Source: an uncultured Bacteroidota bacterium (GTDB lineage: Bacteria; Bacteroidota; Bacteroidia; Bacteroidales; P3). From it: DNA of 64,000 bases. A program made the translations under genes and the position numbers. Shown one piece after another: positions 1 to 64,000 of the stretch (the stretch's first letter is position 1; every line of letters starts with the position of its first letter). Location: the NCBI GenBank assembly GCA_902776365.1, contig CACYPU010000006.1:28062-92061 (forward strand), in the 5' to 3' direction. The notes under the pieces are model-generated. The model did not search any database. It was not told the DNA's origin and saw only the letters and a list, made by a program, of their open reading frames with translations.

Positions 1-316
1 TCACTTTTCGTAGTTTATCCAGATTGTGGAGGAAGTCCTCGTAGGCCGCTTCCATGTTGCCGTTGCAGGTGGTGAGGCATTCGTAGTGGTACCCTGCCGT
101 ATGTCCCATGGAAACAATTTGTTGGATGATTCCCTCGTCATAACTCTCGGGTACGACACGGAAATAATAAGTGGCTTGCAAGCCCATCTCAGCCTCTATG
201 TGCGCAATGCGCAGGGAGAAGTCGGGACGTAGGTCGACATCATGCCGTAATTTGAAATCTCTGTGAAGTTTCAAAGCCGTAAGCAATTCCCGATATTTGT
301 CAAGTGTGAAGTCCAT
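1..316 (-). CDS. Polysaccharide deacetylase-like protein (partial, runs off left edge)
   Basis: The open frame starts at an ATG at 316-314, which overlaps the stop of the upstream gene (TAATG), and continues without a stop through position 2, giving 105 visible residues. RHDVD (residues 24-28) resembles the first metal-binding motif of NodB/CE4-type deacetylases, and GYHYE (about 75-79) would supply the second His. The family is common in Bacteroidota glycan loci but its substrate is unknown. It is the last visible gene of the long capsule operon. The C-terminal part is outside the window, so the catalytic set cannot be checked. Confidence 0.7.
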   Translation of the reverse strand, partial: MDFTLDKYRELLTALKLHRDFKLRHDVDLRPDFSLRIAHIEAEMGLQATYYFRVVPESYDEGIIQQIVSMGHTAGYHYECLTTCNGNMEAAYEDFLHNLDKLRKV

Positions 317-1350
317 TATTTCAGATTCTCAATGAAATGGGTGAAGAAGGAAGCTACGTCAATCTTGTCGTCCAGCATCTGTTGTCTCCGTTGTTGGAAC
401 ACTTCGTGAAGGTTGGGAATGGCAAGGAGGGAATCGATGGTGGAGTAGAGACGTTCAGGTTGTGAGGTGGGGATTCCTATGGTCAGGTGGTATTTTTGCT
501 CAAGTTCTTCGAGGACTCCTATTTTCCCGGCGAAGTCGTTGAAACGGATGGAAGGGGTGCCGAGCATGGCGGCCTCGACGGCCATGCTCTGACTGTCGCC
601 GATGTAGAGGGTGGCGAAGGCCATGATATGGTGAATGTCGAGCGGGTTGATTTTGAGGCGGTATTGCTCGAGCGAGAGGTCAAGTGGCCGCTCGGAGGTG
701 ATGTATACCTTGCCGTGGGGCAAAAGTTTCTGAAGGATACTCTGTGATATTTCGTTAGTGATTCCCTGAGCGTTGGCGCTAACATCATGGTAAGCTTTCA
801 ATTGGGCGAAACGTAGCAGGAAATAAGGCTCGTTGTGGGGGAAGTAACGGTCGACGACAGCAGGGTCGGGTGTAAAATGGTTGGGGTGGAGGTAGGCCAA
901 TTTATGGAAGCCTTCGTAATGTGTGGTTTTATTCTCCAGAGGACCATTATTACAGGAAACGGGTGAGAGGTAGTTGTCGGCAAAGGGTTTGACGGATTTG
1001 ATAAACTGAGGGACGATGGCGGCATCGTCTTCGGCCATGACCACCGAGCGTCGGTGGAGCAGCCAAGCCACCTGTGCCACCTCGGGGGTGGAGCCGACGA
1101 GGACATTAATACGATGGGTGAGTGTGAAACGGAACACTCGCCAAAGTCGCAGCATCAGTGTGAAGAGGGATTTCTTTCCACTGGGAAGGATGTTGGTATA
1201 GGGCAGTCCGGATTGTTTGAGCAAGTCTTCGAGGATATCCTTTTTGCGAATGAGGATATACGTCTGATGCCCATCGCGTTGCAGGTCGGCGATAGTGTTC
1301 TTAAAAAGATGAAAATGGGCAGGGTGTCCGAGTTGGAAGAGGATTCTCAT
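316..1350 (-). CDS. DUF354 family protein, probable GT-B-fold glycosyltransferase
   Basis: This 344-residue protein begins MRILFQLGHPAHFHLFKN, the conserved N-terminus of DUF354 proteins, which resemble UDP-GlcNAc 2-epimerase/GT-B folds. The open frame extends further upstream, but the ATG at 1350 overlaps the previous stop by ATGA and starts the conserved domain, so it was chosen. GDSQSMAVEAAMLGTPSIR near residue 270 matches the nucleotide-sugar-binding C-terminal half of GT-B enzymes. The substrate is unknown. It sits in a tail module with a hexapeptide acyltransferase, a CapK-like enzyme and a deacetylase-like protein. Confidence 0.7.
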   Translation of the reverse strand: MRILFQLGHPAHFHLFKNTIADLQRDGHQTYILIRKKDILEDLLKQSGLPYTNILPSGKKSLFTLMLRLWRVFRFTLTHRINVLVGSTPEVAQVAWLLHRRSVVMAEDDAAIVPQFIKSVKPFADNYLSPVSCNNGPLENKTTHYEGFHKLAYLHPNHFTPDPAVVDRYFPHNEPYFLLRFAQLKAYHDVSANAQGITNEISQSILQKLLPHGKVYITSERPLDLSLEQYRLKINPLDIHHIMAFATLYIGDSQSMAVEAAMLGTPSIRFNDFAGKIGVLEELEQKYHLTIGIPTSQPERLYSTIDSLLAIPNLHEVFQQRRQQMLDDKIDVASFFTHFIENLK

Positions 1351-1844
1351 AGCTGTTTGATGACCTTGGCGGGGATGCCGGCAACAAGGGTGTGTGGAGG
1401 GACGTCGCGAGTCACCACAGCACCTGTGGCCACCACCGATTCGTCGCCGATGGTGACACCGTAGATGATTGTCACATTGGGCATTATCCACACACGGCTG
1501 CCGATGTTGACGGGTTTGACGGTGAGAGGATAGATTTCCTTGAGCGGTGTCTTGGTGGGGATGCAACCATGGGCGGTGATGGTGCAGCGGTCACCGATGG
1601 CAGTGTCGTCACCGATGGTAATCTGTTCGGGGAAAGCCCGATCGAAGAGAACATCGTGTCCGACATATACGCGTTTGCCAATACGGATGCCGCTCCAGCG
1701 AGCCATCGTGGCGCGCCACCCTTTAAAAGGGACGAAGAAGGTCAGACGGGAAAGGCTGAATCGCCAGAGTTGGATAAAGGTGTACTTTATCTTTCCCAAT
1801 GGATTGTTTAGTCCGTGAAATTCAAGTATTTCTTTGCTTGGCAT
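1347..1844 (-). CDS. Hexapeptide-repeat O-acyltransferase (WbbJ/CapG-like)
   Basis: A 165-residue left-handed beta-helix acyltransferase. Hexapeptide turns run from IGDDTAIGDRC (about 76-87) through IGSRVWIMPNVTI and IGDESVVATGAVVT to the usual ending AGIPAKVI. Such enzymes usually acetylate a sugar hydroxyl or amine from acetyl-CoA in the cytoplasm. It lies 5 nt downstream of the CapK-like gene and overlaps the DUF354 gene by 4 nt, so the three are probably co-translated. The acceptor sugar cannot be told from sequence. Confidence 0.85.
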   Translation of the reverse strand: MPSKEILEFHGLNNPLGKIKYTFIQLWRFSLSRLTFFVPFKGWRATMARWSGIRIGKRVYVGHDVLFDRAFPEQITIGDDTAIGDRCTITAHGCIPTKTPLKEIYPLTVKPVNIGSRVWIMPNVTIIYGVTIGDESVVATGAVVTRDVPPHTLVAGIPAKVIKQL

Positions 1845-1849
1845 GGTTT

Positions 1850-3139
1850 TTATTCTTCTACTATAGTGAGACGTTTGTTGTTTTTCATCAAAGGAATTTC
1901 TTCGACGATGGACACATTGACGGGGACACCGAGTTGTTGATGCCAGAAATCAATGATGTATTGCTCTATGTCAGAGGTGTATTGCTCGTTAACTACCAGC
2001 CGGAAGGTGATGCCGCCATCCTTTCGTTTGACCACCTGATAGGCGGAAACGGATTGACGTGTCGGACGGTTGTTCTCTTGGAAGAAACCAACGAAGTTGT
2101 GAACAGTATAGCGTTGACCATTGGTGTTGATATAACTTTCACATTCTCTCCCCATGATGCGTTGAATTTTCCCATCTCGTACTTCGACAAGGTCTTGAGT
2201 GTCGTAACGCAGGAAAGGATGTGCGAAATTCCAGAAGTCTGTGCTGACTACTCGTCCAATACCGTCGGTGATGGAATGATTGTTATCATCAAGAACTTCT
2301 ATGATGCCGTAGTAATTGCTGATATGGTAGCCGTCATGAGCTGGGGTCTCAAAGGTATTTGGAGTACCCTCGCAACTGTAAGAGTCAATGATATTACATC
2401 CGAAAGCCTTCTCGATTTCAGTACGATAGGCGGTCGGCAGAGTGGAGCCAGTAGTCATGATATGGCGAGGGCAATAATGATAGCCACCGTGACTATTGCG
2501 ATACTGTGCCAGCAGATAAAGAGGTATGGGGTAGGAGCGGATGATGGTGGGGTGCGAACGTTCTATTTTGTCGAGGATGGTCATGAGAGTATCATCATTC
2601 ATGGAGTAGAAAGGGACATAGAGACAGTTGTTTATCTTGTCCTGCAACTTTTTGAGCTTTCCGTGGCGGGCTCCGTTTGCAATCTTCATGTACGGGTCAC
2701 CAAGACGGTAACCAGCCAGGTACCAGGTGTGGAGTTTGGCTGCGGTGTTGACGGAATAAGCCTCTTTGGAGACGTAAAATGAAAAAGGCTCTCCGGTGGA
2801 ACCGCTGGATCGTGATGAGATGCGCTGTTTGATAGGAAAGTTCTCTGCAGAAAAACGTTCGATACCTTCTTTGCGCATAATGCTTTTGGAGACGATGGGG
2901 AGTTGGTCGAGGGTGATGGTATTAGGATTCAAATCGTGGGTTTGAATCCATTCGCGGTAAAAGGGCACCTCGTTGGCGACATAAACAATCAACTTTTGTA
3001 GTCTTTCCTGTTGGAAAGATTCCATCTGTCCAGGAGTCCACATCTCAGCCTCACTGAGCAACCGCAGGTACTTGTGTACCTGCTCGCCGCGCAAAAGGTC
3101 GCTCAGCGGCAGGATGATATGTTCATGCAGAAATGCCAT
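1850..3139 (-). CDS. CapK/PaaK-like adenylate-forming enzyme
   Basis: A 429-residue member of the phenylacetate-CoA-ligase-like ANL superfamily that occurs in capsule loci as CapK. SSGSTGEPFSF (about residues 109-119) is the phosphate-binding P-loop, and DSYSCEGTP, DFWNFAHPFLRYDTQD and RIMGRECE match later ANL motifs. It probably activates a small carboxylic acid as an acyl-adenylate for decorating the glycan; neither acid nor acceptor is known. It overlaps the upstream GT4 gene by 17 nt. Confidence 0.8.
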   Translation of the reverse strand: MAFLHEHIILPLSDLLRGEQVHKYLRLLSEAEMWTPGQMESFQQERLQKLIVYVANEVPFYREWIQTHDLNPNTITLDQLPIVSKSIMRKEGIERFSAENFPIKQRISSRSSGSTGEPFSFYVSKEAYSVNTAAKLHTWYLAGYRLGDPYMKIANGARHGKLKKLQDKINNCLYVPFYSMNDDTLMTILDKIERSHPTIIRSYPIPLYLLAQYRNSHGGYHYCPRHIMTTGSTLPTAYRTEIEKAFGCNIIDSYSCEGTPNTFETPAHDGYHISNYYGIIEVLDDNNHSITDGIGRVVSTDFWNFAHPFLRYDTQDLVEVRDGKIQRIMGRECESYINTNGQRYTVHNFVGFFQENNRPTRQSVSAYQVVKRKDGGITFRLVVNEQYTSDIEQYIIDFWHQQLGVPVNVSIVEEIPLMKNNKRLTIVEE

Positions 3140-4130
3140 AGGTGGTGTAGAGTTTATCTTTGATATTTTCCCAACGGTAGCTGGCGACGGCTTGATGAGC
3201 CTGTTGGATGATGGTCAATGCGATTGCTTGGTTTTCGATGGTCCATAGCATTTTTTGTGCCAGTTCGTTGTGATTGTTGTTGTCGAATAGCAGTCCGTTG
3301 TTCCCGTTCTTAATCATGTAGGGTACTCCTCCAACGCTTGATGAGATGACTAGCAGGCCAGCATTCATGGCTTCGAGAAGGGATACTGGCATATTGTCGA
3401 CTGTCGGCGAGGAGAGGAGGATGTCTGCTTGGTCCAAGTGATGGTAGATGTCTTGATTATCTACTTTACCAGTGAAAGTGACATTTTGCAGTCCCATATC
3501 TTTAACCATCTGTTTCAGTACTGCATGCTGAGAGCCGTCACCGACTAGCGTCAGGGTTGATTTCGGTAATTCGGTTAGAGTTTTTTGGAAGGCACGTAGG
3601 ATGCAGGGAATGTTGTAGAGGATTTCGTGCGCACGGGTGCAGATGAAGTGGGGCTTCAGCGTCTCGCGTTGGCGGAACAGCGACTCGTCGAGCTCGATGA
3701 TGTTGGGAATGATGGTGTAGGGAAGGTGGTGTTTTTCGAAGATTTTGGCCAAGAATCCAGAGAGGACAATATTGGTATTGGTGCGGGTGAGGTAATGGCG
3801 TACCAGTTTAGGATGTCGGTCGAAGAAGGATTCGCCACCACCGCCATGATAGGTCAGCACCAGGCGTTTCTTCAGACGTCTGCCAATAGTGATGCCGATG
3901 ACGGCAGGAAGAAAACCCCAACTGGAGCAGCAGTGGATATGCAGCAGGTCGTAGTGTCTCGCCACAGAACGGAGTCGCATGGGAAGCAGTAGACGACGTA
4001 GCACAGAGGCCTTGGTGGAGAAGATGTCGGCGGTGTGGCCCTCCTCACGCAGATGCTTCTGCAGGAGTTCCACTTGCCCGGAGATGCCCCCGACCCCTGG
4101 CTTATAATTGCATATCAACAGAACTTTCAT
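3123..4130 (-). CDS. GT4 family glycosyltransferase
   Basis: A 335-residue GT-B enzyme. The N-terminal Rossmann half begins MKVLLICNYKPGVGGISGQV. The C-terminal glycosyl-transferase group 1 half carries VGDGSQ, GKVDNQDIYHHLDQADILLSSPTVDNMPVSLLEAMNAG, in which the E of LLEAMNAG is the usual nucleotide-sugar contact. Predicted cytoplasmic retaining transferase of unknown donor. Its start codon lies at the outer edge of the left inverted repeat around the neighbouring GxxExxY gene. Confidence 0.85.
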   Translation of the reverse strand: MKVLLICNYKPGVGGISGQVELLQKHLREEGHTADIFSTKASVLRRLLLPMRLRSVARHYDLLHIHCCSSWGFLPAVIGITIGRRLKKRLVLTYHGGGGESFFDRHPKLVRHYLTRTNTNIVLSGFLAKIFEKHHLPYTIIPNIIELDESLFRQRETLKPHFICTRAHEILYNIPCILRAFQKTLTELPKSTLTLVGDGSQHAVLKQMVKDMGLQNVTFTGKVDNQDIYHHLDQADILLSSPTVDNMPVSLLEAMNAGLLVISSSVGGVPYMIKNGNNGLLFDNNNHNELAQKMLWTIENQAIALTIIQQAHQAVASYRWENIKDKLYTTYGISA

Positions 4131-4160
4131 GTCTCAACCAAAACTAAAAAAACAATCAAA
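4129..4160 (+). repeat. Inverted repeat, left arm of GxxExxY cassette 1
   Basis: The plus strand reads atgtctcaaccaaaactaaa followed by aaaacaatcaaa. It matches the reverse complement of 4616-4647 at 30 of 32 positions, with mismatches at 4138 and 4156. It starts inside the CAT that is the start codon of the GT4 gene and ends 10 nt from the GxxExxY stop codon. Confidence 0.85.
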
Positions 4161-4170
4161 ACGACCTGTC

Positions 4171-4590
4171 TTATCCTAACCATGCAGGAATTTCTTTACT
4201 GTAACCATAATTATACACTTTGTGTATGCTATGTCCGATAGAAAAGTTTTCAGTATTGAAGTTAATCAAGTAACCGATGGGTTTGTTGGTAAGTTTAAGG
4301 TATGTCATTAATTGTTTAAAATGGACTTTTTCAAGTTGTGAAACTGATTTTAACTCTAGAATCATGCAGTTCTCGACAAGAATGTCCAATCGGAATGCAA
4401 GTCCAAGGTCTTGGCCAAGATATTCAATTTTAATTGGAACCTCTTGCTCTGCCCTCAAATCAGCATTATCCAGCTCAATCATTAACGCTCGTTGATACAC
4501 GGATTCAAGTAGGCCCGGACCAAAGTGCTGATACACATTCATCGCACACCCTAACACCTGATATGATAGTGTTGTAGAATAATCAGTCAT
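4171..4590 (-). CDS. GxxExxY protein, copy 1
   Basis: A 139-residue protein with the signature GLLESVY (about 26-32), followed by RLDILVEN and ILELKSV, which resemble the D...(E)xK core of PD-(D/E)XK nucleases. The family is widespread in Bacteroidota with no established function. The frame is open up to an ATG at 4647, but alignment with the second copy in this window starts at MTDYST, so the ATG at 4590 is preferred. The gene interrupts an otherwise seamless capsule operon and is bracketed by inverted repeats. Confidence 0.8.
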   Translation of the reverse strand: MTDYSTTLSYQVLGCAMNVYQHFGPGLLESVYQRALMIELDNADLRAEQEVPIKIEYLGQDLGLAFRLDILVENCMILELKSVSQLEKVHFKQLMTYLKLTNKPIGYLINFNTENFSIGHSIHKVYNYGYSKEIPAWLG

Positions 4591-4615
4591 ATTGTGTCTT
4601 GAGAAAAACGTGTTA

Positions 4616-4647
4616 TTTGGTTGTTTTTTTAGTTTTGTTTGAGACAT
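4616..4647 (-). repeat. Inverted repeat, right arm of GxxExxY cassette 1
   Basis: Partner of 4129-4160. The arm lies 25 nt upstream of the preferred GxxExxY start, and its outer end overlaps the TGA stop (4649-4647) of the polymerase-like gene. Confidence 0.85.
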
Positions 4648-6050
4648 CAGAACAAACCGCGGGAGCCGAGTTTAAAGTATGCCCAGGCGACAGCCATCAC
4701 CGGCACTATCCAGTACCATATCTTGATGAACCTGTAGTTCTTTGCGTTGAGCAGAGTGATGCCGTAGGCAGCCATGATGAGCAGCACTGGCAATCCTGGT
4801 AATAGGAATCGTTCCGAGTTGGAGAATCCGCTTACGGAGACGATGCCGAGGTAGGCAAAGACAAATGAACCAATGAACGACAGATTGCGCCAGTTCTTGG
4901 TGATAAACAGGGCGCTGAAGACAGCTATAAGAACAAATCCGCCGAGGAAATTACGTACGTAGTTGCCGCCGCTAATCATCTGTTGGTTGTATTGTTCATC
5001 AACGTCTACCATGGTGGGGAAGGGAAGAACGAACATCATAGGTGCCATGACGGTACCGGTGGCGTATTTCGCCCATTGGTTACCTTTGGCGGTTTGAGTA
5101 TTACGTTTGTTTTCTACATTGGTTTCACGGTCCTCCAGATATCCGTCAACCTCGTTCACGATGGTGCCACCTGTCAATGTGAATGCCGCCAAAACGCCCC
5201 AGCTAATCAGCATGAATCGTTTTTTGTTACCAATAACAGAGGTGTTGGTAAAGACCAGAGCAGTGACGAAAGCGAATACGGCGGCAGCGCCTAATACTGT
5301 GCGGAAGGTGAAAAGTGTTAATGCCAGAAAGGCTGGCAGGATTATTGATACTACGGAATATTTTTTGCTGCGTAACAGATAATCTGCGCGTTCCAGATAG
5401 GCAACTATCAAGAAAATCATAAGAGTCTCTTTCAAATGTAGACCACAATAGAAGATGAGGTTGGGCATGAAGCAGGCAAATATGGCTGCTATACGCCCTC
5501 CTTCCTCTCCAATATTGCGTTTGGCGAGTTTGTAGAGTAGCACTACGGTCGCTGCGCTGAAGCAGGCATTGATGAGGCGAGGGTAGAGTATGTTATCACC
5601 AAATATTTTTGACAACAGGGAAAGATAGAATACATAGCCGGAATCAGATACTGTCGTGGTGTCGATAAATAGGTAGTTCCAAATGGAAGAAATAGAGGAG
5701 TCTCTATTCCCTATAGATTCTTCGTAGTACCAAAGGGAGTCTGCAGCCGAGAATTCAAATGGGATACCTGTATTAAGAGTATAGTAAATATAAGAGAAGA
5801 AAACCCAGAAGACTCGTAGCCCTAGCGCAGAGAAAAAAAGGTACTTCAGAAATTTTTTCTCTGGGATATCCTGCCATTTCTGACTGCATTGTGCACTCAG
5901 CAAGAAAAATCCAATGACCCATACGATGCCCATGATGATAAAAACAAAGGACATAGCATGACTCAAGAATAATAATGAAACTGTAGTTAGAGCCCCAAGG
6001 TAGAGGTAGATACCTGTTGAGGCTATCTGTTTTGGGAAAAATGGAATCAT
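4647..6050 (-). CDS. Polytopic membrane protein, GT-C-like or Wzy-like
   Basis: A 467-residue, strongly hydrophobic protein with about ten or more transmembrane segments and a larger soluble loop around residues 300-360. An acidic stretch after the second or third helix (FSAADSLWYYEES, about 99-111) could be the catalytic aspartate region of GT-C glycosyltransferases, but an oligosaccharide-repeat polymerase (Wzy) is equally possible. The locus encodes an ABC exporter, which normally needs no Wzy, so a lipid-linked-donor transferase fits slightly better. It overlaps the GT32 gene by ATGA. Confidence 0.6.
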   Translation of the reverse strand: MIPFFPKQIASTGIYLYLGALTTVSLLFLSHAMSFVFIIMGIVWVIGFFLLSAQCSQKWQDIPEKKFLKYLFFSALGLRVFWVFFSYIYYTLNTGIPFEFSAADSLWYYEESIGNRDSSISSIWNYLFIDTTTVSDSGYVFYLSLLSKIFGDNILYPRLINACFSAATVVLLYKLAKRNIGEEGGRIAAIFACFMPNLIFYCGLHLKETLMIFLIVAYLERADYLLRSKKYSVVSIILPAFLALTLFTFRTVLGAAAVFAFVTALVFTNTSVIGNKKRFMLISWGVLAAFTLTGGTIVNEVDGYLEDRETNVENKRNTQTAKGNQWAKYATGTVMAPMMFVLPFPTMVDVDEQYNQQMISGGNYVRNFLGGFVLIAVFSALFITKNWRNLSFIGSFVFAYLGIVSVSGFSNSERFLLPGLPVLLIMAAYGITLLNAKNYRFIKIWYWIVPVMAVAWAYFKLGSRGLF

Positions 6051-6766
6051 CCTATTAACTTTCTTTTGAATTTGATTAAGCGAGTTCTGTTTTTCTGACC
6101 TACAAGGTCAAGCACATGGTCTTTCCAGCCTTTCTTTTTAGTAGACCAAGACGCCAACCCTTTGTGTTCGCAGTAAGTATTCTCGGTACGTATATATTCC
6201 CCAGTGGTTTGTCGGGGAGAGAAGTAATCTACAGGGAATACGTGTAGGTCTTTGTAGTCCTGCTCTGTACCATCCTGCCGGAATCCGTTGGAAGCCATAA
6301 TGCCAGTAATGAACAGCACATTGGTAGTTAGGTCTAGTGAGCCGTCTGGCTGTAGGAAATGCCGGTTTCTATAGGCTTCCATCATTTCCGTCACCCATTG
6401 ACCATGAGGTTCGGAAGCGCAGACTCCCATCATCACGGGATTATGCTTGCTACCCTCAATACCGGCAAAGGCATGATAATGCAGTAAGTCGTCAAATGCT
6501 TTGTACACTTCAAAATCCACATCAAAGTATACTCCACCCATTTGCTTTAATGCGTATAGCCTTACATAGTCGCTTACAAAGGCATACTTTCCTGCTTTGT
6601 AGGCTTCTGCTGTATATGGTATGCTGTTGATATCGAAATTGTTTTCATCCCATGGTTTGAATTCCCAGTCGGGCATATATTTGTGCCATGTGGCGATGCA
6701 GTCTTTAGCCAACAGAGGCATCTCGCCTTGACCGAACCAACAATAGTGTATAGTCTTTGGTATCAC
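6047..6766 (-). CDS. GT32-type capsular polysaccharide glycosyltransferase
   Basis: A 239-residue GT-A enzyme opening IPKTIHYCWFGQGEMP, the hallmark of OCH1/GT32-like bacterial transferases. SDYVRLYALKQMGGVYFDVDFEV (about 65-87) carries the DXD metal motif. The start is a GTG at 6766 overlapping the previous stop (GTGA). Cytoplasmic, retaining, donor unknown. Confidence 0.85.
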   Translation of the reverse strand: MIPKTIHYCWFGQGEMPLLAKDCIATWHKYMPDWEFKPWDENNFDINSIPYTAEAYKAGKYAFVSDYVRLYALKQMGGVYFDVDFEVYKAFDDLLHYHAFAGIEGSKHNPVMMGVCASEPHGQWVTEMMEAYRNRHFLQPDGSLDLTTNVLFITGIMASNGFRQDGTEQDYKDLHVFPVDYFSPRQTTGEYIRTENTYCEHKGLASWSTKKKGWKDHVLDLVGQKNRTRLIKFKRKLIG

Positions 6767-7740
6767 GATTGTTTGATATATTTGAAAGCGTCTCGGTAGC
6801 CTTGGTATAGGGCACCGATGGCGGGCCAGTATTTGGGGTAGAGGTTGACGAGGGTGCTGTAAAGGGCATAGTTCACTATGCCATAGATGCCACCTATAAA
6901 GTTGTGCAAGCTATGGTGATTCGACCAGATGTGCCTGTGCCAGAAGATGGTGCGGTTGCGGGCGATGGTGTATAGACGGTTTCGTTTGGAAGTGAGGCGG
7001 TCGGGCGCTGGTCGGCCGGCCGCGGCATCCAAGTGAAGGTAGTCCGTGCTGTGGGTGTAGGCTATCCTGCCTCCTTGTAAATACAATCTGTAAAAGAATA
7101 CGGCATCGTCGTAGGCAGCATAGCGGGAGAGCCTGCCCTCCTCGAGCCATCGTTCCTCCTCAAAATGAACTGCTTTGGCCTTGTCGGACTTGACGAAGAA
7201 ACAGGCGAAGGCCCCTGTCTGACACAATCCATCCTCACAATTGACGTATGTGCGATGGCCTCCGGTTGAGGCAATAGTGTCGAACCACTGCGACTTCCGT
7301 TGGTTGTAGAAGGCCTGCCCTGTGAATGCAAGGCGCAGCCTCTGGATTTTCTGTTTGACGGTGGTGCGTATAGCAGCCTCATTGTGGTTGCTCTCCGACG
7401 GCAAACCACCGCCGAAAGCCAGTACACTGTCAAGCTGTCTCGCTTTCATATTGGAGTACAACTGTTCTGCAAAGTCAGGAGGGAAGTCAAGGTCGTCGTC
7501 TAGTACCAATAGATAGTCGTTTTGTGCTTCACGGATACCGACGGCCCGTTGTGTCACCATCCCTTTGTCGCTGTAAACAATACGCTCATATCCAAGTTTA
7601 TGGTCGAGTTCGTAACCATAAGGAATAACTACAATAACTTCTGAAGGCTGGATTGTCTGACGGGAGATGGCATGAAGCATTTGGCGATATTTCTCACCAG
7701 TATTTCCAAGAGTGCGTATGACTATTGAATAGTTAAACAT
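6763..7740 (-). CDS. GT2 family glycosyltransferase
   Basis: A 325-residue GT-A enzyme. The conserved start MFNYSIVIRTLG places the ATG at 7740, overlapping the upstream gene by 8 nt; an upstream ATG at 7773 would add 11 residues inside that gene. LVLDDDLDFPPDF is the DXD region and YDDAVFFYRLYLQGG resembles the catalytic ED region of GT2. Donor unknown. Confidence 0.8.
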   Translation of the reverse strand: MFNYSIVIRTLGNTGEKYRQMLHAISRQTIQPSEVIVVIPYGYELDHKLGYERIVYSDKGMVTQRAVGIREAQNDYLLVLDDDLDFPPDFAEQLYSNMKARQLDSVLAFGGGLPSESNHNEAAIRTTVKQKIQRLRLAFTGQAFYNQRKSQWFDTIASTGGHRTYVNCEDGLCQTGAFACFFVKSDKAKAVHFEEERWLEEGRLSRYAAYDDAVFFYRLYLQGGRIAYTHSTDYLHLDAAAGRPAPDRLTSKRNRLYTIARNRTIFWHRHIWSNHHSLHNFIGGIYGIVNYALYSTLVNLYPKYWPAIGALYQGYRDAFKYIKQS

Positions 7741-8686
7741 GCTTGATAAGGAATTGCTTGATGTTGGATCCAAGTTTCTGGATTTTCATTCTCAACTTCA
7801 GATAGGCGATGGGCCTTTTATATAGTCTTCGAGTGGCTTTTGACTGCAAGTTCCAGTCTACCTTATTCAGCTCTTTTCTGGCGGTGCTGCGATACTGGGT
7901 GGTGAGCAGATAGGGCATCAATCCATAGGTCCGCAGATTGTCAATTAGTTGTTTGTAGTCACTATTGGTTTTCTCTTCAGATTCCAAATATTCGAGATTC
8001 CACAACATGTGCTCCTTGGGGTCACGCAGGTGATGGGTGCCGCGATAGGTGACGTCAACGTCCTGGTTGTAGTTGCTCAAAGGCTTATTTAAAAATACCA
8101 CTTTGTGCTTTAGTGCTATTCGTATCCACAGGTCGAAATCCTCTCCCATCTTTAGATTAGGTTTGAATCCACCAGTCTCGTCGAAGATTGCCCGCGGAAT
8201 GGCAACCGTAATGCTTGTCAGCGGCATACAGAGTGTTTTGGCATAGACTTGGCAGTAATTGATTTCTCCTTCAATGAATGTTTCTTCCACTCCGATAGGG
8301 GCTATCCGTTTCTTGCCATTCTTGACTATATAGTAGCTTGTACCGTAGATACCTGCGCTTGGGTGGCGCCCTATCAGGCCTGCCATCTCCTCAAGGAAGG
8401 TTGGTTCCCACCAGTCATCGGCGTCGAGGAAGGTGATATAAGATGCAGTTGATAGTTCAACGCCTTTGTTTCGGGCATTACTGACACCGACATTCTTTTC
8501 TAACCGAACTATCCGAATGCGCGGGTCTGTGAAGCCTGCCACAATCTCGCTGCTGCCGTCGGTAGATCCATTGTCTATGATTATCAGTTCGTAGTCGCCA
8601 AAGGTCTGCGCCAAGACACTCCCCACGGTCTTTTGGACGTAAGGTGCTTTGTTGTAGAGTGGAATGATGACCGAAAAGAATGACAT
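7733..8686 (-). CDS. GT2 family glycosyltransferase
   Basis: A 317-residue enzyme with a complete GT-A domain: FSVIIPLYNKAPYVQKTVGS at the N-terminus, IIDNGSTDGS for nucleotide binding, ITFLDADDWW as DXD and MGEDFDLWIRI as the catalytic-base region. The C-terminal third is basic and may be membrane-peripheral. It is followed after 8 nt by the overlapping start of the next GT2. Confidence 0.88.
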   Translation of the reverse strand: MSFFSVIIPLYNKAPYVQKTVGSVLAQTFGDYELIIIDNGSTDGSSEIVAGFTDPRIRIVRLEKNVGVSNARNKGVELSTASYITFLDADDWWEPTFLEEMAGLIGRHPSAGIYGTSYYIVKNGKKRIAPIGVEETFIEGEINYCQVYAKTLCMPLTSITVAIPRAIFDETGGFKPNLKMGEDFDLWIRIALKHKVVFLNKPLSNYNQDVDVTYRGTHHLRDPKEHMLWNLEYLESEEKTNSDYKQLIDNLRTYGLMPYLLTTQYRSTARKELNKVDWNLQSKATRRLYKRPIAYLKLRMKIQKLGSNIKQFLIKHV

Positions 8687-8694
8687 ATAATAAT

Positions 8695-9771
8695 TTATTT
8701 GCTCATTGAACTGCGACTTTGCACCACCGCAAATCTATCTTTAATCTTCAAGAATGGGTGCTCTAAAAACCAATATGATAGTTGTGCTATAACTAAAGTG
8801 ACAACTGTAATCAGTGCATATATCATAGGAACCTGTACCGAAACGCTCAGATTAAAATTTAACTTCTGCCAAATGTTGGAGAACCCCCATATAAGCAAAG
8901 GATGGATAACATAAATTCCATACGATATTTTCCCAATTCTATCCATAATTTTGTTTTCCAGGTTTATTAGAGGCTTTTGCTCAGACAATTGTCCAACGAT
9001 TGCCACTAGTGACACAACAGCTACAATCTGTGGCTGTATTATTGCAGGTACCATTTCCAACCATTGTGAGAATATTAGCAATAATACCGCGGTAGATGCA
9101 ATCCATTTATTTTGTACCAGTTTTAGAAACCATTTATTGCGCTGATAATATAATACTGCCCCTAAAGCACCAGTCATCATACAGTCGAAACGAGTAATTG
9201 CAAAAAATCGAAAAATCGGACTCTTGTCTACAGGAGTCCAGAATAGGATCTTACAGGTTATCCACACCACCATTATCGTCAATATAACATATATGATACT
9301 TTTTAATGAAGTTTTCTTCACAATCCAAGGCCAAAACAAGTAGAACTGTTCCTCAACGCCTAAACTCCAGTAATGGACGACTGGCCATAACGAAATCCCC
9401 ATAGCGAATGGAATATTGGCGCCAAAGAATATGTAATATAGTAATTCCTTACCGAAGGCTTCTTGAGTAAGCAGAATTGCGACTCCAAGATACACATAAT
9501 ACAAAGGCCAAATACGTAGAATGCGACGGACATAGAACTTTTTGATACTGATACCTCCAGTTTGCCCTTGTTCATTGAGTAGTAGGTATGTTATAAGAAA
9601 TCCACTTATTACAAAGAAGAGTGTAACCCCGTCAAGCGGAAAAATTGAACGATAATCACCATCGAATCCCCAATATCCAAAAGGACCAAGAAAAATATGC
9701 CCCCACATTACAGTGAGTGCAGCTATCGCTCGGAGGCCGTTTAGGCCAGGAAGATGGATGCTTTGGCTCAT
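8695..9771 (-). CDS. Acyltransferase-3 family membrane protein (OafA/NodX-like)
   Basis: A 358-residue integral membrane protein with about ten helices. The N-terminus LNGLRAIAALTVMWGHIF has the R...H arrangement (R14, H25) essential in acyltransferase-3 enzymes, and FFVISGFLIT follows as usual. The family moves acetyl or other acyl groups across or at the inner membrane onto glycans. Together with the MBOAT pair and the hexapeptide enzymes it indicates a heavily acylated product. Confidence 0.88.
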   Translation of the reverse strand: MSQSIHLPGLNGLRAIAALTVMWGHIFLGPFGYWGFDGDYRSIFPLDGVTLFFVISGFLITYLLLNEQGQTGGISIKKFYVRRILRIWPLYYVYLGVAILLTQEAFGKELLYYIFFGANIPFAMGISLWPVVHYWSLGVEEQFYLFWPWIVKKTSLKSIIYVILTIMVVWITCKILFWTPVDKSPIFRFFAITRFDCMMTGALGAVLYYQRNKWFLKLVQNKWIASTAVLLLIFSQWLEMVPAIIQPQIVAVVSLVAIVGQLSEQKPLINLENKIMDRIGKISYGIYVIHPLLIWGFSNIWQKLNFNLSVSVQVPMIYALITVVTLVIAQLSYWFLEHPFLKIKDRFAVVQSRSSMSK

Positions 9772-9774
9772 GGT

Positions 9775-10692
9775 TTAGATAATAGAATTGATCTTCCTGA
9801 ACAAAGTAGGAGATATTTTCAGTGCTCCAAATTGTATACGATGTCGAAGTTTTGTGCGACTCACACGATTGTAACAATCCCAGTCAATGAGTTGTTTTAA
9901 ATGGAGGTCCTCATTTGGGGTGTTATCAATAAAAGCCATCTGGTAGCATTGTGTCAGGGCGCGATAAACGATGGTTTTATTGATGCTGGTCTCTTGGCCA
10001 AACATTTCCGACAAGTCGTTCCCAATCAGTATCAGGCTCTCCTTGCTCTTAATGCCGCGGGTGGTCATAATGCTGCCCGGGCGGACACGGTAGTTGTAGA
10101 GTACGTCAGGGATGACCTTGACACTCTTGGCCCTGAAGCAAGCACGGGGGGTGAATTCGTTGTCTTCGTGTAGGATGCCCTCGCGGAAGTATAGATTGTT
10201 TTCTGTCAGGAACTCCCGTCGGTAGCAACGTTGCCACACACAGACAAAGGGAACGACACATGCTTCAAGGGCGTGGCGGTTGTAGTAATCCCATCCGGTG
10301 GAGTGTTCCGAAGGAAGAATATCATTTGCATTGGTGTCGGTACGTCGGCAGGCGAAACATACCATGTCTGCCCCCTCGCATTCGGCGAACAGACGACTCA
10401 GCATTGTGGGCTCCACCCAGTCATCGCTGTCAACGAATACTACATAATCGCCTTTTGCTGCCTTCAGGCCTGTGTTGCGTGCGGCACTGAGACCACCATT
10501 CTCTCGGTCAATTATCCTCATTTGAGGAAACCGGTTTTCCATCTCAGTGAGAATTTTGCGACTGCCGTCTGTAGAACCGTCGTTTACACAGATGACTTCA
10601 TAGTCGTCGTAATCTTGCTGCATCAGGTTCTCAAGGCATTGGCTGAGATACTGCTCAACATTGTATACTGGTACGATGACGGAAAATATCAT
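9775..10692 (-). CDS. GT2 family glycosyltransferase (EpsJ-like)
   Basis: A 305-residue enzyme: FSVIVPVYNVEQYLSQCLEN, VNDGSTDGS, VFVDSDDWVEPTM (DXD) and ILHEDNEFTPRACF (catalytic ED). This is the common Bacteroidota EpsJ/WcaA-like arrangement, ending in a variable helical region. It overlaps the FkbM gene by 4 nt. Confidence 0.88.
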   Translation of the reverse strand: MIFSVIVPVYNVEQYLSQCLENLMQQDYDDYEVICVNDGSTDGSRKILTEMENRFPQMRIIDRENGGLSAARNTGLKAAKGDYVVFVDSDDWVEPTMLSRLFAECEGADMVCFACRRTDTNANDILPSEHSTGWDYYNRHALEACVVPFVCVWQRCYRREFLTENNLYFREGILHEDNEFTPRACFRAKSVKVIPDVLYNYRVRPGSIMTTRGIKSKESLILIGNDLSEMFGQETSINKTIVYRALTQCYQMAFIDNTPNEDLHLKQLIDWDCYNRVSRTKLRHRIQFGALKISPTLFRKINSII

Positions 10693-11660
10693 AAACTAAT
10701 GATAGGTAACGTTGCGCGAATTACACCGTGACGGAAATATGGCCTATTGTCTTTATAATCAAAGATTAACATGTGACCATCAGAATTCTCGATAGATGAA
10801 GCGAGTGGAGATAATAAGGAGTGAACCTTGTCAAAGTCATCATTGTTATGATAAGTGCAACATGAAACTTTTACAGTTCTAGTGCATTTACTAAAAAAAT
10901 CTATACTAGATTTTAGAACATTGACTTCAGCGCCTTCAATATCCATCTTAATAAATGTGGTGTCATTTTTTAAGTTCTGAAGAATTGTAGGCAATGAGAT
11001 TGTATTGTCACAATCTTTATCACCTAACATTTTAAAAATAAACTCCACTTTATTCTTGTAGGGTTTGAAAGTTTCTTCCAATGGACGTTCCCATTGTTTG
11101 TCGCATTCAATGATTGTGACATGAGAGACCTGATCAATTGCATTCAACGAAAAAAGTCCTTCTGCACATCCCGCATCAATTAGAATGTCTCCATTTTCTA
11201 TCTTGTGATTAGGGGATTGATATTTGTGCGGAGTTTTTGTTAGGTAACCTTCTCCAATCTCGAGAATGTTCTCCACGCTCACTGCATGAATATAATAGTC
11301 AAGAGCTTGTTTCTCCGTCCAAGTTTCAGGGAAAAAGAGTTTCTTGTTTTTGTGTATAACATAAGGGAGATGGAAACAATCGTCAATTCCGGTGGTGGGT
11401 TGAATTATAGTCCGGATTTTTTCATAGGGGAAAGTCAAAAAAGTTTTATGCTGTTTGAGAAAGAGAAGTTCGTCATAATATTGAGAATGATTTTTGCTGT
11501 TGTCTGGATAAAAATGTAATACACTTTTATACATTTTGATGCGAGAAATGTCTGTTTTCAGTATAGTAACGAAATCTTGCCATGATGCAGTGTTTCTCCT
11601 CAATAATAAGAGAGAGAAAAACTTAATTGTACGTTTAATAATTAACGGATAGATGCTCAT
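10689..11660 (-). CDS. FkbM family methyltransferase
   Basis: A 323-residue protein. GDILIDAGCAEGLFSLNAI is the SAM-binding motif I, and FIKMDIEGAEVNVLKSSIDFF is the characteristic FkbM motif with the conserved D/E pair. The frame is open to an ATG at 11756, but the ATG at 11660 overlaps the preceding stop (ATGA) and is chosen. It probably O-methylates a sugar of the glycan. The coding sequence looks clearly AT-richer than genes right of 33 kb, which hints at separate acquisition. Confidence 0.85.
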   Translation of the reverse strand: MSIYPLIIKRTIKFFSLLLLRRNTASWQDFVTILKTDISRIKMYKSVLHFYPDNSKNHSQYYDELLFLKQHKTFLTFPYEKIRTIIQPTTGIDDCFHLPYVIHKNKKLFFPETWTEKQALDYYIHAVSVENILEIGEGYLTKTPHKYQSPNHKIENGDILIDAGCAEGLFSLNAIDQVSHVTIIECDKQWERPLEETFKPYKNKVEFIFKMLGDKDCDNTISLPTILQNLKNDTTFIKMDIEGAEVNVLKSSIDFFSKCTRTVKVSCCTYHNNDDFDKVHSLLSPLASSIENSDGHMLIFDYKDNRPYFRHGVIRATLPIISL

Positions 11661-12490
11661 TTTTGGTACATTATTGGATACCAGAATTTCTCGTTGTTGT
11701 ATTTGTACCACATGTGACAACCCATTGGCAGGGTGTTTCCCGTCAGTTTGTAGCATGTTTGAGGTCGCATGTCAAAACTGAATTTCAACGCTTCGCGGGC
11801 TGAGGGGATACGGAATAGACCATTGTACTGGCATTGTGCATAGGCTTTGTCTTCCTGTCCCTGTTGTTGTATGTAGTAATTCAGAGTATTATGATAACCC
11901 CATACGGCGCGGAACAGAAGCCATAGCCGTAAGTATGGTTTGCTTTTCAAGCGCTGACGATTGTCCAAGCATAGCCTGGAGTATCCTTTCAAAGGTTTGT
12001 TTAGTTTCTTTGTATCAGTCAAAATATCAATAAAAGTCGATACTTTTCTCAGACAAAAGCCACCATTGCCGACTTCCCAGTGGTCGAGGTTTTCCACTTC
12101 ATTGCTCCACGGACAAAGCCAGGGACCACCAATATAGTCGTACCCTTGTTTGCACCAATAGTCAAGTTTATCTTCGAAGATATAAGCATCCAGTTGATAA
12201 ATAAGCATATACTCGTATGCTTCAAAAGCCTTGTAAAGTTGGGGGGAAAAACAGAGTTGGTTGTATGCTTTTACACCATCAAAACATTTTGGTGCAAAGA
12301 CCTTTTTGCGAAAAGGAACATTGTATTCTGCATTCAGTTCTTCGTATGAAGATGTGTCAAGAGAATTGCTGCACAGATAGTAGATGTCGTGCTGATTCAA
12401 TACCTTCAGGCATTGCTTCAACGAGGATAGTTCGTCTCCAGTGATGTTTGGAGATATGATAGGTATAACTATGGCCACGTTCTGGATCAC
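11657..12490 (-). CDS. DUF5672 family protein, probable glycosyltransferase
   Basis: A 277-residue protein. YEYMLIYQLDAYIF, YDYIGGPWLCPW and HWEVGNGGFCLRK are the conserved blocks of DUF5672, a GT-A-like family found only in glycan loci and not biochemically defined as far as I know. QLDAYIF probably stands in for DXD. The start is GTG at 12490, overlapping the upstream stop (GTGA). Confidence 0.75.
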   Translation of the reverse strand: MIQNVAIVIPIISPNITGDELSSLKQCLKVLNQHDIYYLCSNSLDTSSYEELNAEYNVPFRKKVFAPKCFDGVKAYNQLCFSPQLYKAFEAYEYMLIYQLDAYIFEDKLDYWCKQGYDYIGGPWLCPWSNEVENLDHWEVGNGGFCLRKVSTFIDILTDTKKLNKPLKGYSRLCLDNRQRLKSKPYLRLWLLFRAVWGYHNTLNYYIQQQGQEDKAYAQCQYNGLFRIPSAREALKFSFDMRPQTCYKLTGNTLPMGCHMWYKYNNEKFWYPIMYQK

Positions 12491-13332
12491 TGTAAGTCAA
12501 GAAGTTTTATTAGTTGTTCCGAGCGGCCGCTCTCCATTTTTCTGGCGAAGAAAGCGCCAGTAGTTACTATCTTATCGTAGTCTTTCTCGGTGAGTATTTG
12601 TGGGTTGGCCCCATCGGACCCCCAATCGATATAGCGTTTGTGGTCGTTGATAAGAGGTAGACCACTATTGGCCAATAGTGTGGGCAGGCATATTTCTTCG
12701 GCAATGCTGGTATGGCGGAATCGACTTAAATAGTCGGGATGCTTGTCTATATAATCCAGTACGCTACCAATGGCTTTGCGGGAGAGACTCCAGTAGGTGC
12801 CGCCGCCATAAAGATTGCCATTGAAGTATTTGAAAGCACGTCTGATACCTAAACGGCGCTGCAGATTGATCAATTTGCGGGTAAGCCACGCACCTTTTGT
12901 TCGTGAACTGTTGGGACGCAACCACCAGTATTGAATACGGTTTAATCCTCCTTCGTTGCCCCAATCCCGGTGAGGCAATGGGAAGTGCTCCAGATAGTTG
13001 TCGTTGCGATGCACTTCACAGTAGGCCTTGAACTTTTCTAGAGGCATGGTAGGATAGTCACTGCCGGTGATGAGATGGAAATATTGCAAATCGGTATGCT
13101 TATAGGCTTCTCGCATCAGCAGAATAATGGACAACAGATGCTTATAGTCGCCCCATTCTATTGGGTATCTTCTATATAGATTGATGTGCGTCTGTTGTAG
13201 GAACGGGGTATAATCTTCCTGACAGTGACAGTCGAGGTGAATGAATATCTCGAAATCTTCATTGAAATAATTAACCAGCCTTTGAAGTTGGGATAGATCC
13301 TTGTATGCAGTAATCAATATAGCCTGCCTCAT
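12487..13332 (-). CDS. GT14-like branching glycosyltransferase (core-2/I family)
   Basis: A 281-residue protein of the core-2/I-branching beta-1,6-N-acetylglucosaminyltransferase family. Conserved blocks are AYKDLSQLQRLVNYF, IHLDCHC, FHLITGSDYPTM, GGGTYWSLSRKA and TSIAEEICLPTLL. GT14 enzymes add branching GlcNAc (or xylose) residues. Next to a GT10 fucosyltransferase it suggests a branched, fucosylated side chain. Confidence 0.85.
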   Translation of the reverse strand: MRQAILITAYKDLSQLQRLVNYFNEDFEIFIHLDCHCQEDYTPFLQQTHINLYRRYPIEWGDYKHLLSIILLMREAYKHTDLQYFHLITGSDYPTMPLEKFKAYCEVHRNDNYLEHFPLPHRDWGNEGGLNRIQYWWLRPNSSRTKGAWLTRKLINLQRRLGIRRAFKYFNGNLYGGGTYWSLSRKAIGSVLDYIDKHPDYLSRFRHTSIAEEICLPTLLANSGLPLINDHKRYIDWGSDGANPQILTEKDYDKIVTTGAFFARKMESGRSEQLIKLLDLQ

Positions 13333-14261
13333 AATAGTTCTTTAAGCTTTTCGTGAAGCAGGGTGTAGTACTGCCATATTATATCCGGTGCTTGTGGGGT
13401 GAGTCTTGCTTGGTTGGCGAAATGGCGATAAGCATTGGAGTCACTTTCGAGTTTGCAAATCTGTGAAATGAGTTGAAGGTTGTCGCTTTTGGAAGACCAG
13501 AATAGGACGGCCTCCTGGTTGATGATATCGGGGTCGGGGGTGTTGTCGCTTCCATTATAGATGGGTACGCAGCCACTCTTGATTGCATCGAATATTTTTT
13601 CAGTCACATAACCCTTATGGTTGGAATTCTCGGGACAGATATTGTATCTGTATTGTTGCAAAAAACGCGGTTTGTCGTTGTCGAATTCGGTATGAAGCGA
13701 GTCCGTATTTTGACAATAACGACCGGCAGAATCAACATGGCCAACTGTCTCAAGGGCATCCATGATTTCTTTTCGCAGTCCACTTTGGTCATGGCTGCAA
13801 ACAAGTACACAGAATCTGGGCCGATCCCCTAAAGACGGATGGCTCATTTCTTGGCACATCTTGTCAATTTGCTCTTGGGTCGCTTCTGGTGGGAAGTGCC
13901 ATATAACCCATAAGGGTAGACGCATATAGTTTCCTTCGCCTTCGTAGTCAAAGCCGAGCGATAAATTATAGCTCTGCATCTTATATTGGTCGAGGTAAGG
14001 CTTGAAGCGTCTGGCGTGGATGTTTTCTCCCGTATAAAAAATGTTTATTCCACGGTGGTGGTATTCCATCATCTCGACGGGGCCAAGCACAGAAATGAAG
14101 TTGATGCGTAGTTTATAATTTGGAAAGTGGTGCGTGATGAACCGGCTAAACCACATTTCTTCAGGTTGTTCATCGCGCCAGAAATTATAGTATTTAAATT
14201 GGCTATGGCGATTGTATTTCCATAGTCGCCAATACTCACGTTGTGGTGAAAGAAACTTCAT
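13329..14261 (-). CDS. GT10 alpha-1,3/4-fucosyltransferase
   Basis: A 310-residue inverting enzyme. The GT10 signature lies at residues 204-225 (YRYNICPENSNHKGYVTEKI), followed by GCVPIYNG; the conserved NxK region binds GDP-fucose. FYTGENIHARR (about 75-85) matches the N-terminal acceptor half. GDP-fucose would come from gmd and fcl in the same operon. Such enzymes make Lewis-type Fuc-alpha-1,3-GlcNAc linkages. Acceptor not proven. Confidence 0.9.
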   Translation of the reverse strand: MKFLSPQREYWRLWKYNRHSQFKYYNFWRDEQPEEMWFSRFITHHFPNYKLRINFISVLGPVEMMEYHHRGINIFYTGENIHARRFKPYLDQYKMQSYNLSLGFDYEGEGNYMRLPLWVIWHFPPEATQEQIDKMCQEMSHPSLGDRPRFCVLVCSHDQSGLRKEIMDALETVGHVDSAGRYCQNTDSLHTEFDNDKPRFLQQYRYNICPENSNHKGYVTEKIFDAIKSGCVPIYNGSDNTPDPDIINQEAVLFWSSKSDNLQLISQICKLESDSNAYRHFANQARLTPQAPDIIWQYYTLLHEKLKELL

Positions 14262-14968
14262 TATTGTTTCATATTGATTCTTGGTAGCACTGAGGGATGC
14301 TCACCACGACGTATGGAATCTCCCCAGGACTGAACGATGGTGCAAAAACCGAGCTCGCGACAGATGTCGAGGGTGTCTTCATTATGAGCCCCGTGAGGAA
14401 AGGAGAAGTGGCACACTTCATGCCCAAGCAGGGATTCCAATGTCTGTTTTGATTCGGCAATCTCCTGATATTGCTGTTCCCGCGTGAGTGTGTCCAGTTT
14501 GGGATGACTAACTGTGTGGGCTCCGATAGTGCAGAGCGGATCGGCATCCATGGTCTTCAATTCTTCGCTCGATATGCCTAGTTGTTCTCCGGGATACCAC
14601 CACATGGGTAGCTGGTTGTCGATGAAACCGGTGGTGACATAAACCGTGAAGGGAATCCCATGTTGTTTAAGCAAGGGGTAGGCGAGGGTGTAGTTGTCAC
14701 GATAACCGTCGTCGAAGGTAATGCAGACAAAAGGTGAAAGGTGAGAGGTGAAAGGTGAGAGGTGATTTATATTGTCAATAGAGACGAAGGTGTAGCCCTT
14801 TTTCTGGTATTCTCGTATTTTTTGCTCCAGCCAGTCGAGGGTTACCTCTAGCTCGCGTTGTTTGGGTATGTCGCTCCGATTCTCCACTACTCTATGCAAC
14901 ATCCATATCTCACCCATCACGGGGTGAAATGCTTTGTATAGTTTCCGTTTGATGCGGTGGAATATCAT
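14261..14968 (-). CDS. Polysaccharide deacetylase (NodB/CE4)
   Basis: A 235-residue protein with CITFDDGYRDN (TFDDG at 84-88), IGAHTVSHPKL (HTVSH at 151-155) and SFPHGAHN, giving the catalytic Asp and the metal-binding Asp-His-His triad of CE4 enzymes. No signal peptide is seen. Residues about 68-79 are encoded by a 7-bp tandem repeat (14732-14765) just before the first motif. It overlaps the GT10 start by one base (TAATG). Confidence 0.88.
   Translation of the reverse strand: MIFHRIKRKLYKAFHPVMGEIWMLHRVVENRSDIPKQRELEVTLDWLEQKIREYQKKGYTFVSIDNINHLSPFTSHLSPFVCITFDDGYRDNYTLAYPLLKQHGIPFTVYVTTGFIDNQLPMWWYPGEQLGISSEELKTMDADPLCTIGAHTVSHPKLDTLTREQQYQEIAESKQTLESLLGHEVCHFSFPHGAHNEDTLDICRELGFCTIVQSWGDSIRRGEHPSVLPRINMKQ
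14732..14765. repeat. Heptanucleotide tandem repeat inside the deacetylase gene
   Basis: Units aggtgaa and aggtgag alternate for 4.9 copies. The same unit pair recurs in the tRNA-Ser leader at 37249-37276. Inside the gene it encodes a low-complexity Ser/Pro/Phe/His/Leu stretch directly before the TFDDG motif. Confidence 0.95.
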
Positions 14969-15861
14969 GCTTTTCTGCGCAGGAGGCTTTTTAGCAGGAA
15001 CTTGGTTTCATATTTTCGTCCTGTACGCAAGGCGAGGCCGCTGGTGAGGTAGCGCAAGTAGCGCGGAAGGGAGTATCCGTCTTTAAAATAATGGTCGACG
15101 ATAGTGTAGTACCGCTCCTGTCTCTGACGAAGCTTTTGCCGTTTCTGAATGGCTTTGTGTGATACACAGATGCTGCCGTCGGCGATGCACTGTTGCATCA
15201 GCTGTCGAACCTCGGTTACCTTGCACTGCTGCTCTTCGCGTCGGGCGGTACAGATCTGGGTGGCATGCATGCGGTAGCGGAAGAGAGGCTCGGCGATGTT
15301 GTGTAGCCGCGTGTACATGGCCATGTCTACCCAAAAGCGATAGTCCTCGGCAGGGAACGCTTCTGCCCTATAGCGCAGGTCGTGGTCGCGGACAAGGCTC
15401 ATTCGGAAAGTGGGAACGATGATAGTGCACTCGTAGAGCATGTTGGCAGCGATGTCATCATGCTCCTCGGGGAAACGGATTTCGCTCTCCATGGCTCCGA
15501 AACGTATGCCACCACCACCGCAAACACCAATCTCTGGATGACTGTCGAGAATGGCCACCTCGCGTTCAAGCCAGAAAGGTTCTGCGATGTCGTCGCCGTC
15601 CATACGTGCCACATACTCAGTGGTGATGTGACTGAGGCCCCGGTTGAGGTTCTCGGCCAGACCCACGTTCTTCTCGTTCTGCACGATACGGATGCGATCA
15701 TCGTCGATGGAGCGTACCACTTCGACGGTCTCATCGGTCGAGCAGTCGTCAATGACCAGCAACTCGAAGTCGCGGTAGGTCTGTCGCAACACACTGTCGA
15801 TAGCCTCCCTAACATAAGGGGCTACGTTGTATGTCGGCATCAGAACAGTTACTTTGGCCAT
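14965..15861 (-). CDS. GT2 family glycosyltransferase
   Basis: A 298-residue enzyme with VTVLMPTYNVAPYVREAIDS, VIDDCSTDETV, VARMDGDDIAEPFW (DXD) and FPAEDYRFWVDMA (catalytic ED). The tail is basic and contains RRxxKLRQRQ-type clusters. It overlaps the deacetylase by 4 nt. Confidence 0.88.
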   Translation of the reverse strand: MAKVTVLMPTYNVAPYVREAIDSVLRQTYRDFELLVIDDCSTDETVEVVRSIDDDRIRIVQNEKNVGLAENLNRGLSHITTEYVARMDGDDIAEPFWLEREVAILDSHPEIGVCGGGGIRFGAMESEIRFPEEHDDIAANMLYECTIIVPTFRMSLVRDHDLRYRAEAFPAEDYRFWVDMAMYTRLHNIAEPLFRYRMHATQICTARREEQQCKVTEVRQLMQQCIADGSICVSHKAIQKRQKLRQRQERYYTIVDHYFKDGYSLPRYLRYLTSGLALRTGRKYETKFLLKSLLRRKA

Positions 15862-15862
15862 G

Positions 15863-16762
15863 TTATTTCACCCAAAACTTAAGTCGGTAGATGTAGTAGT
15901 AGAGAAGTATAAGACGATGTCTGTTGAGACGTTTCCTGACAGCTTTCTTCACTTCCGGTGAGAAGTCGTACTTCCGTTCGTATTGTGCCCACATCTTACC
16001 CCATCCGCGTGCGTAGTCGCTGGCTTTCAGTCCACAGTTTTCAATCATATATTCTAGCACGTCGGCTCCTTCAAGGAATGTGAGTCCTCGGTGCTCGGCA
16101 TCGTTGGAGATGTTTGTGCTGTGTTGGCGATAGTAGCTTAGAGGCTCCTCTAGCTCTACTACGCAGCCTTGTTCTGCCAACAAGAGGTAGAAAAACCAAT
16201 CGCCGCAAAGCCGCATGTGCTCGTAGCGGGGGCTTTCCTTGGAACGGAACTTGTCGCGACGGAAGATACATTCACTGACATTGGCGATAGGACAATTGGA
16301 CGCTAGTCGTTTATGGATAAATTCTTTGCTTTGATGGACGTGGGTGTTATTTCCTTCGCTGTTGTTCCATAGACGTTTACCACTCTCGTCGACCCACCAT
16401 GTTTTTGTAAAAGCCAGCGAGCAATCGGGAACTTTGGTAACCTCTTCCAGCAGTCGTTCGAGGAATGTGGGCTCTGCATAGTCGTCGCTTTCTGCCACCC
16501 ATATCCATTCGCCTTTGGCGAGAGCTATTCCCTTGTCCCACTGCCTGAAGGCACTGCCACTGTTGACATCTCCGAAGACGATGTGGCTCACATGCGGGTC
16601 GTTGCGGTAGCTTTCCATCAGGTCGCGGCTGCCGTCAGAGGAGTTGTCGTCCAGCAGTATCAGTTCAAAATCTTGGTAGGTCTGATCTAAAATACTGTCA
16701 ATGCGCTGTTTTAAGTAGGGCGCGTGGTTGTAGTTGGGCACTATGACCGAGACGGTGGGCAT
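15863..16762 (-). CDS. GT2 family glycosyltransferase
   Basis: A 299-residue enzyme: VSVIVPNYNHAPYLKQRIDS, LLDDNSSDGS, WVAESDDYAEPTF (DXD-type) and LCGDWFFYLLLAEQG. The GDW variant in place of ED/W is common in Bacteroidota GT2 proteins. Donor and linkage unknown. Confidence 0.87.
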   Translation of the reverse strand: MPTVSVIVPNYNHAPYLKQRIDSILDQTYQDFELILLDDNSSDGSRDLMESYRNDPHVSHIVFGDVNSGSAFRQWDKGIALAKGEWIWVAESDDYAEPTFLERLLEEVTKVPDCSLAFTKTWWVDESGKRLWNNSEGNNTHVHQSKEFIHKRLASNCPIANVSECIFRRDKFRSKESPRYEHMRLCGDWFFYLLLAEQGCVVELEEPLSYYRQHSTNISNDAEHRGLTFLEGADVLEYMIENCGLKASDYARGWGKMWAQYERKYDFSPEVKKAVRKRLNRHRLILLYYYIYRLKFWVK

Positions 16763-16771
16763 GGATGGTGG

Positions 16772-17581
16772 TCAGATGATTTTGGTGGCTTTTTGCTCGT
16801 TCTCTTGAAATTCTCGAATGGTACGTTCCTCCTCTTCAAGATATTGTGTTCCGAATCCTTTGGAAATATTCTCTTGGGACAGCCGGGAGGAATATTGTTT
16901 TTTGCGTGCAAGGACGGAGTTGAGACCGATGTTTTTGTAGTGTAGCAGTTTGAAATCGTTTTTATTCCAGACCACTCTCCCGACAGGGTGACATTCGTGG
17001 GCTCCGGGTTTATAGTTGATTTCAACGATAGAATGAGGGTCGAAGAGAATGCATTTATCGAACCATTGGTCGCGGACGCCACAAGGCACCTGTGTGGTAA
17101 GAGGGATGCCTTTAGCAGGCTCGTTAGAACTGTACATATTGTATCCCTGGGGTTTCACAATGGTTTGCCCGTTTCTTTTCATTTCGCTCAGCGCAGATTG
17201 TAAATCAGGATGATATAGGAATTCATCCATGTCGCACACTATCACAAAGTCTGCCTTCCCTCGAGAACGTTTCCAACAATTGTTTTTGATGTCTTGGTAT
17301 ACGTGGTCGTTGATTTCTCCATCCATGGAAAACTTTTTGATGTTGGTGTTAGGGTGGGCAAGGATAATGTTCTCGCTACTGTCATCGGAATAGTTGTCGT
17401 AAATAAAGAATTTGTCGACAGAACTTTCATAATGCTTGAACATGAAAGGCAGCATCCGCTCCTCATTCCAGCAGACGGCATAATAGTGGACAATGGGATG
17501 ATGGATACCATGCAGTCGCTTACATGCCTGTAACTTCATCCACAATACCCAGTTCCTTGCCAGTATGAAAAAAATGTGCAT
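16772..17581 (-). CDS. GT92/GT2-like glycosyltransferase
   Basis: A protein of about 269 residues. Domain features are YYAVCWNEERMLPFMFKHY, YDNYSDDSS, FVIVCDMDEFLYHP (DXDEF, typical of GT92/Glyco_tranf_2_4 proteins) and a His-rich acceptor region. Two starts are possible. The ATG at 17581 follows a purine-rich AAAAAGGAC and is preferred. An ATG at 17635 would overlap the previous stop as TAATG and add 18 residues rich in Cys and His that are unlikely to belong. Confidence 0.75.
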   Translation of the reverse strand: MHIFFILARNWVLWMKLQACKRLHGIHHPIVHYYAVCWNEERMLPFMFKHYESSVDKFFIYDNYSDDSSENIILAHPNTNIKKFSMDGEINDHVYQDIKNNCWKRSRGKADFVIVCDMDEFLYHPDLQSALSEMKRNGQTIVKPQGYNMYSSNEPAKGIPLTTQVPCGVRDQWFDKCILFDPHSIVEINYKPGAHECHPVGRVVWNKNDFKLLHYKNIGLNSVLARKKQYSSRLSQENISKGFGTQYLEEEERTIREFQENEQKATKII

Positions 17582-17634
17582 ATTATGTCCTTTTTGAAGG
17601 ACAAAGTAGTGTTTGTGTTGACAGTGACAAGGCA

Positions 17635-18474
17635 TTAGTATTTTGTTTTCTGTCGTATCCAGGTTAATGGTTTGAGAATAAATTTTCCAATGCGGTATGC
17701 ATGGGAATGTCGGACTAGGTCTGCTCGGTGATATAGCCATTCGTTGTGGCCCCACATCTCATGGAAGAATACGATGTCCTGAAGGTAAGGCTGGTATAGT
17801 TCTTCGTGGTTATGGTAAATTTGACGTAGGAGAGTCTGCATATTGTTGTCGGCATCAGTTGAGCGTGAATATTCGAGAATGCGCCAGTGGAAAAGCCGTT
17901 CTTCGATGCAGTGGACTTTGTCTGAGGGTAGAAGGAAAGAAAGCCAGAAGTCCCAATCTTCAAATCCCTTGACCATATTGGGATTGTATCCGGTGGAGAG
18001 AAGGAAATCTTCGCGTCGGAACATGGCGCAGTAATGAACCATGTTGGTCCAAAGCAGTGCTTCGTGGGTATAAGGGGGAAGGTCCCATTTCCCATTCTGA
18101 ATGCCAAAAGTGTCGGCTATAGTGTATACAAGTTTTACATCGGAATGGTTCATTAGATAGTTGGCACATTTCTCTACATAGGTGGGTGATATTGTGTCAT
18201 CTGCATCTAATGACATGATATATTGTCCATTGGCTGCATGAATTCCATTGTTGCGGGCAATGGATACTCCTTGGTTTTCTTGACGGATATATCGCAAGTT
18301 AGGCATTGCCGAAGTGTAAGATGTAACGACATCACTTGTATTGTCAGGAGATCCGTCATCTACCACAATAATTTCTATATTGGGATAGGTTTGCGTAGAC
18401 ACGGAGTCCAGTGCTTCGCCAAGGAACAGAGCTTTGTTATAGCAAGTGATGATGATGGAAACTAGAGGTGTCAT
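17635..18474 (-). CDS. GT2 family glycosyltransferase
   Basis: A 279-residue enzyme: LVSIIITCYNKALFLGEALDS, VVDDGSPDNT, IMSLDADDTISPTY (DXD) and VKGFEDWDFWLSFL (catalytic ED-W). Follows the GT11 gene after 3 nt. A complete domain with no unusual feature. Confidence 0.88.
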   Translation of the reverse strand: MTPLVSIIITCYNKALFLGEALDSVSTQTYPNIEIIVVDDGSPDNTSDVVTSYTSAMPNLRYIRQENQGVSIARNNGIHAANGQYIMSLDADDTISPTYVEKCANYLMNHSDVKLVYTIADTFGIQNGKWDLPPYTHEALLWTNMVHYCAMFRREDFLLSTGYNPNMVKGFEDWDFWLSFLLPSDKVHCIEERLFHWRILEYSRSTDADNNMQTLLRQIYHNHEELYQPYLQDIVFFHEMWGHNEWLYHRADLVRHSHAYRIGKFILKPLTWIRQKTKY

Positions 18475-18477
18475 GTG

Positions 18478-19290
18478 TTAATGTTCAATCCAGTCGAATT
18501 TAGGTGTTTCAATTCCGACAGGGAATGTCTTCTTTATTTTGTGTCCTATCCAGTATTTGGGGGCTACCACACGTTCGTGCTCTCCAAGGTAGGCGCTCCA
18601 CCAGGCGAAAGTGCTGTTGCTGATGATGGCGATGTCGGCATGCTGTATGATTTGGAAGTCGACAATGGGGCTGTTGCTCTCGAAATGATAGTTGGACTTG
18701 TGCTCAAAATCGCGTTTGACGCTTTCGATGTCATCGCTGACAAAAAGCACTTCGTATTGGTCGAGGTCTGGTATTAGTGAAAGCGCTTTGCGGTAGTAAT
18801 CTATTGGCAGAGAGACATCTTTTCCGCCCATGCCTTCGAATTCCACTTCGGTATAGTCGGTACGACGTAGATGTACGGCCACGGTCTTATGCTGGCGGAA
18901 GAACTCTCCGTATTTTTTTTCAAAGGCTTCACGGTAGGGTTTGCGGATACGGAATGCCTTTTTTACGGCAGCAATGTCGTTGCGAAAGTAGTTGTCGCTT
19001 TGGAAGTAACCCTCGTAATAGTGCGATCCGGCAAGTGGCGTTATCATTGTGCGGCCATCGTCGTCTGTGATTTTGTCGTGTATCAATCGACGACAGATAC
19101 GACGATACTGCTTTGTTAGCCATGGATGGCGGTAAATAAATGGCAGTATGTGGTTGAGTTTGAAGTATTGCAGACGGAATGGATATTCCCAAGTGCTGCA
19201 GAACGGCAACGCCATGCCTTTCAGGCCAAGACCAAAGGCATATTGGAACATCTGGTTCCCCATTTGGCAATATAGTGCTATTGTATGCAT
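18478..19290 (-). CDS. GT11 alpha-1,2-fucosyltransferase
   Basis: A 270-residue enzyme. [10 protein letters not shown] at 11-20, the GDP-fucose motif [10 protein letters not shown] (HxRRxD at 140-145) and [13 protein letters not shown] at 224-236 are the three GT11 motifs. This family makes Fuc-alpha-1,2-Gal (H antigen-type) linkages. With the GT10 enzyme and gmd/fcl, all parts for a doubly fucosylated motif are in one operon. It overlaps the preceding GT4 by 13 nt. Confidence 0.92.
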
Positions 19291-20510
19291 CGGGCGTAGA
19301 GGTCGATGTATTGCTTGGCGATGCGGTCGATATTGAAGCGCTTGACGACATCGTCACGGATGGCTTGACGTTTGTAGGTGAGATCCATAGCCGTGGAAAT
19401 GCATTCGGCTAATGACTCGATGGTGTAATTTGGACAGCAGATACCGTTATCGGGAGTAATGAGCTCATCGATAATTCCGCAAGGGAAAGCCACCACGGGA
19501 CAACCACAGGCCATGGATTCAATAGATGTCTGAGAAAAAGATTCTTGTGAGGACGCTAGTACAAATAGGTCAGAAGCGGAGTAGGCTATAGAGAGAAGAC
19601 GGGGATTAGCTAGGGGACCAGTGCCTACAACAGGATAGTCGCATTGAGGAAGAGCCCCTTTGCCGACACAGAGGAGTGTGATATCACTCCGATGTAAAGA
19701 GTCAAGGGCTTTTGTCAGGATGTCAAGTCCTTTGTGGCTGTCATTGATATCAGAGGCACAGAAACATATTACTTTGCTGTCTATAGGAAGTCTTAATGCC
19801 TCCCGACAGAAAGAACGATCAAGAATGGCAAACTGTTCGGGTTCTAGTCCATTGTGTATAATGTCAATGGGGTAGGAGGGAAAGAGTGAATGCTGGCGAT
19901 AGAATTGTTCCATCATGCGAGAGAGGGCCACCATGTGGATGTTTTGCCGACCATCGGCAAGGGCATCTTTCTTTATCCTTACAAAATCTTTTTCCATGGC
20001 GGCGAAAGGTTCTTTGAGCCGCACGGCCTCGTCACTATAATGGAAACCGCCGTAGGCGATGTTTTCGTCATGGAACGTCCACACTATATGTTTGTTGATT
20101 CTGTCAAAGAATGTTTGGTAGTCAATGAAATTTTCCACCCAGTGTAGATGTAGGATATCGGCTTGTTGTACTAGTGGGTGTTGTGAAAGGTCGAAATTGG
20201 AAACGGGTAGGGTATAGGCAGCTCCATAGACTCTGTCGAGTACATTCAGTTGCCGTTCGTAACGCTCTACCTGTGTCAGACATCTCCCTCGGCGACGCAG
20301 TATCTGCTCTGCCTTGCGAACGACGGAAAGTGATGAGGGTTGATATAAGCCCATGTTGGGTTGGGCAGCAGTGATGGTGTCGTCGTCAGAACTCTTGAAT
20401 CGCACCAGCATTCGGCTGTCTACACCTTGTCGGAGCATTGCCTTGTGGATACGCTGGGCTGCAATACCGGCACCGCCATGGTCCATTGTGGCTATGTGGA
20501 GAACTCTCAT
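19278..20510 (-). CDS. GT4 family glycosyltransferase
   Basis: A 410-residue GT-B enzyme: [26 protein letters not shown] at the N-terminus, then [19 protein letters not shown] and [23 protein letters not shown] with the E of IESMACG. The ATG at 20510 overlaps the previous stop (ATGA) and is preferred over an upstream ATG at 20534. This WcaC/colanic-acid-like subtype is often found beside GT11 genes. Confidence 0.87.
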
Positions 20511-21463
20511 TGCGGTTGTTTCATAAAACCCCATTGACGGAGCAGTTTCTTTATTCCACGTTTCAGCTTTGTCGAGGAGGAAAGTTTAGGCGTGTCGGAC
20601 CAGTAGTTATAGAAGATTCTCTGCACTTCGCGGTTGGGACGCAGATGGGGTTCGAGTCGTAAAGAGTCTTTTGCGGGGTCAAAAAGTGGTGCTTGCGCGT
20701 CGCTGGAACATTCGTCATTGTAATGGGTGCCGGAGCCGTCCATACCGATATTGCGGGTAAAGGATTTTACAGGCCGGATGCAATAGCCATTGTGCTTGAA
20801 TATGTGATAGTCCCAGACGATGTCCCACGCGTCAATTTTGCCTTCGAGTTGGTCTCGCAACATCTGGCTCATGCCCTCGCCGCCACGGTCGAAACGTTTC
20901 ATTGCTTTGGGACTGGAGAAGAATCTGTCGGCATCTTTAACCTCCCAATCGATGTCTTTCCACCGGTCGGCCCAAGTGGCCCAGCCCCAAGAACAGGAGC
21001 GATGGACGAGGTAGAGGTCGTATTTGGAGGTATATTTTTCTGGAAGTTTGATGTCTACATTCATACCGCCGATAGTCCAAATTCTCTTGTCAGTTTCGTA
21101 TTTGTCCAGAGCACGATTCATAAAGGATAGGAAATCTGGAATAGTTTCTATGTCATCTTCCACCACAATCACACGACCATATTTTTGCACAATGGATGTG
21201 ACGCCGTTGATTATAGATTTGGCACAACCATTGTTTTGGTTAGAGAAATGAAGTAGGATCTCTTTAAAACCTTCAATTTTACTCGCGATTTCACGTACTT
21301 CTGCTATTTTTTTCAGTCCTTCTGTTGGAGTGTCATTCTTTGCGCCGTCGGCAAAAACATGAATTGTACTTTCTGAAGCTAATGTGTTGTTTTTTAGGGC
21401 TTCGATGGTACGGCGAGTATGTTCTGGACGATTATATACAAACAGTGCAATGTGTGCAAGCAT
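20507..21463 (-). CDS. GNT-I-like GT-A glycosyltransferase (HlpA-like)
   Basis: A 318-residue protein. LAHIALFVYNRPEHTRRTIEAL, VIVVEDDIETIPDFLSFMNRAL (EDD as the metal motif) and SCSWGWATWADRW match the GNT-I-like family known from HlpA-type proteins and Bacteroidota capsule loci. The ATG at 21463 starts the conserved region; the longer frame to 21556 would run into the neighbouring GT2 gene. Confidence 0.8.
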   Translation of the reverse strand: MLAHIALFVYNRPEHTRRTIEALKNNTLASESTIHVFADGAKNDTPTEGLKKIAEVREIASKIEGFKEILLHFSNQNNGCAKSIINGVTSIVQKYGRVIVVEDDIETIPDFLSFMNRALDKYETDKRIWTIGGMNVDIKLPEKYTSKYDLYLVHRSCSWGWATWADRWKDIDWEVKDADRFFSSPKAMKRFDRGGEGMSQMLRDQLEGKIDAWDIVWDYHIFKHNGYCIRPVKSFTRNIGMDGSGTHYNDECSSDAQAPLFDPAKDSLRLEPHLRPNREVQRIFYNYWSDTPKLSSSTKLKRGIKKLLRQWGFMKQPQ

Positions 21464-21465
21464 GG

Positions 21466-22356
21466 TTATCGGGTAAGTAACTGACGTATGTAATTGAATG
21501 GTTTTAAGATAATCTTTCCTAGTTTGTATGCCTTGGAATTCCGGTTCCCCTCCCATTCTGTCATGACATTGATAATAATATTCTTTAATTCAAAGTTCCA
21601 CTCATCAATACTTTTTTGTAATTCTTCATCATGTATTACACTTCTCAATTCAGATAACATGATGATATTTTCCATCATATTACGGTACCATTTATTTGTG
21701 GTCCAAATACCGACATTTTTTCGAAAAACAGACATGTATCCAGGAATACCCGCAATCTTACCTCGATCACGATACAGATATAATGTACAAATATCCATAC
21801 ACATTACCCAACCCATATTACGACGAATTGTTTCGGCTTGCTGATTGAGTCGACACATTAAAGTAGTGGTGTGAAGATATCCGCCCCAAAGAAGCTCTTT
21901 AACCGATAGCCCTTCTTTAGGCGCGGGGTTATCGTAGGACTCGAATGCCTTTTTTTGTTGGTCATATTCGCGAAATTGATGATAGCAAATAGATACTTCT
22001 GGATGTGCTTCCATAAAATCAAACTGTTTTTGGAGTTTTTGTGGATCACACCAATAGTCATCTCCTTCACAGAAAGTTATGTATTTCCCTTTTGCCCTTG
22101 GTATTAGGAAAGTTGCCCATATTTCTTTCTTCTGAGAAAATTGATTTTTGGACTGAAATATTGTCTGTATTTTGTTTGGATATTTTTCGGCATATTCCCG
22201 TATAATTTCAGTAGATCCATCGTTGGATGCATCATCATGGATTATTATTTCGTATGGGAATGTAGTTTCCTGTGATACGAGTCCATCGAGACATTGTCGT
22301 AAGTAGGGGGCTTGATTATATACCACACATAAAGCGCTAACAAGAGGCACTTCCAT
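21466..22356 (-). CDS. GT2 family glycosyltransferase
   Basis: A 296-residue enzyme: LVSALCVVYNQAPYLRQCLDG, IIHDDASNDGS, ITFCEGDDYWCDPQKLQKQ (DXD-type EGDDYW). The EGDDYW form and KLxxQ are typical of a Bacteroidota GT2 group. Its end overlaps nothing, and its start overlaps the upstream GT2 by 20 nt. Confidence 0.87.
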   Translation of the reverse strand: MEVPLVSALCVVYNQAPYLRQCLDGLVSQETTFPYEIIIHDDASNDGSTEIIREYAEKYPNKIQTIFQSKNQFSQKKEIWATFLIPRAKGKYITFCEGDDYWCDPQKLQKQFDFMEAHPEVSICYHQFREYDQQKKAFESYDNPAPKEGLSVKELLWGGYLHTTTLMCRLNQQAETIRRNMGWVMCMDICTLYLYRDRGKIAGIPGYMSVFRKNVGIWTTNKWYRNMMENIIMLSELRSVIHDEELQKSIDEWNFELKNIIINVMTEWEGNRNSKAYKLGKIILKPFNYIRQLLTR

Positions 22357-23152
22357 ATAAAAGTTGTTTTATTTTTCTACGAATTATAATTTTTAATCTC
22401 AATAATTTGAGGGAACAAAAAAGGATTGCATGTTCAATGTGGCTGATATCCTGTAAGAGCGCGTTTTGAACATAGTAGACTTTCTCCGAAGTTTTTAATT
22501 GTCGATACCCATTTTTTAGAACCAGCATATAGTAATCCTTCCAAAAAAAATCATCAGAGTTACACTCGCTAGCTCCGCCAGGGGAGAAATATGCAATTTC
22601 TAATGGAATGTATTTTTTTCTTATTTTTTTGTCGAAAAACCAACGCAAATTAAACTCAAAATCAGCGGCATATGGGTATCGTAAATTATATAGACCAAGT
22701 TTTGTAAAAATGCATTTCTTATAGAAGATAGATTGATGGCATCTATTGGCAGATATGTTTTTCATGGTCCATTCTCCACGATTATCTTCGGAAAGGATGG
22801 GCGAACATACTTCGCCATAAATCACCTCAAAACAACTTATATTATTGGAAAATAGTTCTTTGAGTGTGTTTTGTGTTAGAAGATAATCATCACTACCGAG
22901 AAAATAAAGCCACTCACCTTGTGCCTTTTTGATGCCCTTGTTCATTGCGTCATAAATACCTTTGTCTGGCTCTGAGTAGATACGAATCCGGATGTCGTTA
23001 TACGATTGGGCAACCTTGAGGGTGTCATCGGTCGAAGCACCATCCATCACCAGTACTTCCCAGTCGGTAAATGTTTGGCATACAATACTGTCGAGCGCTC
23101 CCGACAAAACCGATGCACTATTGTATGTCGGTATAATTATGGAAAGTTTCAT
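22337..23152 (-). CDS. GT2 family glycosyltransferase (WcaA-like)
   Basis: A 271-residue enzyme: LSIIIPTYNSASVLSGALDS, VMDGASTDDTL, EPDKGIYDAMNKGIKKAQGEWLYFLGSDD. This is the PGLS/WcaA-like group with EPDxGIYDAMNKG. HQSIFYKK and YAADFEFNLRWF form the acceptor and catalytic region. AT-rich compared with the export operon. Confidence 0.87.
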   Translation of the reverse strand: MKLSIIIPTYNSASVLSGALDSIVCQTFTDWEVLVMDGASTDDTLKVAQSYNDIRIRIYSEPDKGIYDAMNKGIKKAQGEWLYFLGSDDYLLTQNTLKELFSNNISCFEVIYGEVCSPILSEDNRGEWTMKNISANRCHQSIFYKKCIFTKLGLYNLRYPYAADFEFNLRWFFDKKIRKKYIPLEIAYFSPGGASECNSDDFFWKDYYMLVLKNGYRQLKTSEKVYYVQNALLQDISHIEHAILFCSLKLLRLKIIIRRKIKQLLYGSASC

Positions 23153-23195
23153 TTTAAGTACTGACTATCTATCCCTTGACAAGCCACCGTAGCTC

Positions 23196-24347
23196 CTACG
23201 CTAGTATGGCTTGGTAGACATGTGATAGTTTTTTTGCGCTTTCTTCCCAGGAGAAGAGTTGCACTCGTTCCCAACCACGGGCTATCTGGTCTTCTTTATC
23301 TTGTTCGGATGCCAGAAGAAATGCTTCAAAATGATCTGCCAGGTCACCTCTATGGTTGATATCGAAGTAGATGGCCGCATCGCCGCCCACTTCGGGGAAA
23401 CAGCTGGCATTGTTGAGCATCACCGGGCATCCGCAAACAAACGACTCTAATATTGGCATGCCGAAACCTTCATGAGCCGATGGATAGATAAAGACGATGG
23501 CATTTTGATACAGGGCCTGCATCTCTTGTTCTGTAGCATATCGTTGGATGACATGTTCCGACAATCCAAGGGAAGCAATCACACGCTGTTCGTCCTTTTC
23601 AAAAGGTCGTCCAGTACACACTATTCGCAATTCCGGATGCCGCTGTATTATTATTGCGCATTCTTCAATGAAAGGGTTGAAGTTTTTATATGCCCGGCGT
23701 TCACCAACATAAAGTAAATATGGGAAGGAACATAGTGAATGATACCGAGTGGGAGGGGGGATTGGCGCTCCGTGTGGTGTTACCGTTATTTTTTCTGGTG
23801 GAATGTTGAAGATGTCAATAAGGTCCTTTTTTGTATTTTCGGACGGCACATGGATATGTGCTGCCAGCGGGCAGAGAAGTTTCTTTTGTTTAGACTGAAG
23901 TTCATTCTCACCAATTAATTCAGGAATCATGTCATGTACCGTTAGCACAAAGGGCTTGCCATTCAGATAGGGAAGAAAATATGAATCAAAGAATGTCGGC
24001 TCAAAGACGTCGAATTGTTGCCGTTTCAATAGTCTAATACAATACTCTTGATTGATATTTAGACCATCGTTTTCATGCCCTGCCACATGCATTATCCTTC
24101 GAGTCAGTGTTCTTTGTCCCTTAAACAATTTCTTCCCCTCGAACCACCTTTTGTGAATATCGTGTAAAGGTTTTACATTTGAAGCAAGTTGACATTCTTT
24201 TAAATGAACATTATCGCTTTCTTTGATACCAATTATACAATCAACACTTTCTTCATTCTGCAAATGGGAAATCAATTCCGCATAAGAACGTGACACACCG
24301 CCAAAGCGTTGCATCTCAAAGGCCTGGTAGTCGAAGAGGATTTTCAT
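23196..24347 (-). CDS. GT4 family glycosyltransferase (mannosyltransferase-like)
   Basis: A 383-residue GT-B enzyme resembling the WbaZ/MtfB group: FDYQAFEMQRFGGVSRSYAEL, LLYVGERRAYKNFNPFIEE, IYPSAHEGFGMPILESFVCGCPV and EVGGDAAIYFD. The GERRxYKN and EGFGxPxLE motifs bind the nucleotide sugar. GDP-mannose is also the gmd substrate, so a mannose donor is plausible but not proven. Confidence 0.85.
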   Translation of the reverse strand: MKILFDYQAFEMQRFGGVSRSYAELISHLQNEESVDCIIGIKESDNVHLKECQLASNVKPLHDIHKRWFEGKKLFKGQRTLTRRIMHVAGHENDGLNINQEYCIRLLKRQQFDVFEPTFFDSYFLPYLNGKPFVLTVHDMIPELIGENELQSKQKKLLCPLAAHIHVPSENTKKDLIDIFNIPPEKITVTPHGAPIPPPTRYHSLCSFPYLLYVGERRAYKNFNPFIEECAIIIQRHPELRIVCTGRPFEKDEQRVIASLGLSEHVIQRYATEQEMQALYQNAIVFIYPSAHEGFGMPILESFVCGCPVMLNNASCFPEVGGDAAIYFDINHRGDLADHFEAFLLASEQDKEDQIARGWERVQLFSWEESAKKLSHVYQAILA

Positions 24348-24353
24348 ATAGAT

Positions 24354-25289
24354 TTAGAAGATGGAAAAGATTTCTTTTGCATTGTAATCCTCTTTGTCGG
24401 GGATGGCAAGTACATCATAGTAGAAGGGCAATCCGTCCCCAATAGTGTTGTTGATATAGGATTTTAATAGAGCCTTGTTGTTGATATCTACTTTATCGAA
24501 AAGATTTCCGAAATTGTCGAACAATATACATTCATGATAGCCCAATTCATTAAGTATAGGAAATATTGAAAGAGTGTCTTCTCTTTGTTCTGCGCAGTAG
24601 GCTTTATCCCACTCGAAGAATATTAAAGGGCGCCATTTATGCAAGCATTGTTTTGCACCACGAATGACTTTGAAGTCAAAACCATCAGTGTCAACTTTTA
24701 TTAAATCAAAAAAAATGTTTTTGTACTTTGCATCAATGAGTTGATCAAGGGTTTGCGAAAGAATGCCCTTCCCGTCAGACGTATGTGTACAGCGCAATAA
24801 TCTATTTGTTCCGTTTGTGGTTTCTGGTTGGTAGTCCTTTTCGTTGGGATTGTCCGTCAAATAGCAGGTCTCCAGCTTGTAGTTATAATTGTGGTTGAGA
24901 TTATGCTGAATTAGTTTTGCAAATGACTCGTTTCCTTCGACGCACAGATAGAAAGCGTCTTTCAGACCGATATTTAGAACGGTATCGCCAACATTGGCTC
25001 CTACGTCAACAATGTTGATTGTCCGCTTCAATTCTTTGTGAAGGTAGTGACATAGTTTAGAAAGTTGTCTGTCGTAAAGCGGAAACTCTTTTTGATAGAA
25101 AGGTAGTTGATGCGCGAAGTTGCACAAGAGACGTTGCCCATTGGAATGAGTTTTAATTATGGTATTGCCCTTCCCCTTGTTTATTGATAGGTTGTATAAT
25201 AGATTGGCACGACGAGCTAGTTTGCTTTTTCTCGTATGATAATACAAGGCATATGCATAAATTATTGAAAAAAATGGATTGTATTTCAT
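24354..25289 (-). CDS. FkbM family methyltransferase, second copy
   Basis: A 311-residue protein. NIVDVGANVGDTVLNI is SAM motif I, LCVEGNE is motif II and DLIKVDTDGFDFKVIRGA is the FkbM-family signature. It differs strongly from the other FkbM protein here (10689-11660), so it is not a recent duplicate. Probably methylates another position of the glycan. Confidence 0.85.
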   Translation of the reverse strand: MKYNPFFSIIYAYALYYHTRKSKLARRANLLYNLSINKGKGNTIIKTHSNGQRLLCNFAHQLPFYQKEFPLYDRQLSKLCHYLHKELKRTINIVDVGANVGDTVLNIGLKDAFYLCVEGNESFAKLIQHNLNHNYNYKLETCYLTDNPNEKDYQPETTNGTNRLLRCTHTSDGKGILSQTLDQLIDAKYKNIFFDLIKVDTDGFDFKVIRGAKQCLHKWRPLIFFEWDKAYCAEQREDTLSIFPILNELGYHECILFDNFGNLFDKVDINNKALLKSYINNTIGDGLPFYYDVLAIPDKEDYNAKEIFSIF

Positions 25290-25306
25290 GGCTGAAATGG
25301 ATTTGA

Positions 25307-26569
25307 TTACATAACCTCCAACCCCATAAAGCCAGATTGTTTTGAATTGAGTACCTTCCCGTACTTGGATGAAGAACCTTCAATATGCATCAAAACACAA
25401 TCTGGTGCCCAAAAATAACTTGTAATATCTGGTTGGTGTAAGGTAATACCCACTTTGTATTCCCCACAGAATAAATATTGGGGTAAACGGATACGTCGGT
25501 TAATTGTAAAATCACCTGATTCTATTTTCGTCGACTCACCACAGAAATGTCCGTTGTCAAATGTTGCAACTGGGACATTATCAATGGTGCTTATCCGAAA
25601 TGCGATGTCTGCACAAATGGACAGATTTGTTCTCCCCGATACAGATATGTCAATATATCTTTGATTCTGAGTAATGGTTGTCGTATCATTATCAGAACCG
25701 TTAAAAACTATCTCTTTGATTTCTACGTATGAGACTTGTTGTGTTATATGGTCTATTATTTTACCTCCATTTTTCTGTGGCTCTTTGAGATATTGGTCGA
25801 TGGCATTATCTACAGTCCCGTCGAAAATAATTCTTCCACAATCCATTACAATTCCCCTTCGACACAAATTTCTGACAGCTATCATATTATGACTCACAAA
25901 TAAAACTGTCCTTCCTTCTCCTTTGCTGACGTCTTGCATCTTGCCGATGGCTTTCTTTTGGAATTCAGCGTCGCCAACGGCGAGGACTTCGTCGACGACG
26001 AGGATTTCGGGGTCGAGGTGGGCGGCGACGGCGAAGCCGAGGCGTACCATCATGCCGCTGCTGTAACGCTTGACAGGTGTGTCTATATAACGTTCGCAGC
26101 CGCTGAAGTCGATTATCTCGTCGAGCTTTTTGGCAATCTCTTGTTTGGTCATGCCAAGGATGGCACCATTCATGTAGATGTTCTCACGTCCCGTCATCTC
26201 GGGGTGGAAGCCGGTGCCGACTTCCAGCAAGCTGCCGATGCGGCCACGGGCACGGATGGTGCCTGTGGTGGGGGCGGTGACCTTGGAGAGTATCTTCAGC
26301 AGGGTGCTCTTGCCGGCACCGTTCTTGCCGATGATGCCCACCACGTCGCCCTGCTCGACCTTGAAGTCGATGTCCTTCAGGGCCCAGACATATTCGCTCT
26401 CTCCCTTGGTGCTGCGGTCGTTGGTCTCGCCGATGGTCAGGTAGGGGTCTTCCTTACCCTGGATGCTCATCGTCCACCAGCGCTTGAGGTCATGAGCCAG
26501 AGTGCCAGTACTCACCAAACCTAGCCGGTATATCTTGCTAATATTATTGAATTCTATTGCTGTCGACAT
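25307..26569 (-). CDS. wzt: ABC transporter ATP-binding protein with C-terminal glycan-recognition domain (Wzt)
   Basis: A 420-residue protein. ATPase domain: Walker A GKNGAGKST (81-89), signature YSSGMMVRLGFA (169-180), Walker B VVDEVLAVGD (191-200) and switch SHN (226-228). Residues about 270-420 form a beta-rich extension like the Wzt C-terminal domain, which recognises the capped non-reducing end of O-antigens before export. It pairs with the permease at 32515-33387, about 6 kb away. Its presence implies cytoplasmic completion of the glycan before export. Confidence 0.92.
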   Translation of the reverse strand: MSTAIEFNNISKIYRLGLVSTGTLAHDLKRWWTMSIQGKEDPYLTIGETNDRSTKGESEYVWALKDIDFKVEQGDVVGIIGKNGAGKSTLLKILSKVTAPTTGTIRARGRIGSLLEVGTGFHPEMTGRENIYMNGAILGMTKQEIAKKLDEIIDFSGCERYIDTPVKRYSSGMMVRLGFAVAAHLDPEILVVDEVLAVGDAEFQKKAIGKMQDVSKGEGRTVLFVSHNMIAVRNLCRRGIVMDCGRIIFDGTVDNAIDQYLKEPQKNGGKIIDHITQQVSYVEIKEIVFNGSDNDTTTITQNQRYIDISVSGRTNLSICADIAFRISTIDNVPVATFDNGHFCGESTKIESGDFTINRRIRLPQYLFCGEYKVGITLHQPDITSYFWAPDCVLMHIEGSSSKYGKVLNSKQSGFMGLEVM

Positions 26570-26583
26570 TCTTTATGATTGGT

Positions 26584-27483
26584 CTAAAGATTGAAATCTT
26601 CTTTCACTCGTTTGGCAAACAATGATGCACCATGATAATTTAGATGCAACTCGTCTGCATATAAAATATTTAATCGAAAAAGTGAATCATTGTAGTAGTT
26701 TTTGTATTCTATTTTGTTTTTTCTTGACAGATTATTCATCATTTTTTCAAGCTCGTTCCATATACGAGAATCGGTCTTCTCAATATAATGGTTTGTTACA
26801 GGTGGCAGAACAATAATGAATCTGACATTTAGACTGTCACAAATAATAGCCATGTTTTGAATGTCTTTTGAATAGTGTTCTTCTGCTCTTATAATATCAT
26901 TATATTGGGGATATTGGATGTATTCATGTTCACCATCCCATTCTTTAAAGATTGGTGAGTATCCCAAGGAATCAATATATTGTTCTTCGTTATCATATCC
27001 ATATGGAACCTCTTTGAAAATGGGCTTGACTTTTGCCCCTCGAAGATTCATTTGACTTGATAAGAATGCGGAATTTTCAAAGAAGAACATTCCGGAGGAG
27101 ATATTCATGTATCTTTTATACGAAAAAACTTGATATTTGTCTGTATGTGGCGGGTACGGTAAGGCGGCTGATACCGGAAAAATCACCACCTTGAGATTCT
27201 TCATTTGGGGTGCATACTTCTGCAGAATGCGTACATCATAGTAACTTGTGCGAGCTGCTGTTGCGCAATTGAATGCACTGTCTCCAAAAATATGGGGGTC
27301 AAAACTATTTGCAAATAGTGAATTACCAAGTAGTAAGATGCTGATTTTGTCGGAGTGATATTGCATGTAGTTGCTCTTGTACCGATATTCATTGTTCCGA
27401 TAAGAGAATAGAATTTCTCCCACGACAATTGGAATTGTAATAAAGATGCTGACAAAAACCACGTCTTTGATGAACTGTTTCAT
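26584..27483 (-). CDS. SGNH-hydrolase-like membrane-anchored partner of MBOAT
   Basis: A 299-residue protein with one N-terminal membrane anchor (about 7-26). ILLLGNSLFANSFD (Ser55 in GNS) and a C-terminal DELH (D277, H280) form the Ser and Asp-xx-His parts of an SGNH esterase/acyltransferase. It lies directly after the MBOAT gene (3 nt). Such pairs (compare AlgI/AlgJ/AlgX and PatA/PatB) transfer acetyl groups to polysaccharides in the periplasm; assignment by context. Confidence 0.75.
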   Translation of the reverse strand: MKQFIKDVVFVSIFITIPIVVGEILFSYRNNEYRYKSNYMQYHSDKISILLLGNSLFANSFDPHIFGDSAFNCATAARTSYYDVRILQKYAPQMKNLKVVIFPVSAALPYPPHTDKYQVFSYKRYMNISSGMFFFENSAFLSSQMNLRGAKVKPIFKEVPYGYDNEEQYIDSLGYSPIFKEWDGEHEYIQYPQYNDIIRAEEHYSKDIQNMAIICDSLNVRFIIVLPPVTNHYIEKTDSRIWNELEKMMNNLSRKNKIEYKNYYNDSLFRLNILYADELHLNYHGASLFAKRVKEDFNL

Positions 27484-27486
27484 TTC

Positions 27487-28926
27487 CTAGAATTGGAAGT
27501 AGATGAATTCTTGATAGTCACCACGGAAGAAGATGGTTGAAGCAAGGAAAAAGGCGTAGATGCAGTATCGAATCCAGCGGTTGCAGAAGATATTCTCCCA
27601 GTTCTGCAGGCCGTGTTCCTTATTACGCTGGAGCCATTCTACTACAATCATGATTCCAACGGGCAACATTTCCCAATGGGTGAATATTTTATATATGCCT
27701 GTAAGGGTTTCAGAAGTGAGCATTTCGTGTAAATAACCCGCTGTAGATGGAATTCCTGTGGCACGGAAGATAATCCATCCGACGAGAGCCAACATGAAGG
27801 TTAAGGTCATCTGACCCAGTTCTTTCACCGAAGGCAGCCAGCGCCCGGCCGCCACGGTGTCGGTATATTTGCGGTTTTGGCCTAGCAGGATAAGTGGTAG
27901 GAAGAGGCAGGCATGGTAGAAGCCCCAGGAGAGGAATGTCCAGTTGGCACCATGCCACAAGCCACTGACTAGGAAGATGATGAAGGTGTTGCGCATTACC
28001 TTGAATTTGCCTACTCGACTGCCTCCAAGTGGAATGTAAATGTAATCGCGGAACCATGTGGTGAGACTGATATGCCAGCGACGCCAGAACTCTGCGATGT
28101 CGCGGCTAAAATAGGGCGTTTTGAAGTTCTGCATCAGGCGTATACCAAAGAGTTTGGCCGTTCCGATGGCGATATTGCTATAGCCGGCAAAGTCACCATA
28201 AATCTGGAATGTGAAAAAGACGGCTGCCATCAAGTGTTCGCTTCCAGATCCTCCCCAGGCAAATACTTTGTCCACATAACTTGCACAGTTGTCGGCCACC
28301 ACCATCTTCATGAACAACCCCCAGAGTATTTGACGGGCTCCATCGACAACTGTGTCATAATCGAAGGTGCGCTTGCGCTGGAATTGCGGTAACAGATTGG
28401 TAGCTCGTTCGATGGGGCCAGCCACAAGTTGCGGAAAGAAAGCGATATAGGCGAAAAAGGCAATAATGTCTCGGGTGGGCTCAATCTTGTGTTTATAGAC
28501 ATCGATGGAGTAGGATAGGGCTTGGAAGGTGTAGAACGAGATACCGACGGGCAGCACTAGGTGCAGCATGAATTTGTCACCTGCCACACCTAACAATCCA
28601 GCCAACTCAGCTGCGAAGAAGTCGTAGTACTTAAAGAGTCCGAGAATACCGACATTGATGATAATATTGCTCCATAAAGCTGTCTTGCGCCATCGCCCAG
28701 TGGACATTTGCTGTCCACTGAGGTAGGAGCAAAGAGAGGTAAATGCTATAAGGATAAGAAATTTCCAACTCCACAAGCCATAGAAGATATAGCTGGCTAC
28801 CAATACGAATGCATTTTGCCATCGTAACTGTTGTTTCGATTGAGCAATCCACCGGTCAAAAACAAACCAGTAGAGAAAGAACACTACCAACAGAAAAAAT
28901 GCATATTTGATAGAGTTGAAAGCCAT
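27487..28926 (-). CDS. MBOAT family O-acyltransferase (AlgI-like)
   Basis: A 479-residue protein with about 11 transmembrane segments. Family blocks: LPVGISFYTFQALSYSIDVY, FFPQLVAGPIER, FRDYIYIPLGGSR and SGLWHGANWTF (321-331) with the catalytic His325. Moves acetyl groups through the inner membrane for the adjacent SGNH protein, so the polymer is likely O-acetylated outside the cytoplasm. Confidence 0.92.
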   Translation of the reverse strand: MAFNSIKYAFFLLVVFFLYWFVFDRWIAQSKQQLRWQNAFVLVASYIFYGLWSWKFLILIAFTSLCSYLSGQQMSTGRWRKTALWSNIIINVGILGLFKYYDFFAAELAGLLGVAGDKFMLHLVLPVGISFYTFQALSYSIDVYKHKIEPTRDIIAFFAYIAFFPQLVAGPIERATNLLPQFQRKRTFDYDTVVDGARQILWGLFMKMVVADNCASYVDKVFAWGGSGSEHLMAAVFFTFQIYGDFAGYSNIAIGTAKLFGIRLMQNFKTPYFSRDIAEFWRRWHISLTTWFRDYIYIPLGGSRVGKFKVMRNTFIIFLVSGLWHGANWTFLSWGFYHACLFLPLILLGQNRKYTDTVAAGRWLPSVKELGQMTLTFMLALVGWIIFRATGIPSTAGYLHEMLTSETLTGIYKIFTHWEMLPVGIMIVVEWLQRNKEHGLQNWENIFCNRWIRYCIYAFFLASTIFFRGDYQEFIYFQF

Positions 28927-28930
28927 TTCT

Positions 28931-29857
28931 TTACAATTTATGTAAGAAGTCTTCGTAGGCTAGTCGGATGCCGTCCTCCAATTCGGTTTTGTAGGTCCAG
29001 CCCAAGGCTGTGGCTTTGCTGACGTCGAGGAGTTTTCGGGGGGTGCCGTTAGGACGGGAGGCATCCCAGAGTATCTTACCTTCATAACCCACCACCTTGG
29101 CGACAGTTTCTGCCAGTTCACGGATGGTGAGCTCTTTGCCGCTGCCGGCATTCACTGTTTCGTTGCCGCTGTAGTTGTTCATCAAGAAGACACAGAGTTC
29201 TGCCAAATCGTCAACATAGAGGAATTCTCTCAGTGCGCTGCCATCGCCCCAGCAGGTGACGCTCTCGGCTCCGGACAGTTTGGCTTCATGGAAACGGCGT
29301 ATCATGGCCGGCAGTACATGGCTGTGCTCAGGGTGGTAGTTGTCGTTGGGGCCATAGAGGTTGGTGGGCATGACAGAGATATAGTCGGTGCCGTACTGTC
29401 GGTTGAGGTACTCGCAGTATTTCAAGCCGCTGATTTTGGCCAGCGCATAGGCTTCGTTGGTGGGCTCGAGGCTCGAGGTGAGCAGACAACTTTCGGGCAT
29501 GGGCTGCGGTGCCAGACGAGGGTAGATGCAGCTGCTGCCAAGAAACTCGAGTTTTTTGACTCCGTTCTGCCAGGCGGCATGGATGACGTTCATCTCGAGG
29601 GTCATGTTCTGGTACATGAAGTCGGCCAGCTCGGCGCTGTTGGCGGCGATGCCACCCACCTTGGCGGCGGCGAGGAAGACGTACTCGGGCTTCTCTTGCG
29701 CGAAGAAGGTTTCTACGTCTGCTTGGCGCGTAAGGTCGAGTTCTGCATGGGTTCTCAGCACCAGATTATTGTAGCCTTTGCGTTGCAGTTCCCGTACAAT
29801 GGCACTACCTACCATGCCCCTGTGTCCCGCCACGTAAATTTTGCTATTTTTCTCCAT
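28931..29857 (-). CDS. fcl: GDP-L-fucose synthase
   Basis: A 308-residue extended SDR: GHRGMVG (11-17) binds NADPH; GSSCIYP supplies Ser108; YALAK gives Tyr137 and Lys141. [16 protein letters not shown] and [18 protein letters not shown] are Fcl-specific. Catalyses epimerisation and reduction of GDP-4-keto-6-deoxymannose made by gmd. The GxxExxY cassette lies between gmd and fcl. Confidence 0.95.
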
Positions 29858-29885
29858 TAAACGCTAATGATCCTTTTTTTATTAA

Positions 29886-29915
29886 AACGTTAATTGCCGT
29901 TAATTGGCCGTTAAT
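29886..29915 (+). repeat. Inverted repeat, left arm of GxxExxY cassette 2
   Basis: Three copies of a 10-11-bp unit with the core ccgttaatt (29886-29896, 29897-29907, 29908-29915). It matches the reverse complement of 30374-30403 at 27 of 30 positions and lies 28 nt upstream of the fcl start codon. Confidence 0.85.
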
Positions 29916-29925
29916 GTTCCATTAA

Positions 29926-30369
29926 TTATTCTTCATATTCCATTGGTACTGGTCGCATGTTACGGTCAACAACAAAACAACGATTGGTGGTTTTATCGTA
30001 GGCCCAGCGTTCGCCTACAAGACACTCTTCGCCAAAATTGATAAGTATACCCAAGGGTTTACGTGCAAGACGTAGGTAGTTGCACAACTGAGCACGGTGA
30101 CCCGCAACAAGTTCAGAGACGGATTTAAGTTCCACTATTACATCGCCTACCACCATATCCATCCGATAGGTTTTCTCTAAGAGGTGCTGCTTGTAGTATA
30201 TCTTCAATTCCTGTTCACGTACACTTTCAATACCTCTGTCCTTCAACTCCAGTTGTAATGCTTCTTGATACACGGGTTCAAGCAACCCATAGCCTAGTTC
30301 AGAATGGACAGTCATTGCCGCACCGATTATTTGATACACGAGGTCTTTATACTCAAACAAATAAACCAT
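29926..30369 (-). CDS. GxxExxY protein, copy 2
   Basis: A 147-residue protein with GLLEPVY (28-34), YRMDMVVGDVIVELKSV and a C-terminal YDKTTNRCFVV stretch. It shares the overall plan of copy 1 at 4171-4590 but is diverged, so the two are not a recent duplication. The D...ELK arrangement resembles a PD-(D/E)XK core; function unknown. Starts with ATG 4 nt inside the right inverted repeat. Confidence 0.85.
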   Translation of the reverse strand: MVYLFEYKDLVYQIIGAAMTVHSELGYGLLEPVYQEALQLELKDRGIESVREQELKIYYKQHLLEKTYRMDMVVGDVIVELKSVSELVAGHRAQLCNYLRLARKPLGILINFGEECLVGERWAYDKTTNRCFVVDRNMRPVPMEYEE

Positions 30370-30373
30370 AAAG

Positions 30374-30403
30374 ATTAACGGATAATTAACGGTAATTAAC
30401 GTT
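30374..30403 (-). repeat. Inverted repeat, right arm of GxxExxY cassette 2
   Basis: Three units attaacgg(ta), spaced 11 and 10 bp, partner of 29886-29915. The arm encodes the last codons of gmd (NVNYR and stop), so the cassette border lies inside the gmd 3-prime end. Confidence 0.85.
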
Positions 30404-31477
30404 ATCTTCAGTAAAGTGGAGTTTGCGGACTTTCTTCATGTCGTGCTGGACCATAATCTTGACGAGCTCTTCAAAGCTTGTCTTGTTGGGGTTCCAGCCT
30501 AAGACAGTCTTCGCTTTCGTGGGATCACCGAGGAGTTGTTCGACTTCCGCCGGACGGAAATACTTGGGATCCACCTCTACGAGCACCCTGTCAGTTGCTG
30601 TATCGATACCTTTCTCGTTCACCCCTTCGCCTTCCCAGCGCAGCTTGATGCCGGCCTCCTTGAAGGCCAGCGTGCAGAATTCGCGCACGGAGTGGTACTC
30701 GCCGGTGGCGATGACGAAGTCGTCGGGTTTGGGTTGCTGAAGCATGAGCCACATGCACTCCACATAGTCCTTGGCGTAGCCCCAGTCACGCAAGGCGTTG
30801 AGATTGCCGAGGTAGAGCTTGTCTTGGAAGCCTTGAGCGATGCGGGCAGCGGCCAGCGTTATCTTGCGAGTGACGAAGGTCTCGCCACGCCGTTCACTCT
30901 CGTGGTTGAAGAGGATGCCGTTGCTGCAATACATGCCGTAGCTCTCGCGGTAGTTCTTCATCATCCAGAAGCCGTACTGCTTGGCCACACCGTAGGGCGA
31001 ACGCGGGTAGAACGGCGTCGTCTCGCGCTGTGGTACCTCCTGCACCTTGCCGTAGAGCTCGGAGGTGGAGGCTTGGTATATGCGGCAGGTGCTGGCAAGT
31101 CCCGCGATACGCACAGCCTCCAGTAGACGCAGCACACCTACGGCGTCGGCCTCAGCGGTGAACTCGGGCACATCGAAGGAGACCTTCACGTGGCTCTGTG
31201 CCGCCAGATTGTATATCTCGTCGGGACGTATCTCGCTGATGATGCGGATGAGGCTGCTGCTGTCGGTCATATCGCCCCAGTGGAGTTCGATGAGACGCTT
31301 CTTCTTCATGTCGCGCACCCATTCGTCGAGGTAGAGGTGCTCGATGCGGCCGGTGTTGAACGAGCTGCTGCGGCGCAGCACTCCGTGCACCTCGTAGCCT
31401 TTCTCGATGAGGAACTCGGCCAGGAATGAGCCGTCCTGTCCTGTAATGCCCGTGATAAGTGCTTTCTTCATATTCAT
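30386..31477 (-). CDS. gmd: GDP-mannose 4,6-dehydratase
   Basis: A 363-residue SDR enzyme: [14 protein letters not shown] (10-23) for NADP, TSE (138-140) and YGVAK (Tyr162, Lys166) as catalytic residues, and [16 protein letters not shown] typical of Gmd. First step of GDP-L-fucose synthesis; partner fcl lies downstream. The ATG at 31477 overlaps the previous stop (ATGA). The final codons lie in the inverted repeat of the GxxExxY cassette. Confidence 0.95.
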
Positions 31478-32511
31478 TGTTTATGCAGTATACTCTGCGG
31501 TTTCATTGTGTGTGAGGTGAGGCTGGCGAGGAAGAGACGGAAGGCGTTGTCGTTGTAGACCATCTTGCGTTTCCAGCCGAGGGCGCGCCAGCGGCGCAGT
31601 TTCCAGTCGAGGCGGCCGAGGCCGTCGCCAGAACGGTCGTCCACGCTGCCATAGATTATATCGTGTTCCATGAGTGACTGGGTGGCTGAATGACCGAGTG
31701 GTTGAGTACCGAGGCGTTGTTCGGCGATGGTGTTAAGGGCATCGACGAAATCGCTCATGCCGTAATCTGCGACGGTCTTTTCCACCAGTTGCCAATCGGC
31801 CTTGTCCTTCAGCGTGCGGCAGGTGAGCGTCCAATCCACCAGGTCGCGCAGTGTGATGCGGCTGGCGGCGAAATGTCCCGCCATGTGGCGCAGGAGGAAG
31901 AGAATCTCAAAAGTGGGTAGTGGGTAGTGGGTAGTGGGTAGTGATTGTCTCTCACCCACCAAGTCTTTGAGCAGCACCTCATAACGGCGGTTGCTGGGCG
32001 GATAGTGGGTGTTGAGGAAATCATAGTGGCTCTCCACCGTCACGCCGCGATAGTTGTATTTCGAATGGTGATGCGCATCGTTGCTGACGGTAGCCTTCAG
32101 CACTTCGCGGGCCACACGGTCGGCCTCCTCGTGTTTGTCATAGAAGTAGAGGTCGAGGTCGCCGAACTCGCGCGTCCTAGGCTTTGGCCAGTACTCCGCC
32201 AGATGGGTGCCTTTGAGCACTAGCGTCTCGATGCCGTGCTGCCGCATGACGCCAATGATTTCCGTCTGGACCTCCCGCTGGTAGCGGTGCCACCGCTCGG
32301 CCTTCTCGCTCTCGGCCAGCCAAGGAATCTTCACCTCGCGCGGCGTCTCCTCGGGTAATGCTTCGGCCATCATTGTGGCTACATGGTTCTGCTGCGATAG
32401 CCTGAACAGGTGCCACCAGCGAGATGTCTCTATCGGGGACGACAATACCGTCTGTTTCCCTTCAAGGGCTCCACGCAGCAACGCAAACAATATGTCAGTA
32501 TCGCTCTTCAT
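31474..32511 (-). CDS. Nucleotidyltransferase family protein (NTP_transf_5-like)
   Basis: A 345-residue protein with [12 protein letters not shown] and [10 protein letters not shown], the GxxDxD-like core of the uncharacterised NTP_transf_5 nucleotidyltransferases that occur in Bacteroidota capsule operons. Residues about 190-200 ([10 protein letters not shown]) are encoded by a 7-bp tandem repeat (31914-31943). Role in glycan assembly unknown. Confidence 0.75.
31914..31943. repeat. Heptanucleotide tandem repeat inside the nucleotidyltransferase gene
   Basis: Four perfect copies of tgggtag plus two bases. A gain or loss of one unit would shift the reading frame in the middle of the protein. 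Confidence 0.95.
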
Positions 32512-32514
32512 TCC

Positions 32515-33387
32515 TTACACAGTGTCCATGAATGTTCTCTGTACCTTGTTGAAGATAATCACTCCAAGAGCAATCAGTACCGCCATGAAAGCAAAGCTAT
32601 AGGCCAACCATCCCCAACCGATAAACTCACCCGAACCTAGCGCCCCATGTTTGAAGGTCTCGATGATAGGCGTCACGGGGTTGAGGAGCATGATATTATA
32701 CAAATCATAGCCGGCCACCATCTTGCCTTTCACCTCGCTGAGTGGATAGACGATAGGTGTGGCATACATCCACAGCGATACGATGAAGGAGAATAGAATC
32801 TGCAGGTCGCGGTATTTTGTCGTCATGGACGAAATGATGATGCCGAAACCAAGCGCCAGCCCTGCCAGCATCACCACAAGCAGCGGGAAAAGCAACAGAT
32901 ACCAATTGGGAGATGCTGCGGTGCCTACGATGGCATAGATGGCATACACCACAGCAAACAGGCCTAGCTGTATCCCGAAACGCATCAGGTTGCTGATGAC
33001 GTTTTCGATGGGCATTATCAAGCGTGGAAAGTAGACTTTGCCGAAGATGCCGGCATTGTTTACGAAGGTATTAGAGGTCTTGTTCAGACAGTCGGAAAAA
33101 TACTGCCACACACAGACGCCTCCGAGGTAGAACAACGGCTGCGGCACACCTTCGGTCGGGATGCCGGCAATGCCGCCGAAGACCACCATATACATCACTA
33201 CGGTCATCAAGGGCTGGATAATCCACCACAACGGTCCGAGGATGGTCTGCTTATAGCTAGTGATGATGTCGCGTTTTACGAAGAGGGTCAGTAAGTCGCG
33301 GTAGTCCCATATCTCCTTGAGGTTGACCTCAAGCAGCTTGTTTTTCGGCTTGATGACGGTCGTCCAGTCTTGGTTTTCTTCTTTCAT
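32515..33387 (-). CDS. wzm: ABC transporter permease for polysaccharide export (Wzm)
   Basis: A 290-residue ABC-2 permease with six predicted membrane segments: LLTLFVKRDIITSYKQTILGPLWWIIQPL, then VYFPRLIMP and YATPIVYPLSEV are typical of Wzm/KpsM. The frame is open far upstream inside the sugar transferase gene, but the ATG at 33387 overlaps its stop (ATGA) and begins the conserved sequence. Partner of wzt at 25307-26569. Confidence 0.92.
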   Translation of the reverse strand: MKEENQDWTTVIKPKNKLLEVNLKEIWDYRDLLTLFVKRDIITSYKQTILGPLWWIIQPLMTVVMYMVVFGGIAGIPTEGVPQPLFYLGGVCVWQYFSDCLNKTSNTFVNNAGIFGKVYFPRLIMPIENVISNLMRFGIQLGLFAVVYAIYAIVGTAASPNWYLLLFPLLVVMLAGLALGFGIIISSMTTKYRDLQILFSFIVSLWMYATPIVYPLSEVKGKMVAGYDLYNIMLLNPVTPIIETFKHGALGSGEFIGWGWLAYSFAFMAVLIALGVIIFNKVQRTFMDTV

Positions 33388-34550
33388 GCTGAGTGTTTTC
33401 TGTGGAAAAGGATATTCCCGACGATGCCCCAGAAATAGCGCCAGTCGGTCTTGAAAGGTGCCTTGAAGTAGGCCTCCAGGTAGCGTCGTTCGCTCTCCTG
33501 CACCTCCTCGAGGGTCTCCGGCGACTTCCGCTCGTAGTAGAACGGAGGCAGCAACCCGGGCTTGGTGCGCGTGCGCAGTTCCTGCATCTCGGGGGTATAA
33601 AGGTTGAAGTATTGTTTGCTCAGCGGACGCACGCCCACCAGCTTCATGTCGCCTCGCACGAGGTTCCACACCATCGGCAGCTCGTCGAGCCACACCTTGC
33701 GCAGGAAGCGTCCCCCCATGGTGACTCGGTAGTCGTCCTTGAATTTGCCGCCGCTCTGCAGATTCTGGTAGCGGTAGATATAGGTCTGGATATACTCCGA
33801 GTAGGTGTACATCGTGCGGAACTTGTGCACCACGATGTCTTTCCCGTCCTTGCCCTTGCGCTGCAGGTGGATGATGGGCGAGCCCGTGGGCTCGGTGTCC
33901 TGCACCGGTGGCTTTACTTTGCGGGCGGTGATAAAGAATTCGCCTTGGCGGAATTGCTCGTCGACCACCTCGAACCCCGCACGATAGAGTCGGCCGAGAA
34001 TCTCCACACGGCTGAAGGTGCGGTTCTTGCCCTCGGTAAGGGTGAAATAGAGCTTTCGGGTGAGTCTCAGCTTTGGGCAGACGCGGTGCCAGAGGTAATG
34101 GCTCCTGACAACCACGAAACGCACTCCCCAGGGATATTTCGTCTCCAGCAGTTTGCGCTGCAGTATGGCGGTCATCGAATGGCAGCAGAGGTAGACCCCG
34201 TTGTCCATCAACTCGTTGGCCGTATAGAGGCATTCGTTCAGTTTATACAGGGTGTGCAGCGGACGGGTGAAGAAGAGCACCTTCGGGCGCTTGCCCTCCA
34301 TGCGGTAGCGCATCGCCTCGGGCGTGAATGTCGAAAGCGGCAGCACCACCATTGACGGATACTCATCCTTGTGGTTGTTCAGCCACCGAAGCCAATTCTT
34401 CGGCGACAGCTTCGACGTGATGTCGATAATCTCCTTCACGTCGCTGTCGACGATACGCTCCGTCAGCTTGGCACCATTGTCGGCACCCGCCTCGCTGTAG
34501 GGGATGTCGTCGTTGAGCTCGTACTGAAGTCTGAACAGCGGTGTCTTCAT
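33384..34550 (-). CDS. Sugar transferase (PF02397-like) without an obvious membrane anchor
   Basis: A 388-residue protein. The C-terminal half has LQRKGKDGK...HKFRTM, GRFLRKVWLDELPMVWNLVRGDMKLVGVRPLS and TKPGLLPPF, the conserved sequence of bacterial initiating sugar-phosphate transferases. The hydrophobic re-entrant helix that normally precedes this domain is not visible; instead there is a soluble N-terminal region (1-215) with FSRVEILGRLYRAGFEVVDEQ. Position directly after the UpxY gene suggests it starts glycan synthesis. Its lipid substrate remains open. Confidence 0.8.
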   Translation of the reverse strand: MKTPLFRLQYELNDDIPYSEAGADNGAKLTERIVDSDVKEIIDITSKLSPKNWLRWLNNHKDEYPSMVVLPLSTFTPEAMRYRMEGKRPKVLFFTRPLHTLYKLNECLYTANELMDNGVYLCCHSMTAILQRKLLETKYPWGVRFVVVRSHYLWHRVCPKLRLTRKLYFTLTEGKNRTFSRVEILGRLYRAGFEVVDEQFRQGEFFITARKVKPPVQDTEPTGSPIIHLQRKGKDGKDIVVHKFRTMYTYSEYIQTYIYRYQNLQSGGKFKDDYRVTMGGRFLRKVWLDELPMVWNLVRGDMKLVGVRPLSKQYFNLYTPEMQELRTRTKPGLLPPFYYERKSPETLEEVQESERRYLEAYFKAPFKTDWRYFWGIVGNILFHRKHSA

Positions 34551-35062
34551 TGGGTGTCTACTTTCCTCAGGAAGTCGGGATGGATGTAGGCGGTGGCTAC
34601 GGCCACTACGCCGGGGATGGTCACCACCAGGCGGCGATCCTTCTTGATGCGCTTGATGTGCCCTTCGGCGCCTTTGAAGGGGCCGTCGGTCACCACCACC
34701 CGGTCGCCCAGGTGGTACTCGGGCTTGTCGTCGCCCAGGAACAGCAGCCCTTGGCGGCCCGAAGTGACCACGAAGCGGAACACCTCCATCTCGCGGTCGG
34801 GGATGGTGGCGGGTTCGCGGCTGCCCATCCGGAGGTAGGGGGCGGCCTCGCCGCGATGGGCCTCGACAAAGCGGCCTATCTCATCCTCGCTGCAATGCAG
34901 GAAGAGCAGTGACCGGACAACATCCGTCGGAGCGAAATATTCCAACCCCCGCTCCATGCAGTCGCTCACCAGCGGCATCACGCGGTTGAAAAATATCCTG
35001 AAAGCGTACCAGTTTTGCAAAATGCTTAACTGTAAATTGTAAGTTGTTATTTGCCTTGACAT
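34547..35062 (-). CDS. UpxY-like transcription antiterminator (NusG paralogue)
   Basis: A 171-residue protein. NWYAFRIFFNRVMPL begins the NGN domain (about 17-105), and YHLGDRVVVTDGPFKGAEGHIKRI is the KOW motif (about 115-138). UpxY proteins in Bacteroides bind the leader of their own capsule operon and prevent premature termination. It is the first gene of the 35-kb operon. Residues 4-12, before the conserved domain, are encoded by degenerate heptamer repeats (35026-35053). A possible hairpin covers the ribosome-binding region. Confidence 0.88.
   Translation of the reverse strand: MSRQITTYNLQLSILQNWYAFRIFFNRVMPLVSDCMERGLEYFAPTDVVRSLLFLHCSEDEIGRFVEAHRGEAAPYLRMGSREPATIPDREMEVFRFVVTSGRQGLLFLGDDKPEYHLGDRVVVTDGPFKGAEGHIKRIKKDRRLVVTIPGVVAVATAYIHPDFLRKVDTQ
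35026..35053. repeat. Degenerate heptamer repeat at the 5-prime end of the UpxY gene
   Basis: Four diverged 7-bp units on the plus strand: ttaactg, taaattg, taagttg, ttatttg. They lie between the start codon and the conserved NGN domain and encode the extra N-terminal residues. Confidence 0.65.
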
Positions 35063-35063
35063 A

Positions 35064-35090
35064 CCACCCCCTCCTCCACGCAGAGGGTGG
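35064..35090 (-). promoter_or_regulatory. Possible hairpin over the UpxY ribosome-binding region
   Basis: In the transcript ccaccctc (plus 35083-35090) can pair with gagggggtgg (plus 35064-35073) next to the start codon at 35062, with a two-base bulge. The purine run would serve as ribosome-binding site and would be hidden. Folding not computed. Confidence 0.4.
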
Positions 35091-35212
35091 AGTCTCTGGC
35101 AGGTTTATCAGTCTTTTAGGTTCCGATTCACGGGCACCCCTATCCAAGGGCGTTGCCGCAACCCTATCATTCCCAGCGAGAAAGGGGATGGCTCGCATAA
35201 GGAAGTCTTCTG

Positions 35213-35243
35213 CAAATATACGTTTTTTTTATAATATATAAAA
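35213..35243 (-). promoter_or_regulatory. Promoter of the capsule operon
   Basis: On the minus strand TATATTTG (35220-35213) fits the Bacteroidota -7 consensus TAnnTTTG, with TTTT at 35243-35240 in place of TTTG, 19 nt upstream. Transcription would start near 35206, leaving a leader of about 140 nt before the UpxY gene, which fits leader-based antitermination. Confidence 0.6.
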
Positions 35244-35315
35244 ATTTTTTACAAGGTATCCAAAATTTCGATGCTTATTTCAGGGAACACCGCAAGTCAT
35301 TCCCAAGTTCACCAT

Positions 35316-35404
35316 TTGTCCGTTCGTTGTCCGTTCGTTGTCCGATACTTGTACGATAAATCATCGTACAAGTATCGGACAACTATCGTACAAATAACGG
35401 ACAA
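35316..35404. repeat. Mirror-symmetric array of eight 11-bp repeats
   Basis: Four units read TTGTCCGTTCG, TTGTCCGTTCG, TTGTCCGATAC, TTGTACGATAA at 35316, 35327, 35338 and 35349. Four inverted units end at 35371, 35382, 35393 and 35404 (for example GTATCGGACAA). Spacing is exactly 11 bp on each side. The inner part forms a perfect 21-bp inverted repeat (35337-35357 and 35363-35383) with a 5-nt loop. It lies about 75 bp upstream of the capsule promoter and downstream of the peptidase terminator. Function unknown; nothing else is seen in this 444-nt gap beyond the promoter, leader and terminator listed. Confidence 0.9.
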
Positions 35405-35441
35405 GTGCTTAAGGATGTGTCAACTGGATGGCAGGAAAAGG

Positions 35442-35485
35442 GCAGGGGGCGGCACGCTGCTGATTTCCAGTGTGCCGCCCCCTGC
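35442..35485 (-). terminator. Terminator of the M49-like peptidase gene
   Basis: A perfect 14-bp stem (35442-35455 with 35472-35485, rich in G/C) and a 16-nt loop, 21 nt after the stop codon, followed on the minus strand by a short T-run (cttttcc). Confidence 0.75.
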
Positions 35486-35506
35486 AGGGCTGTGCATGGG
35501 TTTTGC

Positions 35507-37144
35507 TTAGAGGCCGAGGACTTCGGCACCTTGCAGGTAGACGATGTCGCGGGGGATGTTGGCGTCGCGGATGCGGTCGAGGTCTTTCTGGAGCTCGGGG
35601 CTGATTTTGCCGTTCTTCTCGGTGTAGGCTTTGGCGGCGTTGATGTCGCCGTCGCCTTCCATCTTGATGACGAGGGCTGCCCATTCGCGGGCGGCCTTGC
35701 GGGCGCGCTCGACGTTGATGATGTATTTGCCTGCTTTGTCGCGGCTGAAGGCGCCGTGCTCCTTGAAGAAGTTGTAGCACATGATGTTGGCCACGCCGTG
35801 GGCCTCGGTGGCGCCGAAGCGGACGCTGCGGAGGAGGCCGGCGATGAAGGTGACGTAGTTCTCTTCGATGGTGCTGTTGGTGATGTAGCCTTTCTCGATG
35901 AGTTGCTCGGTGAGGAAGAGGCCGCAGACGTCGGCTTTGGCTTCCTCCCAGGCGCTGTAGAGGCTGCCGAGGGCCTGGCGGCAGGGGCCGCGACCGGTGA
36001 TGGTTTGCTTGATGCCGAGGCCGTGGGCCACCTCATGGTAGCAGGTGTTGCCGAAGAAGGCGTTGAAGGTCACTTTGTCGACCTGCTTCTCGCTAATCAT
36101 CAGCCGGGCGATGGGAATCATGATGTTGTCGAATTTGGCCTGCATGGCGTTCTTGAGCTGGAGGCGGCGGGAGCCTTTTTTGAGCTGTACGCGTTCGTCG
36201 TTGGGGAGGTTGATGGCGATGGTTTTGGAGCCCGCATTGCAGTCGCCGGCATAGTAGACGACGTCGTAGACGTTGATGTCGCAGTCGGTGCCGGGGACTT
36301 CTTTTTTGTATTTCTCTTCGCAGGGGAGGAGTTTCTGCATCTCGGGCAGGAGGGCGGCGAACTTGCTGAGGTCCTCGCTCCATTTCTCGTCTTTGATGAG
36401 GACGAAGGCTTCGTGACTGCATTTGAGACCCTTAAGGCCGTCGTCGTAGTTCTCGATGGGGCCCACGACGAAGTCGAGGCGGCTGTCTTTCATGTCCATC
36501 CACACCATATCGCTCTCGAAGTAGTCGTCGGTGCGGAAGGCTTTGCGGCGGGCTTCGAGGTAACTCCTGAGGCCATCGTTCTCGGCGAGGCCGATGGCTT
36601 GCTCGAGGAGGTTGTCGACTTTCTCAAGCTCTTTGGCGAAAGCTTTGTGGTAGGGGAGGACGTAGAGTTTGCCTTTGTCGTCGCGGCGGATGACGCTGTA
36701 TTGGCTCTCTTTCTCGGGATCCTTGAGGGCGGCGAATTCCTTCTCGGTCATATCGACGGGGTAGAAGTTGCAGCCGGCGGGACGCTCCTTGTAGCCGGGG
36801 AGGAAGGGACGCTCGCTGTCGAGGCGGTCCCAGGCACCGTAGTGGATTTCGGCGAAGGCGCGGAGGGCGGGGTCTTTGACGCTCGCGAGTTTGGCGCGAT
36901 TGTCGTTGCCGAAATACTCGTCCCAGTAGATGTCGTCCATCACGCGGCCGATTTCGATGAAGATTTTGACCAGTTCGCGCTCGTTTTCGGTGAGGGTTTC
37001 GACGAGGTCGGAGGTGAGTTTGAATTCGGCAAATTCTTTTACTTTTTGTTTGATGTCGGTGCGTTTCACGTCAATTTTTTTGACTTGTGCGGTCGCCCCG
37101 ATTAAGGTTGTCAGAGTCATGACAAAAACGATTAATTTCTTCAT
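35507..37144 (-). CDS. Secreted M49-like (dipeptidyl peptidase III-like) metallopeptidase
   Basis: A 545-residue protein with a signal peptide (about 1-19, ending ATAQ). YHEVAHGLG gives HEVAH at 370-374 and AWEEAKAD at 398-405 supplies the second zinc ligand (Glu). The overall plan matches M49-like proteins of Bacteroidota, but the active site is HExxH rather than the HExxxH of classical DPP III. Monocistronic with its own promoter and terminator. Probably periplasmic peptide degradation. Confidence 0.8.
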   Translation of the reverse strand: MKKLIVFVMTLTTLIGATAQVKKIDVKRTDIKQKVKEFAEFKLTSDLVETLTENERELVKIFIEIGRVMDDIYWDEYFGNDNRAKLASVKDPALRAFAEIHYGAWDRLDSERPFLPGYKERPAGCNFYPVDMTEKEFAALKDPEKESQYSVIRRDDKGKLYVLPYHKAFAKELEKVDNLLEQAIGLAENDGLRSYLEARRKAFRTDDYFESDMVWMDMKDSRLDFVVGPIENYDDGLKGLKCSHEAFVLIKDEKWSEDLSKFAALLPEMQKLLPCEEKYKKEVPGTDCDINVYDVVYYAGDCNAGSKTIAINLPNDERVQLKKGSRRLQLKNAMQAKFDNIMIPIARLMISEKQVDKVTFNAFFGNTCYHEVAHGLGIKQTITGRGPCRQALGSLYSAWEEAKADVCGLFLTEQLIEKGYITNSTIEENYVTFIAGLLRSVRFGATEAHGVANIMCYNFFKEHGAFSRDKAGKYIINVERARKAAREWAALVIKMEGDGDINAAKAYTEKNGKISPELQKDLDRIRDANIPRDIVYLQGAEVLGL

Positions 37145-37186
37145 TACTAGTTATTTTAAATATTGTTTATATTCGATACCTTTTTG

Positions 37187-37217
37187 CAAATATACATTTT
37201 TTTTTGCCATATTGAAA
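37187..37217 (-). promoter_or_regulatory. Promoter of the M49-like peptidase gene
   Basis: On the minus strand TATATTTG (37194-37187) with TTTC (37217-37214) 19 nt upstream. The start would lie about 35-40 nt before the ATG at 37144. It overlaps the divergent tRNA promoter. Confidence 0.65.
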
Positions 37218-37233
37218 AAAAGTTGTACTTTTG
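37203..37233 (+). promoter_or_regulatory. Promoter of tRNA-Ser
   Basis: TTTG at 37203-37206, a 19-nt spacer and TACTTTTG at 37226-37233: an exact match to the Bacteroidota primary-sigma consensus. The start would be near 37240, giving a pre-tRNA leader of about 45 nt that contains a heptamer repeat. Confidence 0.8.
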
Positions 37234-37248
37234 CACCCGATTTTCACA

Positions 37249-37276
37249 AGGTGAAAGGTGAGAGGTGAAAGGTGAA
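37249..37276. repeat. Heptanucleotide tandem repeat in the tRNA-Ser leader
   Basis: Four units: aggtgaa, aggtgag, aggtgaa, aggtgaa. The same unit family occurs inside the deacetylase gene at 14732-14765. Located between promoter and mature tRNA. Confidence 0.95.
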
Positions 37277-37287
37277 AATGTTATTTT

Positions 37288-37375
37288 GGAAAGGTGCTCG
37301 AGTGGTTGAAGAGGCCCGCCTGGAAAGCGAGTAAGCGTTAAAAGCGCTTCAGGGGTTCGAATCCCCTCCTTTCCG
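37288..37375 (+). tRNA. tRNA-Ser(GGA)
   Basis: An 88-nt tRNA. The acceptor arm ggaaagg (37288-37294) pairs with cctttcc (37368-37374), discriminator G at 37375. The anticodon loop ctggaaa has anticodon GGA; a long class II variable arm follows (gtaagcgttaaaagcgcttc); the T-arm is ggggttcgaatcccc. CCA is not encoded. The anticodon stem cccgc/gcgag contains one C-A mismatch. Confidence 0.93.
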
Positions 37376-37378
37376 CTG

Positions 37379-37407
37379 AAAAAAGGAGACTTGGAGTCTC
37401 CTTTTTT
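37379..37407. terminator. Bidirectional terminator between tRNA-Ser and the lipoprotein gene
   Basis: Perfect 13-bp stem (37379-37391 with 37395-37407), 3-nt loop, A-run on one side and T-run on the other. It can end the tRNA transcript on plus and the export operon on minus, whose last stop is at 37428. Confidence 0.88.
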
Positions 37408-37427
37408 CGTTTTTGTGTTGGTGAGGG

Positions 37428-38225
37428 TTATTGCACTTTGGTCATGCTGAAGGTGGTGGTGTAGGTGGAGCCGTCGTCGCGTTGGCGGAGGGCTGTCCAG
37501 TTCATCACGCTGTTCTCGATGGAAGCTATCTCCCACCATTCGCGGTGTTCCACCTCGTTGTCGCCGGTGTTTTTCCAGCGGGTGCAGAGCAGGGTTCCGT
37601 CGACAAAATACAGGGCCATCTCGTTGACGTCGTATACCCACTGGCCGTTGTCGTTCAGGCGGTAGTAGATGTAGGTGCCGTCGTTCCTGTATTCCCAGCG
37701 GTGCAGTTCGCCGTCGTCGAACCGGGAGCTGTCGGCGCTGGTGATGTGGCCTTCCCAGAGACCGAGGATGTCGTCGCGGTAGTTTTTCGGCACTTTGGTC
37801 CACTTTACTGTCCCGTCGTTTTCGTACAGGATTTCCCCGTTATGGTAGACGGTGTATCTTGAGTCGGTCAGCATCTCGGTCTCGTTGATTGACTTGACAT
37901 CGAGAATGGCGGTGAAGGAGGTGGTTTTGTTGAAGCTTCCGTTCATGATGATGGTGTTGCCGTCCACTGTGATGGCGCTCGGCATGTAGTTGGTCCATTT
38001 CGGATGGTCTTCGGTGAAGTCCACACCCGAGGCGCTGAGGTAGCCTTGGGTGTCGGATTCGAATGTGTAGACCACTTTCTCGTTGGTGGTTGCGGTGCGC
38101 CCGTTGATTTCGCTAGTCATCCATTTGCCTATCATCTTCTGGGCGATGTTGTCGTTTTCATTGTCTTTGCCGCAGGAGGCAAGGAGTGTGGCCGCGAGGG
38201 CCAAGGTGAATAATACTTTCTTCAT
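37428..38225 (-). CDS. Lipoprotein with two lipocalin-like repeats
   Basis: A 265-residue protein. Signal peptide with lipobox LLASC (Cys about 18), followed by GKDNEND, whose Lys/acidic pattern resembles the Bacteroidota surface-lipoprotein export signal. Two halves each start with a GxW motif (IGKWMTSEING near 32 and LGLWEGHITS near 153), typical of lipocalin-like domains. Last gene of the export operon; function unknown. Confidence 0.75.
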   Translation of the reverse strand: MKKVLFTLALAATLLASCGKDNENDNIAQKMIGKWMTSEINGRTATTNEKVVYTFESDTQGYLSASGVDFTEDHPKWTNYMPSAITVDGNTIIMNGSFNKTTSFTAILDVKSINETEMLTDSRYTVYHNGEILYENDGTVKWTKVPKNYRDDILGLWEGHITSADSSRFDDGELHRWEYRNDGTYIYYRLNDNGQWVYDVNEMALYFVDGTLLCTRWKNTGDNEVEHREWWEIASIENSVMNWTALRQRDDGSTYTTTFSMTKVQ

Positions 38226-38242
38226 ATATTTTTATTTTTTAT

Positions 38243-39631
38243 TCATTGGTTGATGTTTTGTTGGGCGAGGGTAATCATTTCGGTGTCGCAGTTGAGGATG
38301 GTGGCGATGCGGAGTGCCTCGTGGGGGACGTCGTCGGAGTTGTCCTCGGTGAGGGAGTAGTCGATGAAGCGGTTGATGTTCTGCGGGTTGAGAGGCAGGT
38401 CGGACATATTTTCGACGAATCCTTTCACCCTCAACCTGCGGCAGGTGGCACCCAGTTGGCTGTAGTGTGTGGTGACCATAGTGGTGGAGCTCATATCGTT
38501 GAGTATCTTGATGATGGCCTGTACCAGGGCTTTGCCTTCGACGGGGTTGGTGGTGCGGGCAGGTTCGTCGATGAGTACCAGCATGTCGTGTTGGCGACAG
38601 GAGCGGAGGATGTCGCTGATTTTGATGATTTCGGCAGCGTAGGAGGAGAGTCCGTTCATCTCGTCCTGGTCGTCGCCGATGGAGGTCAGCACGCCTTCGA
38701 AGAGTTTTACAACAGCCTTGCTTGCAGGTATATACATTCCGCATTGTGCCATAATCTGGGCGGTGCCGACGCTCTTGAGGAGCACCGTCTTGCCGGCCAT
38801 GTTGGCGCCGGTGATGAGGCATACGCCCGGGTGGAGCGTGATGTCGACAGGTTGGTAGCGGAGGTTGGCTTTCTCGTTTCGCTCTTTCAGCCGTGGGTTG
38901 ATAAGTCCCTTGTATTCAATGGCATCGCCGATTTCCGGCTGTGTCAGTTCCCAACGGATGGACAGTTCGGCTTTGGCCAGTAGGAAATCGGTGTAAGCCA
39001 TTTGTTCCATGGTGGTTATGAGTGTGTCGGCCCAAACGTGCAGTTGGTCGGAGAGGCGGATGCAGACCTCTGCCTGTATCTCGTTCTGGAGTGCGAGGAG
39101 TTCGGAGATGCGGATGGGGTCGCCGTCGGAGGTCTGCAGGGCGTTGAGTTCGCGTCGCAGAGGTGTCAGGCGTGGGTCATAACTATCATAGATATAGAAG
39201 TTTGCGATTCCCGTATGGTCGGGGTCGAGCAGGGAGAATACCTCTGAGGTGTCGGGAATGGGCAAAATCTCGCTGAGACCTAGGCCTTCGATGGCGCCTT
39301 TGGCAATTTGCGCTTGTTGGGATAAGGTCTTGATTTCAAAGAGTTCTACCTCGTTTAGGGCGGTGTGGTTGGAGAGGGAGGAGAGGGTTCCTTGGAGGTC
39401 GTGCAGACACATCAGGCAATGGCGCAAGTCGATATAGGGCTTCTTGTATTTGTATTCAAGGGTGGCTTGGATGGCGCAGTCGAGTCGATGCCATTCGTTG
39501 CGCAGTTCATCGGCGTTGTTGCAGAAATCTGTTTTGAGCATCCGGCGTCGGCCAGCAGATGACATAAATTCCATGCTATCAATGATGTACTGGAATCCTG
39601 CGTCTTGTTTTATAAGCTCTTTTATTTTCAT
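38243..39631 (-). CDS. MutS-related ATPase (aminomutase-associated type)
   Basis: A 462-residue protein with a MutS core and ATPase domain: Walker A GANMAGKT (275-282), Walker B LVLIDEP (351-357) and TTHYSQLG. It lacks the N-terminal mismatch-recognition domains of repair MutS. Short MutS-like proteins of this type accompany lysine or ornithine aminomutase genes in fermenters (recalled from those clusters), but no aminomutase is visible here. Overlaps the P-loop gene by 4 nt. Confidence 0.75.
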   Translation of the reverse strand: MKIKELIKQDAGFQYIIDSMEFMSSAGRRRMLKTDFCNNADELRNEWHRLDCAIQATLEYKYKKPYIDLRHCLMCLHDLQGTLSSLSNHTALNEVELFEIKTLSQQAQIAKGAIEGLGLSEILPIPDTSEVFSLLDPDHTGIANFYIYDSYDPRLTPLRRELNALQTSDGDPIRISELLALQNEIQAEVCIRLSDQLHVWADTLITTMEQMAYTDFLLAKAELSIRWELTQPEIGDAIEYKGLINPRLKERNEKANLRYQPVDITLHPGVCLITGANMAGKTVLLKSVGTAQIMAQCGMYIPASKAVVKLFEGVLTSIGDDQDEMNGLSSYAAEIIKISDILRSCRQHDMLVLIDEPARTTNPVEGKALVQAIIKILNDMSSTTMVTTHYSQLGATCRRLRVKGFVENMSDLPLNPQNINRFIDYSLTEDNSDDVPHEALRIATILNCDTEMITLAQQNINQ

Positions 39632-40635
39632 TGTTCTATCTTCATTACGTCGTAGACAGGGGTTTGGAGGGCGTCACTCAGAATGTTGCAAGTGGTCTTG
39701 GAATCAAGGAGAAAGCCCTGAGGGGAGGTGGGGTTGAGGGTGACGGCGATGAGTTTGGAGCGTTGGAGCACCAGGAGGCGTCCGTCGCGGCGGGTGAATT
39801 CGTTGTAGGCTTCGGGGGTGATGAAAAGTTTGGTGAAGTCGCGTGCTATCAGCGTAATACCTTTCTCTTTGGCGGCGAGGACACGTAGCAGGCGGTCGCT
39901 TACGGCTCCGGAGGCAAAGAGCGTTTTCCCGAAGCGCAGGATGTCCTTTTCGGCGCGGTCGATGAGGAACACGGAGGCGATGCCCAGGTCATGGGGATGA
40001 CCTTCGTCGTCGACAGCCCATAGTCCTGATTGTATGGTGTTTAGTTGTTCTCGTAACGAGGGGTCGACTTCGTCGAGGAGGATGAGGTTATGTAGGAATT
40101 TTGTTTTGGACACGAGTTGCTTGACGTTTGCCGAGACGGCAGCGCCAGTGGCAAGAATCATGGCGTCGGTGACCGTGGGAGAGGCGAGGCTGAGTCGAGA
40201 GAGTGCGCCGTCGACGATGGAGATGTCAACGCCCATGGAATCAAGTTGTTCTATCTGTGTACGCAGGATGCCTGTGGTGGCGGCACCGGAGAGGAGGGCT
40301 TTGCCTCGGATGAGTACGCGGGCGGTGACAAGGGGGCCTAGGGCGGTGCGGCGACTGTCGACGGCTTCGAGGCACGAGACGAGTTGCCGTTTCAGGTAGT
40401 GTTGCTCGGAGGTGATGAAGTGTGTGCCTTCGTAGAGGACGATTTCGGGCTTGGCGGTGGCGAAAACGCTGTCGACCTGCTCACCGTCGACGCCGATGGA
40501 GGTGACGCCGACATGGGCTCCCATGTCGTTGAGCCTTCTCAATATATAATTAAGGCAAACAGTCTTCCCCGTATTCTTTTCAAGACCTACGATGGAAAGA
40601 CTGTTGTAGTGTAGTATATTGCGGACAAAGGGCAC
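39628..40635 (-). CDS. P-loop protein of unknown function, partner of the MutS-like gene
   Basis: A 335-residue protein. SLSIVGLEKNTGKTVCLNYIL holds a P-loop GLEKNTGKT (17-25), and later IDRAEKDILRFGKTLF. It appears to be the conserved partner of the short MutS-like ATPase. The start is GTG at 40635. No enzymatic activity can be assigned. Lies in the export operon between the Wzz-like and MutS-like genes. Confidence 0.65.
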   Translation of the reverse strand: MPFVRNILHYNSLSIVGLEKNTGKTVCLNYILRRLNDMGAHVGVTSIGVDGEQVDSVFATAKPEIVLYEGTHFITSEQHYLKRQLVSCLEAVDSRRTALGPLVTARVLIRGKALLSGAATTGILRTQIEQLDSMGVDISIVDGALSRLSLASPTVTDAMILATGAAVSANVKQLVSKTKFLHNLILLDEVDPSLREQLNTIQSGLWAVDDEGHPHDLGIASVFLIDRAEKDILRFGKTLFASGAVSDRLLRVLAAKEKGITLIARDFTKLFITPEAYNEFTRRDGRLLVLQRSKLIAVTLNPTSPQGFLLDSKTTCNILSDALQTPVYDVMKIEQ

Positions 40636-40638
40636 GAC

Positions 40639-41847
40639 TTACTGCTCCTTATCTTCTTTTCCTTTGGGTTCTTCCTTCTTCTCTTTTGCTTCTTCCTTGT
40701 TCTCGTCCTTGTTTTTCTTGAGCGCGGCTTTGGCTTTGCGCCAGTAGTCCTTGCCCAGCACGATACCGCAACCTAACACAAAGCCGAGGAAGGTCCAGAC
40801 GATGACGGTTTTGGCACGACTGTTGTCGGGTTTCATGGGGACGGAGACCGGCTGGATGACGGCGAAGATGGGGATGTCTTTCTTGACCTGCATCTTGGCC
40901 TGTTCGAGTTGCTTGGACATCTCCATGTAGATGTTGTTGGCGACGTTGAATTTGGTCCGCAGACGTTCTTTCCCAATGTTGGCGGTCGTGGTAACGACAT
41001 CTTGGTATCGGTCGGTGGTGCCAGCCAATGCTGCCTGGTAGCGTTCTGCTTCAGCTTTGGCTTCGTTATAGCGGCCTTGGATGTATTCCAGTTCGTTTTG
41101 GGACTTTTCGATGCGGATGCGGGTCACTTCATCTTGCAGCAGTTTCTGGGCATGCATAGCCAGTTCGGCAGTTTGTATGGGTTCGGTGCCGTGGGCGGTC
41201 AGCGTGATGGTGCCTTCTTTCTTGTCTACATCAAGGGTGAGTATTTGTCCGAAGCCTTCGAGCATCTTCTGCTCGTCACGGCTTACTACCAACGGTTTGG
41301 GACAATTGCTGGAGTCGGATGACGTAGTGTCGATAACAATCTCGGCTTCTTTCTTTTCACCAGCAATGGCAGAGATAATCACTCCAGGAAGACCGATGGT
41401 GTACTTCTTGATGTAGTCCATTACAGTCAGATCTTCGGGGTAATCTCTAGCATAGTCGAACATGCTGATCAACGTGTCGCACCTCTCGAAATGCATGGGG
41501 GTGTGCATCATTTTCAGGCGGAAGGGCACACTGTTCACGATTTGTGGATAGACGAGGGGCGAAAGTTCCGAGTTGTTGGATGTGGTCCCGAGGTCGAAGC
41601 CTGCCAATGCGGCGAGGTCGCCGAGGCCGGATTTCTGGGCGGAACCCAGCTGTGGCACCATCATGGTTTGGACGGAATAGGTGCGTTTCATCGAGAGGGC
41701 TGCCACGATGCCCAGGGCGATGAATATGAAGAGGGTGATGAAGATGGTCTTGCGACCGCTCCAAAGCTTGCTAAGCAACGCCTTGATGTCGATGCCTTCT
41801 TTTTCCTCTTGTTCTTCGGGTTGTACGTTGGTCTTGTTGTCGTCCAT
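40639..41847 (-). CDS. Wzz-like chain-length determinant / polysaccharide co-polymerase
   Basis: A 402-residue inner-membrane protein. Transmembrane segments at about 34-53 and 343-362 enclose a periplasmic domain with coiled-coil stretches (about 240-320). PxxP-type IQPVSVPMKPDNSRAK precedes TM2, as in Wzz. There is no kinase domain. The C-terminus is very rich in Lys and Glu (about 365-402). It pairs with the Wza-like protein for trans-envelope export. Confidence 0.85.
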   Translation of the reverse strand: MDDNKTNVQPEEQEEKEGIDIKALLSKLWSGRKTIFITLFIFIALGIVAALSMKRTYSVQTMMVPQLGSAQKSGLGDLAALAGFDLGTTSNNSELSPLVYPQIVNSVPFRLKMMHTPMHFERCDTLISMFDYARDYPEDLTVMDYIKKYTIGLPGVIISAIAGEKKEAEIVIDTTSSDSSNCPKPLVVSRDEQKMLEGFGQILTLDVDKKEGTITLTAHGTEPIQTAELAMHAQKLLQDEVTRIRIEKSQNELEYIQGRYNEAKAEAERYQAALAGTTDRYQDVVTTTANIGKERLRTKFNVANNIYMEMSKQLEQAKMQVKKDIPIFAVIQPVSVPMKPDNSRAKTVIVWTFLGFVLGCGIVLGKDYWRKAKAALKKNKDENKEEAKEKKEEPKGKEDKEQ

Positions 41848-41859
41848 ATAGTGATGGAA

Positions 41860-44800
41860 TTAGTTGTTGTTTAACCTAGAAATACTATATGCCATGATGA
41901 TGATGGAACCGAGGGAGGTGAGCGTGGTGAGAATTCTTCCCAGCTCGGCGCCCAGATCGAATTTTTCTTTGGGCTCTACCAGTTCACGTTCACGATCTCT
42001 GATTTTCTCAGTGTCCATGCGTAGGGTGATTACGCCACCGGGTTCCACGGTGGGGGTGCTGCGGAAGAAGAAGAGACAGTGGCCGGTACCCTCGCTCTGG
42101 TTGTTGGGGTAGGTGACGGTGACGCTCCATTTGTCGGCGTCTTTGTCATATCCACCAGCGAAGTGCTTGATGTACCATTCAGCGCTGTGGGATCCTTGAT
42201 AGGAGATGGTTTTCTGATCTGCGGTGAAGTCTGCGGGGACGTACTGATTCATGCGGGTACCGACGGCGCGAATGACGACGGTGTTCTCGCGGCGGGGAAT
42301 GGTGATGACGTCACCATCCATGAGGATGGGATTCTTCAGATTACCCTTGCGGTGGCTAATCTCGTCGAGGTTGATACCAATCATGCCTCTGAATCGGCCA
42401 GTGGTGCGGAAGAGGGTGGAATAGGGGTCGGCATCGTCGAGAAGACCACCTGCCTTTTTGATAATCTCCCAGAGCTGGGTCTCGTTGTCCTCGAGGACGT
42501 AGACGCCGGGGTATTTCACACGGCCGTTGACCTCTACGTAGCGGCCTTTCGTCCAGTTGGGAGTCATGCGCACGACGATGTGGTCGAAGGGCTGCAGTTG
42601 GAAGTTCTTGGGGGCTTTTTTGTCTTTGGGGTCTTCGATAATATTGTAGTTGTCGTCCACTTTTAATGTGAGCAATTCCAATTGGGCCTCGTTTTTCTTG
42701 TCGATAACGAGACGGAACACCTCGACGCGGTCGTAGGCGGCGCCCACTTCGAAGCCACCGGCCATCATCAGCAGGTCGTGCAGGGTGATGGAGGGGTCGT
42801 AGGTGGTGGTGACGGGATTCTTCACAGCACCGCTCACACGCACTTCGCCAACGTTGGTATAGGTGGTGTTGTCGTAGATTGTCAGGACGTCGCCGGGTTG
42901 CAGAAGGGTCTCACCATCATTCTCGAGGTTGACGCGGATGTACTGGCGTTTGACGGGGTTGGTGAGGTCGCGACGGACGATGTATGCCACGGGGAAGACA
43001 CTCTGCTTGAGGCCGTGGGCGTATTCGATGGCTTGGTTCACGGTCATGCGGTCGTTGAGGCCGAAGGTGCGGGTGAAGGGCTCACGGACCTGCCCGTTGA
43101 CGGTGATTTGGTCCACGTCGCGGAACGAGGCAAGGCTGAGCACGCGTACAACGTCTTTGGCTTGGAGTTTGAAGTTGGCGGCATCAGTGTCGTCGGTGGG
43201 GAAGGGGAGGGTAAGCACTTCGACGGTGAGGTCGGGACGCGTGCGCTCAATATAGACATAGTCGGTACGGGCGGTATGGGTGGGGCCGCCAGCGTATTCA
43301 ATGGCCTGACCAAGGGTCATTTGGTCGTTGAGACCAAAGGTGCGGGAGAAGGGATTGCGGACCTCACCGCCCACGGAGATGGTCCATTTCTCCAGATAGC
43401 TGTCTTGGGCGAGCACGGTGACGACATCGCGAGCCTGCAGTTTAAAGTCGGGGTTCCCGTTTTCGCCGGGGAAGGGGATGGTCAAGAACTCGACGGTCTC
43501 GTCGGGACTGGTGCGTTCGACGATGATATAATCCTTACGGGCAGTATATTTCAGTTGTGCTTTCTCGATGAGGGCAAGGAGACTGCTGTTCTGTTCGAAA
43601 TCAAAATTGCCGCCGTAGTAGACATCACCGCGGATGGAGACGAAGTTCTCCATGGGACGGTTGGAGGTTTTGATGCGGATGACATCGCCACCTTCGACGA
43701 CCACCTTGGTCTTACCGGACATAATGTCGTCAAGGTTGTATTCCAGATATTTCAGTTCGTCGTTCTGTCGGCGTTCAATCTGGACGAAGTCGGGATAGAC
43801 GTCGTAGGTGAGGCCACCGGCGTATCCGATGAGGTCTTTGAGGCTTTCGCCTTCAATCATCTCATAACGCATGGGACGACGGACGGCACCTTCGATGCGC
43901 ACAATGTTGTTGGCCACAGGGACGAAGAGCACGTCGCCATTCTGGAGGTCGAAGAGCACATTCTTGCTGTTGCCCACCATGTACTGGTAGAGGTCGAGGC
44001 GGTCAGTCTTGCCACCACGGGAACGCTGGATGTTACGGATGGAACCGATGGATGTGGGGCCGCCGGCTGCTGCAAGGGCGTTGAAGGCGGTGTTGAGGGC
44101 GCTGAGGGTGAAACCTCCCTGGACGCCAACCTCGCCGTAAATGCTGACGGTCACGGTACGGGCCGTGGTGATAGTGACGGCTATCTGGTCGGAACGGTAG
44201 GCATAGTGCTGTGCGAGTTTGTTCTGGATGGCGACACGGCCCTGAGCCAGCGTCATGCCTTTGAGGAATATCTTGGCGGCGCCGGCAGGTTGGATGCTGC
44301 CGTCGGCACCGATGCGCTGGTGAATCTCTGTCTGCGAGGAGCCGAAGATGGAGATGTGAATCTCGTCGCCTTCGCCCAGGACATAGGTGTCAGGGGCTTG
44401 GGCGCCATCGGTGGTGCGGAAAACATCCATCGATGTGCCGGTGAAGAGCGAATGGCCATAGATGTCATCGCCAGCGGTGGTGGAGACATGGTTCTCGGTC
44501 AAAGTCTCCTCCAGAGCAGCTTCAGCTGCAGCCTCTCCGATGGAGGTTTGTGGCATGGTGGCCGACGATGCGGTCACCGTGGTCTCGCCGCCACCGCTTG
44601 GGGTGACGGCAGTGGTTCCAGCGCTACTTTCGTTGGAATTATTGTCGGTGGTGAGTTCAGGGACCGTTTTCTTTGCGGGTTCAGATTTTTTCGCTTTTTC
44701 AGCCTGCATCTGGTCGAGGATGGCGATGACACGGCCTTGGTAGCTGGCATATTCGGTGGGAGGGATGTTGTCCACATCGATGCCGTTTTCCAGAAGGCGG

Positions 44801-44934
44801 GCGCGTACCTCAGTCTCGTTGAGACCTCGTTTCTGCAGTTCTGATTGAGCCATAGACATCATGCTGGGTGACTGGGCAAGCGCCGCCACGGGAAGGGCGG
44901 CGAAGAGCAGCATGGCTATTAAAAATTTCTTCAT
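41860..44934 (-). CDS. wza: Wza-like polysaccharide export protein with many SLBB domains
   Basis: A 1024-residue protein, much longer than E. coli Wza (about 380). Signal peptide 1-21 (ALAQS); a low-complexity Ser/Thr region about 80-135; the Poly_export domain begins at YVLGEGDEIHISIFGSSQ (about 180); then about six or seven SLBB repeats, two nearly identical (FSRTFGLNDQMTLGQAIEYA and FTRTFGLNDRMTVNQAIEYA). A terminal helix about 1000-1020 may cross the outer membrane. First gene of the export operon with its own promoter. Confidence 0.88.
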   Translation of the reverse strand: MKKFLIAMLLFAALPVAALAQSPSMMSMAQSELQKRGLNETEVRARLLENGIDVDNIPPTEYASYQGRVIAILDQMQAEKAKKSEPAKKTVPELTTDNNSNESSAGTTAVTPSGGGETTVTASSATMPQTSIGEAAAEAALEETLTENHVSTTAGDDIYGHSLFTGTSMDVFRTTDGAQAPDTYVLGEGDEIHISIFGSSQTEIHQRIGADGSIQPAGAAKIFLKGMTLAQGRVAIQNKLAQHYAYRSDQIAVTITTARTVTVSIYGEVGVQGGFTLSALNTAFNALAAAGGPTSIGSIRNIQRSRGGKTDRLDLYQYMVGNSKNVLFDLQNGDVLFVPVANNIVRIEGAVRRPMRYEMIEGESLKDLIGYAGGLTYDVYPDFVQIERRQNDELKYLEYNLDDIMSGKTKVVVEGGDVIRIKTSNRPMENFVSIRGDVYYGGNFDFEQNSSLLALIEKAQLKYTARKDYIIVERTSPDETVEFLTIPFPGENGNPDFKLQARDVVTVLAQDSYLEKWTISVGGEVRNPFSRTFGLNDQMTLGQAIEYAGGPTHTARTDYVYIERTRPDLTVEVLTLPFPTDDTDAANFKLQAKDVVRVLSLASFRDVDQITVNGQVREPFTRTFGLNDRMTVNQAIEYAHGLKQSVFPVAYIVRRDLTNPVKRQYIRVNLENDGETLLQPGDVLTIYDNTTYTNVGEVRVSGAVKNPVTTTYDPSITLHDLLMMAGGFEVGAAYDRVEVFRLVIDKKNEAQLELLTLKVDDNYNIIEDPKDKKAPKNFQLQPFDHIVVRMTPNWTKGRYVEVNGRVKYPGVYVLEDNETQLWEIIKKAGGLLDDADPYSTLFRTTGRFRGMIGINLDEISHRKGNLKNPILMDGDVITIPRRENTVVIRAVGTRMNQYVPADFTADQKTISYQGSHSAEWYIKHFAGGYDKDADKWSVTVTYPNNQSEGTGHCLFFFRSTPTVEPGGVITLRMDTEKIRDRERELVEPKEKFDLGAELGRILTTLTSLGSIIIMAYSISRLNNN

Positions 44935-44979
44935 GGTTTGTATAAAAATTTGTTTGACTTCTTATGAATATTTTGAGTG

Positions 44980-45010
44980 CAAAAATACAACTAATTTCCC
45001 AAATAGCAAT
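44980..45010 (-). promoter_or_regulatory. Promoter of the export operon
   Basis: On the minus strand TATTTTTG (44987-44980) with ATTG (45010-45007) 19 nt upstream, close to TTTG-N19-TAnnTTTG. It lies in the 284-nt divergent gap between the wza-like gene and rfbA. Confidence 0.65.
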
Positions 45011-45146
45011 GATTATTTTATAATTTTAATATTTTCGTTGTAGATAGTACTGATAATCTTTTGTTTAGAAATACGCTTTTCTTGCTCTTGGCGCCCCGTA
45101 TTTGCTATTTATTTAGGAAATATATGCGCGAAATAAAAAAAAAGTG

Positions 45147-45154
45147 TATATTTG
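45147..45154 (+). promoter_or_regulatory. Promoter -7 element of the nucleotide-sugar operon
   Basis: TATATTTG matches TAnnTTTG. A -33 box is weak (TATG with a 20-nt spacer). Predicted start near 45161, about 58 nt before rfbA. Confidence 0.55.
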
Positions 45155-45164
45155 CAAATCCTAT

Positions 45165-45188
45165 CCTTGCGCTGTTTTCAGCGTAAGG
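45165..45188 (+). promoter_or_regulatory. Leader hairpin upstream of rfbA
   Basis: Stem ccttgcgctg (45165-45174), loop tttt, cagcgtaagg (45179-45188): 10 bp with one G-U pair, at the predicted 5-prime end of the transcript. It might stabilise the mRNA; role inferred. Confidence 0.45.
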
Positions 45189-45218
45189 CATTGTGTATAA
45201 GATAAAACCGAACAGAGA

Positions 45219-46103
45219 ATGAAAGGTATTGTCCTCGCGGGAGGCTCAGGCACCCGCCTCTATCCTATAACGAAAGGGGTCAGCAAACAGTTGCTCCCCA
45301 TCTATGACAAACCCATGGTATATTACCCCATCAGCGTCCTCATGCTGGCGGGCATACGAGACATACTGATAATTTCGACTCCTCACGATTTGCCGGGATT
45401 CAAGCGTTTGCTTGGTGACGGAAGTGACTTTGGTGTGCGTTTCAGCTATGCCGAGCAGCCGTCGCCCGACGGCCTGGCGCAGGCTTTTATTATTGGAGAG
45501 GAATTCATCGGCGACGATTCCGTGTGTTTGGTGCTGGGTGACAATATCTTCCATGGCAACGGCTTGAGCAAGATGTTGCGGCAGGCAGTCTATAACGTCA
45601 GCGAACTTGGAAAGGCAACGGTCTTTGGCTACTGGGTGGCTGACCCTGAACGCTATGGCGTGGCGGAGTTCGACAACGAGGGCCGGGTGCTTTCCATCGA
45701 GGAGAAACCCAAGGAGCCAAAGTCAAACTATGCCGTGGTAGGACTTTATTTCTATCCCAACAAGGTGGTGCAGGTGGCTAAGAGCATCAAGCCTAGCGCC
45801 CGTGGAGAGCTGGAGATTACCTCTGTCAATCAGGAATTTCTGAAGGATGGTGAGTTGAACGTACAACTTATGGGACGTGGTTTTGCATGGCTCGATACCG
45901 GCACACACGATTCGTTGGCTGAGGCATCGACGTTCATCGAAGTTATAGAAAAACGTCAGGGATTGAAGGTGGCTTGCTTGGAGAGTATTGGATACGAGAA
46001 CGGTTGGTTGTCGGACGATGACATCCGCCGTGTGGCACAGCCCATGATTAAGAACCAGTATGGTCAGTATCTGATGAAAATGGTTGAGAATGAACGTAAT
46101 TAA
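45219..46103 (+). CDS. rfbA: Glucose-1-phosphate thymidylyltransferase
   Basis: A 294-residue enzyme with [28 protein letters not shown] at the N-terminus and VLGDNIFHG, typical of RmlA; length as in the family. Makes dTDP-glucose for rhamnose. First gene of the plus-strand operon. The next gene is rfbC rather than rfbB: the 4,6-dehydratase is not in the window. Confidence 0.95.
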
Positions 46104-46644
46104 TACCGAAATAGAAGGACTGAAGATTATCGAGCCCCGCATCTTCGGCGATGCTCGCGGGTATTTTTTCGAGAGTTTCAATGAGAGGGATTTCGTGGAA
46201 CAGACGGGTCTCGAGGTGCGTTTTGTGCAGGACAACGAGTCGAAATCGCGCTACGGCGTGGTCCGTGGTCTGCATTTTCAGAAACCGCCCTTTGCCCAGT
46301 CGAAGTTGGTGCGTGTGGTAAAGGGTCGTGTGCTCGACGTGGCGGTGGACATCCGCAAGGGCTCGCCCACCTATGGTCGTCATGTGGCAGTGGAACTTAC
46401 AGAGGACAATCATCGTCAACTGTTCCTGCCCAAGGGTATGGCCCACGGTTTTGCTGTGCTGAGCGACGAGGTGCTGTTCCAGTATAAATGCGACGAATAC
46501 TACCACCCTGAGTCAGAGGGTGCTATCGCTTGGGACGACCCCGCGTTGGCCATCGACTGGCATTTGCCCAAAGGTGATGTGCTGTTGTCGGAGAAAGACA
46601 GTCATCATCCAAAGTTTAACGAATTTGTAACACCGTTCGAATGA
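46090..46644 (+). CDS. rfbC: dTDP-4-dehydrorhamnose 3,5-epimerase
   Basis: A 184-residue cupin enzyme: [31 protein letters not shown] (His base), [17 protein letters not shown] and FQYKCDEYY. The ATG at 46090 overlaps the rfbA end by 14 nt; an upstream in-frame TTG is not needed. Confidence 0.95.
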
Positions 46645-47495
46645 ATATTCTAGTCACAGGAGCTAATGGCCAGCTGGGTACCCATTTCCGTCTGCTGGCA
46701 CCCCAATCGGGACACACATGGTTTTTCACTGATGTGGCCGAGTTGGACATCACGTCTCCTGACGCAGTGAACGCCTTGGTTGATGAAAAATCCATAAAGC
46801 TGATTGTTAATTGTGCCGCCTATACCAATGTGGACCGCGCCGAGAACGACGAAGCCACTGCTCTCCGCATTAACGGTGAAGCTGTGGGAATTATGGCTGC
46901 CGCGATGAAGAGAGTAGGGGGAATGTTGATTCATTTCTCCAGCGACTATGTCTTCGGTGGTACGCTCTACAATGCTCCCTGCAGTGAGGAAATGGAGCCT
47001 AACCCCACGGGAGCCTATGGACGCACCAAACTGGCTGGCGAGCAGGCTGCTAAAGGTTGCCGCCACTTGATTTTCCGCACGTCATGGCTCTATAGTGAGT
47101 ACGGCAGGAATTTCCTGCTCACCATGCTCAACCTGACGGCCACGAAACCCGAGTTGCGTGTGGTCTTCGACCAGGTAGGCACCCCCACCTATGCTGGCGA
47201 TCTGGCCAAGGGAGTCTTTACGATTATTGAAAGCGGTGACTATCTGCAGCATGAGGGCATCTTCAACTTCGCTAATGAGGGTGTCTGCAGCTGGTACGAT
47301 TTCACCAAGGAGATAGCCCGTCAGAGCGGTCATACCGCCTGTCGCATTCTCCCCTGCCACAGCAATGAGTACCCCAGCCCTGTCAAGAGGCCTGCCTACT
47401 CGGTGCTTGACAAAACCAAATTCAAGAATACCTTCCACCAAGAGATACCCTACTGGACTGACAGCGTGGCGGTTTGTTTAAAAAATATAAAATGA
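46641..47495 (+). CDS. rfbD: dTDP-4-dehydrorhamnose reductase
   Basis: A 284-residue SDR: VTGANGQLG (5-13), SDYVF (101-105) and YGRTK (Tyr126, Lys130). Final step of dTDP-L-rhamnose synthesis. ATGA overlaps with both neighbours. Confidence 0.95.
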   Translation: MNILVTGANGQLGTHFRLLAPQSGHTWFFTDVAELDITSPDAVNALVDEKSIKLIVNCAAYTNVDRAENDEATALRINGEAVGIMAAAMKRVGGMLIHFSSDYVFGGTLYNAPCSEEMEPNPTGAYGRTKLAGEQAAKGCRHLIFRTSWLYSEYGRNFLLTMLNLTATKPELRVVFDQVGTPTYAGDLAKGVFTIIESGDYLQHEGIFNFANEGVCSWYDFTKEIARQSGHTACRILPCHSNEYPSPVKRPAYSVLDKTKFKNTFHQEIPYWTDSVAVCLKNIK

Positions 47496-48445
47496 AGAAT
47501 TTTGCACTTATAGGAGTTGGCGGATACATCGCTCCACGTCACTTGAAGGCTATCAAGGAGACGGGCAACGAGTTGATTTCTGCCTACGACAAAAACGACT
47601 CTGTCGGAATCATTGACAGTTACTTCCCCCGTGCTTCTTTTTTTACTGAGCAGGAACTCTTTGACCGCCACAATAATCATGTGAAGGCCAATGGAATTAA
47701 CATTGATTATTTGACGGTATGCTCGCCCAATTACCTGCATGATGCCCACACTCGTTACGGCCTCCGCTTGGGCTGTGATGTTATCTGCGAGAAACCCGTG
47801 GTTCTCAGCCCGTGGAATATCGACGCTTTGGAGCAGGTGGAGAAAGAGACAGGCCACCGTGCCTACACCATCTTCCAACTGAGGCTCCATCCTTCGGTGG
47901 TGGCGCTCAAGAAGAAGATAGAAGAGGGTCCGAAAGACAAGATTTACGATGTTGACCTCACCTATATCACGCCTCGCGGCTACTGGTACTATACCTCATG
48001 GAAAGGCAATATTCAGAAGAGCGGCGGTGTGGCTACCAACATCGGCGTGCACTTTTACGACATGTTGCAGTGGGTCTTCGGTCCGGTGCAGAAGAGTGTG
48101 GTGAATGTGTCCAGTCACGACAGGGTGGCTGGTTACCTTGAACTGCGACAGGCACGTGTGCGTTATTTCCTCAGCATCAATGGGGAACACCTGCCAGAAG
48201 GCCACGTAGGCAGCTATCGCGCTATTTTGGTCGACGGCGAAGAGTTTGAGTTCAGCCAAGGCTTTACCGACCTCCACACTCGCAGCTATGAGGAAATTCT
48301 TGCTGGTCGTGGATTCCATATCACTGAAGCCAGAGAATGCATCCAGACGGTTTATGACATCCGCCATGCCGAACCTGTCGGTCTCACGGGCGACTATCAC
48401 CCCATGGCGAAATATCCCTTAACCAAACACCCCTTCGGATGGTAA
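47492..48445 (+). CDS. wbpB: Gfo/Idh/MocA oxidoreductase, WbpB/WlbA-like
   Basis: A 317-residue protein: [22 protein letters not shown] (Rossmann), [10 protein letters not shown] and [11 protein letters not shown] (EKP catalytic Lys). Close in form to WbpB/WlbA, which oxidises UDP-GlcNAc uronate at C3. The order wbpB-wbpD-wbpE-wbpA in this operon supports the assignment. Start at ATG 47492 (ATGA overlap with rfbD); an upstream TTG is ignored. Confidence 0.87.
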
Positions 48446-48918
48446 ACGATGTGTTCATACATGAAAGTTCGTATGTTGACGACGGCGTGACCTTGGGCAA
48501 AGGAACTAAGGTGTGGCATTTCTGCCACATCCAGAGTGGAGCCGTGTTGGGGGAGAACTGTTCTCTGGGTCAAAATGTCAATGTCGGTCCCAACGTCAAG
48601 ATTGGCAATGGTGTCCGCATCCAGAACAATGTTTCGGTCTATGAAGGCGTGGAGATTGAGGACAACGTCTTCCTTGGACCCAGCTGCGTCTTCACCAATG
48701 TGCTGATGCCGCGAGCCGACAAGTCGGTGCATGGCAAGTATGAACGCACGCTGGTGCGCGAGGGTGCCTCGCTGGGAGCCAACTGTACCATCGTCTGTGG
48801 TCACACCATCGGCCGTCGTGCGCTGGTGGCTGCCGGATCTGTGGTGACCAAAGACGTTCCTGATTATGCCATCGTTGCTGGTGTTCCGGCAAAAATCATT
48901 GGAAAAACAGAAGAATAG
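48439..48918 (+). CDS. wbpD: UDP-3-amino-uronate N-acetyltransferase, WbpD/WlbB-like
   Basis: A 159-residue left-handed beta-helix protein: [56 protein letters not shown] and [16 protein letters not shown] are the WbpD/WlbB blocks. N-acetylates the amino group placed by wbpE. Overlaps wbpB by 7 nt. Confidence 0.88.
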
Positions 48919-48919
48919 A

Positions 48920-50011
48920 ATGCAGTTCAGAGACCTACATAGACAGTACGAGGCCATGCGCGTCGAAATGGACGAAGCCCTTTTGGGAGCCGCGCGCAGT
49001 GGAGCCTATATCCTGGGATCGCAGGTGGCTGAGTTGGAGCAGCAGCTGGCCGACTATGTGGGGGTGAAGCATTGCATCACCTGCGCCAACGGTACTGATG
49101 CTCTACGGATGGCCTTGATGGCTCTCGGTATCGGTCCTGGTGATGCCGTCTTTGTGCCCGACTTCACCTTCTTCGCCACTGCCGAAGCAGTGGCCATGGT
49201 GGGAGCAAAGCCGATATTTGTCGATGTAGATGAGAATACGTTCAATATCGATGATGTTGACTTGTGTAATAAAATTCGAGATAACCAAAACGAGGAACTT
49301 GCTCTGAGAGCGGTAATTGCCGTTGATCTTTTTGGGCGGCCAGCCGACTATGACCGTCTTCAAAAGGTCTGCGAGATGTATGGATTGTTACTTGTAGAGG
49401 ACGGTGCTCAAGGCTTTGGCGGTAGCATCAATGGCCGCAAGGCATGCTCCTTCGGTGACATCAGCACCACCTCGTTTTTCCCTGCCAAGCCGCTGGGGTG
49501 CTATGGCGACGGCGGCGCACTCTTCACCGACAACGACGAATGGGCCGCTCTGTTGCGTTCCCTCCGTGTACATGGCAAGGGCACAGACAAATATGACAAT
49601 GTTCGTCTTGGCCTGAACTCGCGTCTCGATACCTTGCAAGCCGCTGTGCTGCAGGTGAAGATGAAGCATTTTGACGAGGAACTCAAGGCAGTCAACCATG
49701 TGGCAAAAAGATATACTGAGTTGCTCTCAGGCAAGGTGACGACACCTGTCGTACCTCAAGGATACACCTCTTCTTGGGCGCAGTATACCATACAGGCAGA
49801 CAACCGCGATGAAATACAGTCTCGCCTCAAGGCTGCCGGTATCCCTTCGATGGTCTACTATCCTCGCACCATGAGTCAGCAGACGGCCTTTGCTGAACTT
49901 GAACAAACACCCTGCCTCGTGGCCGAGCGACTGGCACACACCGTCCTCTCGCTCCCCATGCACCCTTATTTGACTGATGAAGAAATAGAAAAAGTAGCCT
50001 CCCTGATATGA
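48920..50011 (+). CDS. wbpE: DegT/DnrJ/EryC1 aminotransferase, WbpE-like
   Basis: A 363-residue PLP enzyme: GSQVAELEQQLADYVGVKHCITCANGTDAL, DFTFFATAEA, VEDGAQGFGG and SFFPAKPLGCYGDGGA with the Schiff-base Lys190. The start at MQFRDLHRQY (ATG 48920, 1 nt after the previous stop) is preferred over an in-frame ATG at 48866. Transaminates the 3-keto sugar made by wbpB. Confidence 0.9.
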   Translation: MQFRDLHRQYEAMRVEMDEALLGAARSGAYILGSQVAELEQQLADYVGVKHCITCANGTDALRMALMALGIGPGDAVFVPDFTFFATAEAVAMVGAKPIFVDVDENTFNIDDVDLCNKIRDNQNEELALRAVIAVDLFGRPADYDRLQKVCEMYGLLLVEDGAQGFGGSINGRKACSFGDISTTSFFPAKPLGCYGDGGALFTDNDEWAALLRSLRVHGKGTDKYDNVRLGLNSRLDTLQAAVLQVKMKHFDEELKAVNHVAKRYTELLSGKVTTPVVPQGYTSSWAQYTIQADNRDEIQSRLKAAGIPSMVYYPRTMSQQTAFAELEQTPCLVAERLAHTVLSLPMHPYLTDEEIEKVASLI

Positions 50012-51270
50012 TTACATTGAGCGACATAAGAATCTGTGTGATAGGCCTCGGCTACGTAGGCCTCCCACTGGCGCGCCTCTTCTCGACGAAGTATCCCACC
50101 GTGGGCTTCGACGTCAACTCCAGCCGTGTGGAATCTCTTATGCGGGGCCACGATACTACCCTTGAGGTGGAGGATGACTTGCTGCAGGATGCCATACGCA
50201 ACCACGGCTTCCGCTGCACCTCGTCACTCGACGATATCAAGGATAGCAACGTATATATCGTCGCTGTACCCACGCCTGTCGACGACAACAACCGTCCCGA
50301 CCTCACCCCCCTTATCGGTGCTTCCGAGGTGGTTGGTAAAGTCATCTCTAGAGGCGACATTGTCATCTACGAAAGCACCGTTTACCCTGGAGTTACTGAA
50401 GAAGAATGTCTACCGACAGTCGAGCGAGTGTCGGCATTGAAAATCAACGTTGACTTCTATGCCGGCTATAGCCCCGAACGCATTAACCCCGGTGATAAAC
50501 AGCACCGTGTGGAGACAATAAAGAAAGTTACCTCTGGTTCCACCCCCGAGGTCGCCGACCTTGTCGATGCCCTCTACAACTCTGTGCTTCTCAATGGTAC
50601 CCACAAAGCGTCATCCATCAAGGTGGCCGAGGCTAGCAAAATTATAGAAAACAGCCAGCGTGATGTCAATATTGCTTTTGTCAACGAGTTGGCTAAAATA
50701 TTCAATGCCATGGGCATCGACACCAATGACGTACTCGATGCTGCCGCCTCTAAATGGAACTTCATCAAGATGAAGCCGGGCCTCGTGGGTGGCCACTGCA
50801 TTTCGGTTGATCCTTACTACCTCATCCAAAAGTCGCAACTTTATGGTGTGTTACCACGTGTGATGAGTAACGCCCGCCGCCTCAACAATTCCATGGGGGC
50901 TTATGTGGCCAATCAAACAATCAAGCAAATGAATCTTAAAGGTGTGCCAGTCAAAGATGCCCGCATTCTCATCCTTGGATTCACTTTCAAAGAGAATTGT
51001 CCCGATACCCGCAATACCAAGGTTGTCGATATATATCATACCCTTCGCGAATACACGCCTAATATTACTATCTATGATCCGTGGGTGAAAAACGACAAGA
51101 AAAATGTGGAAAATGGGAAGTGCCCTGAGGGACCGTTCGATGTGGCTATCCTTGCCGTCGCCCACGACTGTTTCCGCGATCTCGACATCCGTTCTCTTGT
51201 CCCCGAACCAGGCGTAGTCTACGACGTTAAAGGTTTCCTTCCTCGTAATATAATTGATGCAAGATTGTAA
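50008..51270 (+). CDS. wbpA: UDP-N-acetylhexosamine 6-dehydrogenase (WbpA/TviB-like)
   Basis: A 420-residue enzyme: ICVIGLGYVGLPLA (NAD), YESTVYPGVTEEECLP, YSPERINPGD and GGHCISVDPYYL with catalytic Cys264. PERINPGD is typical of the UDP-GlcNAc/GalNAc dehydrogenase group. It would feed the wbpB/E/D steps to UDP-GlcNAc(3NAc)A. ATGA overlap with wbpE. Confidence 0.88.
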   Translation: MITLSDIRICVIGLGYVGLPLARLFSTKYPTVGFDVNSSRVESLMRGHDTTLEVEDDLLQDAIRNHGFRCTSSLDDIKDSNVYIVAVPTPVDDNNRPDLTPLIGASEVVGKVISRGDIVIYESTVYPGVTEEECLPTVERVSALKINVDFYAGYSPERINPGDKQHRVETIKKVTSGSTPEVADLVDALYNSVLLNGTHKASSIKVAEASKIIENSQRDVNIAFVNELAKIFNAMGIDTNDVLDAAASKWNFIKMKPGLVGGHCISVDPYYLIQKSQLYGVLPRVMSNARRLNNSMGAYVANQTIKQMNLKGVPVKDARILILGFTFKENCPDTRNTKVVDIYHTLREYTPNITIYDPWVKNDKKNVENGKCPEGPFDVAILAVAHDCFRDLDIRSLVPEPGVVYDVKGFLPRNIIDARL

Positions 51271-51284
51271 AAAAAAGATGCTAT

Positions 51285-53243
51285 ATGAAAAATATTTCTC
51301 GTGAACCGTTAACCAAAAGAATCCCGTTCTATTTTGTCAAGAAGTATCGCCACTCGACCATCTCTCAGTGGGTGATTCTGGCTCTTGACATCTTGATGTT
51401 CGTTTTGGCGTTCTCATTGACGGAGGCTTTCCGCAACGGAGGCTTCGACGTAATTCCATATCGGGGCATCTTTGTCAAGTTCATATGGTCGCTGATGCTC
51501 ACTGTCATTTTTTTCTTTGCCGCGGGAAGCTACAAGGGCATCATTCGCCATGCTGGTATGTCGGATATCCGAAAACTCATCTTCGCCACTGTTGCACCCT
51601 TATTGCTCTGTTGGATTTTCAACTTCATCAATAACCAGATCCCCGACCGTATCGTCTTGACAGAGTATCTCTTCTCCTATCGTGAGGCAACAATGCTCTA
51701 TTTGATCTTGGGTGTGATGATGATTGTGTCTCGACTTTTCATGCAGCGCGTCTATAATGAATACTTCCGCCGTCGCCGTCCTACGGTCAACGTGGTCATC
51801 TATGGCGCTGGTGCCGCCGGTATCATCGCTTACAACGCCTTGCATCAGGAATCCAACTATGAATACCATGTGGAGGCTTTCATCGACGACGACATGTCGA
51901 AGGTTAATCAGCAACTAAACGGTGTCCCCGTGATGCGTGCCCGTTCAGTGTTGAATCCTAAGTTTATCAAGTCCAAGGAAATTACTCAACTTATCATCGC
52001 CATCCCTACTATCCGCATGCTCCACAAGCAGGCCATCACTAACAAAGCCCTCGACCTCGGCATGACCGTCAAGGCGGTGCCGCATGTCAGCATGTGGTTC
52101 AACGGTTCCTTCTCTGCCAACCAGATTCAGGACATTAAGATTGAAGACCTGCTCGAGCGCGAACCCATCAAGATGGACAACGTCAACATCGTTCGCGAGG
52201 TGGTCGACAAGGTGGTCCTCGTCACCGGCGCCGCAGGCTCCATAGGCTCCGAGATTTGCCGTCAGCTCATGCGCTATCAGCCCAAGAAAGTCATCATGCT
52301 CGATCAGGCCGAAAGCCCCATGTACGACCTCCAGTTCGAGCTGAAGAACACCTACCACGACCAGCTCGAACGCATGGAATTCGTTATCGCCAATGTCAAG
52401 GACAAGGCTCGTATGGAGGAGGTTTTCGAGACCTTCCATCCCAACCTCGTCTATCACGCCGCTGCCTACAAACATGTGCCTTTTATGGAGGAAAATCCTT
52501 ATGAGGCAGTCTATATCAACGTCTTCGGCACCCGCAATGTGGCCGACCTCGCCATCAAGTACGGTGTCCAGAAGTTCGTCATGATTTCCACCGACAAGGC
52601 CGTGAATCCCACCAATGTGATGGGTGCCACCAAGCGTATGGCCGAAATCTACATCCAGAGCCGCTCCACCGAACAAACCCATTTCGTCACCACCCGCTTT
52701 GGCAACGTTCTCGGCTCCAACGGTTCTGTTATCCCGCTCTTCAAGAAACAGCTCGCGGCCGGTGGTCCGCTCACGGTGACCCACAAGGACATCATCCGCT
52801 TCTTCATGACCATCCCCGAAGCCTGTAATCTCGTCCTCGAGGCTGGCGCTATGGGCGAAGGTGGCGACATCTTCGTCTTCGACATGGGCAAGCCTGTCAA
52901 GATTTACGATATGGCCAAGAAGATGATACAGCTTTCTGGCCGCCATGGCATTGAAATCAAGGAGATAGGCCTCCGTCCGGGTGAAAAACTCTACGAGGAA
53001 CTCCTTGCCACCAAGGAGAACACCATCCCCACCTACCACCCGAAGATTATGCGTGCTCAGGTGCGCAAGTACCCGCTCGAAGCCATCGACCGCGAGTACA
53101 ACGAGCTTTGGGGCATCCTCGAAGGCATGGACGACATGAAGATTGTGGCCAAGATGAAGAATATCGTGCCTGAATTCCTATCTAATAACTCAATCTACTG
53201 TAAATTAGATACTTCTACCCCCCCCCCTCAGCGCGTTGAGTAA
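51285..53243 (+). CDS. Membrane-anchored UDP-GlcNAc 4,6-dehydratase (WbpM/CapD-like)
   Basis: A 652-residue protein with four N-terminal membrane helices (about 26-155), a CoA-binding-like domain with GAGAAG (174-179) and an SDR domain with GAAGSIGSE (315-323), STDK (435-438) and an M446-xxx-K450 pair in place of Tyr-xxx-Lys, as in the large WbpM class. Makes a UDP-4-keto-6-deoxy sugar. The last residues (KLDTSTPPPQRVE) are encoded over a run of ten C. Confidence 0.92.
   Translation: MKNISREPLTKRIPFYFVKKYRHSTISQWVILALDILMFVLAFSLTEAFRNGGFDVIPYRGIFVKFIWSLMLTVIFFFAAGSYKGIIRHAGMSDIRKLIFATVAPLLLCWIFNFINNQIPDRIVLTEYLFSYREATMLYLILGVMMIVSRLFMQRVYNEYFRRRRPTVNVVIYGAGAAGIIAYNALHQESNYEYHVEAFIDDDMSKVNQQLNGVPVMRARSVLNPKFIKSKEITQLIIAIPTIRMLHKQAITNKALDLGMTVKAVPHVSMWFNGSFSANQIQDIKIEDLLEREPIKMDNVNIVREVVDKVVLVTGAAGSIGSEICRQLMRYQPKKVIMLDQAESPMYDLQFELKNTYHDQLERMEFVIANVKDKARMEEVFETFHPNLVYHAAAYKHVPFMEENPYEAVYINVFGTRNVADLAIKYGVQKFVMISTDKAVNPTNVMGATKRMAEIYIQSRSTEQTHFVTTRFGNVLGSNGSVIPLFKKQLAAGGPLTVTHKDIIRFFMTIPEACNLVLEAGAMGEGGDIFVFDMGKPVKIYDMAKKMIQLSGRHGIEIKEIGLRPGEKLYEELLATKENTIPTYHPKIMRAQVRKYPLEAIDREYNELWGILEGMDDMKIVAKMKNIVPEFLSNNSIYCKLDTSTPPPQRVE
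53218..53227. repeat. Poly-C tract at the 3-prime end of the WbpM-like gene
   Basis: Ten consecutive C, 16 nt before the stop codon. A one-base change would alter only the last few residues and the distance to the next start (53250). Confidence 0.9.
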
Positions 53244-53249
53244 TAAATA

Positions 53250-55061
53250 ATGAAACAGCGTCTGCGCTTTCTCCTCACACTCTTCCTCCTTCTGATCCTC
53301 ATCTTTGTGGCGCAGAAGGTAGTCTTCATGCTCTATAATGCCTCCATGGCTGAAGGGGCTCCCTTCCTCACTTGTGTTGCTGCCTTGTGGCACGGCCTCA
53401 GGCTCGACATCGCCACCGCCTGCTACCTTGTCATAATTCCGACAATCGTTGTGCTGCTCAGTGGTTTTGTCCGTCTTCCTCTGCGACGTATTCTGGTGCC
53501 TTACTATGTGCTTATCGCCCTATTGTTCACCTTGGCCTTCGCTGTCGACACGGTGCTCTACAGTTACTGGGGAGCCAAACCCGATGCCAACGACCTCATC
53601 TATGCCGCACAGCCCAAGGAGATGCTCGCAGGTCTTCCGGTGTGGTTCACTATCCTGGGATTCATCGTCGTAGGACTCCTCGTCTGGGGCTGCACGATGC
53701 TTCTCCGCTGGACCACTCCCAAGGAAATCCCACCCATCCAGCGCAACCCTAAATTTTTCATTTTTCATTTTTCATTTTTCATTTTATCTTCTGGATTTAT
53801 CTTCCTCGGCATGCGTGGCGGTCTCTCCGAATCCACCGCCAATCCTTCCTATGCCTATTTCTCCAGCCATCCTTTCTGCAACCATTCTGCCCTCAATCCC
53901 ACTTTCAACATGTTCCACTCCCTCTTTAAGATGCAGGATTTGGCAAAGGAGTTCGACATGATGCCTGAGGAGGAGGTCGACGCCCTGCTGGGCGAAATTT
54001 TCGAGCCCGATGCCACCCTCGCCGACACGGTGCTGCGTATCGAGCGACCCAACATCATCTTGGTTATCTGGGAAGGTGGCGGCAGTGGTATGGTCGGCAA
54101 CGATACTGTGGCACCGAACTTGCAGCGACTCAGACAAGAAGGACTCTATTTCTCTCATGCCTATGCCAACAACTACCGCACCGACCGCGGCCTTGTCTCC
54201 ATCCTCAGCGGTTGGCTCGGCTTGCCCACCACCACACTGATGAAGCGCCCCGACCTCTGTCGTAACCTACCTTCCATTGCTTCGTCGCTCAAGGCCGAGG
54301 GCTACCACACCACGATGACTTTCGGTGGCGACATCGACTACACCAATATGCGCATGTATTTCCTTGAGACGGGTTTTACCGAGGCCAACGGAGGCGAGAC
54401 CTTCCCCAAGGAACTCTATTCCAGTGCTTGGGGTGTCCCCGACGAATATACGCTCACACCGGAACGGTTGGTCAAGCAATCCTCCGTTCCTTTCTTCTCG
54501 GCGGTGCTGACGCTCAGCAGTCATGAACCCTGGGAGGTCGACTACCACCGCCTTTCTGACGAGCGGCAGAACGCTTTCGCCTACACTGATTCCTGCCTCG
54601 GTGTCTTTGTCGACGGCCTCAAGGCTTCGCCGCTATGGGACAGCCTCTTAATCATCGTTGTGCCCGACCACGGTGCCACCTACCTCGAGGGCCAGTCGTC
54701 GGCCGACGTGCGAGTCTCCGAGATTCCCATCCTCTGGCTCGGTGGTGCACTGGCAAGGACCGGTGAGGTCGACGCCATGGTGAGCCAGAGCGACATCGCT
54801 GCCACGCTGCTGGCACAGATGCACCTCGACATCACGCCCTTCGTTTTCAGTCGCAATGTCTTTGGCACGAAATTTGCTGAAAGAAAACCGTTCGCCACGC
54901 ATGCCGTCAAGAACCGCCTCAACTACATCACCCCCGACGGCACCGACTCCTACGATTGTGTGAGCCATACGCTTGAGTCCGCCAATGCCGCCGACCAACG
55001 CTTCATCGAGGCTCTTCTCCAACGCATCTATAAGACCAGCGCCGCCCTCTCCTCGCGTTAG
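53250..55061 (+). CDS. LTA-synthase-like sulfatase-fold membrane protein
   Basis: A 603-residue protein with five N-terminal membrane helices and a periplasmic alkaline-phosphatase-fold domain from about 260: IILVIWEGGG, NNYRTDRGLVSILSG (the Thr of RTDRG is the likely nucleophile), FGGDIDYTN, SSHEPWEVDYH and VVPDHGATY. Such proteins transfer phospho-alcohol groups (for example glycerophosphate or ethanolamine phosphate) from lipids to envelope glycans. Residues about 169-179 come from a heptamer repeat. Confidence 0.85.
   Translation: MKQRLRFLLTLFLLLILIFVAQKVVFMLYNASMAEGAPFLTCVAALWHGLRLDIATACYLVIIPTIVVLLSGFVRLPLRRILVPYYVLIALLFTLAFAVDTVLYSYWGAKPDANDLIYAAQPKEMLAGLPVWFTILGFIVVGLLVWGCTMLLRWTTPKEIPPIQRNPKFFIFHFSFFILSSGFIFLGMRGGLSESTANPSYAYFSSHPFCNHSALNPTFNMFHSLFKMQDLAKEFDMMPEEEVDALLGEIFEPDATLADTVLRIERPNIILVIWEGGGSGMVGNDTVAPNLQRLRQEGLYFSHAYANNYRTDRGLVSILSGWLGLPTTTLMKRPDLCRNLPSIASSLKAEGYHTTMTFGGDIDYTNMRMYFLETGFTEANGGETFPKELYSSAWGVPDEYTLTPERLVKQSSVPFFSAVLTLSSHEPWEVDYHRLSDERQNAFAYTDSCLGVFVDGLKASPLWDSLLIIVVPDHGATYLEGQSSADVRVSEIPILWLGGALARTGEVDAMVSQSDIAATLLAQMHLDITPFVFSRNVFGTKFAERKPFATHAVKNRLNYITPDGTDSYDCVSHTLESANAADQRFIEALLQRIYKTSAALSSR
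53754..53785. repeat. Heptanucleotide tandem repeat inside the LTA-synthase-like gene
   Basis: Four perfect copies of tttttca (53754-53781) plus tttt. Encodes FFIFHFSFFI, forming the start of the last membrane helix before the catalytic domain. Confidence 0.95.
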
Positions 55062-55945
55062 CGTACGGTCAATGCTTTTTTGATGGTTTGCTGGGTTCCG
55101 TGCAGGTTGTGCAGGTTGATATACAGCACATAACGCCCTCTTGCAAGCGTCTGGCCACCATCGCCACGTCCGTCCCACAGAAACGACCCGTGGCTACCTA
55201 GCAGGGCGTTGTTCAGCAGGCGTCGTATCAGGATACCGCGAGCGTCAAAAAGGATTACGTCGGCATAAATCTCGCCGTCATCAAGCTGATAGTCAATGGT
55301 AATCTCGTCTTGATAGCCGTCGCCGTCGGGCGAGACGAGCGTTGACGAAAAGGTGAATGAGGCCTCCTCGACAAGGTATTCTTGGCTTTGTGAGTTCTCG
55401 TAGCCCGGCGTGCCGTATCCAGCGGTCGAAGATGCCGAGAACCAATTGCTTGGCTCGTTGCATGGATGCGCCATGCTCCGCCGCTCCAGTGCCACACCGG
55501 CCTTGTTCCTCAGCAGGCGGCTGTGCATCGAGGGAGTGTAGTCGAATTTCTCCACCACCGTACCATCGGCCCGCGCCAGCACCACGCTGCCGCCGTCGTT
55601 GGGATAGGTCGGCAGGTTGCACTCCACCATCTTGCTGGGATACTTCACATTATAGTTTGCTGTCACCGAGGCGCCATCTTTCGTCAGCACCACAAAGTCG
55701 TGTGGCGCCATCGTGTGCGAGGGTAGGGGATAGTGCGTTCCCAACGAATCACCTATCCATCTGACGATATGGTAGTTGGAAAGTTCTATGGGTGTGCCGC
55801 TGTCGTTGTACAGCTCCACATACTCGGCCTCACCACTGTGAGGCTGAAAGAGCAACTCGCTGACGCACAGGGTACCCTGTGCGAGCGCTGGCGCGCTCGC
55901 ACAGCACATTGCGAGGAGAATTGTCGATAAAAAATCTTTTATCAT
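55058..55945 (-). CDS. Secreted lamin-tail-domain protein with FlgD-like C-terminus
   Basis: A 295-residue protein. Signal peptide about 1-23 (ALAQG); lamin-tail domain about 26-125 (VSELLFQPHSGEAEYVELYNDS, LSNYHIVRW); the C-terminal part about 195-295 (VSPDGDGYQDEITIDYQL, FLWDGRGDGGQTLARGRYVLYI) resembles the FlgD-Ig-like module common in secreted Bacteroidota proteins. ATG at 55945 preferred over GTG at 55948. Converges on the upstream gene with a 4-nt overlap. Confidence 0.8.
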   Translation of the reverse strand: MIKDFLSTILLAMCCASAPALAQGTLCVSELLFQPHSGEAEYVELYNDSGTPIELSNYHIVRWIGDSLGTHYPLPSHTMAPHDFVVLTKDGASVTANYNVKYPSKMVECNLPTYPNDGGSVVLARADGTVVEKFDYTPSMHSRLLRNKAGVALERRSMAHPCNEPSNWFSASSTAGYGTPGYENSQSQEYLVEEASFTFSSTLVSPDGDGYQDEITIDYQLDDGEIYADVILFDARGILIRRLLNNALLGSHGSFLWDGRGDGGQTLARGRYVLYINLHNLHGTQQTIKKALTVR

Positions 55946-56057
55946 CACCCCTAAAAAACGCCACCGCCCCCCTTTTTATTATCCCGGCCTCTCAAAAATT
56001 CTACTTAACATAACCTAAAAAATGCCCCTTGATTTTCAGGCCTTTAAGTGTCTAGGT

Positions 56058-56106
56058 CTTACTCATCTCTTACTCAACCCTTACCCCGCTCTTACTATAC
56101 TCTTGG
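56058..56106. repeat. 11-bp phased CTTAC repeats upstream of purE
   Basis: CTTAC at 56058, 56069, 56080 and 56091, with a degenerate CTTGG at 56102, spaced exactly 11 bp. In the 264-nt gap before purE, about 105-150 bp upstream of its start codon. No clear consensus promoter was found in the gap. Confidence 0.85.
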
Positions 56107-56209
56107 TTTTGTTGGAGTTAAGTTAGGAAGGGAGAAGTGCTTTTTAACAGTTTTTAAGACACAATTTTTTCGAAGGAACAGCGTTAAAGAAAAAAAGTTT
56201 TTTTGCTAT

Positions 56210-56716
56210 ATGAAACCTATCGTCAGCATCATCATGGGCTCCACCTCCGACCTGCCGGTCATGGAGAAAGCCTGTCAGTTCTTTGAGGAGATGGAGATTC
56301 CCTTCGAGGTCAACGCCCTCTCTGCCCACCGCACGCCCGCCGAGGTGAGCGACTTCGCCCGCGGTGCCGCTGCTCGCGGCATTAAGGTCATCATCGCCGG
56401 CGCCGGCATGGCCGCCGCCCTGCCGGGCGTCATCGCCGCCGAGACGCCGCTGCCCGTCATCGGGGTGCCCATCAAAGGATCTGTACTTGAGGGTCTTGAC
56501 GCCACGCTGGCCATTCTCCAGATGCCTCCGGGAATCCCTGTGGCCACTGTTGCCATCAATGGAGCCCAGAATGCCGCCATCCTCGCCATGCAGATGATGG
56601 CCCTCGGCGATGACGCCTTGATGCAGAAACTCATCGCCTACAAGTCCGGCCTCAAGAAGAAAATCGTCAAAGCCAACGAAGACCTGGCCAAGCTGGAGTA
56701 TAAATTCAAGTGCTAA
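56210..56716 (+). CDS. purE: N5-carboxyaminoimidazole ribonucleotide mutase
   Basis: A 168-residue protein: VSIIMGSTSDLPVMEKA, NALSAHRTPAEV and IAGAGMAAALPGVIA, the PurE active-site loops. The frame is open far upstream, but MKPIVSIIMGS (ATG 56210) is the family start. Purine biosynthesis; AIR carboxylation rearrangement in the cytoplasm. Confidence 0.95.
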   Translation: MKPIVSIIMGSTSDLPVMEKACQFFEEMEIPFEVNALSAHRTPAEVSDFARGAAARGIKVIIAGAGMAAALPGVIAAETPLPVIGVPIKGSVLEGLDATLAILQMPPGIPVATVAINGAQNAAILAMQMMALGDDALMQKLIAYKSGLKKKIVKANEDLAKLEYKFKC

Positions 56717-56728
56717 AAAACAGAGATT

Positions 56729-57757
56729 ATGATTACTATAGGCATCACAGGGACGTTGGGGGCCGGGAAGGGCACCATCGTCGATTATTTGGTTCAGAAC
56801 AAGGGTTTTGTGCATTATAGCGTGCGGGCTTTCCTCACCGAGGAGATTAAGCGGCGTGGGCTGGAGGTGAATCGCGACACGATGGCCGAGGTGGGCAATG
56901 ACCTGCGGGCAAAGCATACGCCGTCGTGGATTGTGGAACAGCTCTACGAGAAGGCTTCGGCTTCGGGCTGCAACTGCATCATCGAGAGTGTGCGCACTCC
57001 CGGCGAGGTGGCGGCTTTGCGTGGCAAACCCAATTTCTACCTCTTCGCCGTGGATGCCGACCCGAAGGTGCGCTACGAGCGCGCTGTGCTGCGCGGCAGC
57101 GAGACCGACCACGTGAGTTACGAGACCTTCATCGCCAACGAGCAGCGCGAGATGAACAACACCGATCCCAACAAGCAGAACCTCGGCGTCTGCATCCGCG
57201 AGGCGGACTTCCGCTTCGACAACGGCGGTACTTTCGAGGACCTGCACAAGCAGGTGGAAGAGGTGCTGCAGAAAATCACCTACCACCGCCCCTCGTGGGA
57301 CGAGTATTTCATGGACCTCGCCAATGCCGCCAGCCGCCGCGCCACCTGCGACCGTGGCCGCTCGGGCTGCGTCATCGTCAAGGACAAGCAGCTGCTGGTG
57401 ACGGGCTATGTGGGCTCGCCCGCAGGCCTGCCGCACTGCGACGAGGTGGGCCACCTCTTCCGCCAGACCATCGACGCCGACGGCCATATCTCTACCCACT
57501 GCGTCCGCACAGTCCATGCCGAGCAGAACGCCATCTGCCAGGCCGCCCGCCGCGGCATAGCCCTCGACGGCGCCACGCTCTACTGCCGCATGACCCCCTG
57601 CCGCACCTGCGCCATGCTCATCATCAACTGCGGCATCAAGCGTGTGGTCTGCGAGCGCAAGTACCACAGCGGTGCCGAGAGCGAGGAGCTGTTCCGTCAG
57701 GCCGGCATCCAGTTGGAGTTCTTCCACGACGAGGTGCAGCAGTACGCCAACCAGTAA
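56729..57757 (+). CDS. P-loop kinase / deoxycytidylate deaminase fusion
   Basis: A 342-residue two-domain protein. Residues 1-185 form a nucleoside-monophosphate-kinase-like P-loop domain (GTLGAGKGT at 8-16, HTPSWIVEQLY, VRTPGEVAAL). Residues 188-342 are a dCMP deaminase: SWDEYFMDLANAASRRATCDR, zinc site HAE (263-265) and PCRTC (290-294). Fused kinase-deaminases occur as housekeeping genes and as the anti-phage protein DcdV/AvcD of Vibrio. Context here is nucleotide metabolism. Confidence 0.87.
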   Translation: MITIGITGTLGAGKGTIVDYLVQNKGFVHYSVRAFLTEEIKRRGLEVNRDTMAEVGNDLRAKHTPSWIVEQLYEKASASGCNCIIESVRTPGEVAALRGKPNFYLFAVDADPKVRYERAVLRGSETDHVSYETFIANEQREMNNTDPNKQNLGVCIREADFRFDNGGTFEDLHKQVEEVLQKITYHRPSWDEYFMDLANAASRRATCDRGRSGCVIVKDKQLLVTGYVGSPAGLPHCDEVGHLFRQTIDADGHISTHCVRTVHAEQNAICQAARRGIALDGATLYCRMTPCRTCAMLIINCGIKRVVCERKYHSGAESEELFRQAGIQLEFFHDEVQQYANQ

Positions 57758-57760
57758 GCC

Positions 57761-58228
57761 ATGGTTGCGAAAGACAGATTCATGCAGCTGGCCATCGATG
57801 AGGCCAGGACGGGCATCGAGCATCGCGACGGCGGCCCCTTCGGGTCGGTGGTGGTGAAGGACGGTAAGGCCGTAGGTTTCGGTCACAACCGCGTGCTCGG
57901 CAAGAACGACCCCACCGCCCATGGCGAAGTAGAGGCCATACGCGATGCCTGTCGCCGGCTAGGGACATACGACCTGACAGGCTGCGACATCTACACCACC
58001 GGCGAGCCGTGCCACATGTGCCTATGTGCCTGCATGTGGGCCAATATCCGCAGGGTGTATTACGGATGCACCATCGACGACAACGCCCTTATCGGCTTCC
58101 GCGACGGCAAGTTCAACAACCTCTTCGCGGGCCGCGACCGCCTGGGTGACTATCTCACCGAAGTGGACCGTGAGGCCTGCCTGCAGCTCTTCGACGACTA
58201 CCGGAATATGCCGCACGACAATTACTGA
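57761..58228 (+). CDS. Nucleoside/guanine deaminase (CMP/dCMP deaminase fold)
   Basis: A 155-residue protein: GGPFGSVVVKDGK, PTAHGEVEAIRDAC (His54, Glu56; HGE instead of the commoner HAE) and GEPCHMCLCAC (Cys84, Cys87). The GPFG start and C-terminal MPHDNY fit the guanine-deaminase-like group. Begins 3 nt after the fusion gene, so probably co-translated. Confidence 0.85.
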   Translation: MVAKDRFMQLAIDEARTGIEHRDGGPFGSVVVKDGKAVGFGHNRVLGKNDPTAHGEVEAIRDACRRLGTYDLTGCDIYTTGEPCHMCLCACMWANIRRVYYGCTIDDNALIGFRDGKFNNLFAGRDRLGDYLTEVDREACLQLFDDYRNMPHDNY

Positions 58229-58231
58229 GAA

Positions 58232-59104
58232 ATGAAACGGTTTCTTCTTTTTTTGTTGATGGCGTTGGCTTCGACGGTGGCGTTTGCAACAGGGCAGGCT
58301 GCCGACGTGATATATATTGACGGGCAAAAATGGTGGCTGATGGGACGGCCTGTGGGAGCAGATTCAATACTTTATGTCAACCTACAGGCTTGATTGCCGG
58401 AGCTCGTACAGGAGTCGACCGGCAACTGGGATCGCTTTGTTGGTTGTTGGAGCTTAGACGGCGAGTGGCTGGTGCTCGACAGCATTGTGTGTACGGTCTA
58501 TGAAGACTCCACATACATGAAAGACTATGAGATGTCTCTGTCGATGGAAACGATGCGCGAGGTGTTTGGCAACTATTACCACGACGGCAAGATTGTGGCC
58601 ACATGGCTTACTGGTACGATACGGCTAACGCAAGGGAAGAGGATATTCTATGAGCACACGGGTTGGAACCGGCACTACGAGACAGAGATGATGCTTGAGG
58701 TGAGTGAAGGGCGTGTACTCGGGCGGGCGCTATACCACAACCGTATGGTCGTTGACGGTTTCTACTTTGACGAGGATGCTCCCCGGGAAAAATGGTATGA
58801 ATTTAAGAAAGGCTTCCTTCCGGTGATTGAAAAATATCATGTGTTCGACACATTGAGTGTTATAGGCATACATGTAAGCAGAGGGGTTGTCGACTCACTC
58901 GGCAATATGACCGACGTTAAGGTGGAGGTTATGTATAGCAATTATAAGAGCAATCCTATGCCAGAGTTGACCGATGCGTTGGTCAGGGAGTTCAAACAAT
59001 ACTTGATGAGCATACGGCCATGGCGGGTGTGGTACTGTAATGGCGAGTATACCTCTCTTTGGCAAGGATGGATAATTCCTTTCAGAAAGAGAGATTTCCA
59101 GTGA
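58232..59104 (+). pseudogene. Secreted protein gene interrupted by an in-frame TGA
   Basis: The ATG at 58232 opens a signal peptide (MKRFLLFLLMALASTVAFA) and continues VIYIDGQKWWLMGRP to a TGA at 58391-58393. The same frame then stays open for 236 codons (ELVQESTGNWDRFVGCWSLD...) to 59104 with no ATG near the break. A single substitution (from TGG or CGA, for example) explains it. TGA is a normal stop elsewhere in this window. The protein, of unknown function, would be about 290 residues. A sequencing error or readthrough is the alternative. Confidence 0.8.
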
Positions 59105-59108
59105 TAAT

Positions 59109-61445
59109 TTATAGTTTCCGCAGCAGTGGCGACCGTGAGAGGTCGGTGGGGTTGGTCCCTGGGACCCCTTCGGGGATGGGTATGCCGAGTTTCTTGAAAT
59201 GTTCTATCCAGTAGGGAGGCAGGTTGCCCTCCTTGTCGCGCCAGTTCATGGGTTTTGATTCAAAGAGGTCGCCGAAGGCGGTTTGGATGAGTTCGGAGCA
59301 GTAGTAGGCGTCGTTGTCGGGAAGGAAGGCGTTGTCGTAGGGCTTGCCAAGGAGACTTTTGGCGCGGGCGATGACGGCGGCGGTATCGAAGGGGATGTTG
59401 AGGCGGTAGGTGTCGTAATCCCAGGAGTGGCGCCATTCGTGCCATGGGGTGCGGACGACGCCTTTCGAGGGAGTGGCCTCGATGACCCAGGCCGCCGTTC
59501 CGCCGGGATATTTCGGATTGTGCTCCAGCTCCAGAAGAGCCACATGGGTGTATTTTCCGGTGCTCTCCTTGATAGCTTGGCCCATGTCGGAATCATAGTG
59601 GTTGGCGAGCACGAACATTAGGTCGCCGGTCTTGGGGCTGTAGCGAGGACGCAGGGTACTGTTGTCCAGGTAGTGGCGCATCATCATACTGTCGGGCATC
59701 ATGGGACGCAGGGTCTGCCAAAGCGCTGGCTGGTAGGTCTCGAAGACGGCTTTGCGCCAAGCCATTTTCATGGGCAGGAGCCAGGGGAAGCGGGTTTCGG
59801 GGTATAGCTCATCGGTGGCTCCGAAGGCCATGAGGGTGTCGCCGGCCTGGTTGATGAGGGTGACGGCGTAGCCGATGCTTGCGGATGACGACCAGCCGTT
59901 GGGTTCCCACACTTCGTGGAGGTCCAAGGTGCTGTCGTCCAATCCGAAATCTTTCGGGGTGGGGAAGAGGTTGTAGCGCGTGCCGACATCGAGCAGTGCC
60001 TGCTCAATGGCGGCAACAGATTGGGAACGAACGGTGTGGAGTGTGCTGTCGACGTTGTTGAAGATTTCTTCCAGTCGGTCGCCGCGCCGCGTGTAGCGGA
60101 TGAGGTGTTCGTCGTGATGGTAGTCGCTGACGGAGTAGGTTCGGATTTCGAGGCTACGGAGGCCTTCTTTGACGAAGTCACCGAGGGGTTGGCGATAGGT
60201 GTAGGGCGCCACGCGGCCGGCGGTGTCGACGCTGAAGATGTGGTTCTCCTCGTCTAGGAAGATGACGCGGTCCTCGCGGTCGGGGTCGGGCGAGAGGGAT
60301 TTGATCCATTTGGAGCGGCAGACGCGGTACCACCCGTGGGCGTCGAGGAGATAGATGCTCACAGCGTCGCTGCCCCAGAGGCGTGTGCCGTGGTCGAGGG
60401 TGTGGTCGGGTTCCTCGATGGGGCGCTCGTCGGTGAGGAAGGCGCAGGTGTCCATGTGGCCGTCGGCGGCGATGGCCACCACGCCGATGTCGGTGAGCCA
60501 GTAGGCTTTGCTGTCGTGGATGCCGGCAATCTGCAGTTTGTCGCGCGCTTGCCGCTGTACCTTGAGGGGATAGCGCTGCCAGCGGTCGATGTCCTCGTAG
60601 CGCACCACATAGCCGCTGTCGTCGAGTGCCCACAGCACTTCGGTGGCGGTGTCGACCTCGAAGTCGGTGATGGGTTGTGGAGTGTGCTGCCAGCGGAGGG
60701 TGTCGCCCAGCGGGGTGTAGAACGACATAAATGCTTCGTCAACAATGAGGTATCCTTTCCATGAGCGGACGCGGTTGACCCAGTATTGGTCGTGGGGGTC
60801 GGTGACGACGTAGAGTTTCTGGTCGAGGGGTGTGGGCCAGCGGTGGACGGAGTGCCAGTTGTCAGCGGTGGAGTAGATGCGGTTGCCGTGGCCGGCAATC
60901 CAGCCGCTGTCGGCGGAGAGCATGTAGATGTCGTCGATGCCTTGTTTCCGTTCAAAGGCGGTGTCTCTCAGCGCGATGAAGGTGCATCCGCTGTCGGCGC
61001 TGAAGGTCAGCAGGCCGTCCTGCGAGCCTGCCCACACATGTCCCTCTTTGTCGCACCAGGCGGGGTGGAACCATTCCCCTCCGGGGCGCTTGCTTCCGGT
61101 GGGAACGGTGTCGTTCCACAGGCTCCCATTGATTCGCAACACATTCTTTCCAAGATCGTAGCCGACGCCAACAGCTACGTTGCGGTTGAAAGCTGCGACA
61201 TTCTCGAACGTGATGCTGCGCCAGTCTCCTTCTTTTGGCTTCACCAATGTGCGCCAGGGAGAGTGGATGTTGTTGGCGCGGTAGAGATATCCGCACTTGG
61301 TGCAGAGCCAGACGGAGCCGTCGATTCCCACGGAGGCCTTGCGGTAGCAGTCCACATAGAGGTCGGCCAGGCGGTCGCGTGGCTGGGCCTGTATCTGGCT
61401 TACAGCAGACAGGATGGCTATGATGATCAGAATGGTCTTCTTCAT
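59109..61445 (-). CDS. Secreted beta-propeller / YiiX-like NlpC-P60 protein
   Basis: A 778-residue protein with signal peptide (about 1-20, IQAQ). The N-terminal about 500 residues have repeated W/D-rich blades (VWAGSQDGLLTFSADSG, GWIAGHGNRIYSTADNW) like two-component-regulator or YCF48-type propellers. The C-terminal about 180 residues match the YiiX/YaeF permuted NlpC/P60 fold: GDLMFVL, GKYTHVALLE (His) and GKPYDNAFLPDNDAYYCSELI (Cys). Probably an envelope hydrolase; substrate unknown. Confidence 0.75.
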   Translation of the reverse strand: MKKTILIIIAILSAVSQIQAQPRDRLADLYVDCYRKASVGIDGSVWLCTKCGYLYRANNIHSPWRTLVKPKEGDWRSITFENVAAFNRNVAVGVGYDLGKNVLRINGSLWNDTVPTGSKRPGGEWFHPAWCDKEGHVWAGSQDGLLTFSADSGCTFIALRDTAFERKQGIDDIYMLSADSGWIAGHGNRIYSTADNWHSVHRWPTPLDQKLYVVTDPHDQYWVNRVRSWKGYLIVDEAFMSFYTPLGDTLRWQHTPQPITDFEVDTATEVLWALDDSGYVVRYEDIDRWQRYPLKVQRQARDKLQIAGIHDSKAYWLTDIGVVAIAADGHMDTCAFLTDERPIEEPDHTLDHGTRLWGSDAVSIYLLDAHGWYRVCRSKWIKSLSPDPDREDRVIFLDEENHIFSVDTAGRVAPYTYRQPLGDFVKEGLRSLEIRTYSVSDYHHDEHLIRYTRRGDRLEEIFNNVDSTLHTVRSQSVAAIEQALLDVGTRYNLFPTPKDFGLDDSTLDLHEVWEPNGWSSSASIGYAVTLINQAGDTLMAFGATDELYPETRFPWLLPMKMAWRKAVFETYQPALWQTLRPMMPDSMMMRHYLDNSTLRPRYSPKTGDLMFVLANHYDSDMGQAIKESTGKYTHVALLELEHNPKYPGGTAAWVIEATPSKGVVRTPWHEWRHSWDYDTYRLNIPFDTAAVIARAKSLLGKPYDNAFLPDNDAYYCSELIQTAFGDLFESKPMNWRDKEGNLPPYWIEHFKKLGIPIPEGVPGTNPTDLSRSPLLRKL

Positions 61446-61452
61446 AATTTTT

Positions 61453-63741
61453 TTATAGCTTATGTAAAAGTTTCGATTGTGAGAGGCTTGTCGGGGTGGT
61501 GTCCATGATATTCTTTTTGCGCCGATGCGTGGGCGTGGCCTCTAAGAGGTGACGGTCGGTTTTGTCTTCATTGACATCGTCGAGGTAGCACTCGTAGATA
61601 AGTTCGGAGTCGTAGAGGGCGCCGTTGTCGGGCATGAAGTCGTTGTCGTAGGGCTGTCCGATGAAAGCATGGGCGCGGGCAAGCACCGAGTCGAAGTAGA
61701 AATATGTGTGCTCGAAGCGGTACACGTCGGGCAGGAGGTTGCCGTCGTATTCCTTGCGCAGGAAAGGCCGGCGGCTGACGCCGTTCTGTGGTGTGGCGTC
61801 GATGATCCACACCGTGTCGTCTACACTCTCCACCAGAGCCACATGTGTGTACTCGCCCGTTGCGTCGGTGTCGCGGAAGAAGAGCAGGTCGCAGGGGCGC
61901 AGGTCGTAGAGGCTGTTGTTGTTCAAGAAACGACGGTTCATCATGCCCTTCGGCATCATGGGCTTCAGGGTTTGCCACAGCAGGGGCTGGTAGGACACGA
62001 AGCTCTCCTCGTCGCTCACGAATGTCATTGGGAGCATCCAGGGGAAGTACGCTCCACAGTCGTCATTGCTGCTGCCGAAGACATTCAGCGTGCTGCCCTT
62101 GCCGTTGACGAAGGTGAGTGTATAGCCGCTACTGCTGGTACACCAGCCATAGCGGTTGCCGAAGACTTTCTGCAAGTCTACATCGCCCTCTTGCAGGCCG
62201 AAGTCGGCGGGGGAGGGGAACAGGGAGTACACCTCGCCGAGGTGCCTCATGGTTTGCTCCAACGCTTCGGCCGAGAAGGTGAGTGGTGTATGGGGTGTGC
62301 TGTCCACGGTGTTTTCCGTCTCGCGCAGCAGATTGCCCTCGCGGGTGTAGGATACAATGTGCCGTTCGTAGTGGAAGCATCCGGATTCGCCAGTCTGTAT
62401 TTTCACGCTTTGCAGGCCGCTTTCAAGGAAACGGGCCAGGGGCTGGCTGTAGGTGTAGGGCTCGATGTGTCCTGCGGTGTCGATGCTGTAGTTCCTGCCG
62501 TTGGCGAGCAGGATAACGACGCGGTCCGCGCGGTCGGGGTGCGGGTGCATCTCGCGGATGCCACGAGGCTTGGCCACGCGATACCACCCCAAGACATCCT
62601 GCAGGTAGATGCTGGTATGGTCGGTGCGCCACAGGCGACCGCCATGACTGAGGGTGGACAGATACTCCGACGCATATTTGCCATGCAAATCAATCAGTTC
62701 GTCGAATACCTCCGCTAGTGTCTTTTCCTCGGTGTAGAATCCGCTGGTGTCGGACTGCCCGTCGGGCGACACGCGCACCATGCCCTCCGACGTGAACAGG
62801 TAGATGTTCCCGCCGAGGGTGCCGCAGATTTCGTCAAACTGGAGGTCTATGCTATCTTTCACTACCAGTAGGTGTTGCATGTCCTGCATCAGCACCAACT
62901 GACCGCTGTCGGTGATGGCCCAGAGGTTGCCGCTGACGGTGTCCACCTCGAAGTCGGCCAGCGGCGTGTGTTGCCATTGAATGTTGTCGGCCGGGGAGTA
63001 GAAAGAACTGTCACGCTGTCTGACCAGCAGCATTCCGTGCCAGGGACGCACCTTTTCGGTCCTCCATCCCCGATTCAACCCTTGGTCGCGCGGAGTGGGC
63101 AGGCGGCGATAGGTGCGCCAGTTGTCGGTGGTGACATATATCTGGTTGTCGAATCCTGCAAGCACACCATTGCTCTTGTCCGTCATATATACATCCACGA
63201 TACCCACCGCCGTGTCGAACTCGCTGCGCAAGGTGGTGAAGGTACGTCCGCTGTCGGCGCTGAAGAAAAGATATCCCGGCCGGGTGGCTTGCGACGATCC
63301 TATCCAGAGGTGGCCGTCGGATGTGTAATGGTGCCCTTTGAGCCAGTGCATCCCTTTGCCGAACTGGACGGTGTCCCATTGCTGTCCACCTGTTTCCGTG
63401 CGGAAGAGACAGTCGTATTGTAGATCGTAACCTTGCGTCTTAGGTCGGTGTATCGGGATGTAGCCAGCATGCAACGCCACACGGTCGCCGAAGGGGATGA
63501 TAATCTCGCCGGTATGGTCGTGGCGTGGCGATATGGTGCGCCAGGTGGCGCCGATACTGTCGGCCGTGTACACCTCGCCGCAGCGCGAAGCAATCCACAG
63601 CCGCCCGGTCGACGACACGCTGGCCTTCGTTCCGCAGCTGATATGCAAATCCACTCGGCGGTCACGTGGCTGGGCGTGGGCTAAATTGAAAATTGAAAAT
63701 TGAAAATTGAAAATAAAGATGACACAAGCTAAAAGACGCAT
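61453..63741 (-). CDS. Paralogue of the propeller/YiiX-like protein with lost catalytic Cys
   Basis: A 762-residue protein with the same layout as the downstream gene: signal peptide, PRDRRVDLHISC, blades such as LWIGSSQATRPGYLFFSADSG, then CDLLFFRDTDATGEYTHVALVE and GQPYDNDFMPDNGALYDSELI. At the position of the Cys (YYCSEL in the paralogue) it has Asp (LYDSEL), so hydrolase activity is probably lost. Hydrophobic core of the signal peptide is encoded by a heptamer repeat. 7 nt separate the two genes. Confidence 0.75.
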   Translation of the reverse strand: MRLLACVIFIFNFQFSIFNLAHAQPRDRRVDLHISCGTKASVSSTGRLWIASRCGEVYTADSIGATWRTISPRHDHTGEIIIPFGDRVALHAGYIPIHRPKTQGYDLQYDCLFRTETGGQQWDTVQFGKGMHWLKGHHYTSDGHLWIGSSQATRPGYLFFSADSGRTFTTLRSEFDTAVGIVDVYMTDKSNGVLAGFDNQIYVTTDNWRTYRRLPTPRDQGLNRGWRTEKVRPWHGMLLVRQRDSSFYSPADNIQWQHTPLADFEVDTVSGNLWAITDSGQLVLMQDMQHLLVVKDSIDLQFDEICGTLGGNIYLFTSEGMVRVSPDGQSDTSGFYTEEKTLAEVFDELIDLHGKYASEYLSTLSHGGRLWRTDHTSIYLQDVLGWYRVAKPRGIREMHPHPDRADRVVILLANGRNYSIDTAGHIEPYTYSQPLARFLESGLQSVKIQTGESGCFHYERHIVSYTREGNLLRETENTVDSTPHTPLTFSAEALEQTMRHLGEVYSLFPSPADFGLQEGDVDLQKVFGNRYGWCTSSSGYTLTFVNGKGSTLNVFGSSNDDCGAYFPWMLPMTFVSDEESFVSYQPLLWQTLKPMMPKGMMNRRFLNNNSLYDLRPCDLLFFRDTDATGEYTHVALVESVDDTVWIIDATPQNGVSRRPFLRKEYDGNLLPDVYRFEHTYFYFDSVLARAHAFIGQPYDNDFMPDNGALYDSELIYECYLDDVNEDKTDRHLLEATPTHRRKKNIMDTTPTSLSQSKLLHKL
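63683..63714. repeat. Heptanucleotide tandem repeat in a signal-peptide coding region
   Basis: About 4.5 copies of aaaattg. On the minus strand it encodes FNFQFSIFNL, the hydrophobic core of the signal peptide of the gene starting at 63741. Confidence 0.95.
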
Positions 63742-63782
63742 ATCTTCCCAACTATTATCTTTTATCTATAAACTATCATCTA

Positions 63783-63810
63783 AAAAAGCCGTCCTTGCGG
63801 GCGGCTTTTT
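63783..63810 (-). terminator. Terminator of the ferredoxin gene
   Basis: A 12-bp stem (63783-63794 with 63799-63810, one G-T pair), loop ttgc, T-run on the minus strand. It lies 21 nt after the ferredoxin stop. Confidence 0.82.
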
Positions 63811-63831
63811 CTACTTTGAATCTGTGAGCGA

Positions 63832-63999
63832 TTAACCCTCCTGGATAGCACCGGTGGGGCAAGCGCCAGCGCAGGTACCGCAGGAGACGCAAGCGTTCTC
63901 GTCAATCTTGTAGATGTCGCCTTCGCTGATAGCTCCGACGGGGCACTCATCGATGCAGGTGCCGCAAGCAACACAGATGTCAGTGATTTTGTAAGCCAT
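63832..63999 (-). CDS. 2[4Fe-4S] ferredoxin
   Basis: A 55-residue protein starting MAYKITDICVACGTCIDECP. Two CxxCxxCxxxCP clusters (CVACGTCIDECP and CVSCGTCAGACP) bind two [4Fe-4S] centres. Typical clostridial-type low-potential electron carrier of anaerobes. Its promoter lies beyond the right edge. Confidence 0.95.
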   Translation of the reverse strand: MAYKITDICVACGTCIDECPVGAISEGDIYKIDENACVSCGTCAGACPTGAIQEG

Positions 64000-64000
64000 T

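Follow-up and report, generated by a model that had tools for sequence, protein, structure and literature searches.

The GxxExxY gene between gmd and fcl, together with the inverted repeats enclosing it, appears to form a REPtron-like unit, that is, an enzyme with cognate repeats and gene-less copies of these repeats, in which a Cas4/RecB-like PD-(D/E)XK nuclease would replace the HuH transposase; judged from sequence comparisons, we consider this reading about 60% probable. In the window (the whole 64,000-nt stretch of DNA analysed), the gene in question, copy 2, lies at 29926..30369 on the minus strand and encodes a predicted PD-(D/E)XK nuclease of 147 aa (TIGR04256/PF13366). The core of its left arm, downstream of the gene, is an array of CGTTAATT units (29886..29915, plus strand), and that of its right arm lies upstream (30374..30403, minus strand); extended in a repeat search, the arms reach 29873–29918 and 30371–30416 at 78%. 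The cores match at 27/30 positions, and when the flanks were dinucleotide-shuffled 1000 times the score of 27 was never equalled (maximum 18), which upholds the inverted repeat described in an initial annotation of this DNA. The upstream neighbour is gmd (GDP-mannose 4,6-dehydratase; 30386..31477, minus strand; TIGR01472, 567 bits), and the downstream neighbour is fcl (GDP-L-fucose synthase; 28931..29857, minus strand; best family NF047922 with 481 bits, slightly below the cut-off of 500). As had also been noticed, gmd ends in the repeat: the final five codons and the stop codon (NVNYR*, 30386..30403, minus strand) fall within the right arm and consist of arm sequence, and the gmd C-terminus of relatives with an empty site differs (e.g. 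LHLREQLD*). Overlooked at that stage was that the arms are themselves direct arrays of units of approximately 9–11 nt (CGTTAATTA / CCGTTAATTAT / CCGTTAAT). Elsewhere in the source genome the copy 2 array has one match, with one mismatch, as many as the reversed control gave, and nothing indicates from its genome that copy 2 is spreading at present.

A second GxxExxY gene of the window, copy 1, has the same architecture. The element extends from GTCTCAA to TTGAGAC (4131..4645, minus strand; boundaries set by eye from the junctions), and its arms (left, 4129..4160, plus strand; right, 4616..4647, minus strand) match at 30/32 positions, a score equalled by 0/1000 shuffles; they are likewise direct arrays, but degenerate. 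The gene is placed at 4171..4590 on the minus strand (TIGR04256 136.5 bits, match starting at residue 27), Met20 at 4590 being the more likely start since the mechanical ORF (4171–4647) extends into the arm. Between copies 1 and 2, the arm sequences show no relationship (local scores of 3 and 5) and the proteins have diverged (41% identity in the family alignment), both as originally described. The block lengths of 518 bp (copy 2) and 519 bp (copy 1) and the 10-nt gap from arm to stop codon were likewise reproduced, and look like a coincidence: over 121 loci, the block length ranged from 465 to 833 bp (5th–95th percentile; median 568) and fell between 515 and 522 in 7/121, while a gap of 10, with arm ends fixed by alignment, occurred once. 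This spread rules out that a constant length of 518/519 bp and a 10-nt gap are traits of the family.

The shared architecture with differing repeats recurs far beyond these two copies. The flanks of GxxExxY genes were surveyed in the source genome, its genus, its phylum and public genomes of other groups (including Planctomycetes, Chloroflexi, Spirochaetes, Lentisphaerae, Kiritimatiellaeota and a Wenzhouxiangella), with 80 further places fetched; proteins with stops in the plus-strand reading were excluded as HMM seeds. Of 164 distinct domains, 4 lacked 250-bp flanks and were dropped, leaving 160 entries, which are not independent, as they include orthologous sites and count the broken gene of locus L050 twice. 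Inverted flank similarity exceeded all 60 shuffles in 121/160 entries, from Bacteroidota and other phyla (genus 93/118, phylum 18/30, public genomes 10/12). Direct similarity did so in 29/118, 8/30 and 1/12 entries, respectively, and purely direct flanking repeats were rejected on the genus figures (29/118 direct versus 93/118 inverted). None of the 36 control ORFs of the window beat the shuffles in either orientation. No inverted repeat above the shuffles was found in 25/118 genus and 12/30 phylum entries, and the 39/160 entries of this kind were left out of the lag and arm-comparison analyses. In the 121 positives, the arms matched themselves best at lag 9, followed by 10, 18 and 11, with AACGGCGAATTACTCGAATT (L030), AAATCTTGTAAATCTTGTAAAT (L124), CACACAGAAACCACAGAAATCACAGAAA (L019) and AACCGCAGATTGCGCAGATT (L046) as examples of the arrays. 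Upstream neighbours (67/112 scanned with Pfam) included 14 of glycosyltransferase family 2 and 8 of the epimerase family, as well as housekeeping genes.

The arms were found to follow the protein. In 6512 pairs of loci without detectable flank homology (protein E > 1e-3 and DNA score ≤25), protein identity and arm similarity correlated with a Spearman coefficient of 0.355, compared to 0.051 for the best of 500 permutations, and a weaker flank filter gave 0.353. Arm similarity rose from 1.25 below 40% protein identity to 1.31 (40–50%), 1.59 (50–60%), 2.48 (60–70%) and 3.43 (70–100%). Within one unit, the two arms reached mean scores of 25–33, and the arms of the closest relative elsewhere were at background (12.6–12.7) at 50–60% protein identity. 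Within-unit likeness exceeded that to the nearest relative's arms in 72/120 cases, a count favoured by the preselection of loci for similar arms, and among close relatives (≥80% identity) the ancestral side was more often kept. Since the arms track the protein at unrelated sites, arms and gene very probably form one unit, which, as far as such comparisons can tell, has spread to many sites.

The junctions themselves were compared between relatives. Thirty gmd loci, out of 56 places listed, were read from the genus sample: gmd and fcl were adjacent in 20 (empty sites), a GxxExxY gene lay between them in 7, and 3 had no fcl. The empty gaps, −37 to 82 nt by alignment ends, are too short for two arms. 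By eye, the occupied loci carry at least four arm types (the window's own copy; L048 and L051; L050 and L052; L053 and L057), the arms of L053 and L057 being related to each other, though they could count as two types. At L053, the downstream array is multiplied into a tandem series of several hairpin units that are almost identical (CCACGGATTTGACAGATAAAACGGAT ... ATCCGTGTTC), without a gene. Decayed genes were seen as well: at L050, the GxxExxY gene is broken by a frameshift, with the arms still significant and the neighbours intact, and at L005 and L139 decayed genes with reported stop codons stand between intact neighbours, the arms of L139 still being significant.

At the copy-1 site, matched in 50/99 genomes, 15 loci were fetched and read, of which 6 were occupied, 6 empty and 3 had a different downstream gene. 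The 6 occupied junctions carry at least three arm types, while in the 6 empty ones 4–5 bp separate the stop codon of the first gene from the start of the next. With 4131..4645 deleted, the window would read TTCTGAT/ATGAAAGT here, as does the empty junction of L257; the L257 junction reads TTCTGATATGAAAGT, and the occupied window TTCTGAT, GTCTCAA...TTGAGAC, ATGAAAGT. Target duplication at copy 1 thus seems to be absent or at most 2 bp (AT), as read from a short junction, the upstream gene of L257 having only 74% DNA identity. In two genomes (L256 in G087, L258 in G073), the upstream array of the copy-1 site has grown by longer units (CTAACCGAACTACCCGAAACAAGCCGAACTACTTCTTCT), giving junctions of 883 and 869 nt. 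Both sites are polymorphic for presence and absence between species, as is characteristic of mobile elements (gmd–fcl: 7 occupied, 20 empty; copy-1 site: 6 of each). All evidence for movement comes from the comparison of species representatives, and suggests that the unit is mobile.

Arrays of this kind also occur without the gene. Arrays of AATCYTGGAAATCYTGGAAAT were found 38 times in 14/99 genus genomes, and all 14 hold PF13366 (71/99 overall, P 0.006); CACRGAG triplets were found in 21/198 phylum genomes, again all with PF13366 (101/198 overall, P 2.3e-7), and the reversed CACRGAG control gave one match in one genome. These P values, for the two array patterns tested, are optimistic, as the genomes are related. 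No GxxExxY gene was present in 19/30 of the AATCYTGGAAATCYTGGAAAT stretches fetched, some of which overlap, or in 14/20 of the CACRGAG stretches, and several of the gene-less AATCYTGGAAATCYTGGAAAT arrays are palindromes of approximately 130 bp. Such mini-elements even lie in frame within coding genes. In G094 (L187) and G009 (L196, L282) the host is a gene that we take, from its sequence, to be mfd, and at L284 GNER alone stands in Mfd between the flanks that border the mini-element elsewhere. In G012 (L190, L296) the host is the gene of the CCA-adding enzyme, named by sequence recognition backed by PDB matches; this mini-element is eroded in G015 (L297) and absent from L302, L303 and L307. 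In other genomes, the Mfd and CCA-adding enzyme insertion sites are loops of variable length. In some genomes with arrays, no GxxExxY gene has matching arms: G012 has a single PF13366 gene, with other arms, and holds a gene-less array without a GxxExxY gene of that arm type.

Two further array populations were observed. At 35308–35412 of the window lies a palindrome built of 11-nt units, 4+4 in inverted orientation (four TTGTNCGWTAN, a 5-nt loop and four ATCGTACAAGT). Arrays of these units gave 76 two-unit and 63 three-unit matches in the source genome; of the other 98 genus genomes, G036 alone had any (2), and all 11 sites read had the inverted layout with a short loop. These arrays have no known cognate GxxExxY gene in the source genome, and may be either a recently expanded gene-less relative or a separate REP-like family. 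In G083, AATCTTGG arrays are numerous (12 matches), some of them in repeated composite units of approximately 242 bp, on several contigs (L083, L172 and other loci of G083 or G050).

Both window proteins belong to the GxxExxY/PDDEXK_3 family, with TIGR04256 scores of 131.4 bits for copy 2 and 136.5 bits for copy 1 (cut-off 35) and PF13366 scores of 130.4 and 133 bits, respectively (cut-off 22); PF13366 was the only Pfam family detected in either at E ≤ 0.001. In a 53-sequence alignment containing copy 2, the residues E31, D71, E80-x-K82, Q94 and Y98 do not vary. Nucleases of the Cas4/RecB/lambda-exonuclease type are marked by a Q-x3-Y motif that follows E-x-K; the GxxExxY protein shares this motif, though it is much smaller than these nucleases. 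The AF2 model of copy 2 (pLDDT 94.6) has Cas4/RecB/lambda-exonuclease-type PD-(D/E)XK nucleases as nearest PDB folds, where families missing from the structure lists may also be near, and a profile search returned no PDB chains related by sequence at E up to 10. Fold, catalytic D...E-x-K and Q-x3-Y together place the protein in the Cas4/RecB-like branch. In a PADLOC search, copy 1 had no match and copy 2 matched Cas4 only weakly (E 0.002–0.008), on which a known defence system was ruled out. PF13366 matched 71/99 same-genus and 101/198 phylum-sample genomes, with 3 matches in the source genome. Relatives of the copy 2 protein were found in 8/72,556 plasmid records, while 7 pattern stretches in viral_contigs included 0 confirmed relatives, and a plasmid- or virus-borne element was rejected on these counts.

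Several other explanations of this layout were weighed. The initial annotation had suggested that the arms are made by copying the target at each insertion, e.g. by snap-back synthesis. That the arms of the window copies differ, and that one of them belongs to gmd, would agree with such copying, but neither arm is present in the 20 empty gmd–fcl loci or the empty copy-1 junctions, a single target carries several arm types, and related proteins have related arms at unrelated targets; target-derived arms were rejected on these grounds and are scarcely tenable. What survives of the earlier proposal is that each insertion carries its own repeat along, though not one copied from the target, as the arms follow the protein and not the site. 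Two observations had been named as telling against it: both arms at empty sites, where we found neither, and a single fixed terminal repeat, which holds for individual protein clades but not for the family as a whole. A homing-type element, in which cleavage of the empty junction by the nuclease is followed by repair that copies the block in, with the arms as incidental passengers, would account for the repeated occupation of the same junctions (gmd–fcl and the copy-1 site) and for the lack of a long target duplication. It is nevertheless quite improbable, given that related units occupy many sites whose flanks show no detectable homology, and it predicts neither gene-less arrays nor protein-matched arms.

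The nuclease gene could instead be operon cargo, e.g. of a defence or toxin-like kind, with arrays that act on RNA or on its own expression, the gene-enclosing stem being processed or insulated or the units serving as operators. The gene is indeed mostly co-directional with its neighbours, taken as the longest ORFs (downstream 101/113, upstream 76/112, by a crude picking that is wrong at, e.g., L053), pairing of complementary arms in RNA is conceivable, and copy 2 has its weak PADLOC matches to Cas4. An RNA stem, however, needs complementary arms and not units that repeat within an arm, yet self-similarity at lag 9 is strong; the gene-less arrays away from any GxxExxY gene and the in-frame mfd and cca copies hold no cargo to insulate, and several arm types at one junction are left unexplained, so that we regard this account as rather unlikely. 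Arrays outnumber genes in several genomes, G012 holds a gene-less array without a GxxExxY gene of matching arm type, and the source genome has many 11-nt arrays without one, all of which would suit repeats of a REP-like or MITE-like kind that form a population of their own and owe their spread to another enzyme, with the GxxExxY genes as passengers or homing-type intruders. This, too, is unlikely in view of the co-variation of arm and protein at unrelated sites, the arrays bordering the gene on both sides in 121/160 entries, the confinement of both tested patterns to PF13366 genomes and the empty sites without arrays.

Under the preferred reading of a REPtron-like unit, the unit would consist of one predicted nuclease gene of ~130–150 aa with inverted arrays of short direct units, usually of 9 nt and also of 10–11 nt, on each side. 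The GxxExxY protein would recognise its own array units and cut the folded or single-stranded palindrome, and this cleavage would lead to the unit, and gene-less array pairs, being copied or moved elsewhere, mostly into intercistronic junctions and with a target duplication no longer than 2 bp. At gmd–fcl, the unit would have inserted at the gmd 3' end, thereby giving the gene its last five codons and stop. We see about even chances that the nuclease itself drives the spread.

The initial annotation could not match the behaviour to a known element class; the layout resembles that of REPtrons, so it is not wholly unmatched. In the accessible text of PMC8266576, REPtrons (REPIN-RAYT) are described as a small TnpA_REP gene, encoding a HuH Y1 transposase, bordered by REP palindromes, with cognate repeats also dispersed without the gene; the repeats co-evolve with the TnpA_REP protein, and tnpA_REP is mostly single-copy, with evidence for mobility absent. 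To the extent of that description, GxxExxY genes are similarly bordered by palindromic repeats (121/160) and have gene-less cognate arrays (19/30 and 14/20 stretches); copy 2's own array has only the one single-mismatch match elsewhere. The arms also co-vary with the protein (Spearman 0.355), which is co-variation and not binding. In contrast, the GxxExxY enzyme is a PD-(D/E)XK protein, and because no HuH domain was found in either window protein the unit is not a REPtron by membership. The repeats differ in form, arrays of ~9-nt units versus 20–50-nt REP hairpins. GxxExxY genes often occur in multiple copies and at variable sites; tnpA_REP, by contrast, is usually present as a single copy (PMC8266576).

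Partial likenesses to other systems were also found. Neither window protein is a DDE insertion-sequence enzyme by our searches, as no transposase family was detected in either and the copy 1 duplication is not longer than 2 bp. The Rpn/YhgA-like nucleases (PF04754) are PD-(D/E)XK proteins as well, but PF04754 was not matched by the window proteins. The sections available of PMC5350276 report that rpnC was introduced independently between panC and panD, which recalls GxxExxY at gmd–fcl, and mention no flanking inverted arrays, unlike those of GxxExxY. Rickettsia palindromic elements are short palindromes lying in frame in coding genes, as far as the excerpted account goes (PMC10969869); they share in-frame insertion with the Mfd and CCA-adding enzyme mini-elements and differ from them in hosts and sequences. 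The BrickBuilt MITEs of Porphyromonas gingivalis, with an internal 23-nt tandem repeat and small inverted ends, always intergenic, are Bacteroidota mini-elements like the gene-less arrays, and in contrast to GxxExxY no gene-bearing partner is named in the portion of the source consulted (PMC4596501). In the open literature searched, no link of GxxExxY, PDDEXK_3, PF13366 or TIGR04256 to repeats was found, though earlier notice in subscription papers is possible, and the array sequences tried occurred in no relevant paper.

GxxExxY/PF13366 is widespread in the sampled genomes (71/99 and 101/198), yet scarcely mentioned in the open literature searched, where GxxExxY appears in 2 papers and PDDEXK_3/PF13366 in 1. 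If the REPtron-like reading holds, a testable role would be at hand for an uncharacterised nuclease family and a candidate enzyme for a large class of dispersed bacterial repeats, and a second type of enzyme would stand behind a REPtron-like lifestyle; in-frame palindromic insertions resembling those of Rickettsia would also have a candidate explanation in these bacteria. More tentatively, and at somewhat less than even odds, GxxExxY genes may define an unrecognised class of selfish elements that end in inverted arrays made up of ~9-nt recognition units, in which the nuclease, as the sole protein, moves both itself and gene-less palindromes, some of them in frame in essential genes, while each lineage keeps re-matching its arrays to its nuclease. 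If true, the short arrays of CACAGAG, CGCAGATT and CACGAAT type in several phyla would be footprints of this selfish class.
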